From Synechococcus sp. SynAce01 (GTDB lineage: Bacteria; Cyanobacteriota; Cyanobacteriia; PCC-6307; Cyanobiaceae), in assembly GCF_001885215.1 (NCBI RefSeq), contig NZ_CP018091.1:2046001-2110000 (forward strand): 64,000 nt of DNA. Direction: 5' to 3'. The notes below the pieces were generated by a model, which was not told the origin of the DNA, searched no databases, and saw only the letters and a list, made by a program, of their open reading frames with translations. Below are positions 1 through 64,000 of the stretch, piece by piece. Positions within the stretch are counted from its first letter, which is position 1. Each line of letters opens with the position of its first letter. Made by a program: the position numbers and the translations under genes.

Positions 1-1
1 G

Positions 2-1390
2 GTGAGTCCGGTGGAGGCCACCCAGGTGGCCCAGGGCCAGCTGTCGATGCGTGAGTTCATCCGCAGCCTTGGCCGCAGCAAGGAGTACCGGCGTCAGTTC
101 TACGGACGCTTCTCCAACAGTCGGGTTGTGGAACTCGCCTTCCGCCATTTCCTCGGCCGTGGGGTCAGCTCAATTGAGGAGTTCCGCCGCTACTTCGCCA
201 TCGTGTCCGAGCAGGGGCATGCCGGCTTGGTGGATTCCCTGATCAACAGCATGGAATACGCCCAGGTCTTCGGCGAAGAGACCGTTCCTTTCCTGCGCGA
301 CCTCGGCGAAGAGGCCCAGGAAAGTGCCGGCTGGGGCTCAAACCGCAAACTATTCCGTTTCAGTGCGCCGTTTGAGGGCGCCCCCCAATACATCACCCTC
401 TATGCCTCCTATCGCCAGCCGCTGCCCGATCAGCACGTCTATGGCGGCGGCAATGACCCACTCGGCCTGACTTTCGGCGCCATCTTCCCTTCCGGTACCG
501 CCTCGGTGGCCACCCGCGCCGCACCGTTCAGCTACAGCACCCGCCGGCTCCTCGTGGGCAATGGCATGGCCCAGCCAGGTCAGATGGACAGCCCCCAGTT
601 CCGTGCGGCCGTTCCCCGGCGGGTCGGCCCCAAGCTGGTGCGCCTGCAGCAGATCGCCACCGGTGGCGGTTCGGTGCCCAATCGCAGTGGGCAGGCAAGT
701 GTGCGCAACACCGAGTCCAGCACCCAGGCGGTGATCCGGGCCGTGTACGTGCAGGTGCTCGGCACCACGGGTTACGCAGGCGAGCGGCTCAGCGTTGAGG
801 AGATCAAGCTGGAGAACGGCGACATCAGCCTGCGGGAGTTCATTCGCCAAGTGGCCCGCTCCAAGGCCTTCCGTGGGCGTTATTGGTCGGGCCTGTACAT
901 CACCAAAGCCATTGAAGTGATCCACCGACGGATCCTGGGGCGGCCCACCTTCGGGCGTTCGGAAATCAACAGCTATTTCGACACCGCTGCCCGCCAAGGC
1001 TTCTACGGCGTCATCGACGCCATGCTCGCAAGCCGGGAGTACAACGATTGCTTCGGCGAGGACTGCGTCCCCTACGAACGTTTCATCACGGCGATGGATC
1101 TCAATGCCCGCCGGATTCCCACCTTCCGGCAACCCCTCAAGACCAGCGGCCAGGTGGTTTCCGCTCCGGTCGTCCGGCCCCAGGTTGACCAGCCAAAACC
1201 CTTCCGTGGCAGCGGCGATCTGACCCCCCGCAACCTTCCTGACCGTCGTTTGGCCCCGGTGGTGGGTGGCTGGACTGCGGCGATCAATGGTGAGGAGTCG
1301 CTTGGCACGGTGGCCACCACCAGTGCGCCATCCCAGAGTTTGAGGCAGCCTCCTAAGCCCACCCGTCGCTGGAGAGCCTCTTCCAACTGA
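2..1390 (+). CDS. apcE: Phycobilisome core-membrane linker ApcE, C-terminal part (5' truncated by window)
   Basis: ApcE (L-CM) organises the allophycocyanin core and anchors the phycobilisome to the thylakoid membrane. Only the last 462 residues are in the window; the reading frame is open at base 2, so the start lies upstream. Two phycobilisome linker (Pfam PBS_linker_poly type) repeats are visible. The first is incomplete, with MREFIRSLGRSKEYRRQF and FRHFLGRGVSSIEEFRRYF. The second is at about residues 242-362, with LREFIRQVARSKAFRGRYW and IEVIHRRILGRPTFGRSEI. An arm of about 145 residues separates them and a polar tail of about 100 residues follows. The bilin-binding N-terminal domain is not present here. 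It precedes apcA-apcB-apcC on the same strand, the usual order. Family assignment is secure. Confidence 0.95.
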   Translation: MSPVEATQVAQGQLSMREFIRSLGRSKEYRRQFYGRFSNSRVVELAFRHFLGRGVSSIEEFRRYFAIVSEQGHAGLVDSLINSMEYAQVFGEETVPFLRDLGEEAQESAGWGSNRKLFRFSAPFEGAPQYITLYASYRQPLPDQHVYGGGNDPLGLTFGAIFPSGTASVATRAAPFSYSTRRLLVGNGMAQPGQMDSPQFRAAVPRRVGPKLVRLQQIATGGGSVPNRSGQASVRNTESSTQAVIRAVYVQVLGTTGYAGERLSVEEIKLENGDISLREFIRQVARSKAFRGRYWSGLYITKAIEVIHRRILGRPTFGRSEINSYFDTAARQGFYGVIDAMLASREYNDCFGEDCVPYERFITAMDLNARRIPTFRQPLKTSGQVVSAPVVRPQVDQPKPFRGSGDLTPRNLPDRRLAPVVGGWTAAINGEESLGTVATTSAPSQSLRQPPKPTRRWRASSN

Positions 1391-2128
1391 CGCCCGGTTA
1401 CTCAAACCGTCCGATTGGGACATCATCCATTTGGCTCATTTTCGCCACCGGCGCCCGTGGACCGTTGATGCCGATGTCAAGGTCTGCGCCGAGGCCGGTG
1501 CTGTCAGGGCATTCTCTCCTCTGTTCCTCAGGGCCAAGCGCCGCCAGTTTTCCCCCTGTGGAGGGCCAGCCCCAAGCCTCAAAGCTCACTACCTTGGGTT
1601 TTGAGGTTGTTGTGTGGTTCCATGGCTTTATTCCAAGCCATAGTTGATTCACCCCCGGGAATGCTCAATCGACAGACCATCACCATGAAGTACGCGAAAT
1701 AGCAAGAAAAATCAATATAGAGATCGGTTGCGAGCGGCCCACGCGCAACAAAGGGATTTTATTAACAATCTCTGCATAAACTTTTTGTTGATTTAACTCA
1801 TCGAAAAGCCCTGGATCCAGACTGGTTGATCACGGACCCTTGGCTCAGGGGAAGGGAGGTTGATCCCTGGCTGGAATCGCCAAAAACCTTGGCAGCAAAG
1901 GGTTTGTCCTGATTTCGTTGCCGTGAAGAACTGTTACCACCGCGACGCTTGATCGCCCCTCTTCCCGCAGAATCAATTGGCGATCGGCCAGCTCGATTGT
2001 TCGCTTTGATTCCAACCCAAACCGCGTCGACCTCCAAGGTCTGCCGGAGGCAAGGAACCAAGGCATTCCCCTTACCCATCCGGATATCGGTCTCCTTTCG
2101 GTGACCGCTTGTTTCGAGGCAGAACTGC
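1391..2128. promoter_or_regulatory. apcE-apcA intergenic region
   Basis: This 738-base spacer has no convincing gene; the short open frames on both strands lack family features. Bases about 1675-1800 are noticeably AT-rich compared with the flanks. The length suggests that apcA has its own promoter here, as expected for a highly expressed antenna gene, but I cannot point to a specific -10 or -35 box. Confidence 0.4.
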
Positions 2129-2614
2129 ATGAGCATCGTCTCCAACTCGATCATCAACGCGGACGCCGAGGCCCGCTATCTCAGTCCTGGCGAACTCGAC
2201 CAGATCAAGTCCTTTGTCAGCGGCGGTCAACGTCGTCTCAGAGTGGCTCAGGTCTTGAGCGAGAGCCGCGAGAGGATTGTGAAGCAGGCCGGCGGCGCCC
2301 TCTTTCAGAAGCGTCCCGACGTGATCTATCCCGGAGGCAACGCCTACGGAGAAGAGATGACGGCCACGTGTCTTCGCGACATCGACTACTACCTCCGCCT
2401 TGTGACCTACGGCATGGTGGCTGGAGATGTGACTCCCATCGAAGAGATCGGCATCATCGGTGCCCGGGAGATGTACCGCGCCCTCGGCACTCCCCTGGAG
2501 GCCATGGCCGAATCCGTCCGTGAGCTCAAGAACGCCTCCATGGGGCTGCTCAACGGAGCCGATGCCGAGGAGGCAGGCTTCTACTTCGACTACGTCATCG
2601 GCGCCCTCTCCTGA
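2129..2614 (+). CDS. apcA: Allophycocyanin alpha subunit
   Basis: 161 residues, the normal length for ApcA. It pairs with ApcB as the building block of the phycobilisome core, which passes excitation energy to the photosystems. The chromophore-binding segment [13 protein letters not shown] carries the cysteine (about residue 81) to which phycocyanobilin is attached through a thioether. The N-terminus [19 protein letters not shown] is typical of allophycocyanin alpha, so the ATG at 2129 is well supported. It lies 39 bases before apcB and is surely co-transcribed with it. Confidence 0.98.
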
Positions 2615-2653
2615 GGCCCGTCCCTTCCTGCCCCCTGCCTCTTCCCAGGACCC

Positions 2654-3142
2654 ATGCAAGACGCGATCACCAACGTCATCAATCAGTCCGACGTCCAGGG
2701 TCTCTACCTGGACGATTCCTCAATCGGACGCCTTGAGCAGTATTTCGCCAGCGGAGAACTCCGGGTCAGAGCGGCGGCAACAATTGGTTCCAACGCTTCG
2801 GCGATCATCAAGGAAGCCGTTGCTAAAACCCTGCTCTACTCGGATATCACCCGTCCGGGCGGCAACATGTACACGACCCGTCGTTACGCCGCCTGCATCC
2901 GCGACCTCGACTACTACCTCCGCTACGCCACCTACGCCATGCTGGCAGGTGACACCTCGATTCTCGACGAGCGGGTGCTCAACGGTCTCAAGGAGACCTA
3001 CAACTCCCTGGGCGTTCCCATCGGAGCCACTGTGCAGTCGATTCAGGCCATGAAGGAGATGGCCGCCTCCCTCGTCGGTCCCGATGCAGGCAGAGAGCTG
3101 GGTGTCTACCTCGATTACATCAGCTCCGGTCTGGGGAACTGA
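2654..3142 (+). CDS. apcB: Allophycocyanin beta subunit
   Basis: 162 residues, full length. It is the partner of ApcA in the allophycocyanin monomer and core trimers. The chromophore cysteine sits in [19 protein letters not shown], and the preceding GGNMYTTRR segment is characteristic. The Asn at the beta-72 type position (PGGNMYT), which is methylated in phycobiliprotein beta subunits, is present. The start [16 protein letters not shown] matches the family. It sits between apcA and apcC in the core operon. Confidence 0.98.
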
Positions 3143-3177
3143 TTCCACTCCGCCCCCGTTCCTGAGAGGAATCCTTC

Positions 3178-3378
3178 ATGCGTCTGTTCAAGATCACAGC
3201 CTGCATCCCCTGCCCCGAAAAGGTGCGCAGCCAGAGGGAACTTCAGAACACCTTCTTCACCAAGTGGGTGCCCTATGAAAGCTGGTTCGCCGAGCAGCAG
3301 CGCATCATGAAACAGGGCGGAAAAATTCTGAAGGTGGAATTGGTCACCGGCCGCCGTCAAGTCAACGTTGGCAACTGA
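3178..3378 (+). CDS. apcC: Phycobilisome small core linker (L-C 7.8) ApcC
   Basis: 66 residues, the standard size of the 7.8 kDa core linker (CpcD-like fold) that caps allophycocyanin trimers in the core cylinders. The sequence MRLFKITACIPCPEKVRSQR, then TFFTKWVPYESWFAEQQRI and KILKVELVTG, is diagnostic. A good ribosome binding site (GAGAGGA) lies about 7 bases before the ATG. It is the last gene of the apc unit; a clear intrinsic terminator follows about 100 bases downstream. Confidence 0.97.
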   Translation: MRLFKITACIPCPEKVRSQRELQNTFFTKWVPYESWFAEQQRIMKQGGKILKVELVTGRRQVNVGN

Positions 3379-3473
3379 TTGGCTAACGGGTTGAACCGGT
3401 AGGTTCTGCCCCCAGGTTTGGGTTCATTCCAACTCTGGGTCGTGGTTTCTTGATTCCTATTGGCACTACCCTC

Positions 3474-3498
3474 GCCCGGCATGTCCGGGCTTTTTTTT
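3474..3498 (+). terminator. Intrinsic terminator after apcC
   Basis: Perfect 6-bp GC stem (GCCCGG / CCGGGC) with a 5-base loop followed by eight T residues. It is placed after apcC and immediately before ftsW, so it should end the apcE-apcABC transcripts. Confidence 0.9.
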
Positions 3499-3516
3499 GG
3501 CCCCTGACCCCTGTCA

Positions 3517-4824
3517 TTGAGACCCCCGGCACGGCTGAATGGGTGGACCTCCTCCGCTCCCTTCGCCTTGATCGGTTTTGCGAACTCCCGCTCCAGGAGC
3601 CAGCCGCCCCGCAGCCAAGCCGGAGGGGGCCAGGCCGAGGCCGATGATTCCCGGCTGCCCTGGGCTCAGTGGCCTGCCGAAGCTCGCTTGTTGATCGGCA
3701 TGGTGGCGATCTGGAGCCTGGCTGGCCTGTTGATCCTGGCTTCAGCCAGCTGGTGGGTGGCCGCCCGTGAAATGGGCGATCCGGCTTTTTATCTCAAGCG
3801 TCAGCTGATCTGGCTGATCGCCAGTTGGGGGTTGCTCTGGCTGGCGATCAGCACCCCCCTGAGGCGTTGGCTGCGTCTGGCCGGTCCGGCTGTGCTGGTG
3901 GGGGTGCTGTTGATCGTCGCCACCCTGGTGGCCGGCACTCCAGTCAATGGAGCCAGTCGCTGGCTGGTGGTTGGACCAGTCCAGCTCCAGCCGTCCGAGC
4001 TGGTCAAACCATTCGTCGTCCTGCAGGGGGCCGCTTTGTTCGCCCACTGGAAGCGGATCGGCATCGATCAAAAGCTGCTGTGGCTGGGAACCTTTTCGAT
4101 CCTGTTGTTGCTGATTCTCAAGCAACCCAACCTCAGCACTGCCGCGCTGACCGGCCTGCTGCTCTGGACCATGGCGCTCGCCGCAGGACTGCCCCTGCTG
4201 ATGATGTTGGGCACGGCTTTCGCCGGCGGAATGATGGGCTTCGCCAGCATCATGATCAACGAGTACCAGCGGATCCGGGTGGCCTCTTTCCTCAATCCCT
4301 GGCAAGACGCCCAAGGAGATGGCTACCAACTTGTGCAAAGTCTTCTGGCGATCGGCTCCGGTGGTGTGCTGGGTGAGGGCTTTGGCCTCTCCACCCAGAA
4401 GCTTCAGTACCTGCCGATCCAATCGACTGACTTCATTTTCGCGGTATTCGCCGAAGAATTCGGATTCGTCGGATCGCTGATGCTGCTTCTTTTTCTGCTG
4501 TTGTTCGCTTTTATCGGTCTGAGGGTGGCCCTGGGGTCGCGCGGCAACCAGCAGCGCCTCGTGGCGATGGGTTGCACCACCTTGCTCGTCGGTCAGTCGA
4601 TTCTCAATATCGCTGTGGCGAGCGGAGCGATGCCCACTACGGGGTTGCCCCTGCCGCTGGTTAGCTATGGGGGCAACTCTCTGCTGGCCAGCCTGGTCAC
4701 GGCAGGGTTGCTGATTCGCTGCTCACTCGAATCGGCGGGATTCGACAATCGCCCCAGACGCAAGCGTCGCGAGCGGCAGGGATCTCTTGACGCTGCTGCC
4801 ATTAACCCTGCCCCGATAGGCTGA
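3517..4824 (+). CDS. ftsW: FtsW-type peptidoglycan glycosyltransferase (SEDS family)
   Basis: SEDS-family septal peptidoglycan polymerase that works with a class B penicillin-binding protein at the division site. Several membrane helices are evident. Family motifs are clear: the stretch around GTPVNGASRWLVVGPVQLQPSE, then NPWQDAQGDGYQLVQSLLAIGSGG, and the C-terminal GMPTTGLPLPLVSYGG-like segment (here MPTTGLPLPLVSYGGNSLL). The 435-residue frame starts at a TTG (3517); an alternative in-frame TTG lies near 3568, and the first helix starts about 55 residues in, so the N-terminus is uncertain. It is followed 16 bases later by ccdA, making a likely operon with the cytochrome assembly genes. Confidence 0.93.
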   Translation: MRPPARLNGWTSSAPFALIGFANSRSRSQPPRSQAGGGQAEADDSRLPWAQWPAEARLLIGMVAIWSLAGLLILASASWWVAAREMGDPAFYLKRQLIWLIASWGLLWLAISTPLRRWLRLAGPAVLVGVLLIVATLVAGTPVNGASRWLVVGPVQLQPSELVKPFVVLQGAALFAHWKRIGIDQKLLWLGTFSILLLLILKQPNLSTAALTGLLLWTMALAAGLPLLMMLGTAFAGGMMGFASIMINEYQRIRVASFLNPWQDAQGDGYQLVQSLLAIGSGGVLGEGFGLSTQKLQYLPIQSTDFIFAVFAEEFGFVGSLMLLLFLLLFAFIGLRVALGSRGNQQRLVAMGCTTLLVGQSILNIAVASGAMPTTGLPLPLVSYGGNSLLASLVTAGLLIRCSLESAGFDNRPRRKRRERQGSLDAAAINPAPIG

Positions 4825-4840
4825 GATCTTTAGCTTGTCC

Positions 4841-5563
4841 ATGACCAGCCTGGGGCTGCAACTTGCCGACCTGGCTCGCTGGGGCGAGGAGCTCACCACC
4901 AGCTCCCTCAACGCTCCAGGTCCGCTGACCCTGGCGATCGTGTTTGCTGCCGGTCTGCTGACCAGCCTTGGCCCCTGCTCCCTCTCGCTGCTGCCGATCA
5001 CGATGGCTTACATGGCTGGATTTCCGGACCATGCCGGCAGGCCATGGCAACGCAGTCTCAGTTTTGCCGGCGGAATCGTGCTGTCCCTGGTTGCCCTGGG
5101 TGGGGCCAGTGCCCTGCTGGGTAGCTTCTACGGCCAGATTCCCGGTTTCATCCCTGCACTGGTGGCGGTGCTCGCGGTGGTGATGGGGCTCAATTTGCTG
5201 GGACTGCTAAGCCTTCCCCTGCCCAGCGGCCCTGATCCGGAGCGTTGGCGTCGATACGTTCCTGCGGCCCTGGCCCCCCTGGCCACCGGTGCTGCCTTCG
5301 GATTGGCAGCCAGCCCCTGCACCACCCCGGTGCTTGCTGTGCTGTTGGCCTGGACAGCCCAACAGGGCCGTCCCTTGATTGGAATGACGCTGCTCACCTG
5401 CTTCGCTGCTGGCCAGGTAGTGCCCCTGCTGCTGGCTGGCAGCGCGGCCTCCTCGATGCAACGGCTTCTCGATCTGCGCCCTCTCAGCCGCTGGATTCCA
5501 CCGATCAGTGGCGTCGTGCTTGTGGCCAGCGGCGGGCTGACACTCCTGGCCCAATGGCCTTGA
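4841..5563 (+). CDS. ccdA: Thiol:disulfide transporter CcdA (cytochrome c biogenesis)
   Basis: Polytopic membrane protein of about 240 residues that carries reducing equivalents across the thylakoid or cytoplasmic membrane, to keep apocytochrome c cysteines reduced for haem ligation. The two redox cysteines sit in the expected helices: [10 protein letters not shown] near the N-terminus and [10 protein letters not shown] in the second half, each followed by proline-containing helix kinks. I choose ATG 4841 over the TTG two codons upstream. Its 3' end overlaps the ccs1 start by 10 bases, so the two System II assembly genes are translationally coupled. Confidence 0.93.
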
Positions 5564-6918
5564 GCACTCCTTCTGGTGGCCGCTCCAACCAGCGGATTCT
5601 CAGGCTGGTCGCCTGGATTTCCGACCTGCGTCTGGCGATCGGTCTGCTGCTGCTGATTGCCATGGCCAGCAGCATCGGCACCCTGATTCCCCAGCAGGAA
5701 CCGAGTGATCGTTACCACCGGCTCTACGACAGCCAGCCGTGGCTTGGGCTGATCAATGCCGACTGGCTTCTCAGGCTGGAACTCGATCACGTCTATTCCA
5801 GTGGGTGGTTTCTTGGGCTATTGGCCTGGCTGGGCCTCGCCTTGGTGTTGTGCAGCTGGAGGCGTCAGTGGCCGGCACTGCGGGCGGCACTGCGCTGGAT
5901 CGATTACCGCTCACCACGCCAGCTCAGCAAACTGAGCCTGGCTGAAACGATCTCCAGCCCCGATCCCAGCAACGATCTGCGCCGGCTGGAGGAGCTGCTC
6001 GAAGCGAAGGGCTGGCAATTACAGCCGGCCGAGGATCGCCTGGCGGCGCGGCGCGGGATCGGCGGACGGGTCGGGCCCCTGCTGGTTCACGCCGGCCTTG
6101 TGGTCTTGATGGTGGGCTCGGCCTGGGGAGCACTCGCTGGCGTGCGGCTCGAGCGTTTTCTGGCCCCTGGCCGGGAGCTGGAGCTGTTGGATTCCCGGGG
6201 GGACAGCCAGTTGACCCTGGCCGTGGACAGCTTCTTGATCGAGAGGGATCCGGCCGGTAGGCCCGAGCAGTTCCGCTCCCAACTGCTGCTCAAGAATTCC
6301 GCCGGTGAGCAGGTCGATACGGCCGAAGTGAGTGTCAATCACCCGCTGCGCTTCCGCGGGATGACTGTTTATCAGGCTGACTGGGCGCTGGCGGCGATCA
6401 CCGTTCAGATCGGCCGCAGTCCTTTGCTGGAACTGCCGCTGCGAAGCTTGCCCGAGTTAGGGGAACAGGTCTGGGGTCTGGCCCTACCCACCCGCCCCGA
6501 TGGCAGTGAGCCCGTCCTCCTCACCCTCAGCAACGAGCAGGGCCCGATCGAGGTGTTTGGAGCTGACGCCGTCTCGATCGGTCAGATCGTGCCCGGCGGC
6601 GCCCCGCTGGAAATCGGCGGCCTGCCGTTGCGGGTTGACAGCGTTCTGCCCGCCAGTGGCCTGCTGCTCAAGCGGGACCCAGGCGTGCCGTTGGTCTACA
6701 CCGGCTTTGCGATCGCCCTGTTAGGGGGAGGATTGAGCCTGATCGCCACCCGCCAGCTCTGGGCCATCGCCGATTCGGCGCGGGGTCAGCTGCACCTGGC
6801 TGGCCTTTGTAATCGCAACCTCACGGCCTTGGCTGAAGAACTCCCGGCGCTGTTGGTCCTGGTCCAGGGTGGCCGCTCTCGGGAGGCCGATGCCCAGGAG
6901 GTTCAACAGGGCAGCTGA
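5554..6918 (+). CDS. ccs1: Cytochrome c biogenesis protein Ccs1 (ResB-like)
   Basis: 454 residues from ATG 5554 ([13 protein letters not shown]); a longer in-frame extension upstream reads through ccdA and is not real. Ccs1/ResB with CcsA forms the System II haem-ligation complex. Seen: an N-terminal hydrophobic pair ([23 protein letters not shown] and [19 protein letters not shown]), a third helix near the middle ([14 protein letters not shown]), a large lumenal domain, and a last helix ([18 protein letters not shown]). The motif [15 protein letters not shown] after RGMTVYQ is typical. CcsA is not in this window. The 3' end overlaps the convergent queF by 16 bases. Confidence 0.93.
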
Positions 6919-7298
6919 GTGCCGTGGCTGGCGCGGATCACGGTGTGAACGTTTCCCCGCGGGTTGAAGTCGGCCTCCAATTGCATCCAGACAGGTTCAC
7001 AGGCTGCGACCAGGTCGTCGAGGATTCGGTTGGCCACTTCCTCATGGGAGATGCTGCGATCGCGCCAGCTGTTCACATACAGCTTCAGCGCCTTGAGCTC
7101 AAGCACGCGGGGACCGGGCTGGTAGGTCAGCCGTAACACCGCAAAGTCGGGATACCCCGAAAAAGGGCAGAGGCAGGTGAATTCAGGTAGTTCGATCGCC
7201 ACGTCGTAGGGGCGACCGATCCGGGGGTTCTCGAAACAGATCAATTCGGCTGCGGCAATCTGCCGAGCGCCGTAGTGGGGCGTCTGGGTGTCTGTCAT
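6903..7298 (-). CDS. queF: NADPH-dependent 7-cyano-7-deazaguanine reductase QueF
   Basis: 131 residues, the short (type I, unimodular) QueF. It reduces preQ0 to preQ1 in queuosine biosynthesis. The catalytic cysteine is C44 in [12 protein letters not shown], with the general acid D51 seven residues later, the same spacing as in the Bacillus enzyme. [15 protein letters not shown] and the NADPH-binding region follow. Convergent with ccs1, with a 16-base overlap of the two coding ends. Confidence 0.96.
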
Positions 7299-7602
7299 CG
7301 AGGAGGGGGGGCGAGGAGGCCGTGACTCTGCAAGCCGTTGCTGGGCAAGCCGTGATGCTGGAACAACTTGATGGTATGGAACGGCCTGAATGTTAAGAAA
7401 AGCAGGCTATGCGGCGGTTTTGTTCGCAATGAACGGTTTGCCTGGGCTACAAATGTACTGAAGGACAAAACGTTGAGCATGCTCCAGGTTCTCTGGGCAT
7501 CTGTTGGAAGTAGCCCCACCGCGAGGCGAAGCAACGCTCCTTTCCGCGAAGCGGCGCCGGCCCTCGGGGCCCGTGATTCCAACCCTTCGAGGCCTTTCAG
7601 CC
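7299..7602. other. queF / DUF4278 intergenic region
   Basis: This 304-base divergent spacer must contain the queF promoter (minus) and that of the DUF4278 gene (plus). The middle, about 7370-7480, is less GC-rich than its surroundings. I see no RNA gene, repeat or strong operator in it. Confidence 0.3.
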
Positions 7603-7824
7603 ATGACTCCATCCACACGCGTTTACAGGGGCGTTGCCTACCCCGCCGACCATCAGCTCGCCCCCAGCCCCCAAGCTGTTGAGCATGTTTACCGCGGGGT
7701 TCACTTCGCCGAATCCCTGCGCCACGATCCAGCTCCTGCCAACGAATCCGTTGTTCTGCACTACCGGGGCAGCGTCTACCACCAACGCCGCCAAGATCTG
7801 GCCCCCCAGCTGCAGAGTCGCTGA
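7603..7824 (+). CDS. DUF4278 domain protein
   Basis: 73 residues from ATG 7603. It contains three short repeats of the DUF4278 signature YRG: TRVYRGVAYPADH, EHVYRGVHFAES and LHYRGSVYHQRR. DUF4278 is a small cyanobacterial family of unknown function, so no role can be given. The frame is open further upstream, but the family signature begins right after this ATG. It stands alone, with an inverted repeat at its stop codon. Confidence 0.8.
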   Translation: MTPSTRVYRGVAYPADHQLAPSPQAVEHVYRGVHFAESLRHDPAPANESVVLHYRGSVYHQRRQDLAPQLQSR

Positions 7825-7857
7825 TCAAGCACAAGCCTGATCAGTTGTAGCAACTGA
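7821..7857. repeat. Two overlapping inverted repeats after the DUF4278 gene
   Basis: CTGATCA (7821-7827) is the reverse complement of TGATCAG (7838-7844) across a 10-base loop; the first arm includes the stop codon. Overlapping it, TCAGTTG (7841-7847) and CAACTGA (7851-7857) form a perfect 7-bp dyad around TAG. No T-run follows, so this is not a classical terminator. The two arms are mutually exclusive structures. They could mark a regulator site or RNA processing site for the next gene. Confidence 0.5.
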
Positions 7858-7910
7858 GACACCGTGACCCTGCATGCTCGGGCCTAATGGCTCCTTCGCA
7901 GGGTCTTGTC

Positions 7911-8135
7911 ATGGATCTCGCTCTTGCCCCCACAACCTGTGGTTATCGCCTGCAACCAGCTTCGGCTGTGGGCATGCTTTGGCTGCAAACCCACTTCGAA
8001 GACAAGCACTGGCACCATCTCGCTGAAGGTAATGTCAGCGTGGAGCAAGCCTCTGCTGACTTGATCTGCGACGACGCCACCGCAGCGGGTCTCTGCGTCA
8101 GCCGCACGGGCCTCCCGACGATCGCGCCGGACTAG
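7911..8135 (+). CDS. Conserved small hypothetical protein
   Basis: 74 residues from ATG 7911, preferred over an in-frame ATG 24 bases earlier because the conserved-looking part starts with MDLALAPTTCGYRLQPAS. The middle, VGMLWLQTHFEDKHWHHLA, looks amphipathic and globular. From memory, similar small proteins occur in marine Synechococcus, but I know no function. It is soluble, with no signal peptide or membrane helix. It lies 69 bases before glnB on the same strand. Confidence 0.65.
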   Translation: MDLALAPTTCGYRLQPASAVGMLWLQTHFEDKHWHHLAEGNVSVEQASADLICDDATAAGLCVSRTGLPTIAPD

Positions 8136-8174
8136 GCCCAAGTCCGTCGCACCAAGGTCTTGCTATGGACCTGA

Positions 8175-8543
<369 letters not shown>

Positions 8544-8572
8544 GCCGGCGTGATCGGGGCCTACGGGCTTCG

Positions 8573-9388
8573 CTACTTGAGTGTGGCCCTCACCAAGGAA
8601 TCGATCGCTGCTGGATCGAGTACTTCGAAACTCTGTTGCGATCCAGGCCTGAGCCAGAGCAAGTATTCATGGTTGCCAGCCGGACCAGTGATCGGTGAGG
8701 CCACCAGCCCTGCAGCCAGCCAGTCCTGTGCTGCGGCGGCTGTGATCACCGCTTCGAGGGCATCGGCATGGGCCACGGGATCACGCACCACGCCGCCCTT
8801 GCCGACCCGGGCCTTGCCCACCTCGAACTGGGGTTTGACCAGCACCACCGCCTCGGCCTGCTCCGCAACCAGCAACCTTCTCAGGGCAGGTAGTACCAGG
8901 GCCAAGGAAATGAACGACAGATCGGCCACGGCCAGATCTGCCCAGAGATCGCCAGGACCATAGAGCTGGTCGGAGTGGAGATGGCGGAGGTTGGTGCGTT
9001 CCTTCAGGACCACCCGTTCGTCTGTGCGCAGGCTCCAGGCCGTCTGGCCGTAGCCCACATCCACCCCGTACACCTTGCTGGCTCCGTGTTGGAGCAGGCA
9101 GTCGGTGAAGCCACCGGTGGAGATCCCGCCATCCAGGCAGATCCGGCCTTCGACCTGCAGCGGGAAGGCCTCCAGGGCCGCGATCAGTTTCTCGCCTCCC
9201 CTGGAGACAAAACGCGGCCCTGGGTCAACGTCTGGCACCAGCTCCGCTCGCACCTCCATGCCCGGCTTGTCGAAAATCTGGCCGCCCAGACGCACCCGGC
9301 CCGCCCGGATCAGCTGCTGAGCCTGCTGGCGACTGGCGACCAAGCCGAGGGCCACAAGATGGAGATCAAGGCGCTGCTTCGGGGCCAT
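8573..9388 (-). CDS. tlyA: TlyA family RNA methyltransferase (S4 domain plus FtsJ-like domain)
   Basis: 271 residues from the start MAPKQRLDLHLVALG (9388); a longer frame upstream is not homologous. An N-terminal S4 RNA-binding domain (LVASRQQAQQLIRAGRVRLGGQ) is followed by a Rossmann methyltransferase: CLDGGISTGGFTDCLLQHGA is the SAM-binding motif, VADLSFISLALVLPAL the catalytic region and VKPQFEVGK the third motif. TlyA proteins 2'-O-methylate rRNA cytidines; some also have haemolysin annotation. Convergent with glnB, and divergent from purB with about 130 bases between starts. Confidence 0.92.
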   Translation of the reverse strand: MAPKQRLDLHLVALGLVASRQQAQQLIRAGRVRLGGQIFDKPGMEVRAELVPDVDPGPRFVSRGGEKLIAALEAFPLQVEGRICLDGGISTGGFTDCLLQHGASKVYGVDVGYGQTAWSLRTDERVVLKERTNLRHLHSDQLYGPGDLWADLAVADLSFISLALVLPALRRLLVAEQAEAVVLVKPQFEVGKARVGKGGVVRDPVAHADALEAVITAAAAQDWLAAGLVASPITGPAGNHEYLLWLRPGSQQSFEVLDPAAIDSLVRATLK

Positions 9389-9518
9389 GGCCAGGGTTGT
9401 GCCGACCGGCTTGGTCGGAGCCGGCTGGAGATTCAGTGGGTACTGAACCACGGCCCAGGGCCAGAGAAGGCTCACAGCCGACCCATAGATTGGGAACAAC
9501 ATTGAGCTTTGCTAGTCC

Positions 9519-10814
9519 TTGATCGAGCGTTATTCCCTGCCTGAGATGGCCAGGATCTGGAGTGAGCAGGCCAAATTCCAGACCTGGTTAGAGGTGGAGC
9601 TGGCAGCCTGTGCAGCCCAGTGTGAGCTGGGCCGGGTCCCGGCTGAAGCGCTGGCGGAGATCCAGGCCAAGGCACGTTTCGAGCCTGAGCGGATTGCCGT
9701 GATTGAAGCGGAGGTGCGCCACGACGTGATTGCCTTCCTCACCAACGTCAATGAGCACGTCGGAGACTCTGGCCGCTACATCCACGTCGGCATGACCAGC
9801 TCCGATGTGCTCGACACTGGCCTGGCCCTGCAGCTGAAGGCCTCGGTTCAGGCCCTGCGCCATGAACTTGACGGTTTGGTGTCGGCTCTGCGTGAGCTGG
9901 CCGGGGCCCACAAGGACACGGTGATGGTTGGTCGCTCCCATGCCATCCATGGCGAGCCGATCACCTTCGGCTTCAAGGTGGCTGGCTGGCTGGCTGAAAC
10001 CCTGCGCAACCAGGAACGGCTGGAGCGGTTGGAGACGGTGGTGGCCGTGGGGCAGATCAGCGGAGCGATGGGCACCTATGCCAACACCGATCCTGAGGTG
10101 GAAGCCCTCACCTGCCAACGGCTTGGTCTGGTCCCCGACACCGTCAGCACCCAGGTGATCGGCCGCGATCGGCATGCCGACTACGTCCAGACCCTGGCTT
10201 TGGTTGGCACCTCCCTGGAGCGTATCTCCACTGAAATCCGCAACCTGCAACGCACCGACGTGCTGGAGGTGGAGGAAAGCTTTGCCAAGGGCCAGAAAGG
10301 AAGCTCGGCGATGCCACACAAGCGCAACCCCATTCGCAGCGAGCGGATCAGCGGACTGGCGCGCGTGCTGCGCAGCTACACCGTGGCCGCCCTGGAGAAC
10401 GTGGCCCTCTGGCATGAGCGGGACATCAGCCACAGCTCGGTGGAGCGAATGATGCTGCCGGATTGTTCCGTCACCCTCCACTTCATGCTGCGCGAGATGA
10501 CCGCAGTGATCCGGGGACTGGGCGTCTATCCGGCCAACATGCAGCGCAACTTGAACGTTTATGGCGGCGTGGTGTTCAGTCAGCGGGTGCTGCTAGCCCT
10601 TGTCGAAGCCGGCATGGCCCGCGAGCAGGCCTACGCCATCGTTCAGCGGCATGCCCATAGCGCCTGGAACACCGAAGGCGGCGATTTTCGCGCCAACCTC
10701 AACGGTGATGCTGAAGTCTGCGGCCGTCTCAATACCGCCCAGCGCGAAGCCTGCTTCAGCACGGCCTTGCATCAGGCCCAGCTGGGCGTGATCTGGGAGC
10801 GGCTGGGCCTCTGA
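9519..10814 (+). CDS. purB: Adenylosuccinate lyase
   Basis: 431 residues, starting at TTG 9519 (MIERYSLPEMARIWSEQ), which fits the family N-terminus exactly. It cleaves SAICAR and adenylosuccinate in purine synthesis. The fumarase/lyase superfamily signature KGSSAMPHKRNPIRSER carries the catalytic serine. The histidine motifs VGRSHAIHGEPITFG and TSSDVLDTGLALQL are present. It is a stand-alone core gene and marks the conserved side of the island that begins after the next gene. Confidence 0.97.
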   Translation: MIERYSLPEMARIWSEQAKFQTWLEVELAACAAQCELGRVPAEALAEIQAKARFEPERIAVIEAEVRHDVIAFLTNVNEHVGDSGRYIHVGMTSSDVLDTGLALQLKASVQALRHELDGLVSALRELAGAHKDTVMVGRSHAIHGEPITFGFKVAGWLAETLRNQERLERLETVVAVGQISGAMGTYANTDPEVEALTCQRLGLVPDTVSTQVIGRDRHADYVQTLALVGTSLERISTEIRNLQRTDVLEVEESFAKGQKGSSAMPHKRNPIRSERISGLARVLRSYTVAALENVALWHERDISHSSVERMMLPDCSVTLHFMLREMTAVIRGLGVYPANMQRNLNVYGGVVFSQRVLLALVEAGMAREQAYAIVQRHAHSAWNTEGGDFRANLNGDAEVCGRLNTAQREACFSTALHQAQLGVIWERLGL

Positions 10815-10899
10815 ATCCCGCCCCAGCCCCTCGGAATGCTGCCGGACGATCGCTCTTTGTGGGGAAAAGGGGGTGGCGTTGAGAACCGGCTCCAAGGGC

Positions 10900-11208
10900 C
10901 TAGGGCAAATCATCCACAGCTTTGCGGGCTTGGGCCAGCAAGGTCTCCAGCTCGCGATCAGACGTCCCCTGCTCCAGCTGGATCTGGCTCTCGGGCGGTG
11001 GAAGTGGCGGCATTGGATCGGCGACCATGGCACGGGGTCGCGGTCTCCCGCGGCTCTTGCCGCTTCGCTCTGCCAGCCAGAGAATCACGAGAACCACCAC
11101 GGCGACGATCCAACCGGTGGGTCCAGCCACAAACAGGGCTGCCACCAGAAGGATCAGCAGGCAGCCTCCGCAGCCTGAGGCACAGCCATCGCTTGGGGCG
11201 GTGCTCAA
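10900..11208 (-). CDS. Small membrane protein, hypothetical
   Basis: 102 residues. The N-terminus is rich in cysteine and glycine (CASGCGGC), followed by one long hydrophobic stretch (about residues 16-45, two closely spaced helices or a hairpin). Then come a basic patch (RSGKSRGRPRPR), a proline-rich linker and an acidic amphipathic C-terminal helix (ELETLLAQARKAVDDLP). No family recognised. Convergent with purB; the last gene with host-like base composition before the AT-rich gap. Confidence 0.6.
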   Translation of the reverse strand: MSTAPSDGCASGCGGCLLILLVAALFVAGPTGWIVAVVVLVILWLAERSGKSRGRPRPRAMVADPMPPLPPPESQIQLEQGTSDRELETLLAQARKAVDDLP

Positions 11209-12449
11209 GGAAACATGCGCTTTGCTGGGACGGCAGGGATTCTATGGAGAGGCAGCTGGTTGCTCCGCGTTAAGAAAAATTTGTTTTCGATTAATCAAAA
11301 GAATCTAATCCTATTCCATTGGTTGAAAAGGGGCTTTTGGTTCGTACCTATTATGCAGAATGGGTCAGGAACAATTTCAGAAAAAACTAAGCAAGCCACC
11401 TGATAACAATTCTGATTAGGGCATTGGTTTCAGCCTCTGGGTTGCTCTGCAGATGGCAAAGAGCAGATTGTTGTCAGTGACCAGTTTAAATTTATGTTTA
11501 TCAAGTTTTGATCTTACGCCTTGATTGACCCGAGTCTTGGACGGCTATTTCTAATAGGCAATGAGCTTTCTGTTAATGATTGGCATGCTCAACAGCTAGT
11601 CTACGTTGAGATCGGGAGATCCTTGAAATAAACGGGGCATGGCGAAGAGCGAAGCATGGCCTAATCTCAAGTCCACTCTGAAGAGTGCGGAACTTGCAGC
11701 ATAAATAAGTAGTTTGCCGAAAGGTTTCCTGTTTTGATATTATTAATCGCCAATCCCTCAGCGCAGGCTTGTATAGGCTTCTCCGTCATTGTTGCTGTCC
11801 TGGTACTGGTGAGCTTGGTGTAGTAGTTCCTGGCTGCGTAGATAAGAGTTGATAGCGTTTCGGCTATATCAAAGTCCTCTTGGAGCCGATCCAGAACTGC
11901 CTCCTGTTCGAGACTGCGTACTGCTAAGATGAGAATCTTAGGCTCGAGTGATTCTGGCTGTTTGCCATACTGCAGCTTTGCGCTGACTGGACCAAAATAT
12001 GGTATTCAGATAGGCTCTTTCTTTCACTTGCTTGGGCATATCTTTCTGCATGAAGGTCATCTCGTTTTCTAGTAACATCTATTGCAGATTTTCCGCCCTG
12101 ATCACTTCTTCCGCCGTCTAACCGTATCAAACGACGGCCTGAGAATCCTGCCGCACCGTGCTCTGATTCGCATTCGGCTCTGGAGATATCTGAAGACAAA
12201 GGTGCATCTGCTGGCTACTAGGAAGCTCGGCTCTATCCGGGGTGAAGATGCAGGCTAAGCGCACAGTGATCTTCTTGGCTCAATTCATCATCCGGACTAT
12301 GTCCTCGTCACCGATGGAGAACATGGTGATGGAGTTGTTTTGGGCTGTGAAGGCGGGAATCATTGTGGACGCAATAAGTAGAAGACAGCAAACAGTAAAT
12401 TTAGTCTTTATATATTCAGTTCCTGAAGGCTGTAAAGCTGCCTGCAAAT
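11209..12449. other. AT-rich gap without a convincing gene
   Basis: About 1.24 kb with clearly lower GC than the rest of the window. Open frames exist (for instance 11924-12199 minus and 12242-12460 plus), but none shows a domain, a ribosome site and a plausible composition together. It may hold decayed genes. It forms one edge of the accessory island that contains the stator/cytoskeleton locus. Confidence 0.5.
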
Positions 12450-13268
12450 CTAATTCATAATTGGATCAATTCCCTCTAGAAAGGTGACGCTGCCTAGGCT
12501 GCTTACTAGCTCCACTCCCTCTGGGGTGCTCGTGAATTGACCTGCTTCACGATCAGGCTTGCCTTGGCCATCCTTGCTGAAGATCTCTACCATGCCATTG
12601 GTCCAAAATACGTATCTGCTGCTGTAGCCATCTTCCCACTGAACATTGTAAACAGTATGACCATTGATGTTTGTCGAGATGCTAGTTAGGCAAGAAAGTG
12701 ATTTCGATTTCGAGTCGCGGTAGCTACGGAACGTACAGGAGCTCATGCCTGGTTCACTTGGGTTACTATCGGAGGGCTTGTTGCTGTTGTCTTCCTTTGG
12801 TTGGATTGGTTCCTCAAGGCGAGATGCTTCATTGATTTGAGTTTCGGCAACAGCGGGTGCGTCGGATTTGTTGGTATTGAGATTGCGTTTAGGCTTAGGC
12901 GCCGGGTTCTTTGATGGGCGATTGAATAAATCCAGCTTCTCAGGAGAAGAATTGTTGATACTTTTTCTTGTTTGATTCAGAGAGGACAGCCCAAGTGCAA
13001 TAACTACAAACGCTGCCAATGAGCCCAAGAAAAACAAAGCGGGGATACCCGACTTGACCGATGTTGTTAGTGGACTGAGACTTGCCGATAGTTCTGGACT
13101 TGGAGGAGTGCCTTGCAGCCTTTTGTCTTGGACATTTTTTATTCCGGATTCGGACGTCTTCAAAGGTAAAGACGGTGGTAGGAAGGTAGACTCGTTGAGC
13201 TCATGGAGCAGTTCTTCGGCGCGAGCAGCAATGTCCTTCGGCTCCTCCCGGTGCGCCTTTTGGCTCAT
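12450..13268 (-). CDS. Single-helix membrane protein of the stator unit, hypothetical
   Basis: 272 residues. A cytoplasmic N-terminus with an acidic amphipathic helix (DIAARAEELLHELNES) precedes one membrane helix near residues 74-97 (GIPALFFLGSLAAFVVIALG). A long Pro/Ser/Asn/Lys-rich linker follows, then a C-terminal globular part with a few cysteines and the segment VYNVQWEDGYSSRYVFWTNG, which looks beta-rich. The AT-richer composition suggests recent transfer. Its start overlaps the stop of the upstream 222-residue gene (ATGA), so it is translated with the motA/motB-like genes. No known family. Confidence 0.7.
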   Translation of the reverse strand: MSQKAHREEPKDIAARAEELLHELNESTFLPPSLPLKTSESGIKNVQDKRLQGTPPSPELSASLSPLTTSVKSGIPALFFLGSLAAFVVIALGLSSLNQTRKSINNSSPEKLDLFNRPSKNPAPKPKRNLNTNKSDAPAVAETQINEASRLEEPIQPKEDNSNKPSDSNPSEPGMSSCTFRSYRDSKSKSLSCLTSISTNINGHTVYNVQWEDGYSSRYVFWTNGMVEIFSKDGQGKPDREAGQFTSTPEGVELVSSLGSVTFLEGIDPIMN

Positions 13269-13933
13269 GGCTGCTGCTCCGAGAGTCTCAACAGGCGGTT
13301 GAGTAGATCCTGCTGGATCCGCAATTGTGAGCGAAGTTCGTTGATCTCACTGTCCTGTCTGGTCTGCTGCTGGCTGACCCGACGCTCAAGGCTCTCCAGT
13401 CGTCGCAACAGCATCGTCTGCTTCTCCTGCTCGGGGAATGGACGATTGCGGGGCACCATCTCACCTGGGCTGAACAATGTCCAGCTTTGGCCGCGCACCA
13501 CCGGCTTGAAGATTGGAAGCATCTGCAAGACCAGATCTTGTTGCCCCTCAGACTCCAGGGCGGTGGGGAAGATGCGCTGAAAAGTCTCGCTGTCCCACAC
13601 CCAGGCAGGGGAATCAGCTTGCACCCAGACGACGGCATCACCACCGATAAGCTCACAGAACTGGAACACCGAAGCGGACTCGGCCACGCTGAGGCGAAGG
13701 CCACGCTGGGTTGTGGCGGTGAGTTCTGCTGGAGCCTGGTAAGCCGCCAGGGCCTCGGGAGAGCGGCGCAGCAGACGGGTGAGCAGCAGCTCATCGACGG
13801 GCCACGGCCGGCGTGAGGGAGAAGCACTGGGCGGCTGTTGGGGCGGAGCCGGCCTGGCAGTGTGAACCTGCAGCTGCTCGACGTCTCGCTCCAGTTGCAG
13901 CAGGCGATCGAGCGGTGAAGGTGTGGCAGCCAT
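13265..13933 (-). CDS. Stator-unit protein with the shared C-terminal module, hypothetical
   Basis: 222 residues from ATG 13933, one base after the upstream stop; a longer frame would run into the OmpA-like gene. Parts: an N-terminal heptad stretch (LDRLLQLERDVEQLQ), a Pro-rich linker, a globular domain with VWVQADSPAWVWDSETF and FKPVVRGQSWTLFSPGEM, and a C-terminal coiled coil (about residues 180-220, LLRRLESLERRVSQQQ). The globular part resembles the C-terminal modules of the 237- and 325-residue proteins in this locus (WLxP, KPA, WxLxxKG pattern). No membrane helix. Function unknown; context suggests a cytoplasmic partner of the stator. Confidence 0.75.
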   Translation of the reverse strand: MAATPSPLDRLLQLERDVEQLQVHTARPAPPQQPPSASPSRRPWPVDELLLTRLLRRSPEALAAYQAPAELTATTQRGLRLSVAESASVFQFCELIGGDAVVWVQADSPAWVWDSETFQRIFPTALESEGQQDLVLQMLPIFKPVVRGQSWTLFSPGEMVPRNRPFPEQEKQTMLLRRLESLERRVSQQQTRQDSEINELRSQLRIQQDLLNRLLRLSEQQP

Positions 13934-13934
13934 C

Positions 13935-14537
13935 TCAGCGGTTCTCCTGACGCGTGAAGCGCAGCTCGATGCGGCGCCGTTCGGCACGATTCTTCGTGTC
14001 GGCGGGGGCATACCGACCATCTACCTCGATCAGGCTACCGGCGGAATAGGGGCGAATGATCAACCCTTCGCTGCCATCGGGATCCAGCCTGGCCCTGAGC
14101 TCATGGGCCACAGCCAGGGCGCGCAGCAGCCCCAGATCGGTGTTTGAGCCTGCCAGGAAACCGTTGAGCGTTGATGAACGGTTGGCCTTGGGCATCAGCA
14201 GATCGAGGTTACTCATCCCTGGTGAAGGTTGACCATCGGTGTGGCCAATCACTTCGACGCTGTCGATCCGGTACTTCTTGATGATCTCGCGAATGTCCGG
14301 TAAGCGTCGATCCAGGGCTTGTTTGAAGTCTGGGCTCAGCACATAGCTTCCGGTGCTGAAGCGGAAGGATTCCCGCTCCGTTAAAGGAACCAGGGGTGGT
14401 TTCTCGTTACTGGCTCGCGCCAGGGCTGCGATGGCCACGGTAATCAGCAGGATCAGCAGGCTAGTGCTGAGCAGGTCGGTATAGCCGATCCAGTAATTGG
14501 TGTCGCTGTTCTGGGAGCGTCGCCTGGAGCGAGCCAT
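13935..14537 (-). CDS. MotB/ZorB-like stator protein with OmpA peptidoglycan-binding domain
   Basis: 200 residues. A short basic cytoplasmic tail precedes one membrane helix, WIGYTDLLSTSLLILLITVA. The aspartate D21 at its start matches the ion-binding Asp of MotB (YADxMT) and of ZorB. The periplasmic OmpA-like domain has VEVIGHTDGQ, RALAVAHELRA, IRPYSAGS and NRAERRRIELRF, the residues that bind diaminopimelate in peptidoglycan. It follows the MotA-like gene after 2 bases, the classical stator pair order. Seen: residues and order. Inferred: ion-driven, wall-anchored motor. Flagellar use is unlikely, as no flagellar genes are near and picocyanobacteria lack flagella. Confidence 0.88.
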   Translation of the reverse strand: MARSRRRSQNSDTNYWIGYTDLLSTSLLILLITVAIAALARASNEKPPLVPLTERESFRFSTGSYVLSPDFKQALDRRLPDIREIIKKYRIDSVEVIGHTDGQPSPGMSNLDLLMPKANRSSTLNGFLAGSNTDLGLLRALAVAHELRARLDPDGSEGLIIRPYSAGSLIEVDGRYAPADTKNRAERRRIELRFTRQENR

Positions 14538-14539
14538 GA

Positions 14540-16174
14540 TCAGCGCCCCCTCCCGTCAAGATCTCGGCCATCGGGCCCTGCCAGTGAGCTCAGACTGAGC
14601 AGGCGGGTCTCGAGATCCATCACTAACTCGATCAGCCCCTGGCTGAGGGCCTGGGCATTCCGGGTCGGTTGATCAAGCTCAATGAGTGCGGCTCGCTGGG
14701 TGTTGATGGCCGCACCAAGATCCTGCTGCAATTGATGACGTAGTTGCTCGATGGTCTCTCGGGCTTGCTTGCTGCGCTCGGCCAGCAGGGCCTCATCCTC
14801 GAATTTGGCATGCTGCACCGAACTCACAAAGGCGCTGGTGAGCTCATCGAGGCGCACCACATTGAGATTCCAGTTGGTGAGTGCACGCTCGAGTGCAGCG
14901 GCGAACACCTGGCAGCTTTCGGCCACTGAGGCATCGGTAGCCAGGCGAGCGCGGACTGATTCGGACACCTCCAAGGCCAGCTTGCGGTCGCGCATGACCT
15001 CCAGACGGGCTTCTCGCAGCTGCTTGCTGGCTTCCGTCGACGATTGGGTGCTCTGCTCCAGCGACAAGGTGGCCTGCTGCAGCGATTGAATCTCCTGTTG
15101 CATCTGCTGGCTGGCGAGTCGGCAGGTCTGCAGTTCTGTTTCGGCCGTTTTGGCGAGCAACTTCCATTCCGATTGGCTGAGCATCAGCCCATCTCGCACA
15201 TCGATCAAGCGGGCACTGAGGCCATCGGAACTGGCTGTGATCTGCTCCTGGGATTCCTGTAGACCTCGTACCGATTGCTGCAAGGTCGAGGCGAAGTCAG
15301 TGTCACGAAAAGCCTGTGCCGCCTGCACGAAATCCTGCCCGCTTTCGTTGAAGGCATTGGCAACGCTGCCGAGCTGGCGAACGGCAATCTGTGCCTGGGA
15401 GGTGAGTGTGGTGTTGACACTGAAAATCTCCTTGAGCTTGGCGGAGAAAGCCTCGTTCATGGCTGATTCGACTGCTGCATGGATGGCGACAGGCAGTTCA
15501 AGGCTGGTTGCATTCAGATCCTGAATCGATTGGCGTAGGGGAGCCATCACCTTGCTGTCGAGCTGCTGGGGAAGCACCGTCTCCAGCCAGCTGCTCAACA
15601 GGGCTTCACAGCGCTCCAGAGCATTCCTGGTGCCGACGATCTGCGTCCAGATCAGCACGAGCAAACTCAGAAAGAGACCGACCAGGCTCGTCTGAAACGC
15701 GGCTCCCATGGGGGCCACAATTCCCGAGAGGGCTGTCATGGTTTCTTCGGTGCTGGCATTCTTGCCCAGGGCTCCAGCGATCTCACTCAGACCAACGGTC
15801 AGGCCGGCAAAGGTACCCAGAAGGCCCATCGAGATCAGGATCCCCGGGGCTTGCTGCAGCCAGCTCTGGGCTGATGCCGCTGTGATCTGACCAGAAAAAA
15901 AGGGCAGGGAGATGGTTTCGATCTCACCAGCACTGAATTCGGCGGTATCGACCTGATCGACATGGCAGAGCAGCGCGATGTAGCGAGTCTTGATGCGCTC
16001 GAGTCGATCACCCAGCTCCGGAATCTCCGAGTCGTCCTGGTGGAGCTGGGCCAGCCTGGTCGCCAATGGGCTGGTCAGGCGTGCCAGCCTGCGCGAGAGG
16101 TCAATCGCCAGAAAGGCCACCACCACCATCACAATCAGGATGACGACTTTTGAGAGATTGATCAGGTCGTCCAT
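14540..16174 (-). CDS. MotA/TolQ/ExbB-type channel protein with long coiled-coil tail (ZorA-like)
   Basis: 544 residues. Helix 1 is near residues 8-26. The two conserved channel helices are PGILISMGLLGTFAGLTVGL (about 108-130) and GAAFQTSLVGLFLSLLVLIW (about 158-183), the MotA/TolQ/ExbB signature. The last about 350 residues are a Gln/Glu/Ser-rich tail with heptads (for example LQESQEQITASSDGL, QQMQQEIQSLQQATLSLEQ), predicted to be cytoplasmic. A three-helix channel with a very long cytoplasmic tail is the layout of ZorA, the motor of Zorya defence. The ZorB-like partner is directly downstream. It starts the second minus-strand unit of the locus and is divergent from the 237-residue gene. Confidence 0.85.
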   Translation of the reverse strand: MDDLINLSKVVILIVMVVVAFLAIDLSRRLARLTSPLATRLAQLHQDDSEIPELGDRLERIKTRYIALLCHVDQVDTAEFSAGEIETISLPFFSGQITAASAQSWLQQAPGILISMGLLGTFAGLTVGLSEIAGALGKNASTEETMTALSGIVAPMGAAFQTSLVGLFLSLLVLIWTQIVGTRNALERCEALLSSWLETVLPQQLDSKVMAPLRQSIQDLNATSLELPVAIHAAVESAMNEAFSAKLKEIFSVNTTLTSQAQIAVRQLGSVANAFNESGQDFVQAAQAFRDTDFASTLQQSVRGLQESQEQITASSDGLSARLIDVRDGLMLSQSEWKLLAKTAETELQTCRLASQQMQQEIQSLQQATLSLEQSTQSSTEASKQLREARLEVMRDRKLALEVSESVRARLATDASVAESCQVFAAALERALTNWNLNVVRLDELTSAFVSSVQHAKFEDEALLAERSKQARETIEQLRHQLQQDLGAAINTQRAALIELDQPTRNAQALSQGLIELVMDLETRLLSLSSLAGPDGRDLDGRGR

Positions 16175-16349
16175 CAGGCGAAACGGTGCGTGAACATCTG
16201 GTGATGATGAGTATCTTCCATGCTAGTCACCGGTCTTAGGGGATGGCTCCATCCAGTTGGCTTGCACAGGCCGGCTTGAATCCTCGAATCACACCAGAGA
16301 ACATGGTTAAGCTGAATCAGCAAGGCAAGCAAGGGCAAGGACGCCGACC
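16175..16349. promoter_or_regulatory. Divergent promoter region inside the locus
   Basis: 175 bases between the ZorA-like gene (minus) and the 237-residue gene (plus). Both units must start here. The region is less GC-rich and includes TGGTGATGATGAG and TTAAGCTGAATCAG tracts, but I cannot assign boxes with confidence. Confidence 0.4.
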
Positions 16350-17063
16350 GTGGAGGACAGCAAAATTGTCGTATCTCTCAAGTTTCTGCTGAGCAGCGTC
16401 AAGAAACTCAGTGACACCTTCATCGCCAGCGAGGAAAAGCTCACGCTGAGCTTGAAGGGTGTTGCCACTGATGTGGATGATCTGCAGGAGCGAATTGAGT
16501 GGCTGGAGAAGCAGCTGGTGGATCTCAGTGATAGCGCCCTGGTGGCTGCTCGCCCGCTGATGACACCAACATTGCCGGTGCACTCCGACAGCGAAGAGCG
16601 TGTTGTGCCGGCCCTCAATCTTTCCTTGGAGGCCATTCTTGATGCCTATGCGAGCACTCCAGTTCTGCTGGAGCCCTTCGCTCGGCCATGTAGCGTCAAT
16701 GGTCGCACCCTCAGCGGTGAGATCGATGGCGTGGAGCTCGAGCTGTTTGTGCAGGGAACCACCTGGGCATTGGCAGGCCTCGATGGGGAGTGGTTGCTGG
16801 TGCCCCGGCCGGGAACCCTGGAGCGCCGGACTCAATTGGACTCACTTGAGCGGCTTTATAGCATCGAAGGTGTGAAGCAGTTTCCAGCCCTCCTGCATCT
16901 GATCCGACCGGCCAGAGCTGAAGCGGTGGTGCATGGCCGTAGATGGCAACTCAAGGAGAAAGGAGTGTTGAGCATGACTCCCGACCCCCTCAAGGCGAAC
17001 ATCTCAGGGCGCCTGGCTGAGCTTGAGCTTCGTTTGGCCAGGCTGGAAGCGTCTTCCAACTGA
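16350..17063 (+). CDS. Coiled-coil protein with the shared C-terminal module, hypothetical
   Basis: 237 residues from GTG 16350, the only plus-strand gene of the locus. The N-terminal 60 residues are a strong coiled coil (LSLKGVATDVDDLQERIEW, LEKQLVDLSDSALVAAR). A globular domain of about 130 residues follows, with TWALAGLDGEWLLVPRPG and RPARAEAVVHGRRWQLKEKG, the same WLxP / PA / WxLxxKG pattern seen in the 222- and 325-residue proteins. The protein ends with a short helix (GRLAELELRLARLEAS). Its stop lies one base from the stop of the convergent 325-residue gene. No known function. Confidence 0.75.
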   Translation: MEDSKIVVSLKFLLSSVKKLSDTFIASEEKLTLSLKGVATDVDDLQERIEWLEKQLVDLSDSALVAARPLMTPTLPVHSDSEERVVPALNLSLEAILDAYASTPVLLEPFARPCSVNGRTLSGEIDGVELELFVQGTTWALAGLDGEWLLVPRPGTLERRTQLDSLERLYSIEGVKQFPALLHLIRPARAEAVVHGRRWQLKEKGVLSMTPDPLKANISGRLAELELRLARLEASSN

Positions 17064-17064
17064 T

Positions 17065-18042
17065 TCAGATGGGCGCAAGCACGATTCCTTTGGATATGAC
17101 CTCCCAGATTCCCTCGTCAACTTGCATCACTTCAGCGGGCTTCTTTAATTCAGCGAACGAGATCGAGGTCTGCTCTTCATAGTCATAGATCCCCTTCTGG
17201 GGCTTGTTTGTCGTGAAGCTCTCCAGGGTCTGGGCGGTTGGACAGAGCCAGTGTCTGCCGCCACGCTGAATCAGCAAATAGCTCCCACCTCCAGTGACAA
17301 CCTGCAATTGGGTTCTGCTTGTTGAGGTGCCCCGCGTCATTGCCTCTTCTGATTCCTGGGTAATATTCAGCCCTGCCACCGTTAACTCACGAATCGTGGC
17401 CCTGTCGTTGCGTTGAACAGCAGCTGAGTAGTCGGCCGTGACCTCGTCGGCAGGGGATACCGGCGGTGGCGTTGGATGGAGGCCGAGTGCGGACGGCTCG
17501 GGCGGGATAAGCTTTGCCGTGACAGTAGAGATTAAGTTGTCGTGTTTTGATAATTGCTCTCGGAATCCAGCTTGGCTGGCGGCAAGTTGCTTGTTGATCG
17601 ACAGTAGTTTTTGAGTTGTGCTTGCTTCGCGCTCCACGAGGCCGCGCTTTATCGTATTGATTTCAAGCTGGTATTTCTCCATATCCTTTAATTTGCTCTC
17701 GAGTGCTCTGAGGCGCTTGCGTGCATCCAGCCTGTGTGGGCGAAGCCACCAATAGATGATCGCCAGGGAGCTCACCCCTGATAAAAATCCCAGCCCAGCC
17801 ATGGCGGCCCAGCCGATCTCCCAGGGATCAACAGAAGAATCAGTTCGCTGTGCTATCGCTATAAAGCGATCAGGTGTATCTGCTGTGGTTTGCGTTGCAG
17901 CGCGAGCCGATGTTATTTGGGTGCTGCTTTGAACTTCGGGCTGTATTAGGGCTGGCAGAGTGACCACAAGCGATAAGGCCGTTGCCCCAGCAAGAATGAA
18001 AGGCAGGGGCGATCGCGAGCTTTGACTCTTCAGAAACTGCAT
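17065..18042 (-). CDS. Membrane-anchored coiled-coil protein with the shared C-terminal module
   Basis: 325 residues from ATG 18042 (MQFLKSQSSRSPLPFIL); an upstream in-frame ATG would overlap the preceding gene by 29 bases. Two membrane helices (about 12-32 and 77-97, the latter WAAMAGLGFLSGVSSLAIIY) flank a periplasmic loop of about 45 residues. Then come a coiled coil (about 105-185, LRALESKLKDMEKYQLEI) and a C-terminal domain with YLLIQRGGRHWLCPTAQT and KKPAEVMQVDEGIWEVISKG. Last gene of the vWA / tubulin-like / ATPase unit. The membrane anchor plus cytoplasmic coil suggests an adaptor between the cytoskeletal proteins and the membrane (inference). Confidence 0.75.
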   Translation of the reverse strand: MQFLKSQSSRSPLPFILAGATALSLVVTLPALIQPEVQSSTQITSARAATQTTADTPDRFIAIAQRTDSSVDPWEIGWAAMAGLGFLSGVSSLAIIYWWLRPHRLDARKRLRALESKLKDMEKYQLEINTIKRGLVEREASTTQKLLSINKQLAASQAGFREQLSKHDNLISTVTAKLIPPEPSALGLHPTPPPVSPADEVTADYSAAVQRNDRATIRELTVAGLNITQESEEAMTRGTSTSRTQLQVVTGGGSYLLIQRGGRHWLCPTAQTLESFTTNKPQKGIYDYEEQTSISFAELKKPAEVMQVDEGIWEVISKGIVLAPI

Positions 18043-18073
18043 GATGACTAAGCAGGTGCCACAGGGGAAAGAA

Positions 18074-21000
18074 TCAGAAACGCTCGGCCCACTCACGGGC
18101 AAGGATCGTGATCAGGGCGCGCAGGCCCATCACAAACGCTGGTTCGGGCTCAAGGTCGCCGATCTCCTTGCCAACTTCGCCTTGGGCAAAGGCCTGTGCC
18201 TGCGTCGCTACATCATCCCAAAGGCTGTCGAGGGAAATCAGCTTGCGAATCGGCAGAAGACTGCTGATCTTTGCAGAGCCCAGAGCTTCGTCGTAGTTGC
18301 TGACAAACTTGCGCAACTCTGTGAGACCTCCAAGCTCGTAACTGTCTAGAAGATTGATGTTATTAGGAATCTCAATGCGATCCAACGGCCCAAAGGTAAT
18401 GCCGTTGATCACAAGCTCTTCGCCGGAGAACATCAGGTCTTTGCGGGGATCAAAATTTCCCTGGAGATTGACGCCCTTGCTGATCAAGCCGCATGCTGTC
18501 TCATCCTTAAAAGCATTGGAGAGAGTTGTGGGAGCAGCTCCCTGGCGGCTCTCTACAAATCCAGAGCTCCTGCGCTGCAGCTCTTCCATCAGGATGTCGG
18601 CATCGCAGCCTTTGGAGAAAGCCCCACTCTCGTCGAGCCAGTTGATGAAACGGGCACCGTTGCCGCCCAGATACACCGGCATTGCAGCCTGCTTGCGAAG
18701 GCGCCCCTCCCTGGCCAAGGCTTTGAGAACCAGGCCGAGGTAGTGGTAAATCCCGCCAAAGCTCACCGCCATCAGGCTGATAAAGCCCAATAGTTGCTTG
18801 TCCTGCTCGGCTCGATGAATGGGCATGCGATCCTGCAGCAGTTCATCGGAGGCATAGCGCAGACAATTATCCAGCCAGCTGTTGAAGTTTGGATCCTGTC
18901 TGAGCTTGGCATCATCTTTCGCGATCTCTCCAGTGACCCCAGGTGCAAACAGAAATTGAATGAACGAGGGTTTTGATTGAAGAATGCTGGTGCAGATGTT
19001 GCGCCCAGCAAAGGGGATAGAAACCTGGTGCAGAAGCCCATTGTCCTGCCAGATGCTGATGTCGGTAGTGCCGCCACCTACATCCAGGCAGGCAGTATGA
19101 ATCATCTGCCGGCCAAGATAGTTGCCGAAATAGCTGGCAAAAGCCACGGCTTCGGTCTGCAGACCTCCTTCCCCGCCATCCTCCACGAGCTGATGGCTCA
19201 GGCCTGTCAGAGCAGTGAGCTCCTGGCAGAGATCTCCCCACTGGCGCCTGTAGTTACGTGCTTCATTAGGCGAAAAGGCACTTGGATAAGAAACAGCCCA
19301 TTGCACTTCTGCAGCACCACCAGCTGCAGCATTGCTGCTGATCAACAGGGCCAACTCTTTGAGGAATGGCTTCTGATAATTCAGTTGGCGCCACTTGAAC
19401 CCTGTATGAACGCCGTTACCGCGCATCGCCAGGGCATTGGTGCTGGGCCACTGGACCCGAGCCTGATGATAGAGATCTGGAACTTTCCCTTTGACCTCCT
19501 GCCAGCCATAGGTGTTCAGGGCAGTGGACGTTGGCGGATTGGAATCTTTGGGAAGTAACAGCTCTGGGATGAAGAATTTATATAAGAGATTTAGCTGGTT
19601 TTCCTTTTGGGCCAGCGTCAAAGGAATGACGCGTGTTTCCAGAGGCTTACGAGCTGGACCGGTCCCGTCTTGGATGAAGAAATTGGTGAAGGAGGTGCCG
19701 AAATCAAACCCCACTCGCCAGGTGGCAGACATGTTTCCAGGCGGCGGTGGTGGATTAACTGGAATCAGCCCACACACCTCTCCTCTTTCAATCACTTTGA
19801 TCAGGTCTGGAAATCGCTCAGAGGTGAAATACTTGACGTTTTCCTGGCCGTCTCGACCCGTGTGCAGTTCATAATCGCTGAAGCCATCAACCGTCAGGCC
19901 TGTGCTGCTGTCCTCACAGAAAATATAGTAGTTCTTCCACTTTTGATCGGGAATGTTGGGCCAGAGTGTGATCACTGGCAGGTCTTCATCGATCAGGTTC
20001 TGCTCCTTGATCGGAAATACTCTGGTGATCGGATAAGGATCCCTCTGCCCTTTTAATCTCAGCATCAGGGTCAGCTCGATCGCCATGCCGCCACCGGTCT
20101 GCACAAGCCTGAGGGAGCAGCTTTTGGCGAGTTCGGCGCTGCTGAACAGCTCACGCATCCGTGGCTGAAGTGGCAGCAGAGGCGTGACGGGATTGCCGTT
20201 CACCATCGGTTGGCCCTCTAGCCGATTTGGCAACCAGGAATTCACCAATGCCGCTGGCCCTGGCAGCAGGAATAGCTCTGCAAGGAAGATATCGTCCGGG
20301 GTCAGAACTTCAATCGTGTCGCCATAGAGCCGCAGCAGCTGGTTCTTGTCATACCCCACTGATTCCAGGGTTGCTGCTGCATGCAGGGTGATCTCGTTGG
20401 CGGGAAGACCAAGCCGATTGGGCATCTCCCGATCAACCAGAATCACCGGCCGATTTTCGGCTGGAGTCTTCGCCAAGGGGCGTTGGCGGCGATCCTCCAG
20501 CACGAGTTCTGCGTTGCTCGGGCTGGTGCCACCCTTGGCAGCCCTCGCGAGGAGTGCCACTGCTGTTGGTCGTGGTGGCAGGCTGACAATGCGGTTGTCG
20601 GAGAGAATGGGATCGAGAGATCGGCTATCGCTCAATCGTTGAATGAAACCGCTTAACACCTGGGCCATCTGGTTGGCCATCAACTGATTGTTGCGATCGG
20701 GAGCCGTGAGAATGCCTCGGCTGATATGACTGAGCCAAGCTGCGAGTGACTGCCGATGCTGGGCTCCCAGGCAGCTGGTCGGAGCACTGAAACAGCCTTC
20801 AGCCGTCCACTTCATCCCCTGGATCGCAGCAGGCAGATGGACCGCTGGGCAGAGCACCGTGACCGGTGATGTGAAGCCAACCACCACCCCGTCAACCTTC
20901 AGCACATGCAGGGTTGCCCAGGGGTTGCTGCCATCGGTCAGGGTGTAAAGCGCTTTTGCACCGCTTGGTTTTGATCCGAACAGGCTGCGGGCAAAGGGGC

Positions 21001-21370
21001 CAACGGCTTCATCCTGCTGTTCGATGTACTCCGCCAGACTGACCTGCTCTGCTTCTAGTTTCAAGCCGTAGATTTCCCACAGGCCAACGGTGGCGAAACA
21101 GCCGAAGAGTTCCTCGAGCAGGGCCTTGCCTGTGGGATACCGAGGATTGATCACCGCCTGCTCAAACTGCAGCGCCCTCGACCAAGGAGAGGGCAGTGAA
21201 TTCACCCGGCTGCTGGCAACTTCGTACACGAGGCTGTCGGCAATGGTGCCTAAGTTCTGCTGGTCACGGCTTTGCCATTCGCCCGAGCGCGAACCTCCCG
21301 CCAGGGGGGGATCTGTTTTCGGGAACCAGGGATATTGAAGGATGGTCTCGGCGGTGTTGTCAGGGGCCAT
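18074..21370 (-). CDS. Large protein with Hsp70/actin-type ATPase domain
   Basis: 1098 residues. The first about 540 residues match no family I know. From about residue 548 a complete ASKHA nucleotidase fold is seen: phosphate-1 motif WRVGFDFGTSFTNFFI, phosphate-2 motif ACLDVGGGTTDISIW (about 762) and adenosine motif YLGGNGARFINWL (about 900). QWAVSYPSAFSPNEARNYR lies between, as in Hsp70 relatives. Layout and length recall the SrfB-type virulence-associated proteins, but I cannot confirm that without a search. It is soluble, with no signal peptide. It lies 23 bases after the tubulin-like gene and is surely co-expressed. Possible roles are a chaperone-like remodeller or a polymerising actin relative. 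Confidence 0.82.
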   Translation of the reverse strand: MAPDNTAETILQYPWFPKTDPPLAGGSRSGEWQSRDQQNLGTIADSLVYEVASSRVNSLPSPWSRALQFEQAVINPRYPTGKALLEELFGCFATVGLWEIYGLKLEAEQVSLAEYIEQQDEAVGPFARSLFGSKPSGAKALYTLTDGSNPWATLHVLKVDGVVVGFTSPVTVLCPAVHLPAAIQGMKWTAEGCFSAPTSCLGAQHRQSLAAWLSHISRGILTAPDRNNQLMANQMAQVLSGFIQRLSDSRSLDPILSDNRIVSLPPRPTAVALLARAAKGGTSPSNAELVLEDRRQRPLAKTPAENRPVILVDREMPNRLGLPANEITLHAAATLESVGYDKNQLLRLYGDTIEVLTPDDIFLAELFLLPGPAALVNSWLPNRLEGQPMVNGNPVTPLLPLQPRMRELFSSAELAKSCSLRLVQTGGGMAIELTLMLRLKGQRDPYPITRVFPIKEQNLIDEDLPVITLWPNIPDQKWKNYYIFCEDSSTGLTVDGFSDYELHTGRDGQENVKYFTSERFPDLIKVIERGEVCGLIPVNPPPPPGNMSATWRVGFDFGTSFTNFFIQDGTGPARKPLETRVIPLTLAQKENQLNLLYKFFIPELLLPKDSNPPTSTALNTYGWQEVKGKVPDLYHQARVQWPSTNALAMRGNGVHTGFKWRQLNYQKPFLKELALLISSNAAAGGAAEVQWAVSYPSAFSPNEARNYRRQWGDLCQELTALTGLSHQLVEDGGEGGLQTEAVAFASYFGNYLGRQMIHTACLDVGGGTTDISIWQDNGLLHQVSIPFAGRNICTSILQSKPSFIQFLFAPGVTGEIAKDDAKLRQDPNFNSWLDNCLRYASDELLQDRMPIHRAEQDKQLLGFISLMAVSFGGIYHYLGLVLKALAREGRLRKQAAMPVYLGGNGARFINWLDESGAFSKGCDADILMEELQRRSSGFVESRQGAAPTTLSNAFKDETACGLISKGVNLQGNFDPRKDLMFSGEELVINGITFGPLDRIEIPNNINLLDSYELGGLTELRKFVSNYDEALGSAKISSLLPIRKLISLDSLWDDVATQAQAFAQGEVGKEIGDLEPEPAFVMGLRALITILAREWAERF

Positions 21371-21393
21371 GGCGTCAGTGATGGTGGTGCGAG

Positions 21394-22899
21394 TCAGAAA
21401 CTGAGTGTCCAGAGGGTGTCGGCCAGACCTGCCACACCGTTATGGGGGATGTCTTCGGGAGTGAGCTTGTCCATCTGGACCTTGATGTCTTCCACCATGT
21501 CTTGGCGCTCTTCCCTGGTTGGGCGCGCTGAACCTTTCACGACGCGATCCAGGGCATTGTCATAGTTGGGATTGCGCTGCAGCAAACTCTGGGTGAACAG
21601 CTCCTGGTTGAAGCCGGAACCGGTGTTGCTGCTGAACTGGTTGAGCCACTGCAGCAGGGTTTCGACATAGGCGTCGATGGCTGACTTGAGGTTCAGTTCT
21701 TCCGTACTGCGGATGCTGGGACGGCCTCCCTGGGTTCCTGTGGCCTTACCGCTGGGCTGAAAGAACTGCCGCGCCCAGGGGGCACCGCTGAGGAAAGAAC
21801 CCATCGAGAGTTTCTGGGCTGCATCGAGTTCAAGACTGAAGTTGTTCAGCCAGGCCACCGCAAACCGGGCTCCGCGGGAGAGGCCCTCACCAACGATCTC
21901 ATGATCGGGAATGTCGTTCCAGCTGATCTGATTCGCTGTGGCACGGCTGAGCACATAGGCGTAGCCAGGCTGGGAGGCTGGTTGGAGACTATGACGTAAT
22001 CCCAGCCCCGCCAGCAACTCCACCAGATGGGCAGCGTTGCTTTGGGAGCGGCCGCCGATGCTGAAGCCATAGCGGGCTTTGATGTCGCTGCCGATCAGGT
22101 AGACATGATCGAAGCAGCTGGTTCCGCTACTGCGCAGGTACTGCAGGGCGGCATCTGTATTGAGCTGAAAGTTGCGGGCTTCGGCATGGACGCCCGTGCC
22201 CTCCTGTCCCTGGCCCTCGAAGTCGAAATAGGGCAGCAGCAGTGAGGCATTGACGCGGACTCTGGTCAAGCCAAGCTCAGCGAGCCATGTCTTGAGCATC
22301 TGCCCGAGGGTGGGCACTCCTGAGGCTCCAGTCCCTCCGAAAACGCTGCCGAAGAGGTGGATGATTGGAGTGTCGCCAGCACCGGCTGCCGCCTGGATAT
22401 CACTGAGCATCTGTTGCCACTGCCCCGTCTGGGCTTCGCTCGCCAGGCTGATCCGGCTCATGACCGCTGAACCGATTGGCGGCCGTCCCCGGAAGCCCAC
22501 ATCGAGCTCAGCGCTTTGCTCCTCCGGTGGGAACAGGCAGTCGAACAGGGCGGCCAGGCCACTGGCCTGGGTCCGCAGCACGGCTTTGGGGAACACCTGA
22601 TCCAAGCTGATGGCTCCCGATGCATTGCTCAGCGGGCTCCAGGTGCCGTAGTTGCGCAGCTCTCCGCGAGCGAAGTGTTCAGCCTTGTTTCCCAGCAAGG
22701 AGCGCATCTTGTCGTAGCGATCCATGGCGGTCTGAGCACGGGCCCGCAGGGTGCTCTGCTGATCGGGTTCCACCAGGAAGGTGCCGAGCCGCGGAGGCTG
22801 ATCGCTGCCGTTTTGGAGCAGACCGCAGGCATGGAGATGGCAGAGAGCTTCGAGGCACTTGGCCCCGCTGCCCCCCACACCGATGGCGAAAAGACTCAT
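21394..22899 (-). CDS. Tubulin/FtsZ-like GTPase (Tubulin_2-type family)
   Basis: 501 residues from ATG 22899 (MSLFAIGVGGSGAKCLEAL); the longer frame adds ten residues overlapping the upstream gene. The N-terminal glycine loop GVGGSGAK and the signature HLFGSVFGGTGASGVPTLGQ correspond to the G-loop and the GGGTGS(T)G motif of tubulins and FtsZ. Further segments (LLLPYFDF, FDHVYLIGSD) fit the Rossmann-type core. It is not the cell-division FtsZ: length and sequence are far off. Such FtsZ-like proteins have been linked by genome context to vWA and OmpA proteins in a proposed membrane-remodelling system; here both are present in the same locus. Confidence 0.83.
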   Translation of the reverse strand: MSLFAIGVGGSGAKCLEALCHLHACGLLQNGSDQPPRLGTFLVEPDQQSTLRARAQTAMDRYDKMRSLLGNKAEHFARGELRNYGTWSPLSNASGAISLDQVFPKAVLRTQASGLAALFDCLFPPEEQSAELDVGFRGRPPIGSAVMSRISLASEAQTGQWQQMLSDIQAAAGAGDTPIIHLFGSVFGGTGASGVPTLGQMLKTWLAELGLTRVRVNASLLLPYFDFEGQGQEGTGVHAEARNFQLNTDAALQYLRSSGTSCFDHVYLIGSDIKARYGFSIGGRSQSNAAHLVELLAGLGLRHSLQPASQPGYAYVLSRATANQISWNDIPDHEIVGEGLSRGARFAVAWLNNFSLELDAAQKLSMGSFLSGAPWARQFFQPSGKATGTQGGRPSIRSTEELNLKSAIDAYVETLLQWLNQFSSNTGSGFNQELFTQSLLQRNPNYDNALDRVVKGSARPTREERQDMVEDIKVQMDKLTPEDIPHNGVAGLADTLWTLSF

Positions 22900-22900
22900 C

Positions 22901-23428
22901 TCAGCGCCCTCCCAGCAGACGGACGGCACCTGGGACCACGAACCTGTAGGTGCGCGGAGAGGCCAGCAGTGTGGGCAACCAGAACAGAAGCAGAACGTTG
23001 AGCACCACGAACACCATCACCAACAACCAACCTCCGGCCGGTAAGGGGTAGTAATTCACCCCGCTCCCTTCGACAGGAGAAGCGGATTGAATCTGCCAGA
23101 TCAGCACAGTAAAGAACAGCTGAGAGAGCCAACCCAGAAGCACCAGCAGAATAGTGGAGATCCACCACCTTGGCTGCATGCTCTTCACTTCTGCAGCATT
23201 GCGGGGCTTGCCATTCAACGTCGTGAAAATCCAGAAAAGCAAGGCAATAGTGCAGCTGATCCAGAGTATTGTGAAAGATGGGCTACTGATCTGAGGTAAG
23301 AATACATTCAGATTTTGGCCCAACAGAGCTGAAAAAAGGTTGAGAAAAATCCAGTTCTGAATGATGAAAACCCAGAGAATGCCGATCAGAACGGTGAGCC
23401 CAAGCCAGATGTACTGAGTGGATCGCAT
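22901..23428 (-). CDS. Four-helix integral membrane protein, hypothetical
   Basis: 175 residues with four clear membrane segments: IWLGLTVLIGILWVFIIQNW, SFTILWISCTIALLFWIFTT, WWISTILLVLLGWLSQLFF and GWLLVMVFVVLNVLLLFWLP. The longest external loop is only about 20 residues. No family recognised. It sits 12 bases after the vWA lipoprotein gene and one base before the tubulin-like gene, so it is an obligate member of the unit, probably the membrane platform. Confidence 0.75.
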   Translation of the reverse strand: MRSTQYIWLGLTVLIGILWVFIIQNWIFLNLFSALLGQNLNVFLPQISSPSFTILWISCTIALLFWIFTTLNGKPRNAAEVKSMQPRWWISTILLVLLGWLSQLFFTVLIWQIQSASPVEGSGVNYYPLPAGGWLLVMVFVVLNVLLLFWLPTLLASPRTYRFVVPGAVRLLGGR

Positions 23429-23440
23429 CGAAGGGCAGAT

Positions 23441-24733
23441 TCAGGTGTGTTGGTAGGCAACGCATAGCGCAGCAGCAGGGGTGTTGGCTGCATTCATGCC
23501 AATCTGTTGTCCCAGGGTGGTCATGAGCAGGAGCAGGCCTTCAGTCTGCTCCCTGGCGCCGGCAGCTTTCGGGTCTGCGCGATCCCACTCGAGCCACCAC
23601 TGCTCTGGTAGGCTGCCGCGGGGAATCGTGGCCCGCAGCAGACCGGCGGGAGCGGAGCTGGGAATGTCGAATTCCAGGCGCAGGTTCGAGCCCGCCACGC
23701 TCATGCTCTTGAGGCGAACCCCCCCCAGGTTATTGGAACTGTTTGGCGAGGTAGGAATCCGCTCAAGGCGGACCAGGCCCAGATCAGGGCGGGTGGTGCC
23801 TCCACTCCAGGGCGTGGTGGTGGCCAGCACAAGGCCGGTGGCTCCTGGATTCAGCCGAACGAATCCATAGTTACCGTTATTACTTGGCGAGTAAGTGATG
23901 TTCTGTAGGCGCACAGGACTGCCTGACGCTCCCTTGTTGTTGGGGATTGCCGCTGCTGACTTGACTGTCAATGTTTGCAGTCCTGTATTGCCGTCGAGGA
24001 TCGAAAGTTCCTGGGTCGTGACACCTTTTTGGGCCATATTTCTCTGGATGTCCTGAAGCAGGGAGCTCACTTGATCGGGTTTGCCTGTGGCCAGAAGATA
24101 GAGAGGGCGATTGAGTTTTCCGGTATGGATATTGACACCTTGCGCATCGAAGACCTGCCCCTGGAATGGCAGCTTCAGGGCCAGAACCCCTGCGGAAGCC
24201 CCCTTGAGTAGATCCTTTCGGACAGCGCCGATCAGGCTGGAGATGTCACTCTGATTGACCTCAAGGTCACTCACCAGAAGCCGCAGCGGCGTGCTGCCTC
24301 CCTGGGGCTGCACGTCCCAGAGGGTCTGTAGGCTGGAAGCCACTGCGGAGTAACCGCCGCAGCCCTTGAAAAAGCAGGGATCAGTGGCCAGCGTCACCCG
24401 CTCGCCGCTGAGCTCCTGGGCCGTGCCGCCGCCGATACGGAAAGCTTTGCTGGAGAGCCCCTGAGTTTGGGCCGAAAGATTCACGGCCTGGAGCAGGTTG
24501 CGCCACCGGGAGGCATCGGCTGCTTGAGCATGGCCGAGCATCGAGCCACTGCCATCGATGCCGATCAACAGCTGGTTGGCTTGTGTGCCAACGGTGGCTG
24601 GAGTTGGATTGGCCGTGGCGTCGGCAGTTTTAATGACGCAGTCAGGTAGTTTGGGTGTACAGCCCAGAAGCATCAACGATGACAGGAACATCATGCTGAG
24701 CAGTGCTGTTGAGAATCTCAATCGACCTGGCAT
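23441..24733 (-). CDS. von Willebrand factor A domain lipoprotein
   Basis: 430 residues. A signal peptide with lipobox LMLLGC gives lipidation at Cys25. The vWA domain starts near residue 55 with LLIGIDGSGSML, a MIDAS motif (Asp60-Gly-Ser-Gly-Ser) for metal-dependent binding; LRLLVSDLEVN and the following segments fit the Rossmann-like core. The C-terminal about 200 residues include a beta-rich part (VRLQNITYSPSNNGNYGFVR). Two extra cysteines in PCFFKGCGGY may form a disulfide. First gene of the minus-strand unit; it implies that the machine reaches the periplasm or outer membrane. Confidence 0.85.
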   Translation of the reverse strand: MPGRLRFSTALLSMMFLSSLMLLGCTPKLPDCVIKTADATANPTPATVGTQANQLLIGIDGSGSMLGHAQAADASRWRNLLQAVNLSAQTQGLSSKAFRIGGGTAQELSGERVTLATDPCFFKGCGGYSAVASSLQTLWDVQPQGGSTPLRLLVSDLEVNQSDISSLIGAVRKDLLKGASAGVLALKLPFQGQVFDAQGVNIHTGKLNRPLYLLATGKPDQVSSLLQDIQRNMAQKGVTTQELSILDGNTGLQTLTVKSAAAIPNNKGASGSPVRLQNITYSPSNNGNYGFVRLNPGATGLVLATTTPWSGGTTRPDLGLVRLERIPTSPNSSNNLGGVRLKSMSVAGSNLRLEFDIPSSAPAGLLRATIPRGSLPEQWWLEWDRADPKAAGAREQTEGLLLLMTTLGQQIGMNAANTPAAALCVAYQHT

Positions 24734-25241
<508 letters not shown>

Positions 25242-25599
25242 CAAGTTGAAGTGTTTCCAGCTCGACCACTTTCGCTGCCAAGTGGCTCGATGGATTAGTT
25301 CAATGTGTCGATACAGCGAGCGATGCCGTCTAGCTGTGTTTCCTCGCCAGGTTGTACAGGGTCTAGGATCCGATTGAGGCACTTCTGAGGCATGAGACAA
25401 CTGAGAGCCATGTTTCACCTGCTGTCGTTATGGATACCCAGATAGCAAAGTGGCCAGTGAGAGCATTGCTCTCATGCCTGGTAGGTAATGACATGGACTC
25501 ATCCTGGCAGGGTAGCTTGAGTTAGGTGAAGTCGACCAAAGGCCATAATGCTAGGCTTTTCGTTGGATAGTGGGGTAAAGATTGGAGTTCCACGGATAT

Positions 25600-26565
25600 A
25601 TTGAGACTGCTGAAGGCTTCTCTGGCATGAGTGCAGAACTTGGAATAAGCTTTTGCTCGTAATCGATCGGTCTGAGGTTGTCGATTGTTGAATGGCGACG
25701 CTTGCGGTTGTAGTAGCACTCGATCTAGAAGGCCAGATCGCGCTGCAGATGCTGGGGAGTGACCAAAACCTCGCTGTCGTCATCAAGATCAAGCCTGAGT
25801 TTGATGGTTAAAAAAATTCCTCCCCCACGGCTTTGCTCCAACAGCAGCCCTTGGCGGACATCCTGTATTTGAGATCATGTCTCCTCAGTAGAATGTGGTA
25901 GTCAGTGGCTCGGTAGCGACCGCCCTAATCCCTGTGGATGTGCAGTAGGCAAGGTTCCATTTGGCGATGATTGAGGGCTCGGTTGAGCGCCTCCACCACA
26001 ATGGAAGTCCCCTTCCGGCTGTTGACCTACCGGCCGACGATGGGGCGACTGAACTGATCGATCCAAACCGTCAGATACTGCGCCGTCTTGCTGTAGTACG
26101 GATGGTGGAGATGTCGCCGGCCCAGCAGTAGTTATGAACCTTGGGCTTGTAGTTCATGCAGTAGCGGGTTTCCCTGCGCCCCGTACGCACCGCTGCTGGC
26201 CATGCTGCAAGTGCAGAATGCCTTGCGGGTCTTGCCCTGCAGCTGTGCACGTTTCAACCGCTGCGCGGAAGCTTGCGGCCTGAGCCTGGCCATACGGTGG
26301 CTCCCGACCTGGCGGCTGGCAGCTACCAACTTTTGGTGGACATGCGGGGAGCTGTAGAAGCAGCTGTGCTGCTGGAATACCGCCTGTAACTCAGCTGTGA
26401 GCACCGCGTTTTCGGACCCTGCTTTCCCGTGGCCTCCTGGCGACGGCTCCAGATGTAGTAGCCACTCCGGGGCACCCCCAGCTACCAGCAGAGCAAGGAG
26501 ACATAGAAGCGGCCTTGCAGGTGGTGGATCAGACGAAACCTCTCGGCGGCAGATGCTTCTTTTAT
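25600..26565 (-). pseudogene. Decayed IS3-family transposase (OrfB)
   Basis: Read on the minus strand, the OrfB order is intact but broken by stops and frameshifts: ERFRLIHHLQGRFYVSLL at the start, ELQAVFQQHSCFYSSPHVHQ and KTRKAF, then NYCWAGDIST (the first Asp region), LTVWIDQFSRPIVG, VVEALNRALNHRQMEP, MSAKGCC, and near the end YYNRKRRHSTIDNLRPIDYE. An in-frame TAG lies just before IECYYNRKRR, and at least two frame changes are needed. No functional element remains, and terminal inverted repeats were not identified. Confidence 0.82.
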
Positions 26566-26787
26566 GTGGATGCGAGGCATCGTGGCCAAAGGATACGGAG
26601 GCCGGCCGCCCTTTTTGCTCGTCTTGGGGTGGCTGGGCTCAATCAGATCGATTAATGACTGCCAAGGCACCACTTCTTCCATCTCAGCCAGGAACTTTTC
26701 CCCGCTAGTGGCTCCGCCCTGCTCGGCCTTTGGCCTCTGTAACGGTGCGCTTCTTAGCCGTCGTCTGCTAGTAATACGTAAAGCCAA
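26566..26787 (-). pseudogene. IS5-family transposase N-terminal fragment
   Basis: The minus-strand frame contains FLAEMEEVVPWQSLIDLIEP, then PKTSKKGGRPPYPLATMPRIH, the well-known N-terminus of IS5-group transposases. The similarity stops at PRIH and the reading frame runs straight into the start of the IS3 OrfB (AERFRLIHHL). So an IS5 copy was cut and joined to, or interrupted by, an IS3 element. The catalytic part of IS5 is missing. Confidence 0.8.
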
Positions 26788-27222
26788 GCTGATTGATTGC
26801 CATCAACTCAGGACTGAACGGTGATCACAGGGCCATTGTCCCGCGTAATGGTTGAGTTTTTCAGAGTCTCCTTAGTACTGAAGCGTGATCATAGGTTGAT
26901 TGTTTCGCAAATTGGATTGTTTTTCAAAAGTTTTCCCGGCGGCAAGTAGTGACGGGGTTCTTGAGCAATTCGATGACAAGCTTTCTCAGAACTTTTCTGA
27001 TGCAGCAGATATTCTGCGGTAATCAACGCTCCCGCCTCTGTGCTGTAGGAGAACGTTCAGGCTTTTCCCTAGGATGTTGAGGGCGCCCAATCTGGTGATT
27101 GATTTCGTCCGCTTGCTGTGCTTTGCTCTTCCATTTTTTACAACTCCTTGATGGTGCCGGAGTGAGGAATATCCCCAAGCTGGCCGGGGCGCGAGACTTC
27201 AGGGCCCTCTTGTTGGAACCCC
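26788..27222. other. Non-coding spacer at island edge
   Basis: About 435 bases of lower-GC sequence between the IS remnants and the next conserved gene. No gene, RNA or repeat recognised. Confidence 0.4.
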
Positions 27223-27597
27223 ATGGCTCTCGATCGTTTCAGGCAGGCGCTGGCGACGTTGATGGAGCAGGCCCCCAACGATCCACTGGAGCGCGACGAG
27301 TTCTTTGAGGTGAACCCTCTGCCTGCTGAGGACGGCCCGTTCGAGCTGGTGGTGGTGGATGAGGAGAACGGCATCTTCGCGGCCCTCTATCTCGACTGTT
27401 TATTCGAGGAGGGAGACCCGGGTCAGGAGGCGATCGCCGCCCTGGTGCCGGCCTATCTGCAGAGCGCCTTTGGCCTGGAGCAGGCCGAATGGGAGGCCAC
27501 CGCACCGTTCGACCTGGGCTGGCGCTCCCGGGACTTTCTCTGGTTTCTGGAATTCACCCTGCCCGGGCTCCAACCCCCGTGTCACAGCGACGGCTGA
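27223..27597 (+). CDS. Conserved hypothetical acidic protein
   Basis: 124 residues from ATG 27223 (MALDRFRQALATLMEQAPND). It is strongly acidic, soluble and mixed alpha/beta in look: FELVVVDEENGIFAALYLD, then a helical middle and a C-terminal DLGWRSRDFLWFLEF. It looks like a host picocyanobacterial gene by composition. I know no function. It marks the far side of the accessory island. Confidence 0.65.
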   Translation: MALDRFRQALATLMEQAPNDPLERDEFFEVNPLPAEDGPFELVVVDEENGIFAALYLDCLFEEGDPGQEAIAALVPAYLQSAFGLEQAEWEATAPFDLGWRSRDFLWFLEFTLPGLQPPCHSDG

Positions 27598-27645
27598 ACC
27601 GGCTGTTGAAAGGCGGCTGGATCCGGGCCTACCTCGCTACCCAGC

Positions 27646-28452
27646 TCAGCGGCGGGCGTTGACGATCACCGGAGTGCCGCTGCCTGAAACCGTGCCAGGC
27701 AGGGCCGGCACCACCGAGGTCTGCCCGTCCCACTTGTCGAGGAAGAGCTTGTAGAGCACCTGGTCATCGAGGCTGGAGTTGAGGATCTGGTAGCGCTTGG
27801 CCTCCTGATCAGCAATCTTGACCTCGGTCTGGGCGCGCAGCAGCCTCTGGTCAGCGATCTGTTTCTGTTCGATTGCGGCCCGGTATTCCTCGGCGATCTG
27901 GAGGCCGGTGAGATCAAGACCCTGGACGATTACGTAATTGAACTTGGTCAGTTCTTCGGCCACTTTCTCTTGAACCAGTTCAGAAATGCTGTTCCATTCG
28001 GTGGCGATCGTCACCAGCTCGTATTGGGAAAACACCGATTTCAGCGCTTTGAGCAGCGAAGGCTGAATGACGCGCGCATAGATCTGGGAGTTGTCGGTAG
28101 CGATTGTTTCGTAGATTCGCGGAGTTTCCGTGGGCTTCACGGCGTACTTCACCGTGGCGGTGGCCTCGATCACCTGCAGATCCTTGGTGAGGGTGGAGAA
28201 CTGCTCCGGCCGCACCTGGGTGCGCACATCGAACAGCGAGGTGGACTGAATCAACGGGGCCTTGATGTTCGGCCCCGGGCTGCGCTGGCCGCCCGTGACC
28301 TTGCCGAGAGTGGTGACCACTGCCACGTTGCCGGCCGGCACGATGAAGATCGTCTGGGTCAGCAGGATCAGCAGCGCCACCGCTGCCGCTGCGATCACCT
28401 GGAACGTGGTTCCAGGCCCATCCCCACCGGCTGGGCGCATTGAGCTCTGCAT
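27646..28452 (-). CDS. Prohibitin/SPFH-family membrane protein
   Basis: 268 residues. One N-terminal membrane helix (FQVIAAAAVALLILLTQTIFIV) precedes an SPFH/band-7 domain (VPAGNVAVVTTLGKV, FDVRTQVRPEQFSTLTKDLQ). A heptad-rich helix follows (AEEYRAAIEQKQIADQRLLR) and the protein ends with the prohibitin-like LYKLFLDKWDGQ. Prohibitins form ring scaffolds in the membrane; cyanobacterial Phb proteins sit in the thylakoid or cytoplasmic membrane and their role is unclear. Start ATG 28452; the second Met (residue 5) is possible. Convergent with the preceding hypothetical gene. Confidence 0.9.
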   Translation of the reverse strand: MQSSMRPAGGDGPGTTFQVIAAAAVALLILLTQTIFIVPAGNVAVVTTLGKVTGGQRSPGPNIKAPLIQSTSLFDVRTQVRPEQFSTLTKDLQVIEATATVKYAVKPTETPRIYETIATDNSQIYARVIQPSLLKALKSVFSQYELVTIATEWNSISELVQEKVAEELTKFNYVIVQGLDLTGLQIAEEYRAAIEQKQIADQRLLRAQTEVKIADQEAKRYQILNSSLDDQVLYKLFLDKWDGQTSVVPALPGTVSGSGTPVIVNARR

Positions 28453-28523
28453 ATGGTCACGAATCCTGTGTTAGCCACGACCCTAGGCATAGGACCAGAA
28501 TGGGGTGACCAGCAAGCGTCGCA

Positions 28524-28748
28524 ATGACCGGCAATCTTCAGGCGATCGGCTTCATCGCCAGCTGGGTGCTGGGCTGGGGGATCGGCGGCTCCCTGATCGA
28601 TGCCGGCCTGATCAACGCCGGCGTCTATGAAATCGGCGCGAACCAGCTCGGTACCCTGACCACCTTCTCGGTCTGGAGCCTGCTCTGGGGCTGGCTCGGT
28701 TACTGGCTCTTTCAGCGCATCACCGGCTCAAAGGCCAAGCTCCCGTAG
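28524..28748 (+). CDS. Small two-helix membrane protein, hypothetical
   Basis: 74 residues. Two hydrophobic Gly/Trp-rich segments (AIGFIASWVLGWGIGGSLID and LTTFSVWSLLWGWLGYWLF) form a probable hairpin, with a short basic C-terminus. No family known to me. Divergent from the prohibitin gene (72 bases); its 3' end overlaps the convergent HAD gene by 21 bases. Confidence 0.65.
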   Translation: MTGNLQAIGFIASWVLGWGIGGSLIDAGLINAGVYEIGANQLGTLTTFSVWSLLWGWLGYWLFQRITGSKAKLP

Positions 28749-29378
28749 GGAACGCAGGCAATGGGCTGCGGCGGGATAGTTCTCCTGGCCCACGCCGGCC
28801 GGCAACAGAACATGAACGCGGCAGCCAGCCGCCAGGGCTGCCAGGGTGCCAGCCTGGGAATCCTCGAAGGCCCAGCAGTCTATGGGGTTATGGCCCAGGC
28901 GCAGGGCCGCTAACTGGAAAGCGTCCGGGGCGGGCTTGCCGCTGCCCAGGTCGGGATCATCGCCGTAGACACGGGTTTCCAGCAGCTCCAGCCAGGGGTG
29001 GGGCGCGCTCTTCAACGCCACCGAGCTGCTGGTGCTGCTCGTGACCAAGGCCATCGGGATCGCCAGGTCCTGACAGCGGGCCAGTAACTCGGGAGCCCCT
29101 TCCATCGGTTCTGCCATCGGTAGCAGATGGCGGGCAATCGGCTGCTGCACCGCCAGCAATTCTTCCGTGCTGGGCGGTTTCACGCCTTCCGCCTCGATCC
29201 AGGCGATCACCTGGCGGGCGTTGTCCAGGCGCCGACGTCCCCTTAGCCCCAGCAGCTGGCCTTCGCTCAGCTGCACCCCAAAGGCCAGGCCGGCTTCGCT
29301 CCAGGCCCGGCCGTGCAGTGGTTCGGTGTCGAGCAGGAGCCCGTCGAGGTCGAACAGGCAGGCGGCTGGGCGGAGCAT
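28728..29378 (-). CDS. HAD-superfamily hydrolase, beta-phosphoglucomutase-like
   Basis: 216 residues. HAD motif I LFDLDGLLLDTEPLHGRAW (nucleophile and acid Asp), motif II MALVTSSTSS, motif III Lys in SVALKSAP and GSGKPAPDAFQLA, and motif IV FEDSQAGTLAALAAG. The helical cap between motif I and II puts it in subfamily IA with beta-phosphoglucomutase and phosphoglycolate/sugar phosphatases. The substrate cannot be told from sequence. Divergent from acs with 68 bases between the starts. Confidence 0.88.
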   Translation of the reverse strand: MLRPAACLFDLDGLLLDTEPLHGRAWSEAGLAFGVQLSEGQLLGLRGRRRLDNARQVIAWIEAEGVKPPSTEELLAVQQPIARHLLPMAEPMEGAPELLARCQDLAIPMALVTSSTSSSVALKSAPHPWLELLETRVYGDDPDLGSGKPAPDAFQLAALRLGHNPIDCWAFEDSQAGTLAALAAGCRVHVLLPAGVGQENYPAAAHCLRSLRELGL

Positions 29379-29446
29379 GCCGCCATTCTTTCAGTTCCCG
29401 GTGCCCGGGATCCGGCTTGAATGGCGCCACCCATGGGGACTAGGCG

Positions 29447-31414
29447 ATGAACGAGGAGACGATCGAATCGGTGCTGCAGGAAGCCCGCGTCTTCCAGCCG
29501 CCCGCAGCCCTGGCCGCCGGCGCCCGCATCTCCAGCCTGGAGGCGTACGAGGCCCTGGTGGCCGAGGTGGAGGCTGACCCTGACGCCTTCTGGGGACGCC
29601 AGGCCCGTGAGCTGCTGCACTGGTTCGAGCCCTTCCAGACGGTGCTCGACTGGAGCAACCCGCCCTTTGCCCGCTGGTTTGAGGGGGGCACCACCAACCT
29701 GGCCTACAACTGCCTCGATCGCCACCTGCAGGGCCCCAGGGCCGAGAAGACGGCTCTGATCTGGGAAGGCGAACCCGGCGACACGCGCCGCTTCACCTAC
29801 ACCGAGCTGCATGCCCAGGTCTGCAAGGCCGCCAATGCCCTGCTGGAGCTGGGCATCGGCAAAGGAGATCTGGTGGCCCTCTACATGCCGATGGTGCCGG
29901 AAGCCGCCATCGCCATGCTGGCCTGCGCCCGCATCGGTGCGCCCCATTCGGTGGTATTTGGTGGCTTCTCCGCCGAAGCCCTGCGTGACCGTCTGATCGA
30001 TGGTGACGTGAAGGCGGTGATCACCGCCGATGGCGGTTTCCGCAAGGACAAGGCTGTGGCGCTCAAGCCGGCCGTGGATCAGGCCCTCGCCGGCGACGCC
30101 TGCCCCACTGTGGACCATGTGCTGGTGGTGCGCCGCACCGAGCAGCCCACGGCGATGACAGCAGGCCGCGACCACTGGTGGCACGAGCGGGTGGAGCCCG
30201 CCAGCTCCGAGCACACGGCCGAGCCGATGGCCAGCGAAGACCGGCTGTTTGTGCTCTACACCTCCGGATCCACCGGTAAACCGAAGGGGGTGGTGCACAC
30301 CACCGCCGGCTACAACCTCTGGGCCCAGCTCACCTTCGAGTGGATCTTCGACCTGCGCGAAGACGACGTCCACTGGTGCACGGCCGACGTGGGCTGGATC
30401 ACCGGCCACAGCTACATCGTCTATGGGCCGCTCTCCGCCGGCGCCACCACCGTGATGTACGAGGGCGCCCCACGGGCCTCGAAACCGGGTGCGTTCTGGG
30501 AGGTGATCGAGAAGCACAAGGTGAGCCTGTTTTATACCGCTCCCACGGCGATTCGTGCCTTCATGAAGAGCGGCCGCGAGGTGCCCGATCACTACGACAT
30601 GGGCAGCTTGCGCATCCTGGGAACGGTGGGCGAACCGATCAACCCCGAAGCCTGGATCTGGTATCGGGAGGTGATCGGACATGGCCGCTGCCCGATCATC
30701 GACACCTGGTGGCAGACCGAAACCGGCGGCGTGATGATCAGCCCCCTGCCGGCGGCCACCCCCACCAAGCCGGGGTCCGCGACCCTGCCCCTGCCAGGCA
30801 TCGCCGCCGATGTGGTCGACAGCGAAGGCCGCAGCGTCGGCGTGGATGAAGGGGGGTATCTGGCGGTGCGTCGCCCCTGGCCGGGAATGATGCGCACGGT
30901 TCACGGTGATCCCGAGCGCTTCCGCAAGAGCTACTGGGAGCACATCAGCGGCGCCGATGGTCGGCCGTTGTATTTTGCCGGTGACGGCGCCCGTCGTGAT
31001 GCCGATGGCTACTTCTGGGTGATGGGCCGCGTCGACGACGTGATCAGCGTGTCGGGCCACCGGCTGGGTTCGATGGAGATCGAATCGGCCCTGGTGAGCC
31101 ATCCGGCCGTGGCCGAAGCCGCCGTGGTGGGCCGCCCCGACGATCTCAAAGGGGAAGGCATCGTCGCCTTCGTGACCCTGCAGACCGGTCTCAGCGGCGA
31201 TGAGGCGCTGATGGCCGAACTGCGCCAGCACGTGGGCGCCGAAATCGGCCCGATTGCCCGCCCCGATGAGATCCGCTTCAGCGATGCCCTGCCCAAGACC
31301 CGCAGCGGCAAAATCATGCGCCGCATCCTCAGGGCCTTAGCCGCTGGCGAAGAGGTGAGCGGCGACACCAGCACCCTGGAAGACCGCTCCGTGCTCGATG
31401 CCCTGCGGGTGTGA
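29447..31414 (+). CDS. acs: Acetyl-CoA synthetase
   Basis: 655 residues, full length. It activates acetate to acetyl-CoA through acetyl-AMP. Adenylate-forming motifs are all seen: [20 protein letters not shown] (P-loop), [15 protein letters not shown] (A5), [20 protein letters not shown] with the [13 protein letters not shown] hinge, and [19 protein letters not shown] with the catalytic lysine that is inactivated by acetylation. Stand-alone gene with its own short promoter region. Confidence 0.97.
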
Positions 31415-31489
31415 TGACGAAAGCTGCCTGGCCTGGCTCAGCCGGGCAGCGAGGGCAGCATCAACCGATCGGTGCTCGCCAGGGAGGAG

Positions 31490-32284
31490 TCAACCAGTAC
31501 CTGGAAACTTGTTGAGGTTGGGTACGTGGCCCCACCAATCCAGCAGTTGATCGGCCAGCCGGTCGATCTGCCGCTGCCTGGCCGGGTCATCGGCCCAGGC
31601 CCCCAGCAGGTTCTGGCGCAGGCCGGCGCTGGCTGGGGTGAGGTGGTCGCCGGGACGTTCGACCAGGGTCGAGGCGTCATCGGGGCGCTGCTGCAGGACG
31701 CCGATCAGCCGGCGGCTCTGGTCAAGGGCATCGTTGCCGAAGCGCAGCAGCAGGTTGCGCGGCTGGCGGTAATGCAGACCCACCAGCCGCAGGGTTTCCT
31801 GTGGTGAGGGGCTGAACTCGGTGCGCACGCCCAGGCGTGGGGCCAGATCAGCCAGCAGGGGAATGGAGCGGTCGGCGGAGAAATTGTTGAAGCACATCGC
31901 CACCAAACCGCTGCAGCCGCGGCCGCCGTCGGGGGCAAGCAGATGCAGTTTGCAACCCAGGCTGTGGCCCAGCCGCAACAGCGGTTGCTCGGCCGGTGAG
32001 GCCTGGCGCCCCCGGCGGAAGGCGCGCCAGGCTTCGGTGGCCTGGCTCTGGTGGTCGAAACCGGGCACGTAACTCCAGGCCCGGATCGCCAGCCCGCGTA
32101 CAGCCAGGGCTTCCAGCAGGCGCCGGTAGCTGATCTGTGGGCTGGTGGCCAGCAAGGTGCCGCCGATGAACTCGACCGTTCCGATCGGCTCACCGGCTGG
32201 CCCCGGCGGGGACAGGCACCAGAGGCTGCCCTGCTGCTTCCAGCGGTTTGATGGTGGCGGGCGATCGGGGGAGATGGGATTCAG
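31490..32284 (-). CDS. DUF1350 family protein (alpha/beta-hydrolase-like), non-standard start
   Basis: About 264 residues if it begins at the CTG (32284) that overlaps the bcp stop as CTGA. Between that point and the TTG at 32155 the frame is open and reads like the family N-terminus (WKQQGSLWCLSPPGP, then TVEFIGGTLLATSPQISYRR), but it holds no ATG, GTG or TTG; an ATC lies at 32275. A TTG start at 32155 would delete this segment. The body has LLRLGHSLGCKLHLLAP, a GxSxG-like nucleophile-elbow region, and WSYVPGFDHQSQA. DUF1350 proteins occur in plastids and cyanobacteria; function unknown. Confidence 0.78.
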   Translation of the reverse strand: MNPISPDRPPPSNRWKQQGSLWCLSPPGPAGEPIGTVEFIGGTLLATSPQISYRRLLEALAVRGLAIRAWSYVPGFDHQSQATEAWRAFRRGRQASPAEQPLLRLGHSLGCKLHLLAPDGGRGCSGLVAMCFNNFSADRSIPLLADLAPRLGVRTEFSPSPQETLRLVGLHYRQPRNLLLRFGNDALDQSRRLIGVLQQRPDDASTLVERPGDHLTPASAGLRQNLLGAWADDPARQRQIDRLADQLLDWWGHVPNLNKFPGTG

Positions 32285-32754
32285 GCCGCCAGCAGCTGCA
32301 GGGCGGTGAGGGCTTCACGGGCATGGGCGGCCCCGTCGAGCAGGTTGCTGAACAGGTGTCGCACCACCCCCTGGCCGTCGATCACGTAGGTGACGCGGCC
32401 GGGCAGGAACAGAAGGGCGTTGGGCACCCCGAAGGCCTGGCGCAAGGCGTTGCCCCGATCCACCAGCAGGGGGTAGGGCAACTGGTGGCGCTCAGCGAAG
32501 CGGCCATGGCTGCCGGCGTCGTCGCCGCTCACGCCCCACACCTGGGCACCGAGTGCCTCGAGTGCTGTGTGGTTATCGCGGAAGGCACAGGCTTCCGCTG
32601 TGCAGCCGGGGGTGTCGTCCTTGGGATAGAAAAAAACCACCAGGGGCTGGCCCTGGAGTTGGTCGCTGCGACGCTCGACACCGTTCTGATCGCTCAGGGC
32701 AATCAGGGGAGCCCGATCTCCCACCTGGATGGCGTTGGCCACGCGGATCCGCAA
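32281..32754 (-). CDS. bcp: Thioredoxin-dependent peroxiredoxin (Bcp/PrxQ)
   Basis: 157 residues. It reduces peroxides using thioredoxin. The active site FFYPKDDTPGCTAEACAFRD shows the peroxidatic Cys and a second Cys five residues later, the intramolecular disulfide pair of the PrxQ class. The body (VWGVSGDDAGSHGRFAERH) is typical. Its stop overlaps the putative CTG start of the DUF1350 gene, so the two are likely coupled. Confidence 0.95.
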   Translation of the reverse strand: MRIRVANAIQVGDRAPLIALSDQNGVERRSDQLQGQPLVVFFYPKDDTPGCTAEACAFRDNHTALEALGAQVWGVSGDDAGSHGRFAERHQLPYPLLVDRGNALRQAFGVPNALLFLPGRVTYVIDGQGVVRHLFSNLLDGAAHAREALTALQLLAA

Positions 32755-32824
32755 ACGTATGGATTCAGCCTAGGAAATTTGCCTGGGCCACGGCCCCTTG
32801 CCCAGCTGGGATCATGGGGTGGTG

Positions 32825-33685
32825 ATGGGGTTGGCCATGGAGGAGCAAGAAACAGCTGGAACGGGCCAAAGCCTCTGGCAGCAGACCAATCTGCTCAGCC
32901 TGGTGAACGCGGAGCCAACGCCTGTCGTCGCCGTTGCCCCCTCGCTTGCTGAAGCCCCGCCAGCTCAGCCAGGTCCGTTAGCCGGGCGGCCGGTTCCGAA
33001 CCGCCTGCTGATCCTCGATACGGAAACCACCGGCCTGGATCCAGCCCAGCATCACTGCATCGAAGTGGGAGCCGTGCTGTTCGACGTGCCCCATCGGGCG
33101 GTGCTCAGCCAGGTCTCCTTTTTGCTGCCTTGCCTGAGCAATGACGCCGAGGCCATCAATGGTATTCCGGCGGCGGTGAGTCGGCTGGATCAGCCCTGGC
33201 GCCAGGCCCTCGACCTTTTCAACAGCCTTGTTGAAGCCGCCGACGTGCTGGTGGCCCACAACGTTCCCTTCGATCGGCAGTGGTTCGGCCGCGGCCCCCT
33301 GCCGGCCTTAGGCAAACCCTGGCTGTGCAGCATGGAAGACCTGCGCTGGCCCGCCGAGCGCCAGCTGCGCGCCACCCCGTCGGTGCGGGATCTGGCCCTG
33401 GCCTACGGGGTGCCGGTCTGGGCGGCCCACCGCGCCCTCACCGATTGCATCTATCTGGCTCAGGTGTTCGAGCGCTGCGACGACCTTGAAGCCCTGCTCG
33501 CCGCTGGCCTTGAACCCCGCCAGCTTTACCGGGCCCAGCTCTCTTACGACGAGCGGCACCGGGCCCGCCAGGCTGGCTTTCGCTGGAACGATCCGATTCC
33601 CAAGGCCTGGAGCCGGCGGCTGAGTGAACGGGAAGCGGCGGTGGTCGGCTTTCCGGTGGCGCCTGTGACGGCCGAATGCGCCTGA
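32825..33685 (+). CDS. DnaQ-like 3'-5' exonuclease (DEDD family)
   Basis: About 286 residues from ATG 32825; a second ATG four codons later is possible. After a Pro/Ala-rich N-terminal tail of about 55 residues, the exonuclease domain shows ExoI LLILDTETTGLDPAQHHCIE (Asp, Glu), ExoII VLVAHNVPFDRQWF and ExoIII AHRALTDCIYLAQVF, the DEDDh set. The last about 70 residues (YDERHRARQAGFRWNDPIPK) look like a separate small domain seen in exonucleases of picocyanobacteria. It could be proofreading-like or involved in repair; the substrate is unknown. Confidence 0.85.
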   Translation: MGLAMEEQETAGTGQSLWQQTNLLSLVNAEPTPVVAVAPSLAEAPPAQPGPLAGRPVPNRLLILDTETTGLDPAQHHCIEVGAVLFDVPHRAVLSQVSFLLPCLSNDAEAINGIPAAVSRLDQPWRQALDLFNSLVEAADVLVAHNVPFDRQWFGRGPLPALGKPWLCSMEDLRWPAERQLRATPSVRDLALAYGVPVWAAHRALTDCIYLAQVFERCDDLEALLAAGLEPRQLYRAQLSYDERHRARQAGFRWNDPIPKAWSRRLSEREAAVVGFPVAPVTAECA

Positions 33686-33828
33686 GGTCGCGCCATCCAA
33701 ACCGGGCTCATTGGCGCCTTTCAAAGCAAGGTTCCAGGGGCTGTGATCCGTCAGGCCTGACACGGTCGCCCAGATAGCAGCAGGAAGCGATCAGGCCCGC
33801 TGAAATCAGGTGCCGCGTGTTCTTCCCC

Positions 33829-33981
33829 ATGGCTGGTCTGCTCTGGCAACGCCGTTCCCAGGTCGGTTGTTGCCTGTTGATCCAGGGCTTCCTGCTGAGT
33901 GTCTGCATTGGCCTCGAACGCGTCGTGCAGCCGCCCGTCCCCTATCCGGGCAGCGGCGGCATCGCTAGAACGCGTGGATGA
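33829..33981 (+). CDS. Possible small membrane peptide coupled to corA
   Basis: 50 residues, ATG 33829, with its stop overlapping the corA ATG as ATGA. It starts MAGLLWQRRSQVGCCLLIQG and continues with a hydrophobic stretch (FLLSVCIGL), so it could be a single-pass peptide. The overlap with corA argues for translation, but there is no strong ribosome site and no known relative. Confidence 0.35.
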   Translation: MAGLLWQRRSQVGCCLLIQGFLLSVCIGLERVVQPPVPYPGSGGIARTRG

Positions 33982-35081
33982 TCCGCACCCCGCCCGACTC
34001 CCTCATCTCCAGGCGACTGGAGGAGCGGCCGGGCCATCTGCCAAGTCAGCTGTTTGTCCATGGCGGAGCGGCCCCAACCCGGCTCTCGGTCCTGCGTTTT
34101 GAACCCGGGAGCATGGTTCAGATCCAGCTGGAGCGGCCCGACCAGCTCGCTCCCCTGATCGCCAGCGGTGATCCGCTCTGGGTGCGCCTCCAGGGACTGG
34201 CGGATCCGGCCCTGATCCGCCAGATCTTCCGGCAACTGGGGGTACCGGCCCAGCTGCAGGCCCCCCTGATCGACACGCCCCAGCGCACCCGCGTCGATGC
34301 GGCGGGCGATGCGGTGCTGGTGGTGATCCACCGGCTTGGTTTTGCCAAAACGCCCGCCCAGCTGATCAGCGAACAGGTGGGCCTGCTGCTGTTGCCCAAC
34401 CTCTTGATCAGCCTGGAGGAGGTGCCCAAGCAGGAATCCTTTCCCCAGCTCACCCGTTGGCTGGCCAACCTGACGCCGCCCCCGAGCCGGGAGGATCTCG
34501 ACGATGTTCTCCACTTTCTGATCGATGAGATGCTCGATGAGCTCTTTCCGATCCTTGAGCAGTTCTCCGATCTGCTCGATCGCTTGGAGGAGATGGCCCT
34601 GCGCGATCCCAAGCCGAAATTGCTGGCCCGCTCGTATCAGGCCCGGGTCAGTCTGCGCCGAATCCACCATCAGGTCTGGCCCCTGCGCCATCAGATCCTG
34701 ATCCTGCTGCGCCAGAACCAGCGGTTACTTGGACCTGAGGCCCGCCGGGGTTTTGAGGATATGGAGCAGCATGTGCGCTTGATTTTCGAGAACACCGAGC
34801 TGCTGCGCCACCAGTGCGATGCCGTTTCCGATGCCTACATCGCCAGCACCGGCAATCGCATGAATCAGGTGATGAAAACGCTCACGATTGTGTCCAGCAT
34901 TTTCGCCCCGCTCACCTTCATCGCCGGCATCTATGGGATGAATTTCAAAGTGATGCCGGAGCTGGATCTGCCATTCGGCTATTACCTTGCCCTCGCCTTG
35001 ATGGCCTTCATCGCCATGCTGCAGACCTACCTGCTCTGGCGCCGGGGTTGGTTCGTGGATTGGACGGCAACACGCCGCTGA
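33978..35081 (+). CDS. corA: CorA-family magnesium/cobalt transporter
   Basis: 367 residues. A long cytoplasmic N-terminal domain is followed by the stalk helix (LDDVLHFLIDEMLDELFPIL) and the last two membrane helices. The first of these ends in the YGMNF selectivity signature (IFAPLTFIAGIYGMNFKVMPE); the second is YYLALALMAFIAMLQTYLLW. It is a pentameric channel for Mg2+ uptake, gated by Mg2+ in the cytoplasm. No Mg-sensing leader RNA was recognised upstream. Confidence 0.95.
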   Translation: MIRTPPDSLISRRLEERPGHLPSQLFVHGGAAPTRLSVLRFEPGSMVQIQLERPDQLAPLIASGDPLWVRLQGLADPALIRQIFRQLGVPAQLQAPLIDTPQRTRVDAAGDAVLVVIHRLGFAKTPAQLISEQVGLLLLPNLLISLEEVPKQESFPQLTRWLANLTPPPSREDLDDVLHFLIDEMLDELFPILEQFSDLLDRLEEMALRDPKPKLLARSYQARVSLRRIHHQVWPLRHQILILLRQNQRLLGPEARRGFEDMEQHVRLIFENTELLRHQCDAVSDAYIASTGNRMNQVMKTLTIVSSIFAPLTFIAGIYGMNFKVMPELDLPFGYYLALALMAFIAMLQTYLLWRRGWFVDWTATRR

Positions 35082-35089
35082 TTGAGGCC

Positions 35090-35590
35090 TCAGGGAGCGG
35101 ATGCCTGGGCCTGATTCGCTTCGCCCAGGCTGGGTTGGTGGGGGCTGGGTTGATTTTGGTTCCGGCGGCGGCTGATCCGCGAGCGGCAGGTGCTGGAGCA
35201 GTAGCGGGCATCCTGACGCCGCGCCTGGAACGGGGTGCCGCAGCAGGCGCAGAACTTCTGATGGCCGGGTGCTGGCTGGGGCTGGGCCTGACCCAGCCGC
35301 TTCAGGGCCCGTCCAGCCCCTTGACCCAGCACCAGATCAAGCCCGTAGCCCTCCCGCAGCAGGGCGGTGGTGTTGGCATAGCCCAGGGCGACGGCCAGTT
35401 GGGGGGCGTCGGCCAGCAACCTCCCCAGCACCTCAGCGAGGGGATAGCCATCGCCCCACAGCCAACGACGGCGCTCGCGCACCAGTTCGGCCCAGGCTTC
35501 TGGGGGCAGTTGATCGGCGCCATCGCGGTGATCGATGCGACTCCTGCCCCCAGCTCCAGGCAGCTTATGGCTGTCTTCAGTAGTGGCCAA
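35090..35590 (-). CDS. Zinc-ribbon protein, hypothetical
   Basis: 166 residues. An N-terminal helical region (WAELVRERRRWLWGDGYPLAEV) is followed by a C-terminal zinc-binding motif with four cysteines, FCACCGTPFQARRQDARYCS then STCRSRISRRR, and a Gln/Pro-rich tail. The CxxC...CxxxC pair and basic residues suggest nucleic-acid or protein binding. An overlapping plus-strand frame has no such features and is rejected. Convergent with corA (8 bases). Function unknown. Confidence 0.65.
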   Translation of the reverse strand: MATTEDSHKLPGAGGRSRIDHRDGADQLPPEAWAELVRERRRWLWGDGYPLAEVLGRLLADAPQLAVALGYANTTALLREGYGLDLVLGQGAGRALKRLGQAQPQPAPGHQKFCACCGTPFQARRQDARYCSSTCRSRISRRRNQNQPSPHQPSLGEANQAQASAP

Positions 35591-35751
35591 GGACGAACCG
35601 GCGCTTCAAGAACCGTGCTGAACGAACCGGCCATTAAGGCAACGACCTCTGCCATCGCCTGGCCTCGGGCATGGTGAGGTGCTGGACTCGGTGGTCTATG
35701 GATGGAAGGCCGGCTTCAGCGGCTCTTTGGCCATTGCCTCAACCTGCGCCC

Positions 35752-36771
35752 ATGGCTGACCCAACCAGCAGAGACCTATCCAGCACAGATCCAACCAGCA
35801 CAGACCCAACCAGCCCTGATTTCAGCAGCGGCGCCTATGCCGCTGGCTTGATCCAGCGCCAGACCCGCAGGCTCGGACACCTGCAGGCTGAGGTGCTGGC
35901 CGATCGGGACCCCGAAGCCCTGCACCAGCTGCGGGTGACGCTGAGGCGGCTGCGAACGGCCCTGGGCCTGTTCGAGGCGGCGCTGGTTGTGCCGGCGGCG
36001 GTGAGCGACCGCCGCATTGCCAAGGTGGCGCGCCGCACCGGGCTCAGCCGTGATCTCGATGTGATGCGGGGCCAGTTGTGCTCCACCTGGCTGCCCCAGT
36101 TGCCCGGCAAGGAACAGAAGACCCTCAAGCCGCTGCTCAGGCAACTGAGCCGGGACCGCAAGCGGGCCTTTGAGGGCCTGGCCCACACCCTGCGCGGAGC
36201 CCCCTATCTCGCGCTGCTCGCCAAGCTGCAGAAGTGGCAGCGCTCTCCCAGGTTCACGCCGATCGGGCAGCTCCCCCTGCGCTCCTGGTTGTTTGAGTGG
36301 CAGACCCGGGCCTGCGCCGATCTGTTCCTGCAGGGCGGTTGGTTTGCTATCGATCCCAGCGACGACGCCCTGCATGACCTGCGCAAGGGCCTCAAGGGGG
36401 TGCGCTATTCCCTCGAATACCTCGAACCGTTCGGCCATGCCGTCCTCAGCGACTGGATCCGGGACCTACGCAAAGCTCAGGATTGTCTCGGTGATCTCCA
36501 TGACCTGCAGGTGCTCGAGGCGGCACTGGACGACTATCTGGGGCGTGACCGCCGCAGGTCCCTGCCAGCCCTGCAGCAGCTGATCGAACTGCAGAAAGCG
36601 CAGCGCTGGGGGCAGTGGCTGAGCCAGGCGGAATACCAACTCGCCGATGACAGCCGCCGGGCCCTGCAGGCCAGCCTGCTTGCTCCAGAGTCGCCTGCCA
36701 GTGCTCCAATGGCCGCAGACTTGTCCCAGGCGCCCTCGGGCCATGCCGTCCGGAGCGACTCTCACCGATGA
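35752..36771 (+). CDS. CHAD domain protein
   Basis: 339 residues from ATG 35752 (MADPTSRDLSST), preferred over an in-frame upstream start because the region before it is unlike the family. After a Thr/Ser/Pro/Asp-rich tail (repeats of STDPTS) comes a CHAD domain, an all-helical domain with conserved His, Lys and Arg: LHQLRVTLRRLRTALG and HDLRKGLKGVRYSLEYLEPF, with RKAQDCLGDLHDLQVLE near the end. CHAD domains bind polyphosphate; here it stands alone without a CYTH domain. The last 29 bases overlap the transporter gene. Confidence 0.88.
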   Translation: MADPTSRDLSSTDPTSTDPTSPDFSSGAYAAGLIQRQTRRLGHLQAEVLADRDPEALHQLRVTLRRLRTALGLFEAALVVPAAVSDRRIAKVARRTGLSRDLDVMRGQLCSTWLPQLPGKEQKTLKPLLRQLSRDRKRAFEGLAHTLRGAPYLALLAKLQKWQRSPRFTPIGQLPLRSWLFEWQTRACADLFLQGGWFAIDPSDDALHDLRKGLKGVRYSLEYLEPFGHAVLSDWIRDLRKAQDCLGDLHDLQVLEAALDDYLGRDRRRSLPALQQLIELQKAQRWGQWLSQAEYQLADDSRRALQASLLAPESPASAPMAADLSQAPSGHAVRSDSHR

Positions 36772-38290
36772 ACTGCTGAGCCGCTGCCTGGAGCATGCGG
36801 CCCTGGTGGCGGTGGCCATGGCACTGGCGCTGGCGATCAGTCTGCCCCTGGGGCTCTGGATCAGCCGGCGGCCGCGCTGGGCAGGCCCGGTGCTTGCCGT
36901 GGTCAGCGCGATCCAGACGATCCCGAGCCTGGCGATCTTCGGGGTGCTGATCACCGTGCCGTTGGTGGGCGGCCTGGGGGCAAGGCCGGCGATCGTCGCC
37001 CTCACCCTCTATGCCCTGCTGCCCCTGGTGCGGGGGGTCGTCACCGGCCTCACCCTGGTGCCGCAGGGGCTGAAGGAGGCGGCGATGGCCCTGGGGCTCA
37101 ACCGCCGCCAGCGCCTCTGGCGTGTGGAGGTGCCGCTCGCCCTGCCGGTGCTGATGGCCGGGGTGCGGGTGGCCATGGTGCTCACGATCGCGGTGGCGAC
37201 GATCGCCGCGGCGATCGGTGCTGGCGGGCTTGGCGTTTTTCTGTTCCGTGGCATTGCCACGGTCAACAACGGCCTGATCCTGCAGGGCGCGGTTCCGGCG
37301 GCGCTGATGGCCTTGCTGGCCGACTGGGCCCTCTCCAGCCGTCGCCGCCTGCTCGCCGGCCTGGGGCTCGCTGTGGCCCTGGCCCTGGCAGCCGGCCTCT
37401 GGCTGGCCAGGCCTGCCGCCGCACCCAGCCTTGCGATCGGCTCGAAGGCCTTCACCGAGCAGCTACTGCTGGGGGAACTGCTGGCCCAGCAGATCGAAGC
37501 GCAGACCAACTTGCGCGTGCGCCGTGACTTCGCCCTTGGTGGCACCCAGATTTGCCATGAGGCGGTGCGCTCCGGCCAGATCGCCGGCTACGTGGAGTAC
37601 ACCGGCACCGCCTGGGCTTCGGTGCTGAATCAGGCCCCCCTGCCGGCCCAGCCGGGGCTGGACCGGGCCGAGGCGGTGTATGAGCGGGCCAGGACGCTCT
37701 ACCGGCAACGCTTCGATCTCGAGATGTTCCCCTCCCTGGGCTTCGAGAACAGCTTTGCGATCCTGATCCGTGACGACCAAGCCAAGGCCCTGGGCCTCAC
37801 CAAGCTCTCCCAGTTGGCTCCGCACACGCCGCAGTGGCGCGCGGGTTTCGGTTTTGAGTTTCTCAGCCGCCCTGATGGCTACCCCGGCCTGGCCCGGCTC
37901 TATGGCCTGCGCTTCAAGGAAGCGCCCCTGGAGATGGACCTGGGCCTCACCTACCGGGCCCTGGCCGAGGGCCGGGTGGATCTGATTGCCGGCGATTCCA
38001 CCAACGGCCTGATCGAAACCCTGGCCTTGCGCAGCCTCATCGACGATCGCCAGTACTTCCCCCCGTATCAAGCCACTCCGGTGTTCAATGCGGCCGCCCT
38101 GCGGCGCTGGCCCCAGCTGCTGCCCGCGCTCAACGGTCTCGCCGGCCAGATCAGCGAAGCGGAGATGCGCCGCATGAATGCCGCCGTTGATGGCGAGGGG
38201 GAAGAGGTGGCTGCTGTGGTGCGGCGCTTCCGCCAGGGCAAGGGGTGGACAACCGCCGCCCACAAAAAAACCCCGCCAGGGCGGGGCTGA
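36743..38290 (+). CDS. Osmoprotectant ABC transporter, permease fused to substrate-binding domain
   Basis: 515 residues from ATG 36743 (MPSGATLTDELL). The first about 215 residues are a ProW/OpuCB-type permease with five or six helices and the EAA-like loop (GLKEAAMALGLNRRQRLWRVEVPLALP). The remainder is an OpuAC/ProX-type binding domain: IGSKAFTEQLLLGELLAQQI, EYTGTAWASVL and YRALAEGRVDLIAGDSTNG. Such fusions import glycine betaine, choline or related osmolytes. The matching ATPase is not adjacent. Its last codons run into the terminator of the opposing tRNA gene, so the C-terminal tail (HKKTPPGRG) is encoded by that hairpin. Confidence 0.9.
   Translation: MPSGATLTDELLSRCLEHAALVAVAMALALAISLPLGLWISRRPRWAGPVLAVVSAIQTIPSLAIFGVLITVPLVGGLGARPAIVALTLYALLPLVRGVVTGLTLVPQGLKEAAMALGLNRRQRLWRVEVPLALPVLMAGVRVAMVLTIAVATIAAAIGAGGLGVFLFRGIATVNNGLILQGAVPAALMALLADWALSSRRRLLAGLGLAVALALAAGLWLARPAAAPSLAIGSKAFTEQLLLGELLAQQIEAQTNLRVRRDFALGGTQICHEAVRSGQIAGYVEYTGTAWASVLNQAPLPAQPGLDRAEAVYERARTLYRQRFDLEMFPSLGFENSFAILIRDDQAKALGLTKLSQLAPHTPQWRAGFGFEFLSRPDGYPGLARLYGLRFKEAPLEMDLGLTYRALAEGRVDLIAGDSTNGLIETLALRSLIDDRQYFPPYQATPVFNAAALRRWPQLLPALNGLAGQISEAEMRRMNAAVDGEGEEVAAVVRRFRQGKGWTTAAHKKTPPGRG
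38264..38286 (-). terminator. Intrinsic terminator of the tRNA-Pro gene
   Basis: On the minus strand a GC-rich hairpin (CCCCGCC / GGCGGGG, 38271-38286) is followed by seven T. It lies about 50 bases downstream of the tRNA 3' end and inside the 3' end of the convergent transporter gene. Confidence 0.85.
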
Positions 38291-38334
38291 GGGGTGAAAG
38301 AAAGCAGATCACCAAAAAAGTGAACCCTGTGGAA

Positions 38335-38408
38335 TCGGAGCGGCGGGATTTGAACCCACGACCCCCACTACCCCAAAGTGGTGCGCTACCAAGCTGCGCT
38401 ACGCCCCG
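38335..38408 (-). tRNA. tRNA-Pro (anticodon GGG)
   Basis: 74 nt on the minus strand. The acceptor arm CGGGGCG pairs near the 3' end (CGCTCCG, with one wobble), the D arm is GCGCAGCTTGGTAGCGC, and the anticodon stem CCACT/AGTGG encloses loop TTGGGGT, so the anticodon is GGG, reading CCC/CCT proline codons. The T arm is GTGGGTTCAAATCCCGC. CCA is not encoded. Confidence 0.95.
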
Positions 38409-38423
38409 GTTGAAGCGAAGCTA

Positions 38424-38786
38424 TCACAGCTCCTGGGGCAGCCATTTCTCCCAGTGGCGACGGCGTTTCAGCTGCTGCAGGATCCTGGTGGTGAGCCGCT
38501 CCCGCCCCAGGCCGGCATAGCCCCAGAGCCGTAGGCGGCGTGCCAGCAGCCGCAACTGGGACAGGCTCAGACCGGCGAGGCGCAGCTCGGGCTGACGCCG
38601 CCAGGCACTGGCGGCCACGGGCATGGCTTCGCCCTGCCGTTGGCCTGGCCAACTCTCCAGGGCACCGCCTGCCATCCATTCCGGCACCAGCACGAACAGC
38701 ACGGCCAGCAGCCCATAGAGCTCGACGAGACCCTTTGGCAAAGGGTGAAGGTGGCGCTTGGCGTCTGACCTGGGGGGTAGATCCAA
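38424..38786 (-). CDS. Conserved hypothetical protein, helical
   Basis: 120 residues. A hydrophobic stretch near residues 20-40 (LVELYGLLAVLFVLVPEWMAG) is followed by a basic helical C-terminal domain, LAGLSLSQLRLLARRLRLWG and LGRERLTTRILQQLKRRRHW. The second half looks like a SAP or Rho-N type helix-turn-helix nucleic-acid binder. Function unknown. It lies 15 bases upstream of the tRNA and on the same strand as the small genes before it (38793-40373), with short gaps. Confidence 0.65.
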   Translation of the reverse strand: MDLPPRSDAKRHLHPLPKGLVELYGLLAVLFVLVPEWMAGGALESWPGQRQGEAMPVAASAWRRQPELRLAGLSLSQLRLLARRLRLWGYAGLGRERLTTRILQQLKRRRHWEKWLPQEL

Positions 38787-38792
38787 GACGGT

Positions 38793-38978
38793 TCAGAGCA
38801 GGGTGCCTTGCGGCTTGGGAGTCCGTTGGGGCGGGGCCTCCAGGGCCGGCGCCTCCTTCCACAACAGGGGTGGTTCCAGCGGCCCGTTCAAGCGGGCATA
38901 CCAGAAGACCATGGCGAACACCAGGCCCAGGGTGGCCGCGAGCAGAAGAATCACCGTGCGATCAGGAAGGGTGCCCAT
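38793..38978 (-). CDS. Single-helix small membrane protein
   Basis: 61 residues from ATG 38978 (MGTLPDRTVILLLAATLGLV), preferred because it starts just before the membrane helix and does not overlap the upstream gene. The C-terminus is Pro-rich (LEAPPQRTPKPQG). No family. It lies 5 bases after the secreted-protein gene upstream, so the two are one unit. Confidence 0.6.
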   Translation of the reverse strand: MGTLPDRTVILLLAATLGLVFAMVFWYARLNGPLEPPLLWKEAPALEAPPQRTPKPQGTLL

Positions 38979-38983
38979 AGCGC

Positions 38984-39322
38984 TCAGACCTGGTCGGTGC
39001 GCAGGCACTGAATCCGCATCGGCAGACGCTCCACAGTGAGTTCATCGCCCCTGAGGATCAGGCGCAGGGAATCGTTGCCATAGCGCACACCGGGCAGGGT
39101 GGAGGTTTCCCGGAACAGGGTGGTGACAGATCTCCCGGAGATCAGGGCCGCCTGGGCGTCGTTGCGCTCGACAATCACCTTGCTCTGGTTGCGGCAGAGA
39201 AAACTGTCGCGGCTGTCGTAGTTCTCCCACCAAGGAGAGCCCACGGCCAGGTTGGCCGCCTGGGCGGGCAGCCCGAGAAGCAAGGCAGTGGCTGCGATCA
39301 GCGCGTGAAACCGGGTTGACAT
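38984..39322 (-). CDS. Secreted protein, MliC-like (lysozyme inhibitor fold)
   Basis: 112 residues. A clear signal peptide (FHALIAATALLLGLPAQAA) gives a mature part of about 90 residues with one cysteine near each end (SFLCRNQSKVIVERND and RIQCLR) and VRYGNDSLRLILRGDELTVE between. Size, paired cysteines and the xxC...V.V...GVRY...L..GDE..VE pattern resemble MliC/PliC C-type lysozyme inhibitors, a periplasmic eight-strand fold. This is a weak match by eye, so the role is tentative. It lies 4 bases after msrA on the same strand. Confidence 0.6.
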   Translation of the reverse strand: MSTRFHALIAATALLLGLPAQAANLAVGSPWWENYDSRDSFLCRNQSKVIVERNDAQAALISGRSVTTLFRETSTLPGVRYGNDSLRLILRGDELTVERLPMRIQCLRTDQV

Positions 39323-39326
39323 CTAC

Positions 39327-40091
39327 TCAGAGGCGGATCGGGGTGTTAGAGCTGCGCAGCACGCAGTGCTGCACCGACCAGTCGTACTGCTCCCAGACCT
39401 CTGGCGCCAGCAGGAAGGCACTGCCTGGAAAAGGCGTGAGCCGCACTCCGCTGGGCCGGGCGGAGCAATAGGGGCGGCTGCCAGGCCTCGCCAGGTATTG
39501 CTGGTGATGGGTTTCGGCAAAGAAGAAGGGGCGATCCGCCACGATCTCCGTGGTGATTTCTCCAAAACCTGCGGCCGTGAGCTGGCCCTGGTAGTGGCGG
39601 GCGCTGGCTTGGGCGAGGTTGAGCTGGTCGGCGTTGCGGGTCACGATCGCCGAGCGGTACTGGCTGCCGGTGTCATGGCCCTGGGCCATGCCCTGGGTGG
39701 GGTCGTGGCATTCCCAGAACAGCTTGAGCAGATCGCTGAAGCCCACCTGCTCGGTGTTCCAGACCACCCGCACCGCTTCGGTATGGCCGGTTCGGCCGGA
39801 GCAGACCTCGTCGTAGGTGGGATTCGGCGTATGGCCGGCGGCATAACCAACCGCCGTGCTCACGACACCGGGCAGGCGCCAGAATCCCTTCTCTGCCCCC
39901 CAGAAACAGCCGCAGCCGAACAGAACCTCCTGTTGATTGGGTTCCAGTTCAGCCTTCAGGGCCGACCCCAGCACCTGATGGGTGGTTTCCGTGGCGATCG
40001 GGCTGGGCCGCCCAGGCAGGGCTTCTTCGGCCGTGACGATCCTCCCTTTGGGGCTGCTGGCCGTTGATGTGAACAGTCCGAACACCGACAA
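39327..40091 (-). CDS. msrA: Peptide methionine sulfoxide reductase MsrA
   Basis: 254 residues; the N-terminal 55 precede the catalytic domain and make it a little longer than average. The active site VLFGCGCFWGAEKGFWRLPG contains the catalytic Cys. GYAAGHTPNPTYDEVCSGRT, ECHDPTQGMAQGHDTGSQYR and YHQ-type segments (here HHQQYLARPGSRPYCS) follow. It repairs (S)-methionine sulfoxide in oxidised proteins with thioredoxin. First gene of a short run with the secreted and small membrane proteins. Confidence 0.95.
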   Translation of the reverse strand: MSVFGLFTSTASSPKGRIVTAEEALPGRPSPIATETTHQVLGSALKAELEPNQQEVLFGCGCFWGAEKGFWRLPGVVSTAVGYAAGHTPNPTYDEVCSGRTGHTEAVRVVWNTEQVGFSDLLKLFWECHDPTQGMAQGHDTGSQYRSAIVTRNADQLNLAQASARHYQGQLTAAGFGEITTEIVADRPFFFAETHHQQYLARPGSRPYCSARPSGVRLTPFPGSAFLLAPEVWEQYDWSVQHCVLRSSNTPIRL

Positions 40092-40109
40092 AATGCTGCT
40101 GCCGCAACC

Positions 40110-40373
40110 CTAGGCAGGGGTTTCGACCTGTGGCGCCGACTCCAGGGAGACGTGGTTCAGCAGGGTGGTGGTGAAGGCGAACAGCAGAAACGGCAGCGAG
40201 AGCACCAGGATCATGCCAACGCCCACCAGGGCAAAGATGGGTTTGCTCGAGCCCATCAGGGCCAGGCCCGCCGCCAGGCTCACGAAGATCACCACCATCC
40301 AGATCAGCACCTGGCCGTAGATGTCGCCGAAGGTGAGGGTGCACCGCAATTTGTAGGCCTTGGTGGTCTCCAT
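40110..40373 (-). CDS. Two-helix membrane protein, hypothetical
   Basis: 87 residues. Short N-terminal polar part (METTKAYKLRCTLTFGD), then helices YGQVLIWMVVIFVSLAAGLA and IFALVGVGMILVLSLPFLLF with a short loop, and a polar tail. From memory, small proteins of this kind are common in picocyanobacteria, but I know no function. Same strand as msrA, 18 bases upstream of it. Confidence 0.65.
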   Translation of the reverse strand: METTKAYKLRCTLTFGDIYGQVLIWMVVIFVSLAAGLALMGSSKPIFALVGVGMILVLSLPFLLFAFTTTLLNHVSLESAPQVETPA

Positions 40374-40493
40374 GGCGTGAACACGGGATCGATCCAGCTA
40401 AGCGCCGGTTGGAGCCTCTGATCGCTCACGTCAACAACTCGTTTGGTTCGGCCCTATCGGTTTGATCGCCGGATCGGCTGGTCTTGGTGTGGA

Positions 40494-42242
40494 TCAGGCC
40501 ACCTGCAGCTGCTCTTCGGCCTTCTGCCGCTCCCAGAGGCGGCGGTAGGTGCCGGGTTCAGCGAGCAGCTCCTGGTGGCGGCCCTGTTGCACCAGGCGGC
40601 CGTCGTCGAGCACCAGCACCCGATCACAGGCCGCCGCTGCCGAGAGCTGGTGGCTGACCATCAGGATCGTGCGGTCGCGTTGTTCACGGATCGAGCTCAG
40701 AATCGCGGCGGCGGTGTTGTTGTCCACGCTCGCCAGGGCATCGTCGAGCACCAGCAGCGGGGCGTCCACCATCAGGGCGCGGCCGAGGGCGGCCCGTTGC
40801 CGCTGGCCGCCGCTGAGGGTGATCCCCCGTTCGCCTACCAGAGTCTGATAGCCGTCCGGGAAGCCGCGGATGTCGCCTTCCAGGCGCGCTTCCCGCGCCA
40901 CCGATTCCACCCGCTCCAGGTCGGCGTCTGGATCGCCGTAACGCAGGTTGTCGGCCAGGGAGGCGGTGAACAGATAGCCCTCCTGGGGCACCAGGGCCAC
41001 CAGGCGGCGGAGGTCATGGAGCGCCAGGTCGGTGACGTCGACACCATCGATGAACAGCGCCCGTGCGGGCACCTCCACCATGCGGCCCAGGGCCCGGGCG
41101 AGGGTGGTCTTGCCGGATCCCACGGGCCCCACCACGGCCACCAGCTCGCCGGGATGCAGGCTGAAGCTCACATCACTGAGCGCCTCGCGCTGGGCGCCGT
41201 CGTAGCGAACGGTGAGGCCACGGGCTTCGATGCCACCGCGCCCTGCCACCGCAGCCGGCAACGGCTGATCCGGGGAGACCACGCGGGGCGTCCTTGAGAG
41301 CAGCTCCTCCACCCGATCCAGGCTCACCTGCCCGGTCTGGAAGGTGTTCAAGGTGAAGCCCAGCAGGGCGGTGGGGAAGACCAACCGCTCCACAAACAGG
41401 ATCAGGGCCACCAGATTGCCGATGCTCAGCCGGCCGCTCTCGAGCTGGCCGCTGCCGAAGGCGAGCAGCAGCAGCAGGCTGATCGAGGAAATTCCTTCCA
41501 GCAGCGGGAACAGGGTGCTGCGGGTGCGGGCCAGGGAGAGGGCCGAATCGCGGTAGTCGCGATTGCGCTCGGCGAAGGCTTCCTGCTCGTTGTTCTCCTG
41601 GCCGTAGATCTTGATGGCGCTGATTCCAGAGAGATCCTCCTGAATCAGATCGGAGAGATGGGCCAGCGATTCCTGCTGCCGCCGTTGCTGCCGCATCATC
41701 CGGCCGCCGAACAGGCGCACCACCATCAACATGCCCGGATAGAGCCCCACGGCTGCCAGGGTCAGCAGCGGGTCGATCGCCAGCATCGCCGGCAGGGTGA
41801 GCGCATAGGCCAGGCCGGTGTTGGTGAGGCTGAGAATGGCAAAACCCAGCAGCCGCCGCACGTTCTCGACATCGCTGGTGGAGCGGCTGATGACATCGCC
41901 GCTGCCGGCGGTCTGTACCCAGCCCGGCTCCTGGCGCAGCATGTGCTCGAACACCTGCTGGCGCAGGCTCGCCTCCACCTGGCGTCCAACGCCGAACACC
42001 AGCATGCGGGAGACCAGCCGGGCTACCCCCATCAAGCTGGCCAGCAGGACGATCCAGCCGGCCTGGCGCAACACGGCTGAGATGGCGAACCCGTCCTGCA
42101 GGTCGTCGATCACACCCCGGACCATCAGGGGGATCATCACGCTCAGGAGGTTGACCACCAGCAGCGCCACGGCGCCTTTGGCCAGCACGCGGCGGTGCGG
42201 GCGGAGGTATTTCCAGAGCAGGCCGGGTCGGATGGCGGCCAT
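40494..42242 (-). CDS. ABC exporter half-transporter (permease plus ATPase)
   Basis: 582 residues. Six membrane helices in the first about 320 residues (exporter type I fold), then a nucleotide-binding domain: Walker A VVGPVGSGKTTLARALG, Q-loop LVALVPQEGYLFTASL, signature LSGGQRQRAALGRALM, Walker B PLLVLDDALASVDNNT, H-loop MVSHQ. The residue after Walker B is Asp rather than the catalytic Glu, as in the non-canonical half of MdlAB-type heterodimers. No partner half is adjacent. Substrate unknown; it is closest in look to MdlA/YheI-type exporters. Confidence 0.92.
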   Translation of the reverse strand: MAAIRPGLLWKYLRPHRRVLAKGAVALLVVNLLSVMIPLMVRGVIDDLQDGFAISAVLRQAGWIVLLASLMGVARLVSRMLVFGVGRQVEASLRQQVFEHMLRQEPGWVQTAGSGDVISRSTSDVENVRRLLGFAILSLTNTGLAYALTLPAMLAIDPLLTLAAVGLYPGMLMVVRLFGGRMMRQQRRQQESLAHLSDLIQEDLSGISAIKIYGQENNEQEAFAERNRDYRDSALSLARTRSTLFPLLEGISSISLLLLLAFGSGQLESGRLSIGNLVALILFVERLVFPTALLGFTLNTFQTGQVSLDRVEELLSRTPRVVSPDQPLPAAVAGRGGIEARGLTVRYDGAQREALSDVSFSLHPGELVAVVGPVGSGKTTLARALGRMVEVPARALFIDGVDVTDLALHDLRRLVALVPQEGYLFTASLADNLRYGDPDADLERVESVAREARLEGDIRGFPDGYQTLVGERGITLSGGQRQRAALGRALMVDAPLLVLDDALASVDNNTAAAILSSIREQRDRTILMVSHQLSAAAACDRVLVLDDGRLVQQGRHQELLAEPGTYRRLWERQKAEEQLQVA

Positions 42243-42357
42243 GGAGCCAGGCAGGGCCCTCCAACCTACGAATCCTCTTGACGCCGCGCGGCCGGCCGTC
42301 GATGCCAGAGTTGAGCATCAGTCGCAATGGGCAGGGCGCAATGGGCAGGGACTGCCG

Positions 42358-42684
42358 ATGACGAATTCCAGCCAGGGCGCCGCCCAGGTGCATCCCCTCC
42401 ATGCCACCGACCGGGACGTCATTGATGGGCTGCTCGCGGTGGAGCAACCCGAAGAGACCCAGCTGGTGGATCTGGCCCGGCTGTTGATTCGCTACGACGG
42501 CTTTCCCGGCGCCGAAGACCTCCAGTTGGACCTGGCCAAGACCCTGCGCCACTGGGGTCTCAGCCGTGACCAGTTGCACCAGCGCACCCGGGCTCTCTGG
42601 TCTTCGGGTTACCGCCCAGGCATGGCGGTGGGCGGCGATGCGGTGGGCAGTGGTTTTGATACGGCGGCCCAGGACACCCCCTGA
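42358..42684 (+). CDS. DUF3288 family protein
   Basis: 108 residues from ATG 42358 (MTNSSQGAAQVHPLHATDRD). Family signature HPLHATDRDVIDGLLAVEQP, then LARLLIRYDGFPGAEDLQLD and LRHWGLSRDQLHQRTR. It is a cyanobacterial family of unknown function, helical and soluble. The open frame extends far upstream on the other side of the ABC exporter start, but the family begins here. Downstream are a tandem repeat and a terminator, so it is monocistronic. Confidence 0.85.
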   Translation: MTNSSQGAAQVHPLHATDRDVIDGLLAVEQPEETQLVDLARLLIRYDGFPGAEDLQLDLAKTLRHWGLSRDQLHQRTRALWSSGYRPGMAVGGDAVGSGFDTAAQDTP

Positions 42685-42702
42685 AGCGCACCGATCGCTC
42701 GG

Positions 42703-42730
42703 ATTTCAGCGTTCAGATTTCAGCGTTCAG
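42703..42730. repeat. 14-bp perfect tandem duplication
   Basis: ATTTCAGCGTTCAG occurs twice in direct succession (42703-42716 and 42717-42730) between the DUF3288 stop and the terminator. Probably replication slippage. Confidence 0.9.
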
Positions 42731-42760
42731 GGGGATAATCAACGCTTCCCCATCACCCGG

Positions 42761-42789
42761 CCCGGCGTGCTTTGCACCCGGGTTTTTTT
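42761..42789 (+). terminator. Intrinsic terminator after DUF3288 gene
   Basis: CCCGG-C-GTGC, loop TTT, GCAC-CCGGG, followed by seven T. The stem has one bulged C. It should stop DUF3288 transcripts before trpD. Confidence 0.85.
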
Positions 42790-42903
42790 CTGAGCCTTGC
42801 GGCCTCTGCGGCTGTCCACTCAGCGGCCTACTCAGCTACCCACTCAGCTGCCCACTCAACGGATCCCTTTGTCCGGATCCTCCTGGATTCCAACCCCCGA
42901 CCG

Positions 42904-43992
42904 ATGTCCCCATCTACAGCCCCATCCACAGCCCCATCCACCGCCTGGCCTGCCCTGCTGGAGACGCTTCTGGAGGGTGAATCGATGGGGGCGGGTGAGG
43001 CCACGGGGCTGATGCGCGGCTGGATCGACGGCCAGATTGAACCCGAGCTCACCGGTGCCCTGCTGGCCGCCCTGCGGGCCAAGGGGGTGAGCGGCGTCGA
43101 ATTGGCGGCAATGGCCCAGGTGCTGCGCCAGGCCGTGGCCCTGCCCTGCCCGCGGCCCTCGCTGCGCCTGGTTGACACCTGTGGCACCGGGGGTGATGGG
43201 GCGGGCAGCTTCAACATCTCCACCGCCGTGGCCTTTGTGGCCGCCGCCTGCGGTGCCAGCGTCGCCAAGCACGGCAATCGCAGTGCCAGCGGCAAGGTGG
43301 GCTCCGCCGACGTGCTCGAAGCCCTCGGTCTCAACCTCAAAGCTCCGCCCAGTGCGGTGATCGGGGCCTTGCCCCGCAGTGGGGTTACCTTCCTGTTCGC
43401 GCCTGGCTGGCATCCGGCCCTGGTGGGCCTGGCTCCGCTGCGCCGGCGCCTGGGCGTGCGCACGGTGTTCAATCTGCTGGGTCCACTGGTCAATCCGCTT
43501 GTGCCCGAGGCCCAGGTGATCGGTGTGGCCCGGCTGGACCTGCTTGAACCGATGGCCGACGCCCTGCTCCGCCTCGGCGTCGAGCGGGCCGTGGTGGTCC
43601 ATGGCGCTGGCGGCCTCGACGAGGCCTCCCTCGCGGGACCAAGCCAGTTGCGGTTGGTGGAGCAGGGAGCAGTGCAGGCCCTGGAGATCGACCCAGCGGC
43701 GATGGGTCTGCAGCCGGCTCCGTTGGAGGCCCTCGCCGGCGGCGACCTGGCCATGAGCCAGCAGATCCTTGCGGACGTGCTGCAGGGGGGCGGCAGCCTG
43801 GCCCAACGGCAGGTGGTGGCATTGAATGCCGCGCTGGTGCTCTGGGCCGCCGCCGAGGCCTCCTCGATTCAAGAAGGGCTGGAGCAGGCCACGGCCGTGC
43901 TGGCCACGGGCCAGAGCTGGCAGCGGCTGCTGGCCTTGCGTGACGCGCTGGATCCAAGCGGGCCTGCTGCTGGTGTTGCTGGTGCGGGATAA
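42904..43992 (+). CDS. trpD: Anthranilate phosphoribosyltransferase
   Basis: 362 residues from ATG 42904. The frame extends upstream to a TTG inside the terminator, through short CACTCAG-type repeats, which is not credible as coding start. It transfers phosphoribose from PRPP to anthranilate in tryptophan synthesis. Motifs: VDTCGTGGDGAGSFNIST (PRPP pyrophosphate), KHGNRSASGKVGSADVLEAL and FNLLGPLVNPLVPEAQVIGV. The N-terminus carries a short repeat SPSTAPSTAPSTA from duplicated CCATCCACAGC units. Followed 18 bases later by carA. Confidence 0.95.
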   Translation: MSPSTAPSTAPSTAWPALLETLLEGESMGAGEATGLMRGWIDGQIEPELTGALLAALRAKGVSGVELAAMAQVLRQAVALPCPRPSLRLVDTCGTGGDGAGSFNISTAVAFVAAACGASVAKHGNRSASGKVGSADVLEALGLNLKAPPSAVIGALPRSGVTFLFAPGWHPALVGLAPLRRRLGVRTVFNLLGPLVNPLVPEAQVIGVARLDLLEPMADALLRLGVERAVVVHGAGGLDEASLAGPSQLRLVEQGAVQALEIDPAAMGLQPAPLEALAGGDLAMSQQILADVLQGGGSLAQRQVVALNAALVLWAAAEASSIQEGLEQATAVLATGQSWQRLLALRDALDPSGPAAGVAGAG

Positions 43993-44010
43993 TGGCTTTA
44001 ACAAGCTTCA

Positions 44011-45171
44011 GTGCCGTTGACTGCCGCCTCTCCCCCTGCCCCTGGTGAGGCGCTGCTGGTGCTGGCGGATGGCACCTTGCTGCGCGGCCTTGCCTTCGGG
44101 GCGGTTGGAACCGCCATCGGCGAAGTGGTGTTCAACACCGGCATGACCGGCTATCAGGAGGTGATCACCGATCCCAGCTACGTCGGTCAGTTGGTCACCT
44201 TCACTTACCCGGAATTGGGCAACACCGGCATCAATGCCGAGGATCAAGAAGCCGATTCCCCTCAAGTGCGCGGCGTGATTGCCCGCCAGCTGGCTCCGGC
44301 CCCAAGCAGCTGGCGCTCCAGCGGCTCCTTGGCCAGCTGGCTCGAGCGCCATGGGGTGGTGGGAATCGCCGGGGTGGATACCCGCGCCCTGGTGCGGCGC
44401 TTGCGTGACGGCGGCGCCATCAATGGGGCGATCAGCAGCGATGGCAGCGATCCCCACAGCCTGCTGGAGCAGGTGCGCCAGAGCCCGTCGATGGAGGGCC
44501 TCAACCTGGCCGCGCAGGTGAGCACCAAGGCGCCCTACGAGTGGAACGAGCTTTGCCAGGCCGGCTTTGATCAACGCCAGCAGGCCCGTCCCAGCGATCC
44601 CTACCGGGTCGTGGCGATCGATTTCGGCATCAAGCGGGGCATCCTTGAGCGCCTCGCCGCCCATGGTTGTCAGGTGAGCGTGCTGCCGGCTGACAGCGGC
44701 ATCGAGCAGGTGCTGGCCCTGGCCCCTGAAGGGGTCTTCCTCTCCAATGGTCCTGGTGATCCAGCCGCCGTGACGGCCGGCATCCAGCTGGCGGAGGGCT
44801 TGCTGGCGCAGGCCGATCTGCCCACGTTCGGGATCTGCCTTGGCCATCAGATTCTTGGCCTGGCCCTCGGCGGCAGCACCTACAAGCTGACCTTTGGCCA
44901 CCGGGGTCTGAACCATCCCTGTGGCGGTCGGGGGCTGGTGGAGATCACCAGCCAGAACCACGGGTTCGCCCTCGATGCCGCCTCCTTGCCAGGCGATCAG
45001 GTGGAGATCACCCATCGCAACCTCAACGACGACACCGTGGCGGCCCTGCGCCACCGTCACCAACCGGTTTTTGGGATTCAGTACCACCCGGAAGCCAGCC
45101 CGGGACCCCACGATGCCGATCACCACTTCGGCCGTTTCGTGGCCTTGATGGCGGAGCGTCGCAGCGCCTGA
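44011..45171 (+). CDS. carA: Carbamoyl-phosphate synthase small subunit
   Basis: 386 residues from GTG 44011. It supplies ammonia from glutamine to CarB for arginine and pyrimidine synthesis. N-terminal CarA domain ([29 protein letters not shown]), then a class I glutamine amidotransferase: FLSNGPGDP (oxyanion), [16 protein letters not shown] with the nucleophile Cys, and [20 protein letters not shown] with the His-Glu pair. The tight spacing to trpD suggests read-through transcription. CarB is not in the window. Confidence 0.97.
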
Positions 45172-45274
45172 ATCGGCAGAAATTTGCTGATTTTGTGTTG
45201 GCTTCAGTCCTTCTCCCATTCACTCCCTACACTTCCATCGCCGTCACGCCTCGGGGCTTAGGGACATTCCTGAA

Positions 45275-45634
45275 TTGCAGCGATTGACCGTGTCTTTGCG
45301 GGGTGGGATCGAGAAGCGGTCCACTTGCCTGCTGTTCAGCTTCACCGGCCAACTGGATGCCTACTCCGACAAACAATTCAAGGACTACGTCGTTTTGCAC
45401 AAGGGCAAGGCGAGCCTGCCTGTCCTCCTGGATCTGACCCATATCGATTACATCGATTCCTCCGGCCTCGGGGTGCTCGTCCAGCTCGCCAAGCTCTGCA
45501 GCGACGACAGCATCCGCTTTCTGGTCGTCGGCAATGCCCGCGTCGTTCAGACCATCAAGTTGGTGAGGCTCGAGGAGTTTCTTCATCTCCAGCCCGACCT
45601 CGCCACGGCCCTTGGTGCCCTCACCGCCGCCTGA
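45275..45634 (+). CDS. STAS-domain anti-sigma factor antagonist-like protein
   Basis: 119 residues from TTG 45275. A single STAS domain: FSFTGQLDAYSDKQFKDYV, LLDLTHIDYIDSSGLGVLVQ with the serine that is phosphorylated in SpoIIAA-type proteins, and FLVVGNARVVQTIKLVRLEE. It would bind an anti-sigma kinase or a related switch partner; none is nearby. Its end overlaps the start of mini-RNase III, so the two share a transcript with rlmB. Confidence 0.9.
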   Translation: MQRLTVSLRGGIEKRSTCLLFSFTGQLDAYSDKQFKDYVVLHKGKASLPVLLDLTHIDYIDSSGLGVLVQLAKLCSDDSIRFLVVGNARVVQTIKLVRLEEFLHLQPDLATALGALTAA

Positions 45635-46064
45635 TCTCCCCACCGGCGAGTGGCTGCGTCAGATCCAGGCCCAGACGCCGGTTGGCAGCGAACTTGGTCC
45701 GCTGCAGCTGGCCTGGCTGGGGGATGCGGTCTGGGAGCTGCACCAGCGGCGGCGCTACTGCCGGCAGCCCGGTCGCAGCGACTCCCTGCATCGGTCCGTT
45801 GTCGAAGAGGTCCGCGCCGAAGCCCAGGCCGGGGCCCTTGAGCGCTTGGAGCCCCTGCTGAGCGCCGCCGAACGCGACTGGGTGCGCCGGGGACGCAACC
45901 GGGCCGGGCGTGGACCACGGCGCGGCGACCCGGCCGTCTATGGGCGGGCCACGGGATTTGAGACAATGGTGGGCTGGCTCTTTCTGCGGAACCCCGGACG
46001 GCTTGCACAGCTGCTGGATCAACTTGAACAGCCCGGCCCCGACCCCTTGCCCGATCTCCCATGA
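45615..46064 (+). CDS. mrnC: Mini-ribonuclease III
   Basis: 149 residues from GTG 45615 (a TTG one codon earlier is equally possible). A single RNase III catalytic domain without the dsRNA-binding domain: LQLAWLGDAVWELHQRRRYC (metal-binding Asp), SLHRSVVEEVRAEAQAGALE and YGRATGFETMVGWLFL with the second acidic site. Mini-III matures 23S rRNA. Start overlaps the STAS gene by 20 bases; stop overlaps rlmB as ATGA, a translation-coupled trio around rRNA processing and modification. Confidence 0.92.
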   Translation: MPSPPPDLPTGEWLRQIQAQTPVGSELGPLQLAWLGDAVWELHQRRRYCRQPGRSDSLHRSVVEEVRAEAQAGALERLEPLLSAAERDWVRRGRNRAGRGPRRGDPAVYGRATGFETMVGWLFLRNPGRLAQLLDQLEQPGPDPLPDLP

Positions 46065-48151
46065 CCCCACGTATTGAGCGCCGCAGGCCTGGGGGAGGAG
46101 AGGACGGTGATCGCTCCGGGCCCGCTCCCCGCGGCGGTAAACCGTCGCGGTTCAGTGGCCCCAAAAGGGATTGGCGGGGATCGCCCACTGGTGGATCGTC
46201 AGGTTCAGGGGGATCGTCATCAGGGGGATCGGCTGGAAGCCGTGAAGGGCGCGACAACGACAGGCGTGCTGGCGGCGAAGGTCGCCCCGCCCGGGTGATC
46301 CCGGCGAGGCCGGGTGCCCGCCGCGCCGATTCCGGCGACAGACCAGGCGGCGCGAAGCCGGCCTACGGCAAGCCTGCTTTTGGCAAACCCGCCTACGGAA
46401 AACCCGCCTACGGCAAACCTTCCTTTGCTGACAAGCCCTCGTTTGGGGGCAAGCCCACGTTTGGCTCCCGGCCAGGGTCAGGAGGTGGCGGCCGGCCGTC
46501 GTTTGCAGACCGCAGCGGGGATAGGCCGAGCTTTGGCCGTAAGCCGTCGTTTGGTGGCAAGCCTGCCTTTGGTGGCCGGCCGTCCTACGGCGACAAGCCA
46601 CCTTTCGGGGACAGGCCTTCCTTCGGGGAGAGGCCTTCCTTCGGTGGCAGGCCGTCCTCTGGTGGCAGGCCATCGTTTGGAGGCCGGCCCTCCTCCTTTG
46701 ATCGGCCCGCCCGCGGCGGCGGGCGCCCCTCCACACCTGCTGGAGCGGGCCGGGACGGGAACGATGTTCTGGAGCCAAGCGGTGAATCGGATCGCTTCGG
46801 GGTGGAACCGGCCGAGGACATGGTCTGGGGCCGCCATCCAGCCCTGGCCGCCCTGGAAGCCGAGCGGCCGATCCACCGCATCTGGTGCACGCCTGAGCTG
46901 CGCTTCGCGCCGCGCTTCCTGCAGCTGTTGCGCGAGGCCAAGGCCGGCGGGGTGCTGGTTGAAGAGGTGACCTGGGCACGGCTGGGCCAGATCACCGGCG
47001 GCGCTGTGCACCAGGGCATTGTGTTGCAGGCCGCTGCCGCCGAAACCCTTGATCTGGGCACCTTGATCGAGGGCTGCCGGGGGCTCGGTGAGCCGCCGCT
47101 GCTGATGGCGGTGGATGGCCTGACCGACCCTCACAACCTTGGGGCGATCGTGCGCAGTGCCGAAGCGCTCGGTGCCCACGGTCTGGTGCTGCCCCAGCGG
47201 CGCAATGCCGGCCTGACCGGCTCGGTGGCCAAGGTGGCTGCCGGCGCCCTCGAGCATCTGCCGGTGGCCAAGGTGATCAACCTCAACCGCTCGCTTGAAC
47301 AGCTCAAGGACGAGGGTTACCGGGTTGTCGGCCTGGCTGAAGAGGGCACGGTCAGCCTGATCGAGGCCGACCTCGACGGACCCCTGGTGGTGGTGACCGG
47401 CTCTGAATCCCAGGGCCTCTCGATGCTCACCCGCAAGCATTGCGACCAGCTGATTCGCATTCCGCTGCGCGGCGCCACCCCCAGCCTGAATGCCTCGGTG
47501 GCCACGGCCCTGCTGCTCTATGAAGTGGCCCGCCGCGGCTGGATGAAGTCGATTACTGGCACGGCTCCAGCCCCGCGCCTCGTCAGGCCCCAGTTGCCGA
47601 GCAAGGCCGCCGCTTCCGGCGCCAAAACCCCGGCTGCTGACGCTTCGAGCACGGACGTCGACCCCCTTGAGGAGGGCGCCCAGGCTCTCGCCTCTGTTGG
47701 ATCTGTTCAGTCAGATGGACCTGTTGGATCTGCCGTGCCTGAGGCCGAAGCGGAGCCCGTTGTCTTCAGCGATTCCGATTCCGGATCCGAAGCTGAAACG
47801 GATTCCGAAACCGATTTCGAAGCCGATTTCGAAGCCGAAGCAGAAAAAGTCGAAGCTGAAACCGAAGCTCAGGCTTCAGGAGACCCCGACTTCGCCTTTA
47901 ACCCCGATCCCGACCAGGATCCCGCTCAGACCACCACCGAGACCAGCTCCGCTGGTTCCCCGATCGTTGTCGAGCGGGATCGGCACGACCAAGCCACACC
48001 CTCCAACGGCCACGTTGTTCCCGAGGAGGTAGCGAGCGCGGAGACACCCTCGAGCGGGGAGTCAACCTCGAGCGGGGACACAATCCTGGGCGAGCAGATG
48101 GAGGCGGCCGGAGGGGTGCCGTCGTCGTTTCAAGGAGACATCCAGCTGTGA
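46061..48151 (+). CDS. rlmB: 23S rRNA 2'-O-ribose methyltransferase RlmB (SpoU/TrmH family) with long disordered arms
   Basis: 696 residues, more than twice the usual 250. Catalytic core about residues 245-500: VWGRHPALAALEAERPIHRI, DGLTDPHNLGAIVRSAEALG (motif 1), VVTGSESQGLS (motif 2) and RIPLRGATPSLNASVATALL (motif 3), the deep trefoil-knot SPOUT signature. The N-terminal about 230 residues are Gly/Ser/Arg-rich with about 20 repeats of the type GKPAYGKPAFG and GRPSFGERPSFG. The C-terminal about 170 residues are strongly acidic (SDSDSGSEAETDSETDFEA). Target by family is G2251 of 23S rRNA. Starts by ATGA overlap with mrnC. Confidence 0.92.
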   Translation: MTPRIERRRPGGGEDGDRSGPAPRGGKPSRFSGPKRDWRGSPTGGSSGSGGSSSGGSAGSREGRDNDRRAGGEGRPARVIPARPGARRADSGDRPGGAKPAYGKPAFGKPAYGKPAYGKPSFADKPSFGGKPTFGSRPGSGGGGRPSFADRSGDRPSFGRKPSFGGKPAFGGRPSYGDKPPFGDRPSFGERPSFGGRPSSGGRPSFGGRPSSFDRPARGGGRPSTPAGAGRDGNDVLEPSGESDRFGVEPAEDMVWGRHPALAALEAERPIHRIWCTPELRFAPRFLQLLREAKAGGVLVEEVTWARLGQITGGAVHQGIVLQAAAAETLDLGTLIEGCRGLGEPPLLMAVDGLTDPHNLGAIVRSAEALGAHGLVLPQRRNAGLTGSVAKVAAGALEHLPVAKVINLNRSLEQLKDEGYRVVGLAEEGTVSLIEADLDGPLVVVTGSESQGLSMLTRKHCDQLIRIPLRGATPSLNASVATALLLYEVARRGWMKSITGTAPAPRLVRPQLPSKAAASGAKTPAADASSTDVDPLEEGAQALASVGSVQSDGPVGSAVPEAEAEPVVFSDSDSGSEAETDSETDFEADFEAEAEKVEAETEAQASGDPDFAFNPDPDQDPAQTTTETSSAGSPIVVERDRHDQATPSNGHVVPEEVASAETPSSGESTSSGDTILGEQMEAAGGVPSSFQGDIQL

Positions 48152-48215
48152 GGTCAGCGCAACGCCATCAGGCCCGTGGGGCGATCGGCAGAATGGCCCG
48201 ACACGAAGGGCCAAG

Positions 48216-48464
48216 ATGAATCCCCTGCTTCAGGTGCTGCGCGGACTTGCCAATGGCCTGGGCCTGGCCTGGTGGGCGAAGGTCGAAACCAAAGGCCCCG
48301 ATGTCATCTATTGGTTTGGGCCGTTTGTGCGCCGCCGGCACCTGGAGGCCAAACTGCCGGCCTTCCTGGCTGATCTGCGTTCGGAAGCGCCGGCTTCATT
48401 GAGCCATGACCTGCTGCGGGTGCGCCGGGGTGAGCCGCTCACCGAAGAGCTCAACCCCGGCTGA
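48216..48464 (+). CDS. DUF1816 family protein
   Basis: 82 residues. Signature: LAWWAKVETKGPDVIYWFGP, FVRRRHLEAKLPAFLADL and EAPASLSHDLLRVRRGEPLT. DUF1816 is a cyanobacterial family of unknown function, related in part to small CpcD-like or phycobilisome-associated proteins by context only. It sits 31 bases before gatA. Confidence 0.85.
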   Translation: MNPLLQVLRGLANGLGLAWWAKVETKGPDVIYWFGPFVRRRHLEAKLPAFLADLRSEAPASLSHDLLRVRRGEPLTEELNPG

Positions 48465-48494
48465 TAGCGTCGCCCCATCGCCGACACGGACGCC

Positions 48495-49955
48495 ATGGGG
48501 ATCGCTGAATGGCGGCAGCAACTGCAGAGCAAGGAGCTGTCCGCCCGCGAGCTCACCGACCACCATCTCGCCCGGATCACGGCCTTAGACCCCACCGTCC
48601 ACGCCTTTCTGGAGGTCACCGCCGAGCGGGCCCGGGCTGATGCCGACCGCATCGATGCCGGCCTGGCCGCCGGTGAGCCCTTGCCTCCCCTGGCCGGGGT
48701 GCCACTGGCGATCAAGGACAACCTCTGCACCAAGGGGATTCGCACCACCTGCTCCAGCCGCATGCTGGAGAACTTTGTTCCGCCCTACGAATCCACCGTC
48801 ACCGAACGCCTCTGGCAAGCCGGCGCGGTGCTGTTGGGTAAAACCAACCTCGACGAGTTCGCCATGGGCAGCTCGACGGAGACCTCCGCCTTTGGCCCCA
48901 GCCGCAATCCCTGGGACCCCGAGCGGGTGCCAGGCGGCAGTTCAGGCGGCAGTGCGGCGGCGGTGGCCGCCGGTGAAGCGATGGCAGCCCTGGGCTCCGA
49001 TACCGGCGGCTCGATCCGCCAGCCCGCCTCCTTCTGCGGCGTGGTCGGGCTCAAGCCCACCTACGGCCGGGTGAGCCGTTGGGGTTTGGTGGCCTTCGCC
49101 AGTTCGCTCGATCAGGTGGGCCCCTTCAGCACCAGCGTCGCCGATGCGGCAGCCCTGCTCCAGGTGATCGCCGGCGCCGATCCCCGTGATGGCACCTGCC
49201 TGGATGTGCCTGTTCCCGATTACACAGCCGCCCTGCAGCAACCGGTGGCTGGTCTGCGGGTGGGCCTGATCAAGGAATGCTTCGAGCAGGACGGCCTGGC
49301 TCCAGAGGTTGCCGCCGCCGTGATGGCCGCCGCCGACCAGTTGCAGGCCCTGGGCTGCGAGCTGGTGGATGTGAGCTGCCCGCGCTTCAACGACGGCATC
49401 GCTACCTACTACGTGATCGCCCCGTCGGAGGCTTCCGCCAACCTGGCCCGCTACGACGGCGTCAAATACGGCTACCGCTCCGAGCAGGCCGGCAGCTTGG
49501 CTGAGATGACGGCCCGCAGCCGCACCGAAGGGTTTGGCGAGGAGGTGCAACGTCGCATCCTGATCGGCACCTATGCCCTGTCGGCCGGCTACATGGATGC
49601 CTACTACAAGAAAGCGCAGCAGGTGCGCACCTTGATCCGCCGCGATTTCGACCGGGCCTTTGAGGGTGTTGATGTGCTGCTCAGCCCGACGGCGCCCACC
49701 ACGGCCTTCCGCTTCGGCGCCCACGCCGATGACCCCTTGGCCATGTATCTCGCCGACCTGCTGACGATTCCGGCGAACATGGCCGGCCTACCGGCGATCA
49801 GCCTGCCCTGCGGTTTTGATTCCGCTGGCCTGCCGATCGGCCTGCAACTGATCACTGGCGTGCTCGAAGAACCGCGCCTGCTGCAGGTGGCCCACCACTA
49901 CGAGCAGGCCGCGCGGGTGATGGACAGCCGGCCCGAGGCGGCACTGGTGGCCTGA
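48495..49955 (+). CDS. gatA: Aspartyl/glutamyl-tRNA amidotransferase subunit A
   Basis: 486 residues, full length. GatCAB converts Glu-tRNA-Gln (and Asp-tRNA-Asn) to the amide form. The amidase signature shows the Ser-cisSer-Lys triad: Lys in [19 protein letters not shown], the serines in [19 protein letters not shown] and [20 protein letters not shown]. GatB and GatC are not adjacent. Convergent with the TPR gene, 5 bases apart. Confidence 0.97.
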
Positions 49956-49960
49956 GGAAA

Positions 49961-51574
49961 TCAGAATGATTTGGCTGCATCGCTGATTGCTAAACCACTG
50001 ATTAAGGAATCCAGAGCGTCGCTCACTTGATCGAGCACAGACTGCCAGTTGCCACGCTCCGGCTGACGAAAGAGACGGGCTGATGGATACCAGGGTGACT
50101 GGCTCCCTTTGATGCCCCAACGTGGCAAGGGGACATGTTGGAGTAGGACCCACGTGGGCTTTCCAAGGCCGCAGGCCAGATGCACTGTGGTATTGCTCAC
50201 GGAAATCACGATGTCACAAGCATCGATTAGTGCGGCCAAGTCATCAAGATTTTTGAAGTTGTCAATTTCATTGAGGCATTTGACCTCGATGCCTGTTTGT
50301 TGTTGTAACTGGGAAATTTCGCTTTGGGTCTCTCCGTATTGAAGCGAAATCAACTTGACGTTAGACCTAGCCAAGGCGCCAGCCAATCCCATGAGGGACA
50401 TCGACTTAGAAGCCCCCAGCATTGGGTGTGTACTGCGCCAGGAAATCCCACAGACCAGTTTGGGCTCTCCATTGCGAATCTTTTTGGATACCTGCATCTT
50501 CAAGGCTTGATCTGCCACAAGATAACCTGCTGGCGAGGCTGGAAATTCACTGAGCGATTGACGAAAATGTCTGCCTAGGCTGCCCATGGCGATGAAGGCA
50601 TCATTCTTTGTGCTGGTTGGTACTGAGATGGAATGTTGAAATTTGACCTGCGGTAAGGAGCGCTGCATCAGTGGCAAAAGCCTTGGGTCAACTAGGACAA
50701 TGATGTCTTCGTGAACTCTTTTCAGGTCCGGAATCATGGTGCCAAAATTGATTTGGTCGCCAACTCCTAGTTCTGCTATTACGATGACCCTTTTTTCCTT
50801 ATCTCTTGGGTGCCATGAGGGTGATGGAGGTGGAGATTGCTTAACCGTTTCTGATTTCCATCTGTACTCGAAGTGCTCCCATGCTTCTGAAAAATTCTGC
50901 TGCAGAAGCATGATCAAACAGCGGCAGTAGCGTGCTTCGACATGTCCTGAATCCTGTTCAATTGCACGATTCAGGTTTTCCATGGCTGCATCGAGCTCGC
51001 CCAAATCCTTGAGGGCAACGCCTAAATTGTATGAGGCGTCGGGATAATTGGGCTGAATGGAGAGCGCTTCGTTGAAGGCAAGGATTCCATTTTCGTAATC
51101 GCCGATCTGAGTGAGGGCATTGCCAAGATTGCAATGCACCATCGGTAATTCATGTCGAATCGCCAGTGCTTTCCTGTAGACAAGGATGGCGTCTTCAGAT
51201 TTCCCAGTGCTGGCCAAGGCCTGCCCTAGATTGCTGAGCGCCATCGTGTCGGATGGATTGAGAGTGATTGCTAAATTAGCTATTTTAATGGCTTCATCGT
51301 GCCGCTTGGTCCTTCCATAGATTGACGACAGGTTGACATACACAAGGATGTTCTTGGTTTGTGAATTGATTAAAGATAGATATTTTTCTTCCGCCTCTTG
51401 AAGCTTTCCGGCCTGATGAAGTTGAAAGGCCTGCTGTATTAGAAATGCTTCTTGCCTTGTAATCGATTGCAGGAAGCCGTTCTTGGATGTCCGCAGTTTG
51501 CTGCTGGTTGGATGACTTGGTTTGCTAGAAAATCCCTGCTGCCCTGAACCTGCCCCTCCACGCGATCTGACCAT
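49961..51574 (-). CDS. TPR protein with glycosyltransferase-family-9-like C-terminal domain
   Basis: 537 residues from ATG 51574; 47 further in-frame residues upstream are possible but unlike the rest. About residues 35-230 hold several tetratricopeptide repeats (ILVYVNLSSIYGRTKRHDEA, ALSNLGQALASTGKSEDAIL, VHCNLGNALTQIGDYENGIL, ASYNLGVALKDLGELDAAME). The C-terminal half has features of ADP-heptose/GT9-like transferases: VIVIAELGVGDQINFGTMIP, CGISWRSTHPMLGASKSMS and CDIVISVSNTTVHLACGLGK. It probably acts on surface polysaccharide or protein glycosylation. GC content and codon use are visibly lower than in gatA and dnaE, a sign of transfer. Confidence 0.85.
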   Translation of the reverse strand: MVRSRGGAGSGQQGFSSKPSHPTSSKLRTSKNGFLQSITRQEAFLIQQAFQLHQAGKLQEAEEKYLSLINSQTKNILVYVNLSSIYGRTKRHDEAIKIANLAITLNPSDTMALSNLGQALASTGKSEDAILVYRKALAIRHELPMVHCNLGNALTQIGDYENGILAFNEALSIQPNYPDASYNLGVALKDLGELDAAMENLNRAIEQDSGHVEARYCRCLIMLLQQNFSEAWEHFEYRWKSETVKQSPPPSPSWHPRDKEKRVIVIAELGVGDQINFGTMIPDLKRVHEDIIVLVDPRLLPLMQRSLPQVKFQHSISVPTSTKNDAFIAMGSLGRHFRQSLSEFPASPAGYLVADQALKMQVSKKIRNGEPKLVCGISWRSTHPMLGASKSMSLMGLAGALARSNVKLISLQYGETQSEISQLQQQTGIEVKCLNEIDNFKNLDDLAALIDACDIVISVSNTTVHLACGLGKPTWVLLQHVPLPRWGIKGSQSPWYPSARLFRQPERGNWQSVLDQVSDALDSLISGLAISDAAKSF

Positions 51575-51835
51575 GGGTTGAAGATGGACTACCGCGAAAA
51601 CCTTACCGATCAAGGCATGGCTTTCAGATTCCAATCTGGTTGGAATGACAGGTTCAGCCAAGCAATGGCCTGAATCCCGGCCCGAGCAAGCAGGGATTGC
51701 GAGCTGTCGTGGCACGCTATTGGTGGTGTCTCTATGGGGTTTTGGCTGAGAAAAGCCCTTGATCTTGTGGTTTCCCTTAAAGTTCAGAGGGTTTTGTCCA
51801 GCTGGTCAGAACCGCTTCTGTCGCCCCCAACGCCC

Positions 51836-54800
51836 TTGGCCTTCGTCCCCCTCCATAACCACAGCGACTACAGCCTGCTGGACGGGGCCAGCCAGTTGCC
51901 GCAGATGGTCGAGCGGGCTTTGGAGCTGGGTATGCCGGCGCTGGCGCTCACCGATCACGGTGTGATGTATGGGGCGATCGAGCTGCTGAAGCTCTGCACC
52001 AAGGCGGGCATCAAGCCGATCATCGGCAACGAGATGTATGTGATCAACGGCTCGATCGATGATCCGCAGCCGAAGAAGGAACGCCGTTACCACCTGGTGG
52101 TGCTGGCCAAGAACGCCACCGGCTATCGCAATCTTGTCAAGCTCACCAGCCTCAGCCACCTGCGCGGCATGCGCGGCCGGGGCATCTTTTCGCGCGCCTG
52201 CATCGACAAGCAGTTGCTGCGCCAGTACAGCGAGGGACTGATCGTGGCCACCGCCTGCCTGGGCGGTGAGATTCCCCAGGCGATTCTCAAGGGTCGCCCG
52301 GATGTGGCCCGCGATGTGGCCCGCTTCTATCAGGAGCTCTTCGGCGACGACTTCTACCTGGAGATCCAGGACCATGGCTCCCCGGAAGACCGGATCGTCA
52401 ACGGCGAGATCGTGCGCATCGCTGCCGAGCTGGGCATCGAGCTGATCGCCACCAATGACGCCCACTACCTCACCCGCCACGACGTGGAGGCCCACGACGC
52501 CCTCCTCTGCGTGCTCACCGGCAAGTTGGTGAGCGACGTCAAACGCCTGCGCTATACGGGCACCGAATACATCAAGAGTGAGGAGGAGATGGGGCGGCTG
52601 TTCGCCGACCATCTCGAGCCTGCGGTGGTGGCCCGGGCGATCGCCAACACCGTTGTGGTGGCAGACAAAGTGGAGGCCTACGACATCCTCGGGCGTCAGC
52701 AGATGCCCCGCTTCCCGATCCCGGCTGGGCATACGGCGGTGAGCTATCTGCGCGAGGTGAGCGAGCAGGGCCTGCGCCAGCGTCAGGGCTTGCAGGATTC
52801 AGACCCGTTCGAGCCTCTGTATGGCGAGCGGCTGGCCTTTGAGCTGCAGGTGATGGAGCAGATGGGCTTCCCCACCTACTTCCTGGTGGTCTGGGATTAC
52901 ATCCGCTATGCCCGCGAGCAAGGCATCCCGGTGGGGCCCGGGCGTGGCTCGGCGGCCGGCTCCCTGGTGGCTTACGCCCTGGGGATCACGGCGCTGGATC
53001 CGGTGGAGCACGGCCTGCTGTTCGAGCGCTTCCTCAACCCGGAGCGCCAGTCGATGCCTGACATCGACACCGACTTCTGCATCGAGCGCCGCAGCGAGGT
53101 GATCGAGTATGTGACGGAGCGCTATGGCGCCGACAAGGTGGCCCAGATCATCACCTTCAACCGCATGACCTCGAAGGCGGTGCTCAAGGATGTGGCCCGG
53201 GTGCTCGACATTCCCTATGGCGATGCCGACCGCCTCGCCAAGTTGATTCCTGTGGTGCGCGGCAAGCCCGCCAAGCTCGCCGAGATGATCGGCCCCGATT
53301 CACCGGCGCCGGAATTCAGGGAGAAGTATGAGAAAGATCCGGTGGTGCAGCGCTGGGTGGATATGGCCCGCCGGATCGAGGGCACCAACAAAACCTTTGG
53401 TGTTCATGCCGCCGGGGTGGTGATTGCCGCGGAACCGCTCGATGAACTGGTGCCGCTGCAGCGCAACAACGACGGCCAGGTAATCACCCAATACTTCATG
53501 GAAGACGTGGAGGCGATGGGGCTGCTGAAGATGGACTTCCTCGGTCTGCGCAACCTCACCATGATCGAGAAAACCATTGATCTCGTTGAGCAGAACACTG
53601 GCGAAAGGATCGATCCTGATGCCCTTCCGGCCTTTGACGACGCCACCTTCGCCTTGCTCGCCCGCGGCGATCTCGAAGGTATCTTCCAGCTCGAATCGAG
53701 CGGCATGCGCCAGATCGTGCGCGATCTCAAGCCCTCCTCCCTCGAAGACATCTCTTCGATCCTGGCGTTGTATCGGCCGGGCCCGCTCGATGCCGGCCTG
53801 ATACCCAAGTTCATCAACCGCAAGCACGGCCGTGAAGCGATTGAGTTCGCCTGTCCGGCGCTGGAGCCGATCCTGAAGGAAACCTACGGGATCATGGTGT
53901 ATCAGGAGCAGATCATGCGGATCGCCCAGGATCTGGCTGGTTATTCACTCGGTGAAGCCGACCTGCTGCGCCGGGCGATGGGCAAAAAGAAAGTGGCCGA
54001 GATGCAGAAACACCGCCATCAGTTCGTGGAGGGTGCCACCTCCCGAGGTGTGATGGGCACGGTGGCTGAAGCCTTGTTTGAGCAGATGGTGTTGTTCGCT
54101 GAATACTGCTTCAACAAGAGCCATTCCACCGCCTACGGCGCGGTTACGTACCAAACGGCTTACCTCAAGGCGCACTTCCCGGTCGCCTACATGGCGGCGC
54201 TGCTCACGGTCAATGCCGGCAGCACCGACAAGGTGCAGCGTTATATCGCCAACTGTCAGGCGATGGGCATCGAGGTGATGCCGCCCGACCTCAATGCCTC
54301 CGGCATCGACTTCACCCCAACCGGTGAGCGCATCCTGTTTGGCCTCTCGGCGGTGCGCAACCTCGGCGATGGTGCGATCCGCCAGCTGCTGGAAGCCCGC
54401 ATCAGCGGCGGACCGTTCGTGAGCCTGGCCGACCTCTGCGACCGCATCCCCGGCCAGCTGCTCAACCGCCGGGCGCTGGAATCGCTGATCCACTGCGGGG
54501 CGCTCGATGCCCTTGAGGCTGGTGGCAACCGCGCCCAGTTGATGGCGGATCTGGATCTGGTGCTCGATTGGGCCACCTCCCGCGCGAAAGACCGGGCCAG
54601 CGGCCAGGGCAACCTCTTCGATCTGCTCGCCGGTGCGGCTGCGGATCCTGCCCCGGATTCAGGAACTCCTTCAGCAACGTCATCTCCGGCTGGTGGCGAT
54701 CTGGCCACGGCGCCGAAGGCCGCTCCTGTGGCCGATTACCCCCCCAACGAGAAGCTGAAACTGGAGAAGGAGCTGGTGGGCTTCTACCTCTCCGACCATC

Positions 54801-55393
54801 CGCTCAAGCAGCTCTCGGGGCCGATGCGGCTGCTCACCCCGATCGGCCTGGCCAGCCTGGAGGAGCAGGCCGACAAGGCCCGCGTGAGTGTGGTGGCGAT
54901 GGTGGCTGAACTGCGGCCCCTGACCACGCGCAAGGGCGATCGGATGGCCGTGCTCCAGCTCGAAGATCTCAGCGGCAGCGCCGAAGCGGTGGTGTTCCCG
55001 AAAACCTATGCCCGCCTGGCTGACCACCTGATGGTGGATGCCCGCCTGCTGCTCTGGGCCTCTGTTGACCGCCGCGACGACCGGGTGCAGCTGATCGTTG
55101 ACGATTGCCGCGTCATCGACGAGCTGCAGTTGCTGATGGTGGACCTCGATGCCGAGCAGGCCGCCGACATCAGCGTGCAGCACCAACTGCGCGAGTGCCT
55201 GGTGCAGCACCGCCTCGGCCAGGACGACGCCGGCCTGCGCATCCCCGTGGTGGCGCTGGTGCATGACCAGGAGCAGGCCCGCTATGTGCGCCTCGGCCAC
55301 CAGTTCTGCGTGCGCGATGGCGAAGCCGCCCTCCATACCCTCACGGCCGCTGCCTTCACCGCCCGGTTGCGCACACCGCTGCAGCTGGTCTGA
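51836..55393 (+). CDS. dnaE: DNA polymerase III alpha subunit
   Basis: 1185 residues from TTG 51836 ([17 protein letters not shown]), which matches the family start; the frame is open 34 codons further upstream. It is the replicative polymerase. PHP domain ([28 protein letters not shown]), polymerase palm [12 protein letters not shown], the [18 protein letters not shown] loop, helix-hairpin-helix and C-terminal OB fold ([40 protein letters not shown]). The segment [20 protein letters not shown] is continuous, so the split intein that divides dnaE in many cyanobacteria is absent. Confidence 0.97.
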
Positions 55394-55847
55394 ACGGAGG
55401 GCGGGATCCGATCGTCCCCGGTCGCTGGATTAAGGCCTGGACGTGGGGTCAAAGCCGGTATTTGTGATCAAAGGCCGAACTTGCGATTCGCCTCTCGCCT
55501 GCAGATAGCTTTGGCCATGGTTAAGGTCTCTTTGCGCTCCAACTGCTTGATTAAGCAGCGACAGGTGAATGGGGCTAACGCATCAGGCCTTGGACGGGCG
55601 GTGCTTCTTCCTTCCATGGTCACAGCGCCCTTGCATATGGCCAGCCGAGGCTGATCGGCTAGTTATGTTATCCCTATCTTGATTGGTCCCCAAGTCTTGA
55701 GTCAAAGAGCCCAAGACTTGGAGAGACAGGAGTGCCCCTTGTGGTTAATGGCCACTCCAGTTTGGAAGGTCTCTGGAGCGAAGTCGGTTTCTGTTGAAGC
55801 TGAGTTCCACTCCGTTAAAGAGGGGTCAAGCCTTCATGCTCAGGTCA
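55394..55847. other. Intergenic region after dnaE
   Basis: About 450 bases with no convincing gene. Composition is lower in GC than dnaE. A short plus-strand frame (55679-55906) has no features. Nothing else recognised. Confidence 0.4.
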
Positions 55848-56195
55848 TCACATCTTGTCTGCAGCGTCTGATGTGGCTTCACCGAGTTTGCCGACGGCAG
55901 ACTTGAGTCCTTGCTTGAGATCGGATCCCGCCTGCATGGCGGAAGCCTGGACCTGCTTGGCCTGTCCCTTGATCTTTTCACCCGTATCACCGGTCAGATC
56001 ACCGTGGGCTGCTTCAAGCCGGCCTTCGGCATCTTTGGCTGTGGCATTTAAATCTTTAGACATGAATCGTGCTGCAAAGGGAAGGTTGGCGGGATGGCTG
56101 CTCAAGGCCATGGCAGGAGCTTGAACAACCAGTGAGATGATCAAGACGATCACCGACAGAATCAGTCTGAGTGGACGCGTCCTGTCCGTTGTCAT
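55848..56195 (-). CDS. CsbD-like stress protein with signal peptide
   Basis: 115 residues from ATG 56195 (MTTDRTRPLRLILSVIVLII); the frame is open far upstream but without homology. An N-terminal signal or anchor helix ends near AMALS. The C-terminal 60 residues are a CsbD-like helical segment, LEAAHGDLTGDTGEKIKGQA then KQVQASAMQAGSDLKQG. CsbD proteins are general-stress induced; an exported form would work outside the cytoplasm. Function unknown. About 256 featureless bases lie upstream. Confidence 0.75.
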   Translation of the reverse strand: MTTDRTRPLRLILSVIVLIISLVVQAPAMALSSHPANLPFAARFMSKDLNATAKDAEGRLEAAHGDLTGDTGEKIKGQAKQVQASAMQAGSDLKQGLKSAVGKLGEATSDAADKM

Positions 56196-56451
56196 GGCAT
56201 CCACAGTTGCAAGGGCCAACCTCATAGGTAGCCAGAAGACTGGCCGCTGGCCACGGAAATGCTGCTGAGAATCCCTTGAAAGGGACAACAGCTGAAAATC
56301 TCCAGGTTCTGAATTGATTGATGAGTCGCGGTGCTTATGCAATTCCAGGCAGGTTTCAGCCCTGGAACTGGGACAGGCACCGCTGAAGACATGGAACGTC
56401 AGACCATGACTCCGATCGGGGCACCAAACAGGGCCAGGGAGGAGACGTTGC

Positions 56452-57285
56452 CTATTTTGTTGCTGCCGCAAGCAACGCATCCGTGAGCCCGTCAGGATCG
56501 GCCATGGCATCAGTGCCCGGACCCGAACCCGCATTCCCCAGCAACTCAGGTTTGTCAACAAAGCACTCAATCAGAGCTTTGAAGAAATTGTCTTGATGAC
56601 TGAGCATGTGTGTCCCCATGGTGCCCGTCCTTCCACCGAGGCACAAATCAACAGATCCATCTAGACCCGTGATGACCACTCCTGGCTGGTGAGAGAGCGA
56701 ACGATGAATCATCAAAGGATTCTGAGATGAAAAGAATTCCACCGCTTCCTCTGGGGTGCTGTGGATCAACGTTGCTTCTTGGGCCAAGTGGTGGAATCGT
56801 CTGAGGATTTCATGCGTTGGCTTCGAGCCTGGCTCCAGATCCCAGGAACTGGGTTGCCAGGCCACGTCAAGGGCGATGTCAACCCCAAGCGGTATCGAAC
56901 GCTCAAGAATCATCGTCAGCGTTGTGTCCTCTGTTGCGCAAATCAGGGAATTGCTGGTGATCAGCAGCCAAGAGGCTTTTGAAACGATTGGCATCATGGC
57001 TTCCACCAGGCCAGCAGGTGTTTGGGTGGAAGCACAGGCTGCGCTATAGACGGCGGAGAACTCAACAACTGCTGGAATATCTGTAGCGCTCATTGAGGAA
57101 GCTGACTCCTTGGCGGGAAGATTACTGCTGGAGCCATGCAAAGTGTTGGAAATCATGTTGTTGCGGTGATGGAGGGAGTAGGGCTGCAAGCAATAATTAT
57201 CGTGATCAACGATGCATTTAGGAGTATCTTCTGATTGGCCATCAGGCTGAAGTTGGTTTTGTGTCTTAGTTGTCTTTTTCCGCAA
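56452..57285 (-). pseudogene. Fructokinase (PfkB family) remnant
   Basis: A 277-codon open frame in which only the middle resembles fructokinase: LITSNSLICATEDTTLTMIL, VDIALDVAWQPSSWDLEP, then ATLIHSTPEEAVEFFSSQNP and GVVITGLDGSVDLCLGGRTG. The N-terminal sugar-binding half (expected GGAPANVA region) is missing, and the C-terminal catalytic DTTGAGDAF motif is absent, replaced by unrelated residues (NAGSGPGTDAMADP). It therefore cannot be an active kinase. It may be a decayed copy or an open frame re-used for something else; the true start is unclear. Its 5' end overlaps the upstream coiled-coil gene by 20 bases. Confidence 0.65.
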
Positions 57286-57613
57286 AATTGTGAAATCGTG
57301 TGGCTAAGTCTTGGAAGAGGTGATCTGTCTGTATTAGCAGTACTTCCCAGTTTGCTTGGGTAGCTTGTTTCAGCCTCTCTGCCTGCGAATGGGCTTGATC
57401 TCGGGCCTCGGTTAGCTCCGCCACTCGCTTCTCGGTTTCGTTGCGGACTTCCGACGAGATGCTTTGCAGTGTTTGTTTGAGTGTCTCGATCTGGTGAGAC
57501 CAAGCCTCAATTTGTGCCTGCTTTTTGGCGAGGATGGCTTGCTTGAGTTGCTCATCCACTTGGCTTTGCCCGTCAGCTTGGTTGCTGATGGGCGGCTGAG
57601 ACGTGTTGCTCAT
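57266..57613 (-). CDS. Coiled-coil hypothetical protein
   Basis: 115 residues, ATG 57613. After a polar N-terminus (MSNTSQPPISNQADGQSQ), most of the protein is one long helix with heptads: LKQAILAKKQAQIEAWSHQI, LKQTLQSISSEVRNETEKRV and LTEARDQAHSQAERLKQATQ. No membrane segment or signal. No family named. It lies in the loosely packed, lower-GC stretch after dnaE. Confidence 0.55.
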   Translation of the reverse strand: MSNTSQPPISNQADGQSQVDEQLKQAILAKKQAQIEAWSHQIETLKQTLQSISSEVRNETEKRVAELTEARDQAHSQAERLKQATQANWEVLLIQTDHLFQDLATRFHNFAEKDN

Positions 57614-58081
57614 GGTGTCTGTCTAAGGTTGGATCGGTTGATTTCAACTCAACGGCGTAGCTCGACAAATCTGCCCGAAGAACCGGAACCGTGGTTTAAC
57701 TTTGTGACCAGCTACATGTAAGTGGGTCCATATTATCAGGACGTGCCTCTTCAGCTTGTCCAAAAAATCTCTCAGTGATCACCATTGACCTGTATTAATC
57801 CTTAAGATCTTCTGTATCGTGATGCGGTATCTGAGCTTTTGGTCGTGTATCTGTCTGCTACGCCAGTGCCATTGGTAGTATGAATCAAGCCCTTTTTTCT
57901 CACGAAGGTCCCACTCATGATTGAATCATCATCAACACCGAGCGTGGACCCTTGCTTGGAGTCCAATTGGTGTTGGCAAACTATGCCTGTCAGTTCATGC
58001 TGATAGGCAGCAATCGAGAGACCCAATCGATCTGGCTTTGACTTCAACCACCAGGTCAATGTTGGCGCGATCGATGGCTGG
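57614..58081. other. Intergenic region
   Basis: About 470 bases of lower-GC sequence. A minus-strand frame (57802-58191) contains a run such as PTLTWWLKSKPDRLGLSIAA that looks protein-like, but I cannot assign it and it overlaps the next gene. Possibly a decayed gene. Confidence 0.35.
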
Positions 58082-58732
58082 ATGGATCGCCTGAGCAGAG
58101 CGCTTCTCTGTCCCAATTGCCGCTTTCCCTCATGGTTTGTCGTTTTCGTCAAAACTCCGCAGCTTTCGGCCCCTTTCGCCCCGGCAGCCATGGCTGAGCT
58201 GCTGGTCAGGGCTCAAGGCCGCTGCAAGCTCATGAGCGCTGGCTTTGAGGCCTTCAATGGACACTGCGTCTTCAAACACAAAAGGTCTGGGGATGTCGAT
58301 GCCGATGTCATCACGCTCGATGACGGCACCGCTTTCAATTTCTCCGGTCCGGGTGTTCAGGCCCTGAGCGTGCGGACCCACTCCGGCATCCGTAATGTGC
58401 GGCACCAGGCCCAATCCGATCATGAGGTGTTCAGCTGGAAGGATGGCCAGCCACGTCAGCTTTCGGTGCGTCTCGACAATGTCCAGAATCCAAATGTTCG
58501 TTTCGAGGATGATGATCAGAAGGCTGACACCAGTTCGCTGGTGGGTGAGCGCGGGTGCCAGGCCCTGCGAACCCTGACCTCCAAGGGCTACAGCTACCGC
58601 GGCGGCACCAAGCTGGCTGACAGCACCTTCACCTACTGGAAGCAGCCCAGGACGAACCATTGCGTGGCGGTTCGCACCACCAACGGTCGCTATCGCTCTA
58701 TCACTTACACCAAAAAGGGCGACTGCAGCTGA
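58082..58732 (+). CDS. Hypothetical protein, possibly exported
   Basis: 216 residues from ATG 58082; an alternative ATG at 58190 would start at MAELLVRAQGRCKLMS. The N-terminus has a short hydrophobic stretch (FPSWFVVFVKTPQLSAPFAP) that might act as a signal peptide. The body is beta-rich with several Cys (GRCKLMSAGFEAFNGHCVFK; GYSYRGGTKLADSTFTYWKQ; NHCVAVRTTNGRYRSITYTK). The two C-terminal halves of this type resemble small secreted proteins of cyanobacteria. Function unknown. Convergent with the glsB-type gene. Confidence 0.6.
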   Translation: MDRLSRALLCPNCRFPSWFVVFVKTPQLSAPFAPAAMAELLVRAQGRCKLMSAGFEAFNGHCVFKHKRSGDVDADVITLDDGTAFNFSGPGVQALSVRTHSGIRNVRHQAQSDHEVFSWKDGQPRQLSVRLDNVQNPNVRFEDDDQKADTSSLVGERGCQALRTLTSKGYSYRGGTKLADSTFTYWKQPRTNHCVAVRTTNGRYRSITYTKKGDCS

Positions 58733-58744
58733 CGGGCGGCCCCT

Positions 58745-58990
58745 TCAGGCGCGCTTGAGCACGCGCACGATCACCAGCAGAATCACCGCGCCCAGGGTGG
58801 CCACCACCAGGCTGCCCAGCAGGCCACCGCCGACGGCACCGGCCAGACCGCTGAAGAACAGGCCACCGATCAGGGCACCGATGATGCCGATCACCAGGTC
58901 ACCGATCAGGCCGAAGCCACCGCCGCGCACCAGAAGCCCCGCCAGCCAGCCGGCGATCACACCCACCAGCAGAAACCAGAGAACGTTCAT
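58745..58990 (-). CDS. GlsB/YeaQ/YmgE family stress-response membrane protein
   Basis: 81 residues, three hydrophobic Gly-rich helices: FLLVGVIAGWLAGLLVRGGG, GLIGDLVIGIIGALIGGLFF and LLGSLVVATLGAVILLVIVR. This is the transglycosylase-associated protein family found in many bacteria, induced by stress; it has no enzymatic activity known. Last of a minus-strand run after ruvA-rpsO-pam68. Confidence 0.92.
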   Translation of the reverse strand: MNVLWFLLVGVIAGWLAGLLVRGGGFGLIGDLVIGIIGALIGGLFFSGLAGAVGGGLLGSLVVATLGAVILLVIVRVLKRA

Positions 58991-59040
58991 GGGCAGCGGC
59001 CTCTGTATGGATCGAACTGAGGCTAGATGGTTGGCCCGGC

Positions 59041-59493
59041 TCAGCCCGCCGGAGGTGTTTTGCTGCCGCTGCCCTGGCCCATGGCCCGGATCGAGGCGCG
59101 CAGCCGCGGAATGTTGACGCCGATCTGCTCAAAGCCCAGGGTGCTGCCAGGCTTGTCCTCCCAGCTGGCCGAAAGCACTCCGTAGCTGAGCCCCACCAGG
59201 CCGAGCAGGAAGCAGCCGCCGGATGTGGCCAGGGTGAGCACGGGCGGAATGTCGAAGATGCCGCGGCTCACCAGCAGGTAGCTGGCCACGAACACGGCCA
59301 TGCCCAGAACCGAGGGCACCCCGGTGGCGATGGCGATGCGCACGGCCATGCGATTGGCCACGGCCCTCGGGATCACGTTGCCTCCCGAAGCCGGCTTATC
59401 GCCCTTCTGCTTGCCAGAAGCTGCCTTGCCAGAAGCCGGCTTGCCAGGAGGGCCCTGCGGCTTAAAGGGCAGCGGCTTGCGCTTGGCGGCCAT
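59041..59493 (-). CDS. PAM68 family protein (photosystem II assembly)
   Basis: 150 residues. A basic, Lys/Gly/Pro-rich N-terminus with GKPASGKAASGK repeats precedes two membrane helices (GVPSVLGMAVFVASYLLVSR and LTLATSGGCFLLGLVGLSYG). The conserved tail LSASWEDKPGSTLGFEQIGV then NIPRLRASIRA follows. PAM68 assists early assembly steps of photosystem II at the thylakoid membrane. It starts 8 bases after rpsO, so it is co-transcribed with it. Confidence 0.92.
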   Translation of the reverse strand: MAAKRKPLPFKPQGPPGKPASGKAASGKQKGDKPASGGNVIPRAVANRMAVRIAIATGVPSVLGMAVFVASYLLVSRGIFDIPPVLTLATSGGCFLLGLVGLSYGVLSASWEDKPGSTLGFEQIGVNIPRLRASIRAMGQGSGSKTPPAG

Positions 59494-59501
59494 GGCGGGG
59501 A

Positions 59502-59771
59502 TCAGCCCCGGATGCCGAGCTTGGCGATCAACTGGCTGTAGCGCTCCTCGCTCTGGGCGCGGAGGTAGCCGAGCAGCCGCTTGCGGCGCCCGATCATCTT
59601 CAGCAGGCCCTGACGGGAGGAGAAGTCGTGCTTGTTCTGCTGCAGGTGGCCGGTGAGCTGAACGACCCGGGCGCTCAACATCGCCACCTGGACCTCAACC
59701 GAGCCGGTGTCGGTGCCGTGGGTCTGATGGCCGTTGATCAGTTCCTGCTTTTTGGTGGTATTAAGCGGCAT
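59502..59771 (-). CDS. rpsO: 30S ribosomal protein S15
   Basis: 89 residues, full length. [40 protein letters not shown] and [20 protein letters not shown] are diagnostic. It binds 16S rRNA helices 20-22 and nucleates the platform. It lies 53 bases after ruvA; in other bacteria S15 represses its own mRNA, but I see no clear pseudoknot here. Confidence 0.98.
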
Positions 59772-59824
59772 GCCGGCGTCGAGCCCTGTCGGTGCAAAGA
59801 AACAACTTACCGCCCCGGCTGCCC

Positions 59825-60487
59825 TCAGGCCGCCTGCTGCGCCAACCAGACCAGACTCTCCTTCAGCCAGGCGTCTGCCCCCAGTGTTGGCTCCAGCCCC
59901 TGCTGGCCCACGGCCCGCAGCGCCCGGTTGATTTCAAGCGGCTCGTAACCCAGGGCCGCCAGGGTGATCTGCACGTCGTCGCGGGTGGCTTGGGCCGGGC
60001 CGTTGGCGCTGCTGCCGGCTGCTCCAGGAGCGTCTGGTGCCTCCAGCGCTGCCGGGGAGCCGGCTCCGAAGGCCTCGGACAGCTTGCTGCGCAGCTCAAC
60101 AGACAGGCGCTCAGCAGTGCGTTTGCCCACGCCGGGGGCTGTGGAGAGCAGGCGCAGGTCGGCCTGAACGATCGCCCGAACCAGCTCCTCGGTGGGCATG
60201 GCCCCGAGCAGGGCCAGGGCCATCTGCGGGCCAACGCCACTGACGGCCACCAGCAGGCGGAACAGATCACGCTCGTGGCGCGCTACAAAGCCGAACAGGG
60301 TCCAGCCGTCGTCGCGGATCGATTGGTGGATGTAGAGCACCAGGCTGCAGCCGCCCTGGGGCAGGCCATCCCACTGGCGCCGGGTGAGCTGCACCTCGTA
60401 GCCCACGCCCTGGCAGCAGAGCAGCAGGCCACAGCGATTGCCCTGCTGCCACTGCTCCGCCACGGTGCCCTGCAGCCAGCCGATCAT
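59825..60487 (-). CDS. ruvA: Holliday junction helicase subunit RuvA
   Basis: 220 residues from ATG 60487 ([13 protein letters not shown]); the frame runs further upstream without homology. Domain I is an OB fold ([14 protein letters not shown]). Domain II has helix-hairpin-helix motifs ([20 protein letters not shown] and [20 protein letters not shown]). A linker richer in Ala/Gly/Pro than usual precedes domain III ([20 protein letters not shown]), which contacts RuvB. It recognises four-way junctions during recombination. Divergent from the lipoprotein gene. Confidence 0.96.
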
Positions 60488-60509
60488 GGGGTTGTGTTGA
60501 CGACACCCC

Positions 60510-60968
60510 ATGCTGCCCGCTCCGCCCATTCCCGCCAGCCGCCGGCAACCACTGTTTGTGGGGGCGTGGATCAGCCTGGTGGCGCTTGTGCTGCTTCTGC
60601 TCGGCCTGGGCGGCTGCCAGGCTGCTGGCCAGCCACCCCGCCAGGTGCTCCTCGATGCCCTGGAGCTGCAGATTGCCCTGACCCAAGACTCCATCGCCCA
60701 GGCGCTTGAGCTGCCGCCGCCGGGGCCGCCGCAGGTGAGCCGGGTGCGGGTGGAAGGGCAGGAGACCGTGGCGATCGGCGAGGTCAAGGGGCTGCACCTC
60801 ACAGGCCAGTTCGACTGGCGGCTGGCCGACGCCCCCTACCGGGTCGACAGCACTTTCGAGCTGTTCCTGCAACGGGGAGAGAAAGGCCAGAGCTGGCGGT
60901 TGGCACGGCCCAGTGAGGCCGATGGCGCCCAGGGTTGGTTGATTGATTCTTTGCCGATGAAGGGCTGA
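60510..60968 (+). CDS. Lipoprotein, hypothetical
   Basis: 152 residues. A basic N-terminus and hydrophobic core (VGAWISLVALVLLLLGLGGC) with a lipobox at the end, Cys36, so it is likely lipidated and exported. The mature part (VLLDALELQIALTQDSIAQA then VRVEGQETVAIGEVKGLHLT) is mixed alpha/beta. From memory it belongs to a group of conserved cyanobacterial hypotheticals. Divergent from ruvA with only 22 bases between the starts. Confidence 0.75.
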   Translation: MLPAPPIPASRRQPLFVGAWISLVALVLLLLGLGGCQAAGQPPRQVLLDALELQIALTQDSIAQALELPPPGPPQVSRVRVEGQETVAIGEVKGLHLTGQFDWRLADAPYRVDSTFELFLQRGEKGQSWRLARPSEADGAQGWLIDSLPMKG

Positions 60969-61145
60969 GGGTCTCAGGGTTGCGGTTCTTTTGGCCTGCC
61001 CAACGGGCGGCAGCCGGCATCAGCCTGCGTGTCGAGTCGCCAACGGAATCAGCCCCTCGCGGTCATCGCTCGCCGGCCTGGCTATGGAGAAGAGGCAGCG
61101 GCTGCTTCCTTCGCCTGGTCGCGCGATCGCAGCGAGAACCCAACG

Positions 61146-62216
61146 ATGATCCGGCGCCAATGGCTCCTGTTGCTGATCAGCCTCTCGGTGGTGGGTGGCG
61201 GCACCGGCTTCGCCATCTGGCAGGCCTCCCGGCCTGAGCCTCTGGGCGCCGGCTTTGCCAGCAGTAACGGACGGATCGAAGCGGTAGAAATCGATGTGGC
61301 CACGAAGACGGCTGGCCGGCTCGATCAGGTGTTCAAGGACGAGGGAGATTTCGTCGTTTACGGCCAAGTGCTGGCCCAGATGAACACCGACGTTCTGGAG
61401 GCGCAGCTGCTTGAAGCGCAGGCGGATCGACACAAGGCCAACAACGCCATCGCCACGGCCCGCAGCACCGTGGCGCAGCGACGCAGCGAACAGACAGCGG
61501 CTGAAGCCGTCGTGGCACAACGGATCTCCCAGCGCAACGAAGCCCGGCAACACCTGCGCCGCCAGGAGCAGCTGTTCTTGAAAGGAGCGGTGTCGGAGGA
61601 GGATCGTGACGATGCGCGCACCGTCTCTTCCAGCGCCGATGCGGTTGTCGCCTCGACCGAAGCGACCGTGGCGGCGAGCCGCGCTGCGATCACCACGGCC
61701 GGCTCACTGGTGATTGAAGCGGAATCGGCGCTGGCGGCCGCCGCCGCCAGGATCCAGGAGATCCGAGCGAACATCACCGACAGCCAGCTCAAGGCCCCCC
61801 GAGATGGACGGGTGCAGTACCGCGTCGCCCAGCCCGGCGAGGTACTGAGCGCGGGAGGGAAGGTGCTGAACATGATCGATCTCTCCGACGTTTCGATGAC
61901 CTTCTTTCTGCCCACCGACCAGGCCGGACGGGTGCGGCTTGGGGCCGATGTTCACCTGGTGCTGGACGCCGCCCCGCAGCTGGTGATCCCGGCACAGGTC
62001 AGCTTTGTGGCCGACGTGGCCCAGTTCACGCCCAAAACGGTGGAAACGGCGGTTGAGCGTCAGAAGCTGTCGTTTCGGATCAAGGCACGGATCGATCCCT
62101 CCCTGCTGAAACGCCACATCCGCAGCGTCAAAACGGGCCTGCCAGGCATGGCCTACGTGCGCCTCGACCCCAAAGCCCAATGGCCGGCGCGGTTGGCGGC
62201 GAAGGTGCCGGATTGA
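61146..62216 (+). CDS. HlyD-family membrane fusion protein (YhiI-like)
   Basis: 356 residues from ATG 61146 ([18 protein letters not shown]); the in-frame extension upstream is not homologous. One N-terminal helix is followed by a periplasmic adaptor: biotinyl-lipoyl half motif [20 protein letters not shown], a long helical hairpin (about residues 95-215), the second half [20 protein letters not shown]-like segment (here [20 protein letters not shown]) and a beta-barrel. Typical partner of RbbA-type ABC exporters. Its stop overlaps the next gene start as TTGA. Confidence 0.93.
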
Positions 62217-64000
62217 GCTCAGCAGTGATCAAGCTCCAAGACGTGCGCTTGCGCTTCGGCGCAACCTGCGCCCTGGACGGCATCAGCCTGGATGTGGCCA
62301 GCGGCTGCCTCAGCGGCCTGGTAGGCCCGGATGGAGTGGGAAAATCCAGCCTGTTGGCGCTGGTGGCCGGAACCCGCCGGGTGCAGCAGGGCCGAGTGCG
62401 CGTCCTCGGCGGCGACATGGCCAACCCTCGCCACCGTCGCCAGGTATGCCCGCGCATCGCCTACATGCCCCAGGGCCTGGGGAACAACCTCTCCCCCACG
62501 CTCACGGTCAACGAGAACGTCGATTTTTTCGCGCGCCTGTTCGGCTTGGGCCGCGCCGAGCGCCGCAGCCGCAGCGCTGCCTTGCTGGAGCGCACCGGGC
62601 TCGGGGCCTTCGGTGCCCGCCCCGCCGGCCAGCTTTCCGGGGGGATGAAGCAGAAACTCGGGCTGTGCTGCGCCCTGATCCATGCCCCGGACCTGCTGAT
62701 TCTGGATGAACCGACCACTGGGGTTGATCCCCTCTCGCGCCGCCAGTTCTGGGACCTGATCGCCAGCATCCGCTGCGATCACCCGACCATGACCGTGCTG
62801 GTGGCAACCGCCTCGATGGACGAGGCCGCCAGCTTCGATTGGCTGGTGGCGATGGACGGCGGCCGCGTGCTCAGCAGCGGCACCCCGGCGGAACTGCTCC
62901 AGCGCACCGGCGCCAGCACAGCGGAGGCCGTCTTCATTGCCCTGCTGCCCGAGGCGAGGCGCCGGGAGCACCATCCCGTCACGGTGCCACCGCTGCCGCC
63001 GGGTGACGGCCAGCTGGCGATCGAGGCCATTGATCTGAGCAAGCGCTTCGGGGCGTTCCTGGCGGTGGATCAGGTCAACGTGCGCATCGAGCGCGGCGAG
63101 ATCTTCGGCTTCCTCGGCTCCAACGGCTGTGGCAAAACAACGACGATGAAGATGCTGGCGGGTCTGCTGCCGGCTAGCTCCGGCCAGGTGCGTCTGTTCC
63201 ACCAGCCCCTGGACGCGGGTGACCTCACCACCCGGCGCCGGGTTGGGTACATGTCGCAGGCGTTCTCGCTGTATAGCGAGCTGACGGTGCGCCAGAACCT
63301 GGTGCTGCATGCCCGGCTGTTCCAGGTGCCGGAGGCGGAGATCGCCGGGCGTGTGCTGGAACTACAGCAGCAGTTCGGCTTGGAGGGTCTCGAGGGCGCA
63401 CTGCCCGGTGCCCTGCCGTTGGGGGTGCGGCAGCGGCTGTCCCTGGCGGTGGCGCTGGTGCACCGGCCCGAATTGTTGATCCTTGATGAACCCACCTCAG
63501 GGGTCGATCCGATCGCCAGGGACACCTTCTGGCAGAAGCTGATCGACCTGTCGCGCCGCGACCACGTCACGATCTTCCTCTCGACCCACTTCATCAACGA
63601 AGCCCAGCGCTGCGACCGCATCTCTCTGATGCATGCCGGCCGTGTGCTGGTAAGCGACACCCCCGCCGGCCTGGTGAGGCGACGCGACGCGGCCACGCTG
63701 GAGGAGGCCTTCATCGGCTACTTGGAGGAAGCGAGCGGCGCCACCGAGCCCGCTGGTTCTGCGGCCCCCACGGCTGTAGCAACCACAGAGCAATCGCCAT
63801 TGGAAACGGCAGGATTCAGCCTGCAACGGCTGGGCAGCTACACCCGTCGTGAGGCCCTGGAACTGATCCGTGACCCGATCCGCATCACCACGGCCGTGCT
63901 CGGCAGCCTGTTCTTGATGGTGGTGATGGCCTTCGGCATCAGCATGGATGTCGAGAACCTGCCCTATGCCGTGCTCGACCGTGACGACACCACGACGAGC
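62213..64000 (+). CDS. rbbA: RbbA-like ABC transporter, two ATPase domains (3' truncated by window)
   Basis: Open from TTG 62213 (or GTG 62225) to the window end, 596 codons. First ATPase domain: Walker [21 protein letters not shown], signature [19 protein letters not shown], Walker [15 protein letters not shown]. Second: [20 protein letters not shown], a degenerate signature ([16 protein letters not shown]), [29 protein letters not shown]. An ABC-2 type membrane domain begins near the end ([20 protein letters not shown]). The GPDGVGKSS loop and double-ATPase plus permease layout are those of RbbA/YhiH, and HlyD-RbbA-YhhJ is the known order. Substrate unknown. Confidence 0.9.

Follow-up and report, generated by a model that had tools for sequence, protein, structure and literature searches.

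The window analyzed here, 64,000 nucleotides from Synechococcus sp. SynAce01, contains two adjacent genes whose products resemble ZorA and ZorB, the stator subunits of the Zorya anti-phage system. The locus raises the question of what such a motor is paired with, and what it serves, when no Zorya effector is encoded beside it.

The stator pair

The two genes are as follows:
14540..16174, minus strand: ZorA-like stator A subunit, 544 amino acids, with three predicted transmembrane (TM) segments and a long tail low in proline and glycine
13935..14537, minus strand: ZorB-like stator B subunit, 200 amino acids, with one TM segment carrying D21 and an OmpA-type peptidoglycan-binding domain

Both genes are intact and separated by 2 bases (16174-14540 and 14537-13935), in agreement with the initial annotation, which had also pointed to D21 as the ion-binding Asp and to OmpA peptidoglycan motifs. 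These features were conserved across the 28 aligned family members: D21 (in WIGYTDLLSTS) was invariant, and so were GHTD..Q, RRRIE.RF, and, within SN.DL..R, the residues D, L, and R. In single-sequence library searches, the window proteins matched the PADLOC ZorA (E = 1.9e-9) and ZorB (E = 2.7e-9) models, and the former matched 24 of the 25 ZorAs of the family. The NCBIfam Zorya models scored the pair far under their cut-offs, and the Pfam OmpA match of the window ZorB (E = 3.4e-4) was also under its cut-off. Pfam MotA_ExbB had no match in the window ZorA and was found in just one of 25 family members.

The ZorB family profile matched solved ZorB and PomB structures. When the profile of the ZorA membrane core was compared with the whole PDB, the significant matches were ZorA chains only (8QYH, E = 2.9e-10; 8VVN, 4.3e-10; 8VVI, 1.5e-4; also 8QYY, 8QYK, and 8QYD); the sole non-ZorA match was an unrelated protein at E = 0.9, and no MotA, TolQ, ExbB, or GldL chain was found at E ≤ 1. 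The ZorA tail, whose inspection had been proposed, spans approximately 354 amino acids, of which Pro makes up about 1% and Gly about 3%. Two further residues, T121 and S163, are invariant in the family and correspond, in the alignment to the solved Escherichia coli ZorA, to T147 and S184 (numbers counted off that alignment), which is compatible with the Ser/Thr ring reported to surround the ZorB Asp in Zorya (PMC11890865). Sequence comparison supports the assignment of the pair to the Zorya-type stators rather than to TolQ/R or ExbB/D.

Search for Zorya effectors

The initial annotation had found no ZorC, ZorD, or ZorE in the window, and this held when each was sought genome-wide with one model. 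ZorE was not detected in the whole genome, nor was ZorC, whose model was also silent in all control genomes. The ZorD profile matched only unlinked helicases in the genome, the main and best match being an SNF2 helicase 0.88 Mb away; the same profile matched in 8 of 14 control genomes, and the helicase was rejected as the ZorD of the system because it is unlinked and generic. As neither the type I effectors ZorC and ZorD nor the type II effector ZorE was found in the cluster, the system was not filed as Zorya, which it would resemble in part in its way of working.

The neighboring tubulin–actin cluster and its adaptors

Upstream of the stator pair lies a cluster (24733-16350) encoding a VWA lipoprotein, a four-TM protein, a tubulin-like FtsZl1 protein, an actin-fold ATPase, and coiled-coil adaptors, and two further genes follow ZorB:
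23441..24733, minus strand: VWA-like lipoprotein, assigned by motif (MIDAS-type DGSGS and lipobox LLGC)
22901..23428, minus strand: TM175, protein of no known family with four predicted TM helices
21394..22899, minus strand: TUB, 501 amino acids, short FtsZl1/Tubulin_2 protein
18074..21370, minus strand: ACT, 1098 amino acids, ATPase with a predicted actin/MreB/Hsp70 fold spanning about residues 550-1000
17065..18042, minus strand: P325, coiled coil and P237-type domain, with two hydrophobic segments
16350..17063, plus strand: P237, coiled coil and conserved domain, AF2 model with pLDDT 89.6
13265..13933, minus strand: P222, 222 amino acids, cytoplasmic coiled-coil protein, paralogue of P237/P325
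12450..13268, minus strand: P272, 272 amino acids, single-TM protein

The genes from the VWA-like protein to P325 form a same-strand run (24733-17065), which in the window is separated from the ZorAB-P222-P272 run by the oppositely oriented P237. The DGSGS motif and lipobox of the VWA-like protein, which had no Pfam VWA match, occur in many relatives and are missing from some. The assignment of TUB was based on its match to Pfam Tubulin_2 (PF13809; 29.9 bits, cut-off 27), the only one in the genome, on the similarity of its family to the long FtsZl1 proteins (hhalign, E = 3.6e-7), and on its conserved glycine motifs T1 (GVGGSGAK) and T4 (FGGTGAS); a sequence search of TUB against the PDB gave no match. 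ACT had weak matches to FtsA/MreB by sequence. The top list for its AF2 model (pLDDT 80) consisted entirely of the actin/MreB/Hsp70 superfamily, with 8r2n at E = 2.8e-7 and probability 1.0, and D556, G558, T559, D763, G765, G766, T768, G902, and G903 were conserved at ≥90%. The cluster carries, by family profile, a member of the tubulin-like family, and ACT has, in its predicted model, an actin fold. Among the 10 cluster proteins, Pfam recognized no P-loop GTPase or protein kinase.

P237 and P325 are members of a single family, and many of the ACT loci carry more than one copy of it; a fold search of the PDB with P237 gave nothing at E ≤ 0.001. Profile–profile comparison placed P222 with this family (E = 4e-7), and P222 followed ZorB in all 10 relatives examined. 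The 222- and 272-residue proteins had been described as novel downstream genes and as the different output module of the motor. Both genes are present, and the motor is indeed paired with a different module that lacks Zorya effectors, but that module is not these two proteins alone: P222 is paralogous to the adaptors of the cluster itself, and P272, shared with no more than the two closest relatives, is a local addition.

Linkage of ZorAB with FtsZl1 and actin-like genes

In four relatives (cyanobacterial MAG CAR3_bin_5, Candidatus Synechococcus spongiarum SP3 and SH4, and a Prochlorococcaceae MAG; L129-L132), ZorA, ZorB, P222, VWA, TM, TUB, ACT, and P325 formed a single one-strand array whose genes are separated by short gaps or overlap, and the gene order of the window was kept in three close relatives (L124, L126, and L127). 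Among the 201 genomes of the family, ZorB was present in 12 and TUB in 12, with both in 10 (counts uncorrected for relatedness); in 8 of these 10, the two genes were on one contig within about 10 kb, and several of the 10 co-occurrences were at different chromosomal places. Given this collinearity in four relatives and the co-occurrence, the VWA-TM-TUB-ACT-adaptor cluster was taken to be the main partner of the motor.

The association extended across the phylum. In a set of 292 genomes, ACT was found in 23, PF13809 in 61, and ZorB in 53 (five of them weak matches outside the class), and an FtsZl1 or ACT protein accompanied ZorB in 42 of 47 genomes, versus 26 of 245 others, in a phylum draw uncorrected for relatedness. 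The commonest cyanobacterial layout was a protein of approximately 380 amino acids, a long FtsZl1 of approximately 1080 amino acids (Tubulin_2, E = 5e-111), ZorA, and ZorB, and this layout was conserved across the Nostocales. The 380-residue partner was labeled VWA from a reading of its sequence; hhalign gave no support for uniting it with the window VWA family, so the two are kept apart here. Plasmids of Deinococcus carry a tubulin-like FtsZl1 gene followed by a ZorA relative and an OmpA-family ZorB; the D. deserti ZorA relative matched the family profile (4e-15), and Deinococcus also matched the PADLOC ZorA model.

In the ZorB tree, the ACT-linked pairs fell into two separate parts: the Synechococcus group of the window and another group among the long-FtsZl1-linked pairs (G133 and G014). 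The long FtsZl1 was not found in G133, G014, or G080. This distribution looks like a constant ZorAB motor whose partners have been exchanged, the number of exchanges being unsure on a tree with long branches. About half of the ACT genomes (10 of 21) lacked ZorB; a genome of the same genus, with the cluster at the same purB site (G330; L217), had no ZorAB; two genomes (G356 and G430) carried ZorAB without TUB, next to a 452-residue membrane protein; and some pairs stood alone beside recR or hisS. Because ACT clusters without ZorAB and ZorAB without TUB both exist, the motor is frequent and exchangeable, not obligatory.

The 452-residue membrane protein, conserved beside ZorAB (L213:9958-13969 and L214:1842-5758), represents a further partner type and matches PADLOC C3a124 (2.2e-33 in L213). 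The 1023- and 391-residue genes adjoining ZorAB in G356 were dismissed as partners, being read by eye as the host genes SbcC and SbcD. Relatives of the window ZorB also occurred in Thiomargarita/Thiotrichaceae genomes (L184, L156, and L186), in one of which (L184) the ZorAB pair was near a dynamin-like gene.

Flanking genes and genomic setting

About 50 bp downstream of P272, the initial annotation had overlooked the following:
about 11764..12396, minus strand: decayed staphylococcal-nuclease-like (SNase, Excalibur-type) gene, 36% identity over 216 amino acids, several in-frame stops

SNase-type genes flanked the cluster, at either end, in four relatives (L215/L123, L218, L219, and L224) and were not detected near several intact clusters; the link between the gene and the cluster is uncertain. 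A helicase or nuclease of the system located elsewhere had been named as a finding that would speak against an effector-free pair. The flanking SNase gene, decayed in the window, touches on this in part; the helicase is unlinked.

The GC content of the cluster is lower than that of the rest of the window. The adjacent segment at 24734-27222 is AT-richer (GC 0.53) and lacks long genes, with remnants resembling IS transposases at 25.9-26.8 kb, recognized by eye, and long homopolymer-like runs near 25.2 kb. On the other side lies purB (9519-10814), beside which versions of the cluster were found in three genomes of the genus (also L217 and L225); in G330, the cluster at the purB site is in the opposite orientation and has no ZorAB. 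The purB-adjacent site is an accessory hotspot. Plasmids of Meiothermus and Thermus (L227:6330-14407 and L230:6419-14378) carry vWA, tubulin-like, hypothetical (about 680 amino acids), and BrxL genes near HEPN or TROVE genes, with no ZorAB seen, and an Azospirillum plasmid (L228) carries a tubulin-like gene amid caspase-family and OmpA-family genes.

Possible functions of the system

We consider it fairly probable that the ZorAB-type ion-driven motor is one part of an FtsZl1 (tubulin-like)/actin-like system of wider scope and acts on a membrane-bound assembly. This reading draws on gene content, ZorAB kinship, tubulin-like membership, the actin fold of a predicted model, motifs, linkage, and co-occurrence, and its assembly, rotation, adaptor contacts, and cellular purpose are what we infer. 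In published Zorya structures, the motor is a 5:2 assembly whose function needs the channel Asp, the tail, and peptidoglycan binding (PMC11890865), and action through the tail is proposed here by analogy with these solved motors. Five ZorA subunits would surround two ZorB helices in the inner membrane, with ZorB gripping the peptidoglycan; the passage of ions by D21 would rotate ZorA together with its long tail in the cytoplasm, and this tail may act through the coiled-coil adaptors P222, P237, and P325 on a membrane-bound assembly of the TUB GTPase and the ACT ATPase. P325 and TM175 may hold this assembly at the membrane, and the VWA lipoprotein may sense or bind on the envelope side. More tentatively, a peptidoglycan-anchored rotary ion motor might directly drive or gate the tubulin-like and actin-like assembly, ZorAB being a general, interchangeable motor of FtsZl1 systems of which Zorya defense is one specialized branch; we regard this fuller proposal as possible, short of probable.

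Two other readings of the pair are considerably weaker. TolQ/TolR and ExbB/ExbD belong to the same superfamily as ZorAB, which would suit an energy transducer for transport or Tol–Pal. However, the core profile found ZorA entries in the PDB and, at E ≤ 1, no TolQ, ExbB, MotA, or GldL chain, the B subunit is of the OmpA type, and Pfam recognized no transport partner in the cluster; a place within these families, which the initial annotation had set against its own proposal, is very improbable. It is also unlikely that the pair is autonomous and that the tubulin/actin cluster next to it, within an accessory island, has nothing to do with it. The separate ZorAB run in the window, the solitary pairs beside recR or hisS, and the ACT clusters without ZorAB would agree with such an arrangement, whereas the collinear array in four relatives, the 10 co-occurrences of markers each present in only 12 of 201 genomes, several of them at different chromosomal places, the adaptor paralogue P222 within the ZorAB run, and the FtsZl1 genes adjoining most other cyanobacterial ZorABs argue against it.

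A Zorya-like anti-phage role, in which ZorAB would detect disturbance of the envelope and the output would come, in place of ZorC/D or ZorE, from the tubulin/actin/VWA module, either by itself or together with a periplasmic SNase, is a real possibility that we do not favor. It is consistent with the patchy presence in 12 of 201 family genomes, the lower GC and the adjacent IS-type transposase remnants (seen by eye), the change of partner modules between loci, the SNase genes flanking the cluster in four relatives, the FtsZl1-VWA genes that in Thermus and Meiothermus adjoin BrxL and HEPN or TROVE genes, and in Azospirillum caspases, and the C3a124 match of the 452-residue partner of a related ZorAB. 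On the other hand, no Zorya effector was found, PADLOC models recognized none of the six proteins VWA, TM175, TUB, ACT, P325, and P237, and the SNase is dead in the window and undetected near several intact clusters. The Nostocales-wide conservation of the long-FtsZl1/ZorAB layout and the viral contigs, none of which matched the ZorB profile, also speak against defense; together with a prediction made in 2010, they count in favor of envelope remodeling. A plasmid tblastn search with the window ZorA gave no match.

Relation to known systems

Makarova and Koonin (2010; PMC2875224) predicted FtsZl1 (Tubulin_2)/vWA/OmpA membrane-remodeling systems, in which FtsZl1-family, VWA-type, and OmpA-domain proteins are encoded together, in cyanobacteria among others; the window likewise combines an FtsZl1-family protein and an OmpA-domain protein with one that is VWA-like by motif. 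Unlike those systems, the window has a short FtsZl1 (501 amino acids) together with an actin-fold ATPase and coiled-coil adaptors, and it lacks a P-loop GTPase or kinase in the cluster, components that are frequent in those systems, not universal. In the main text of that paper, the OmpA proteins are taken to be porin- or adhesin-like, whereas the one in the window is a stator of the ZorB type, paired with ZorA. With Zorya types I-III, the system shares ZorA/ZorB homologues, the channel Asp, the peptidoglycan domain, and the long ZorA tail; it differs in encoding tubulin-like, actin-like, and VWA-like proteins in place of ZorC, ZorD, or ZorE, and in a similarity far under the NCBIfam cut-offs. 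The MotAB, TolQR, ExbBD, and GldLM motors would have in common with it a predicted 5:2 ion-driven architecture, but the ZorA core has no significant PDB sequence match to them. SrfB of the SrfABC operon is also large (about 1000 amino acids); the Pfam SrfB match on ACT is weak and not significant (E = 0.2), and no SrfA or SrfC was found in the cluster.

On these assignments, the system falls among the FtsZl1/VWA/OmpA systems of the 2010 prediction, as a variant that carries a motor and an actin-like protein, and its "OmpA" partner is a stator B subunit. The new elements are a ZorAB-type motor recognized within an FtsZl1 system, a short-FtsZl1 variant that includes an actin-fold protein, and the family of adaptors. 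Among the literature matches listed, subscription papers and preprints aside, none connected ZorAB with tubulin or FtsZl1, described a gene cluster combining an ion motor with tubulin-like and actin-like proteins, or gave a mechanism for FtsZl1 systems since the 2010 prediction. A reviewer of that paper raised the objection that an FtsZ-like protein in the cytoplasm would be unable to act together with proteins of the OmpA type, which lie beyond the membrane (PMC2875224). A ZorB-type stator with a ZorA tail, which is cytoplasmic in the solved Zorya motors, would provide a physical link across the membrane, and reading OmpA as a stator yields a testable motor–cytoskeleton hypothesis. ZorAB matches alone do not prove a Zorya system, and the motor of Zorya is placed within a wider family that appears to swap its partners.
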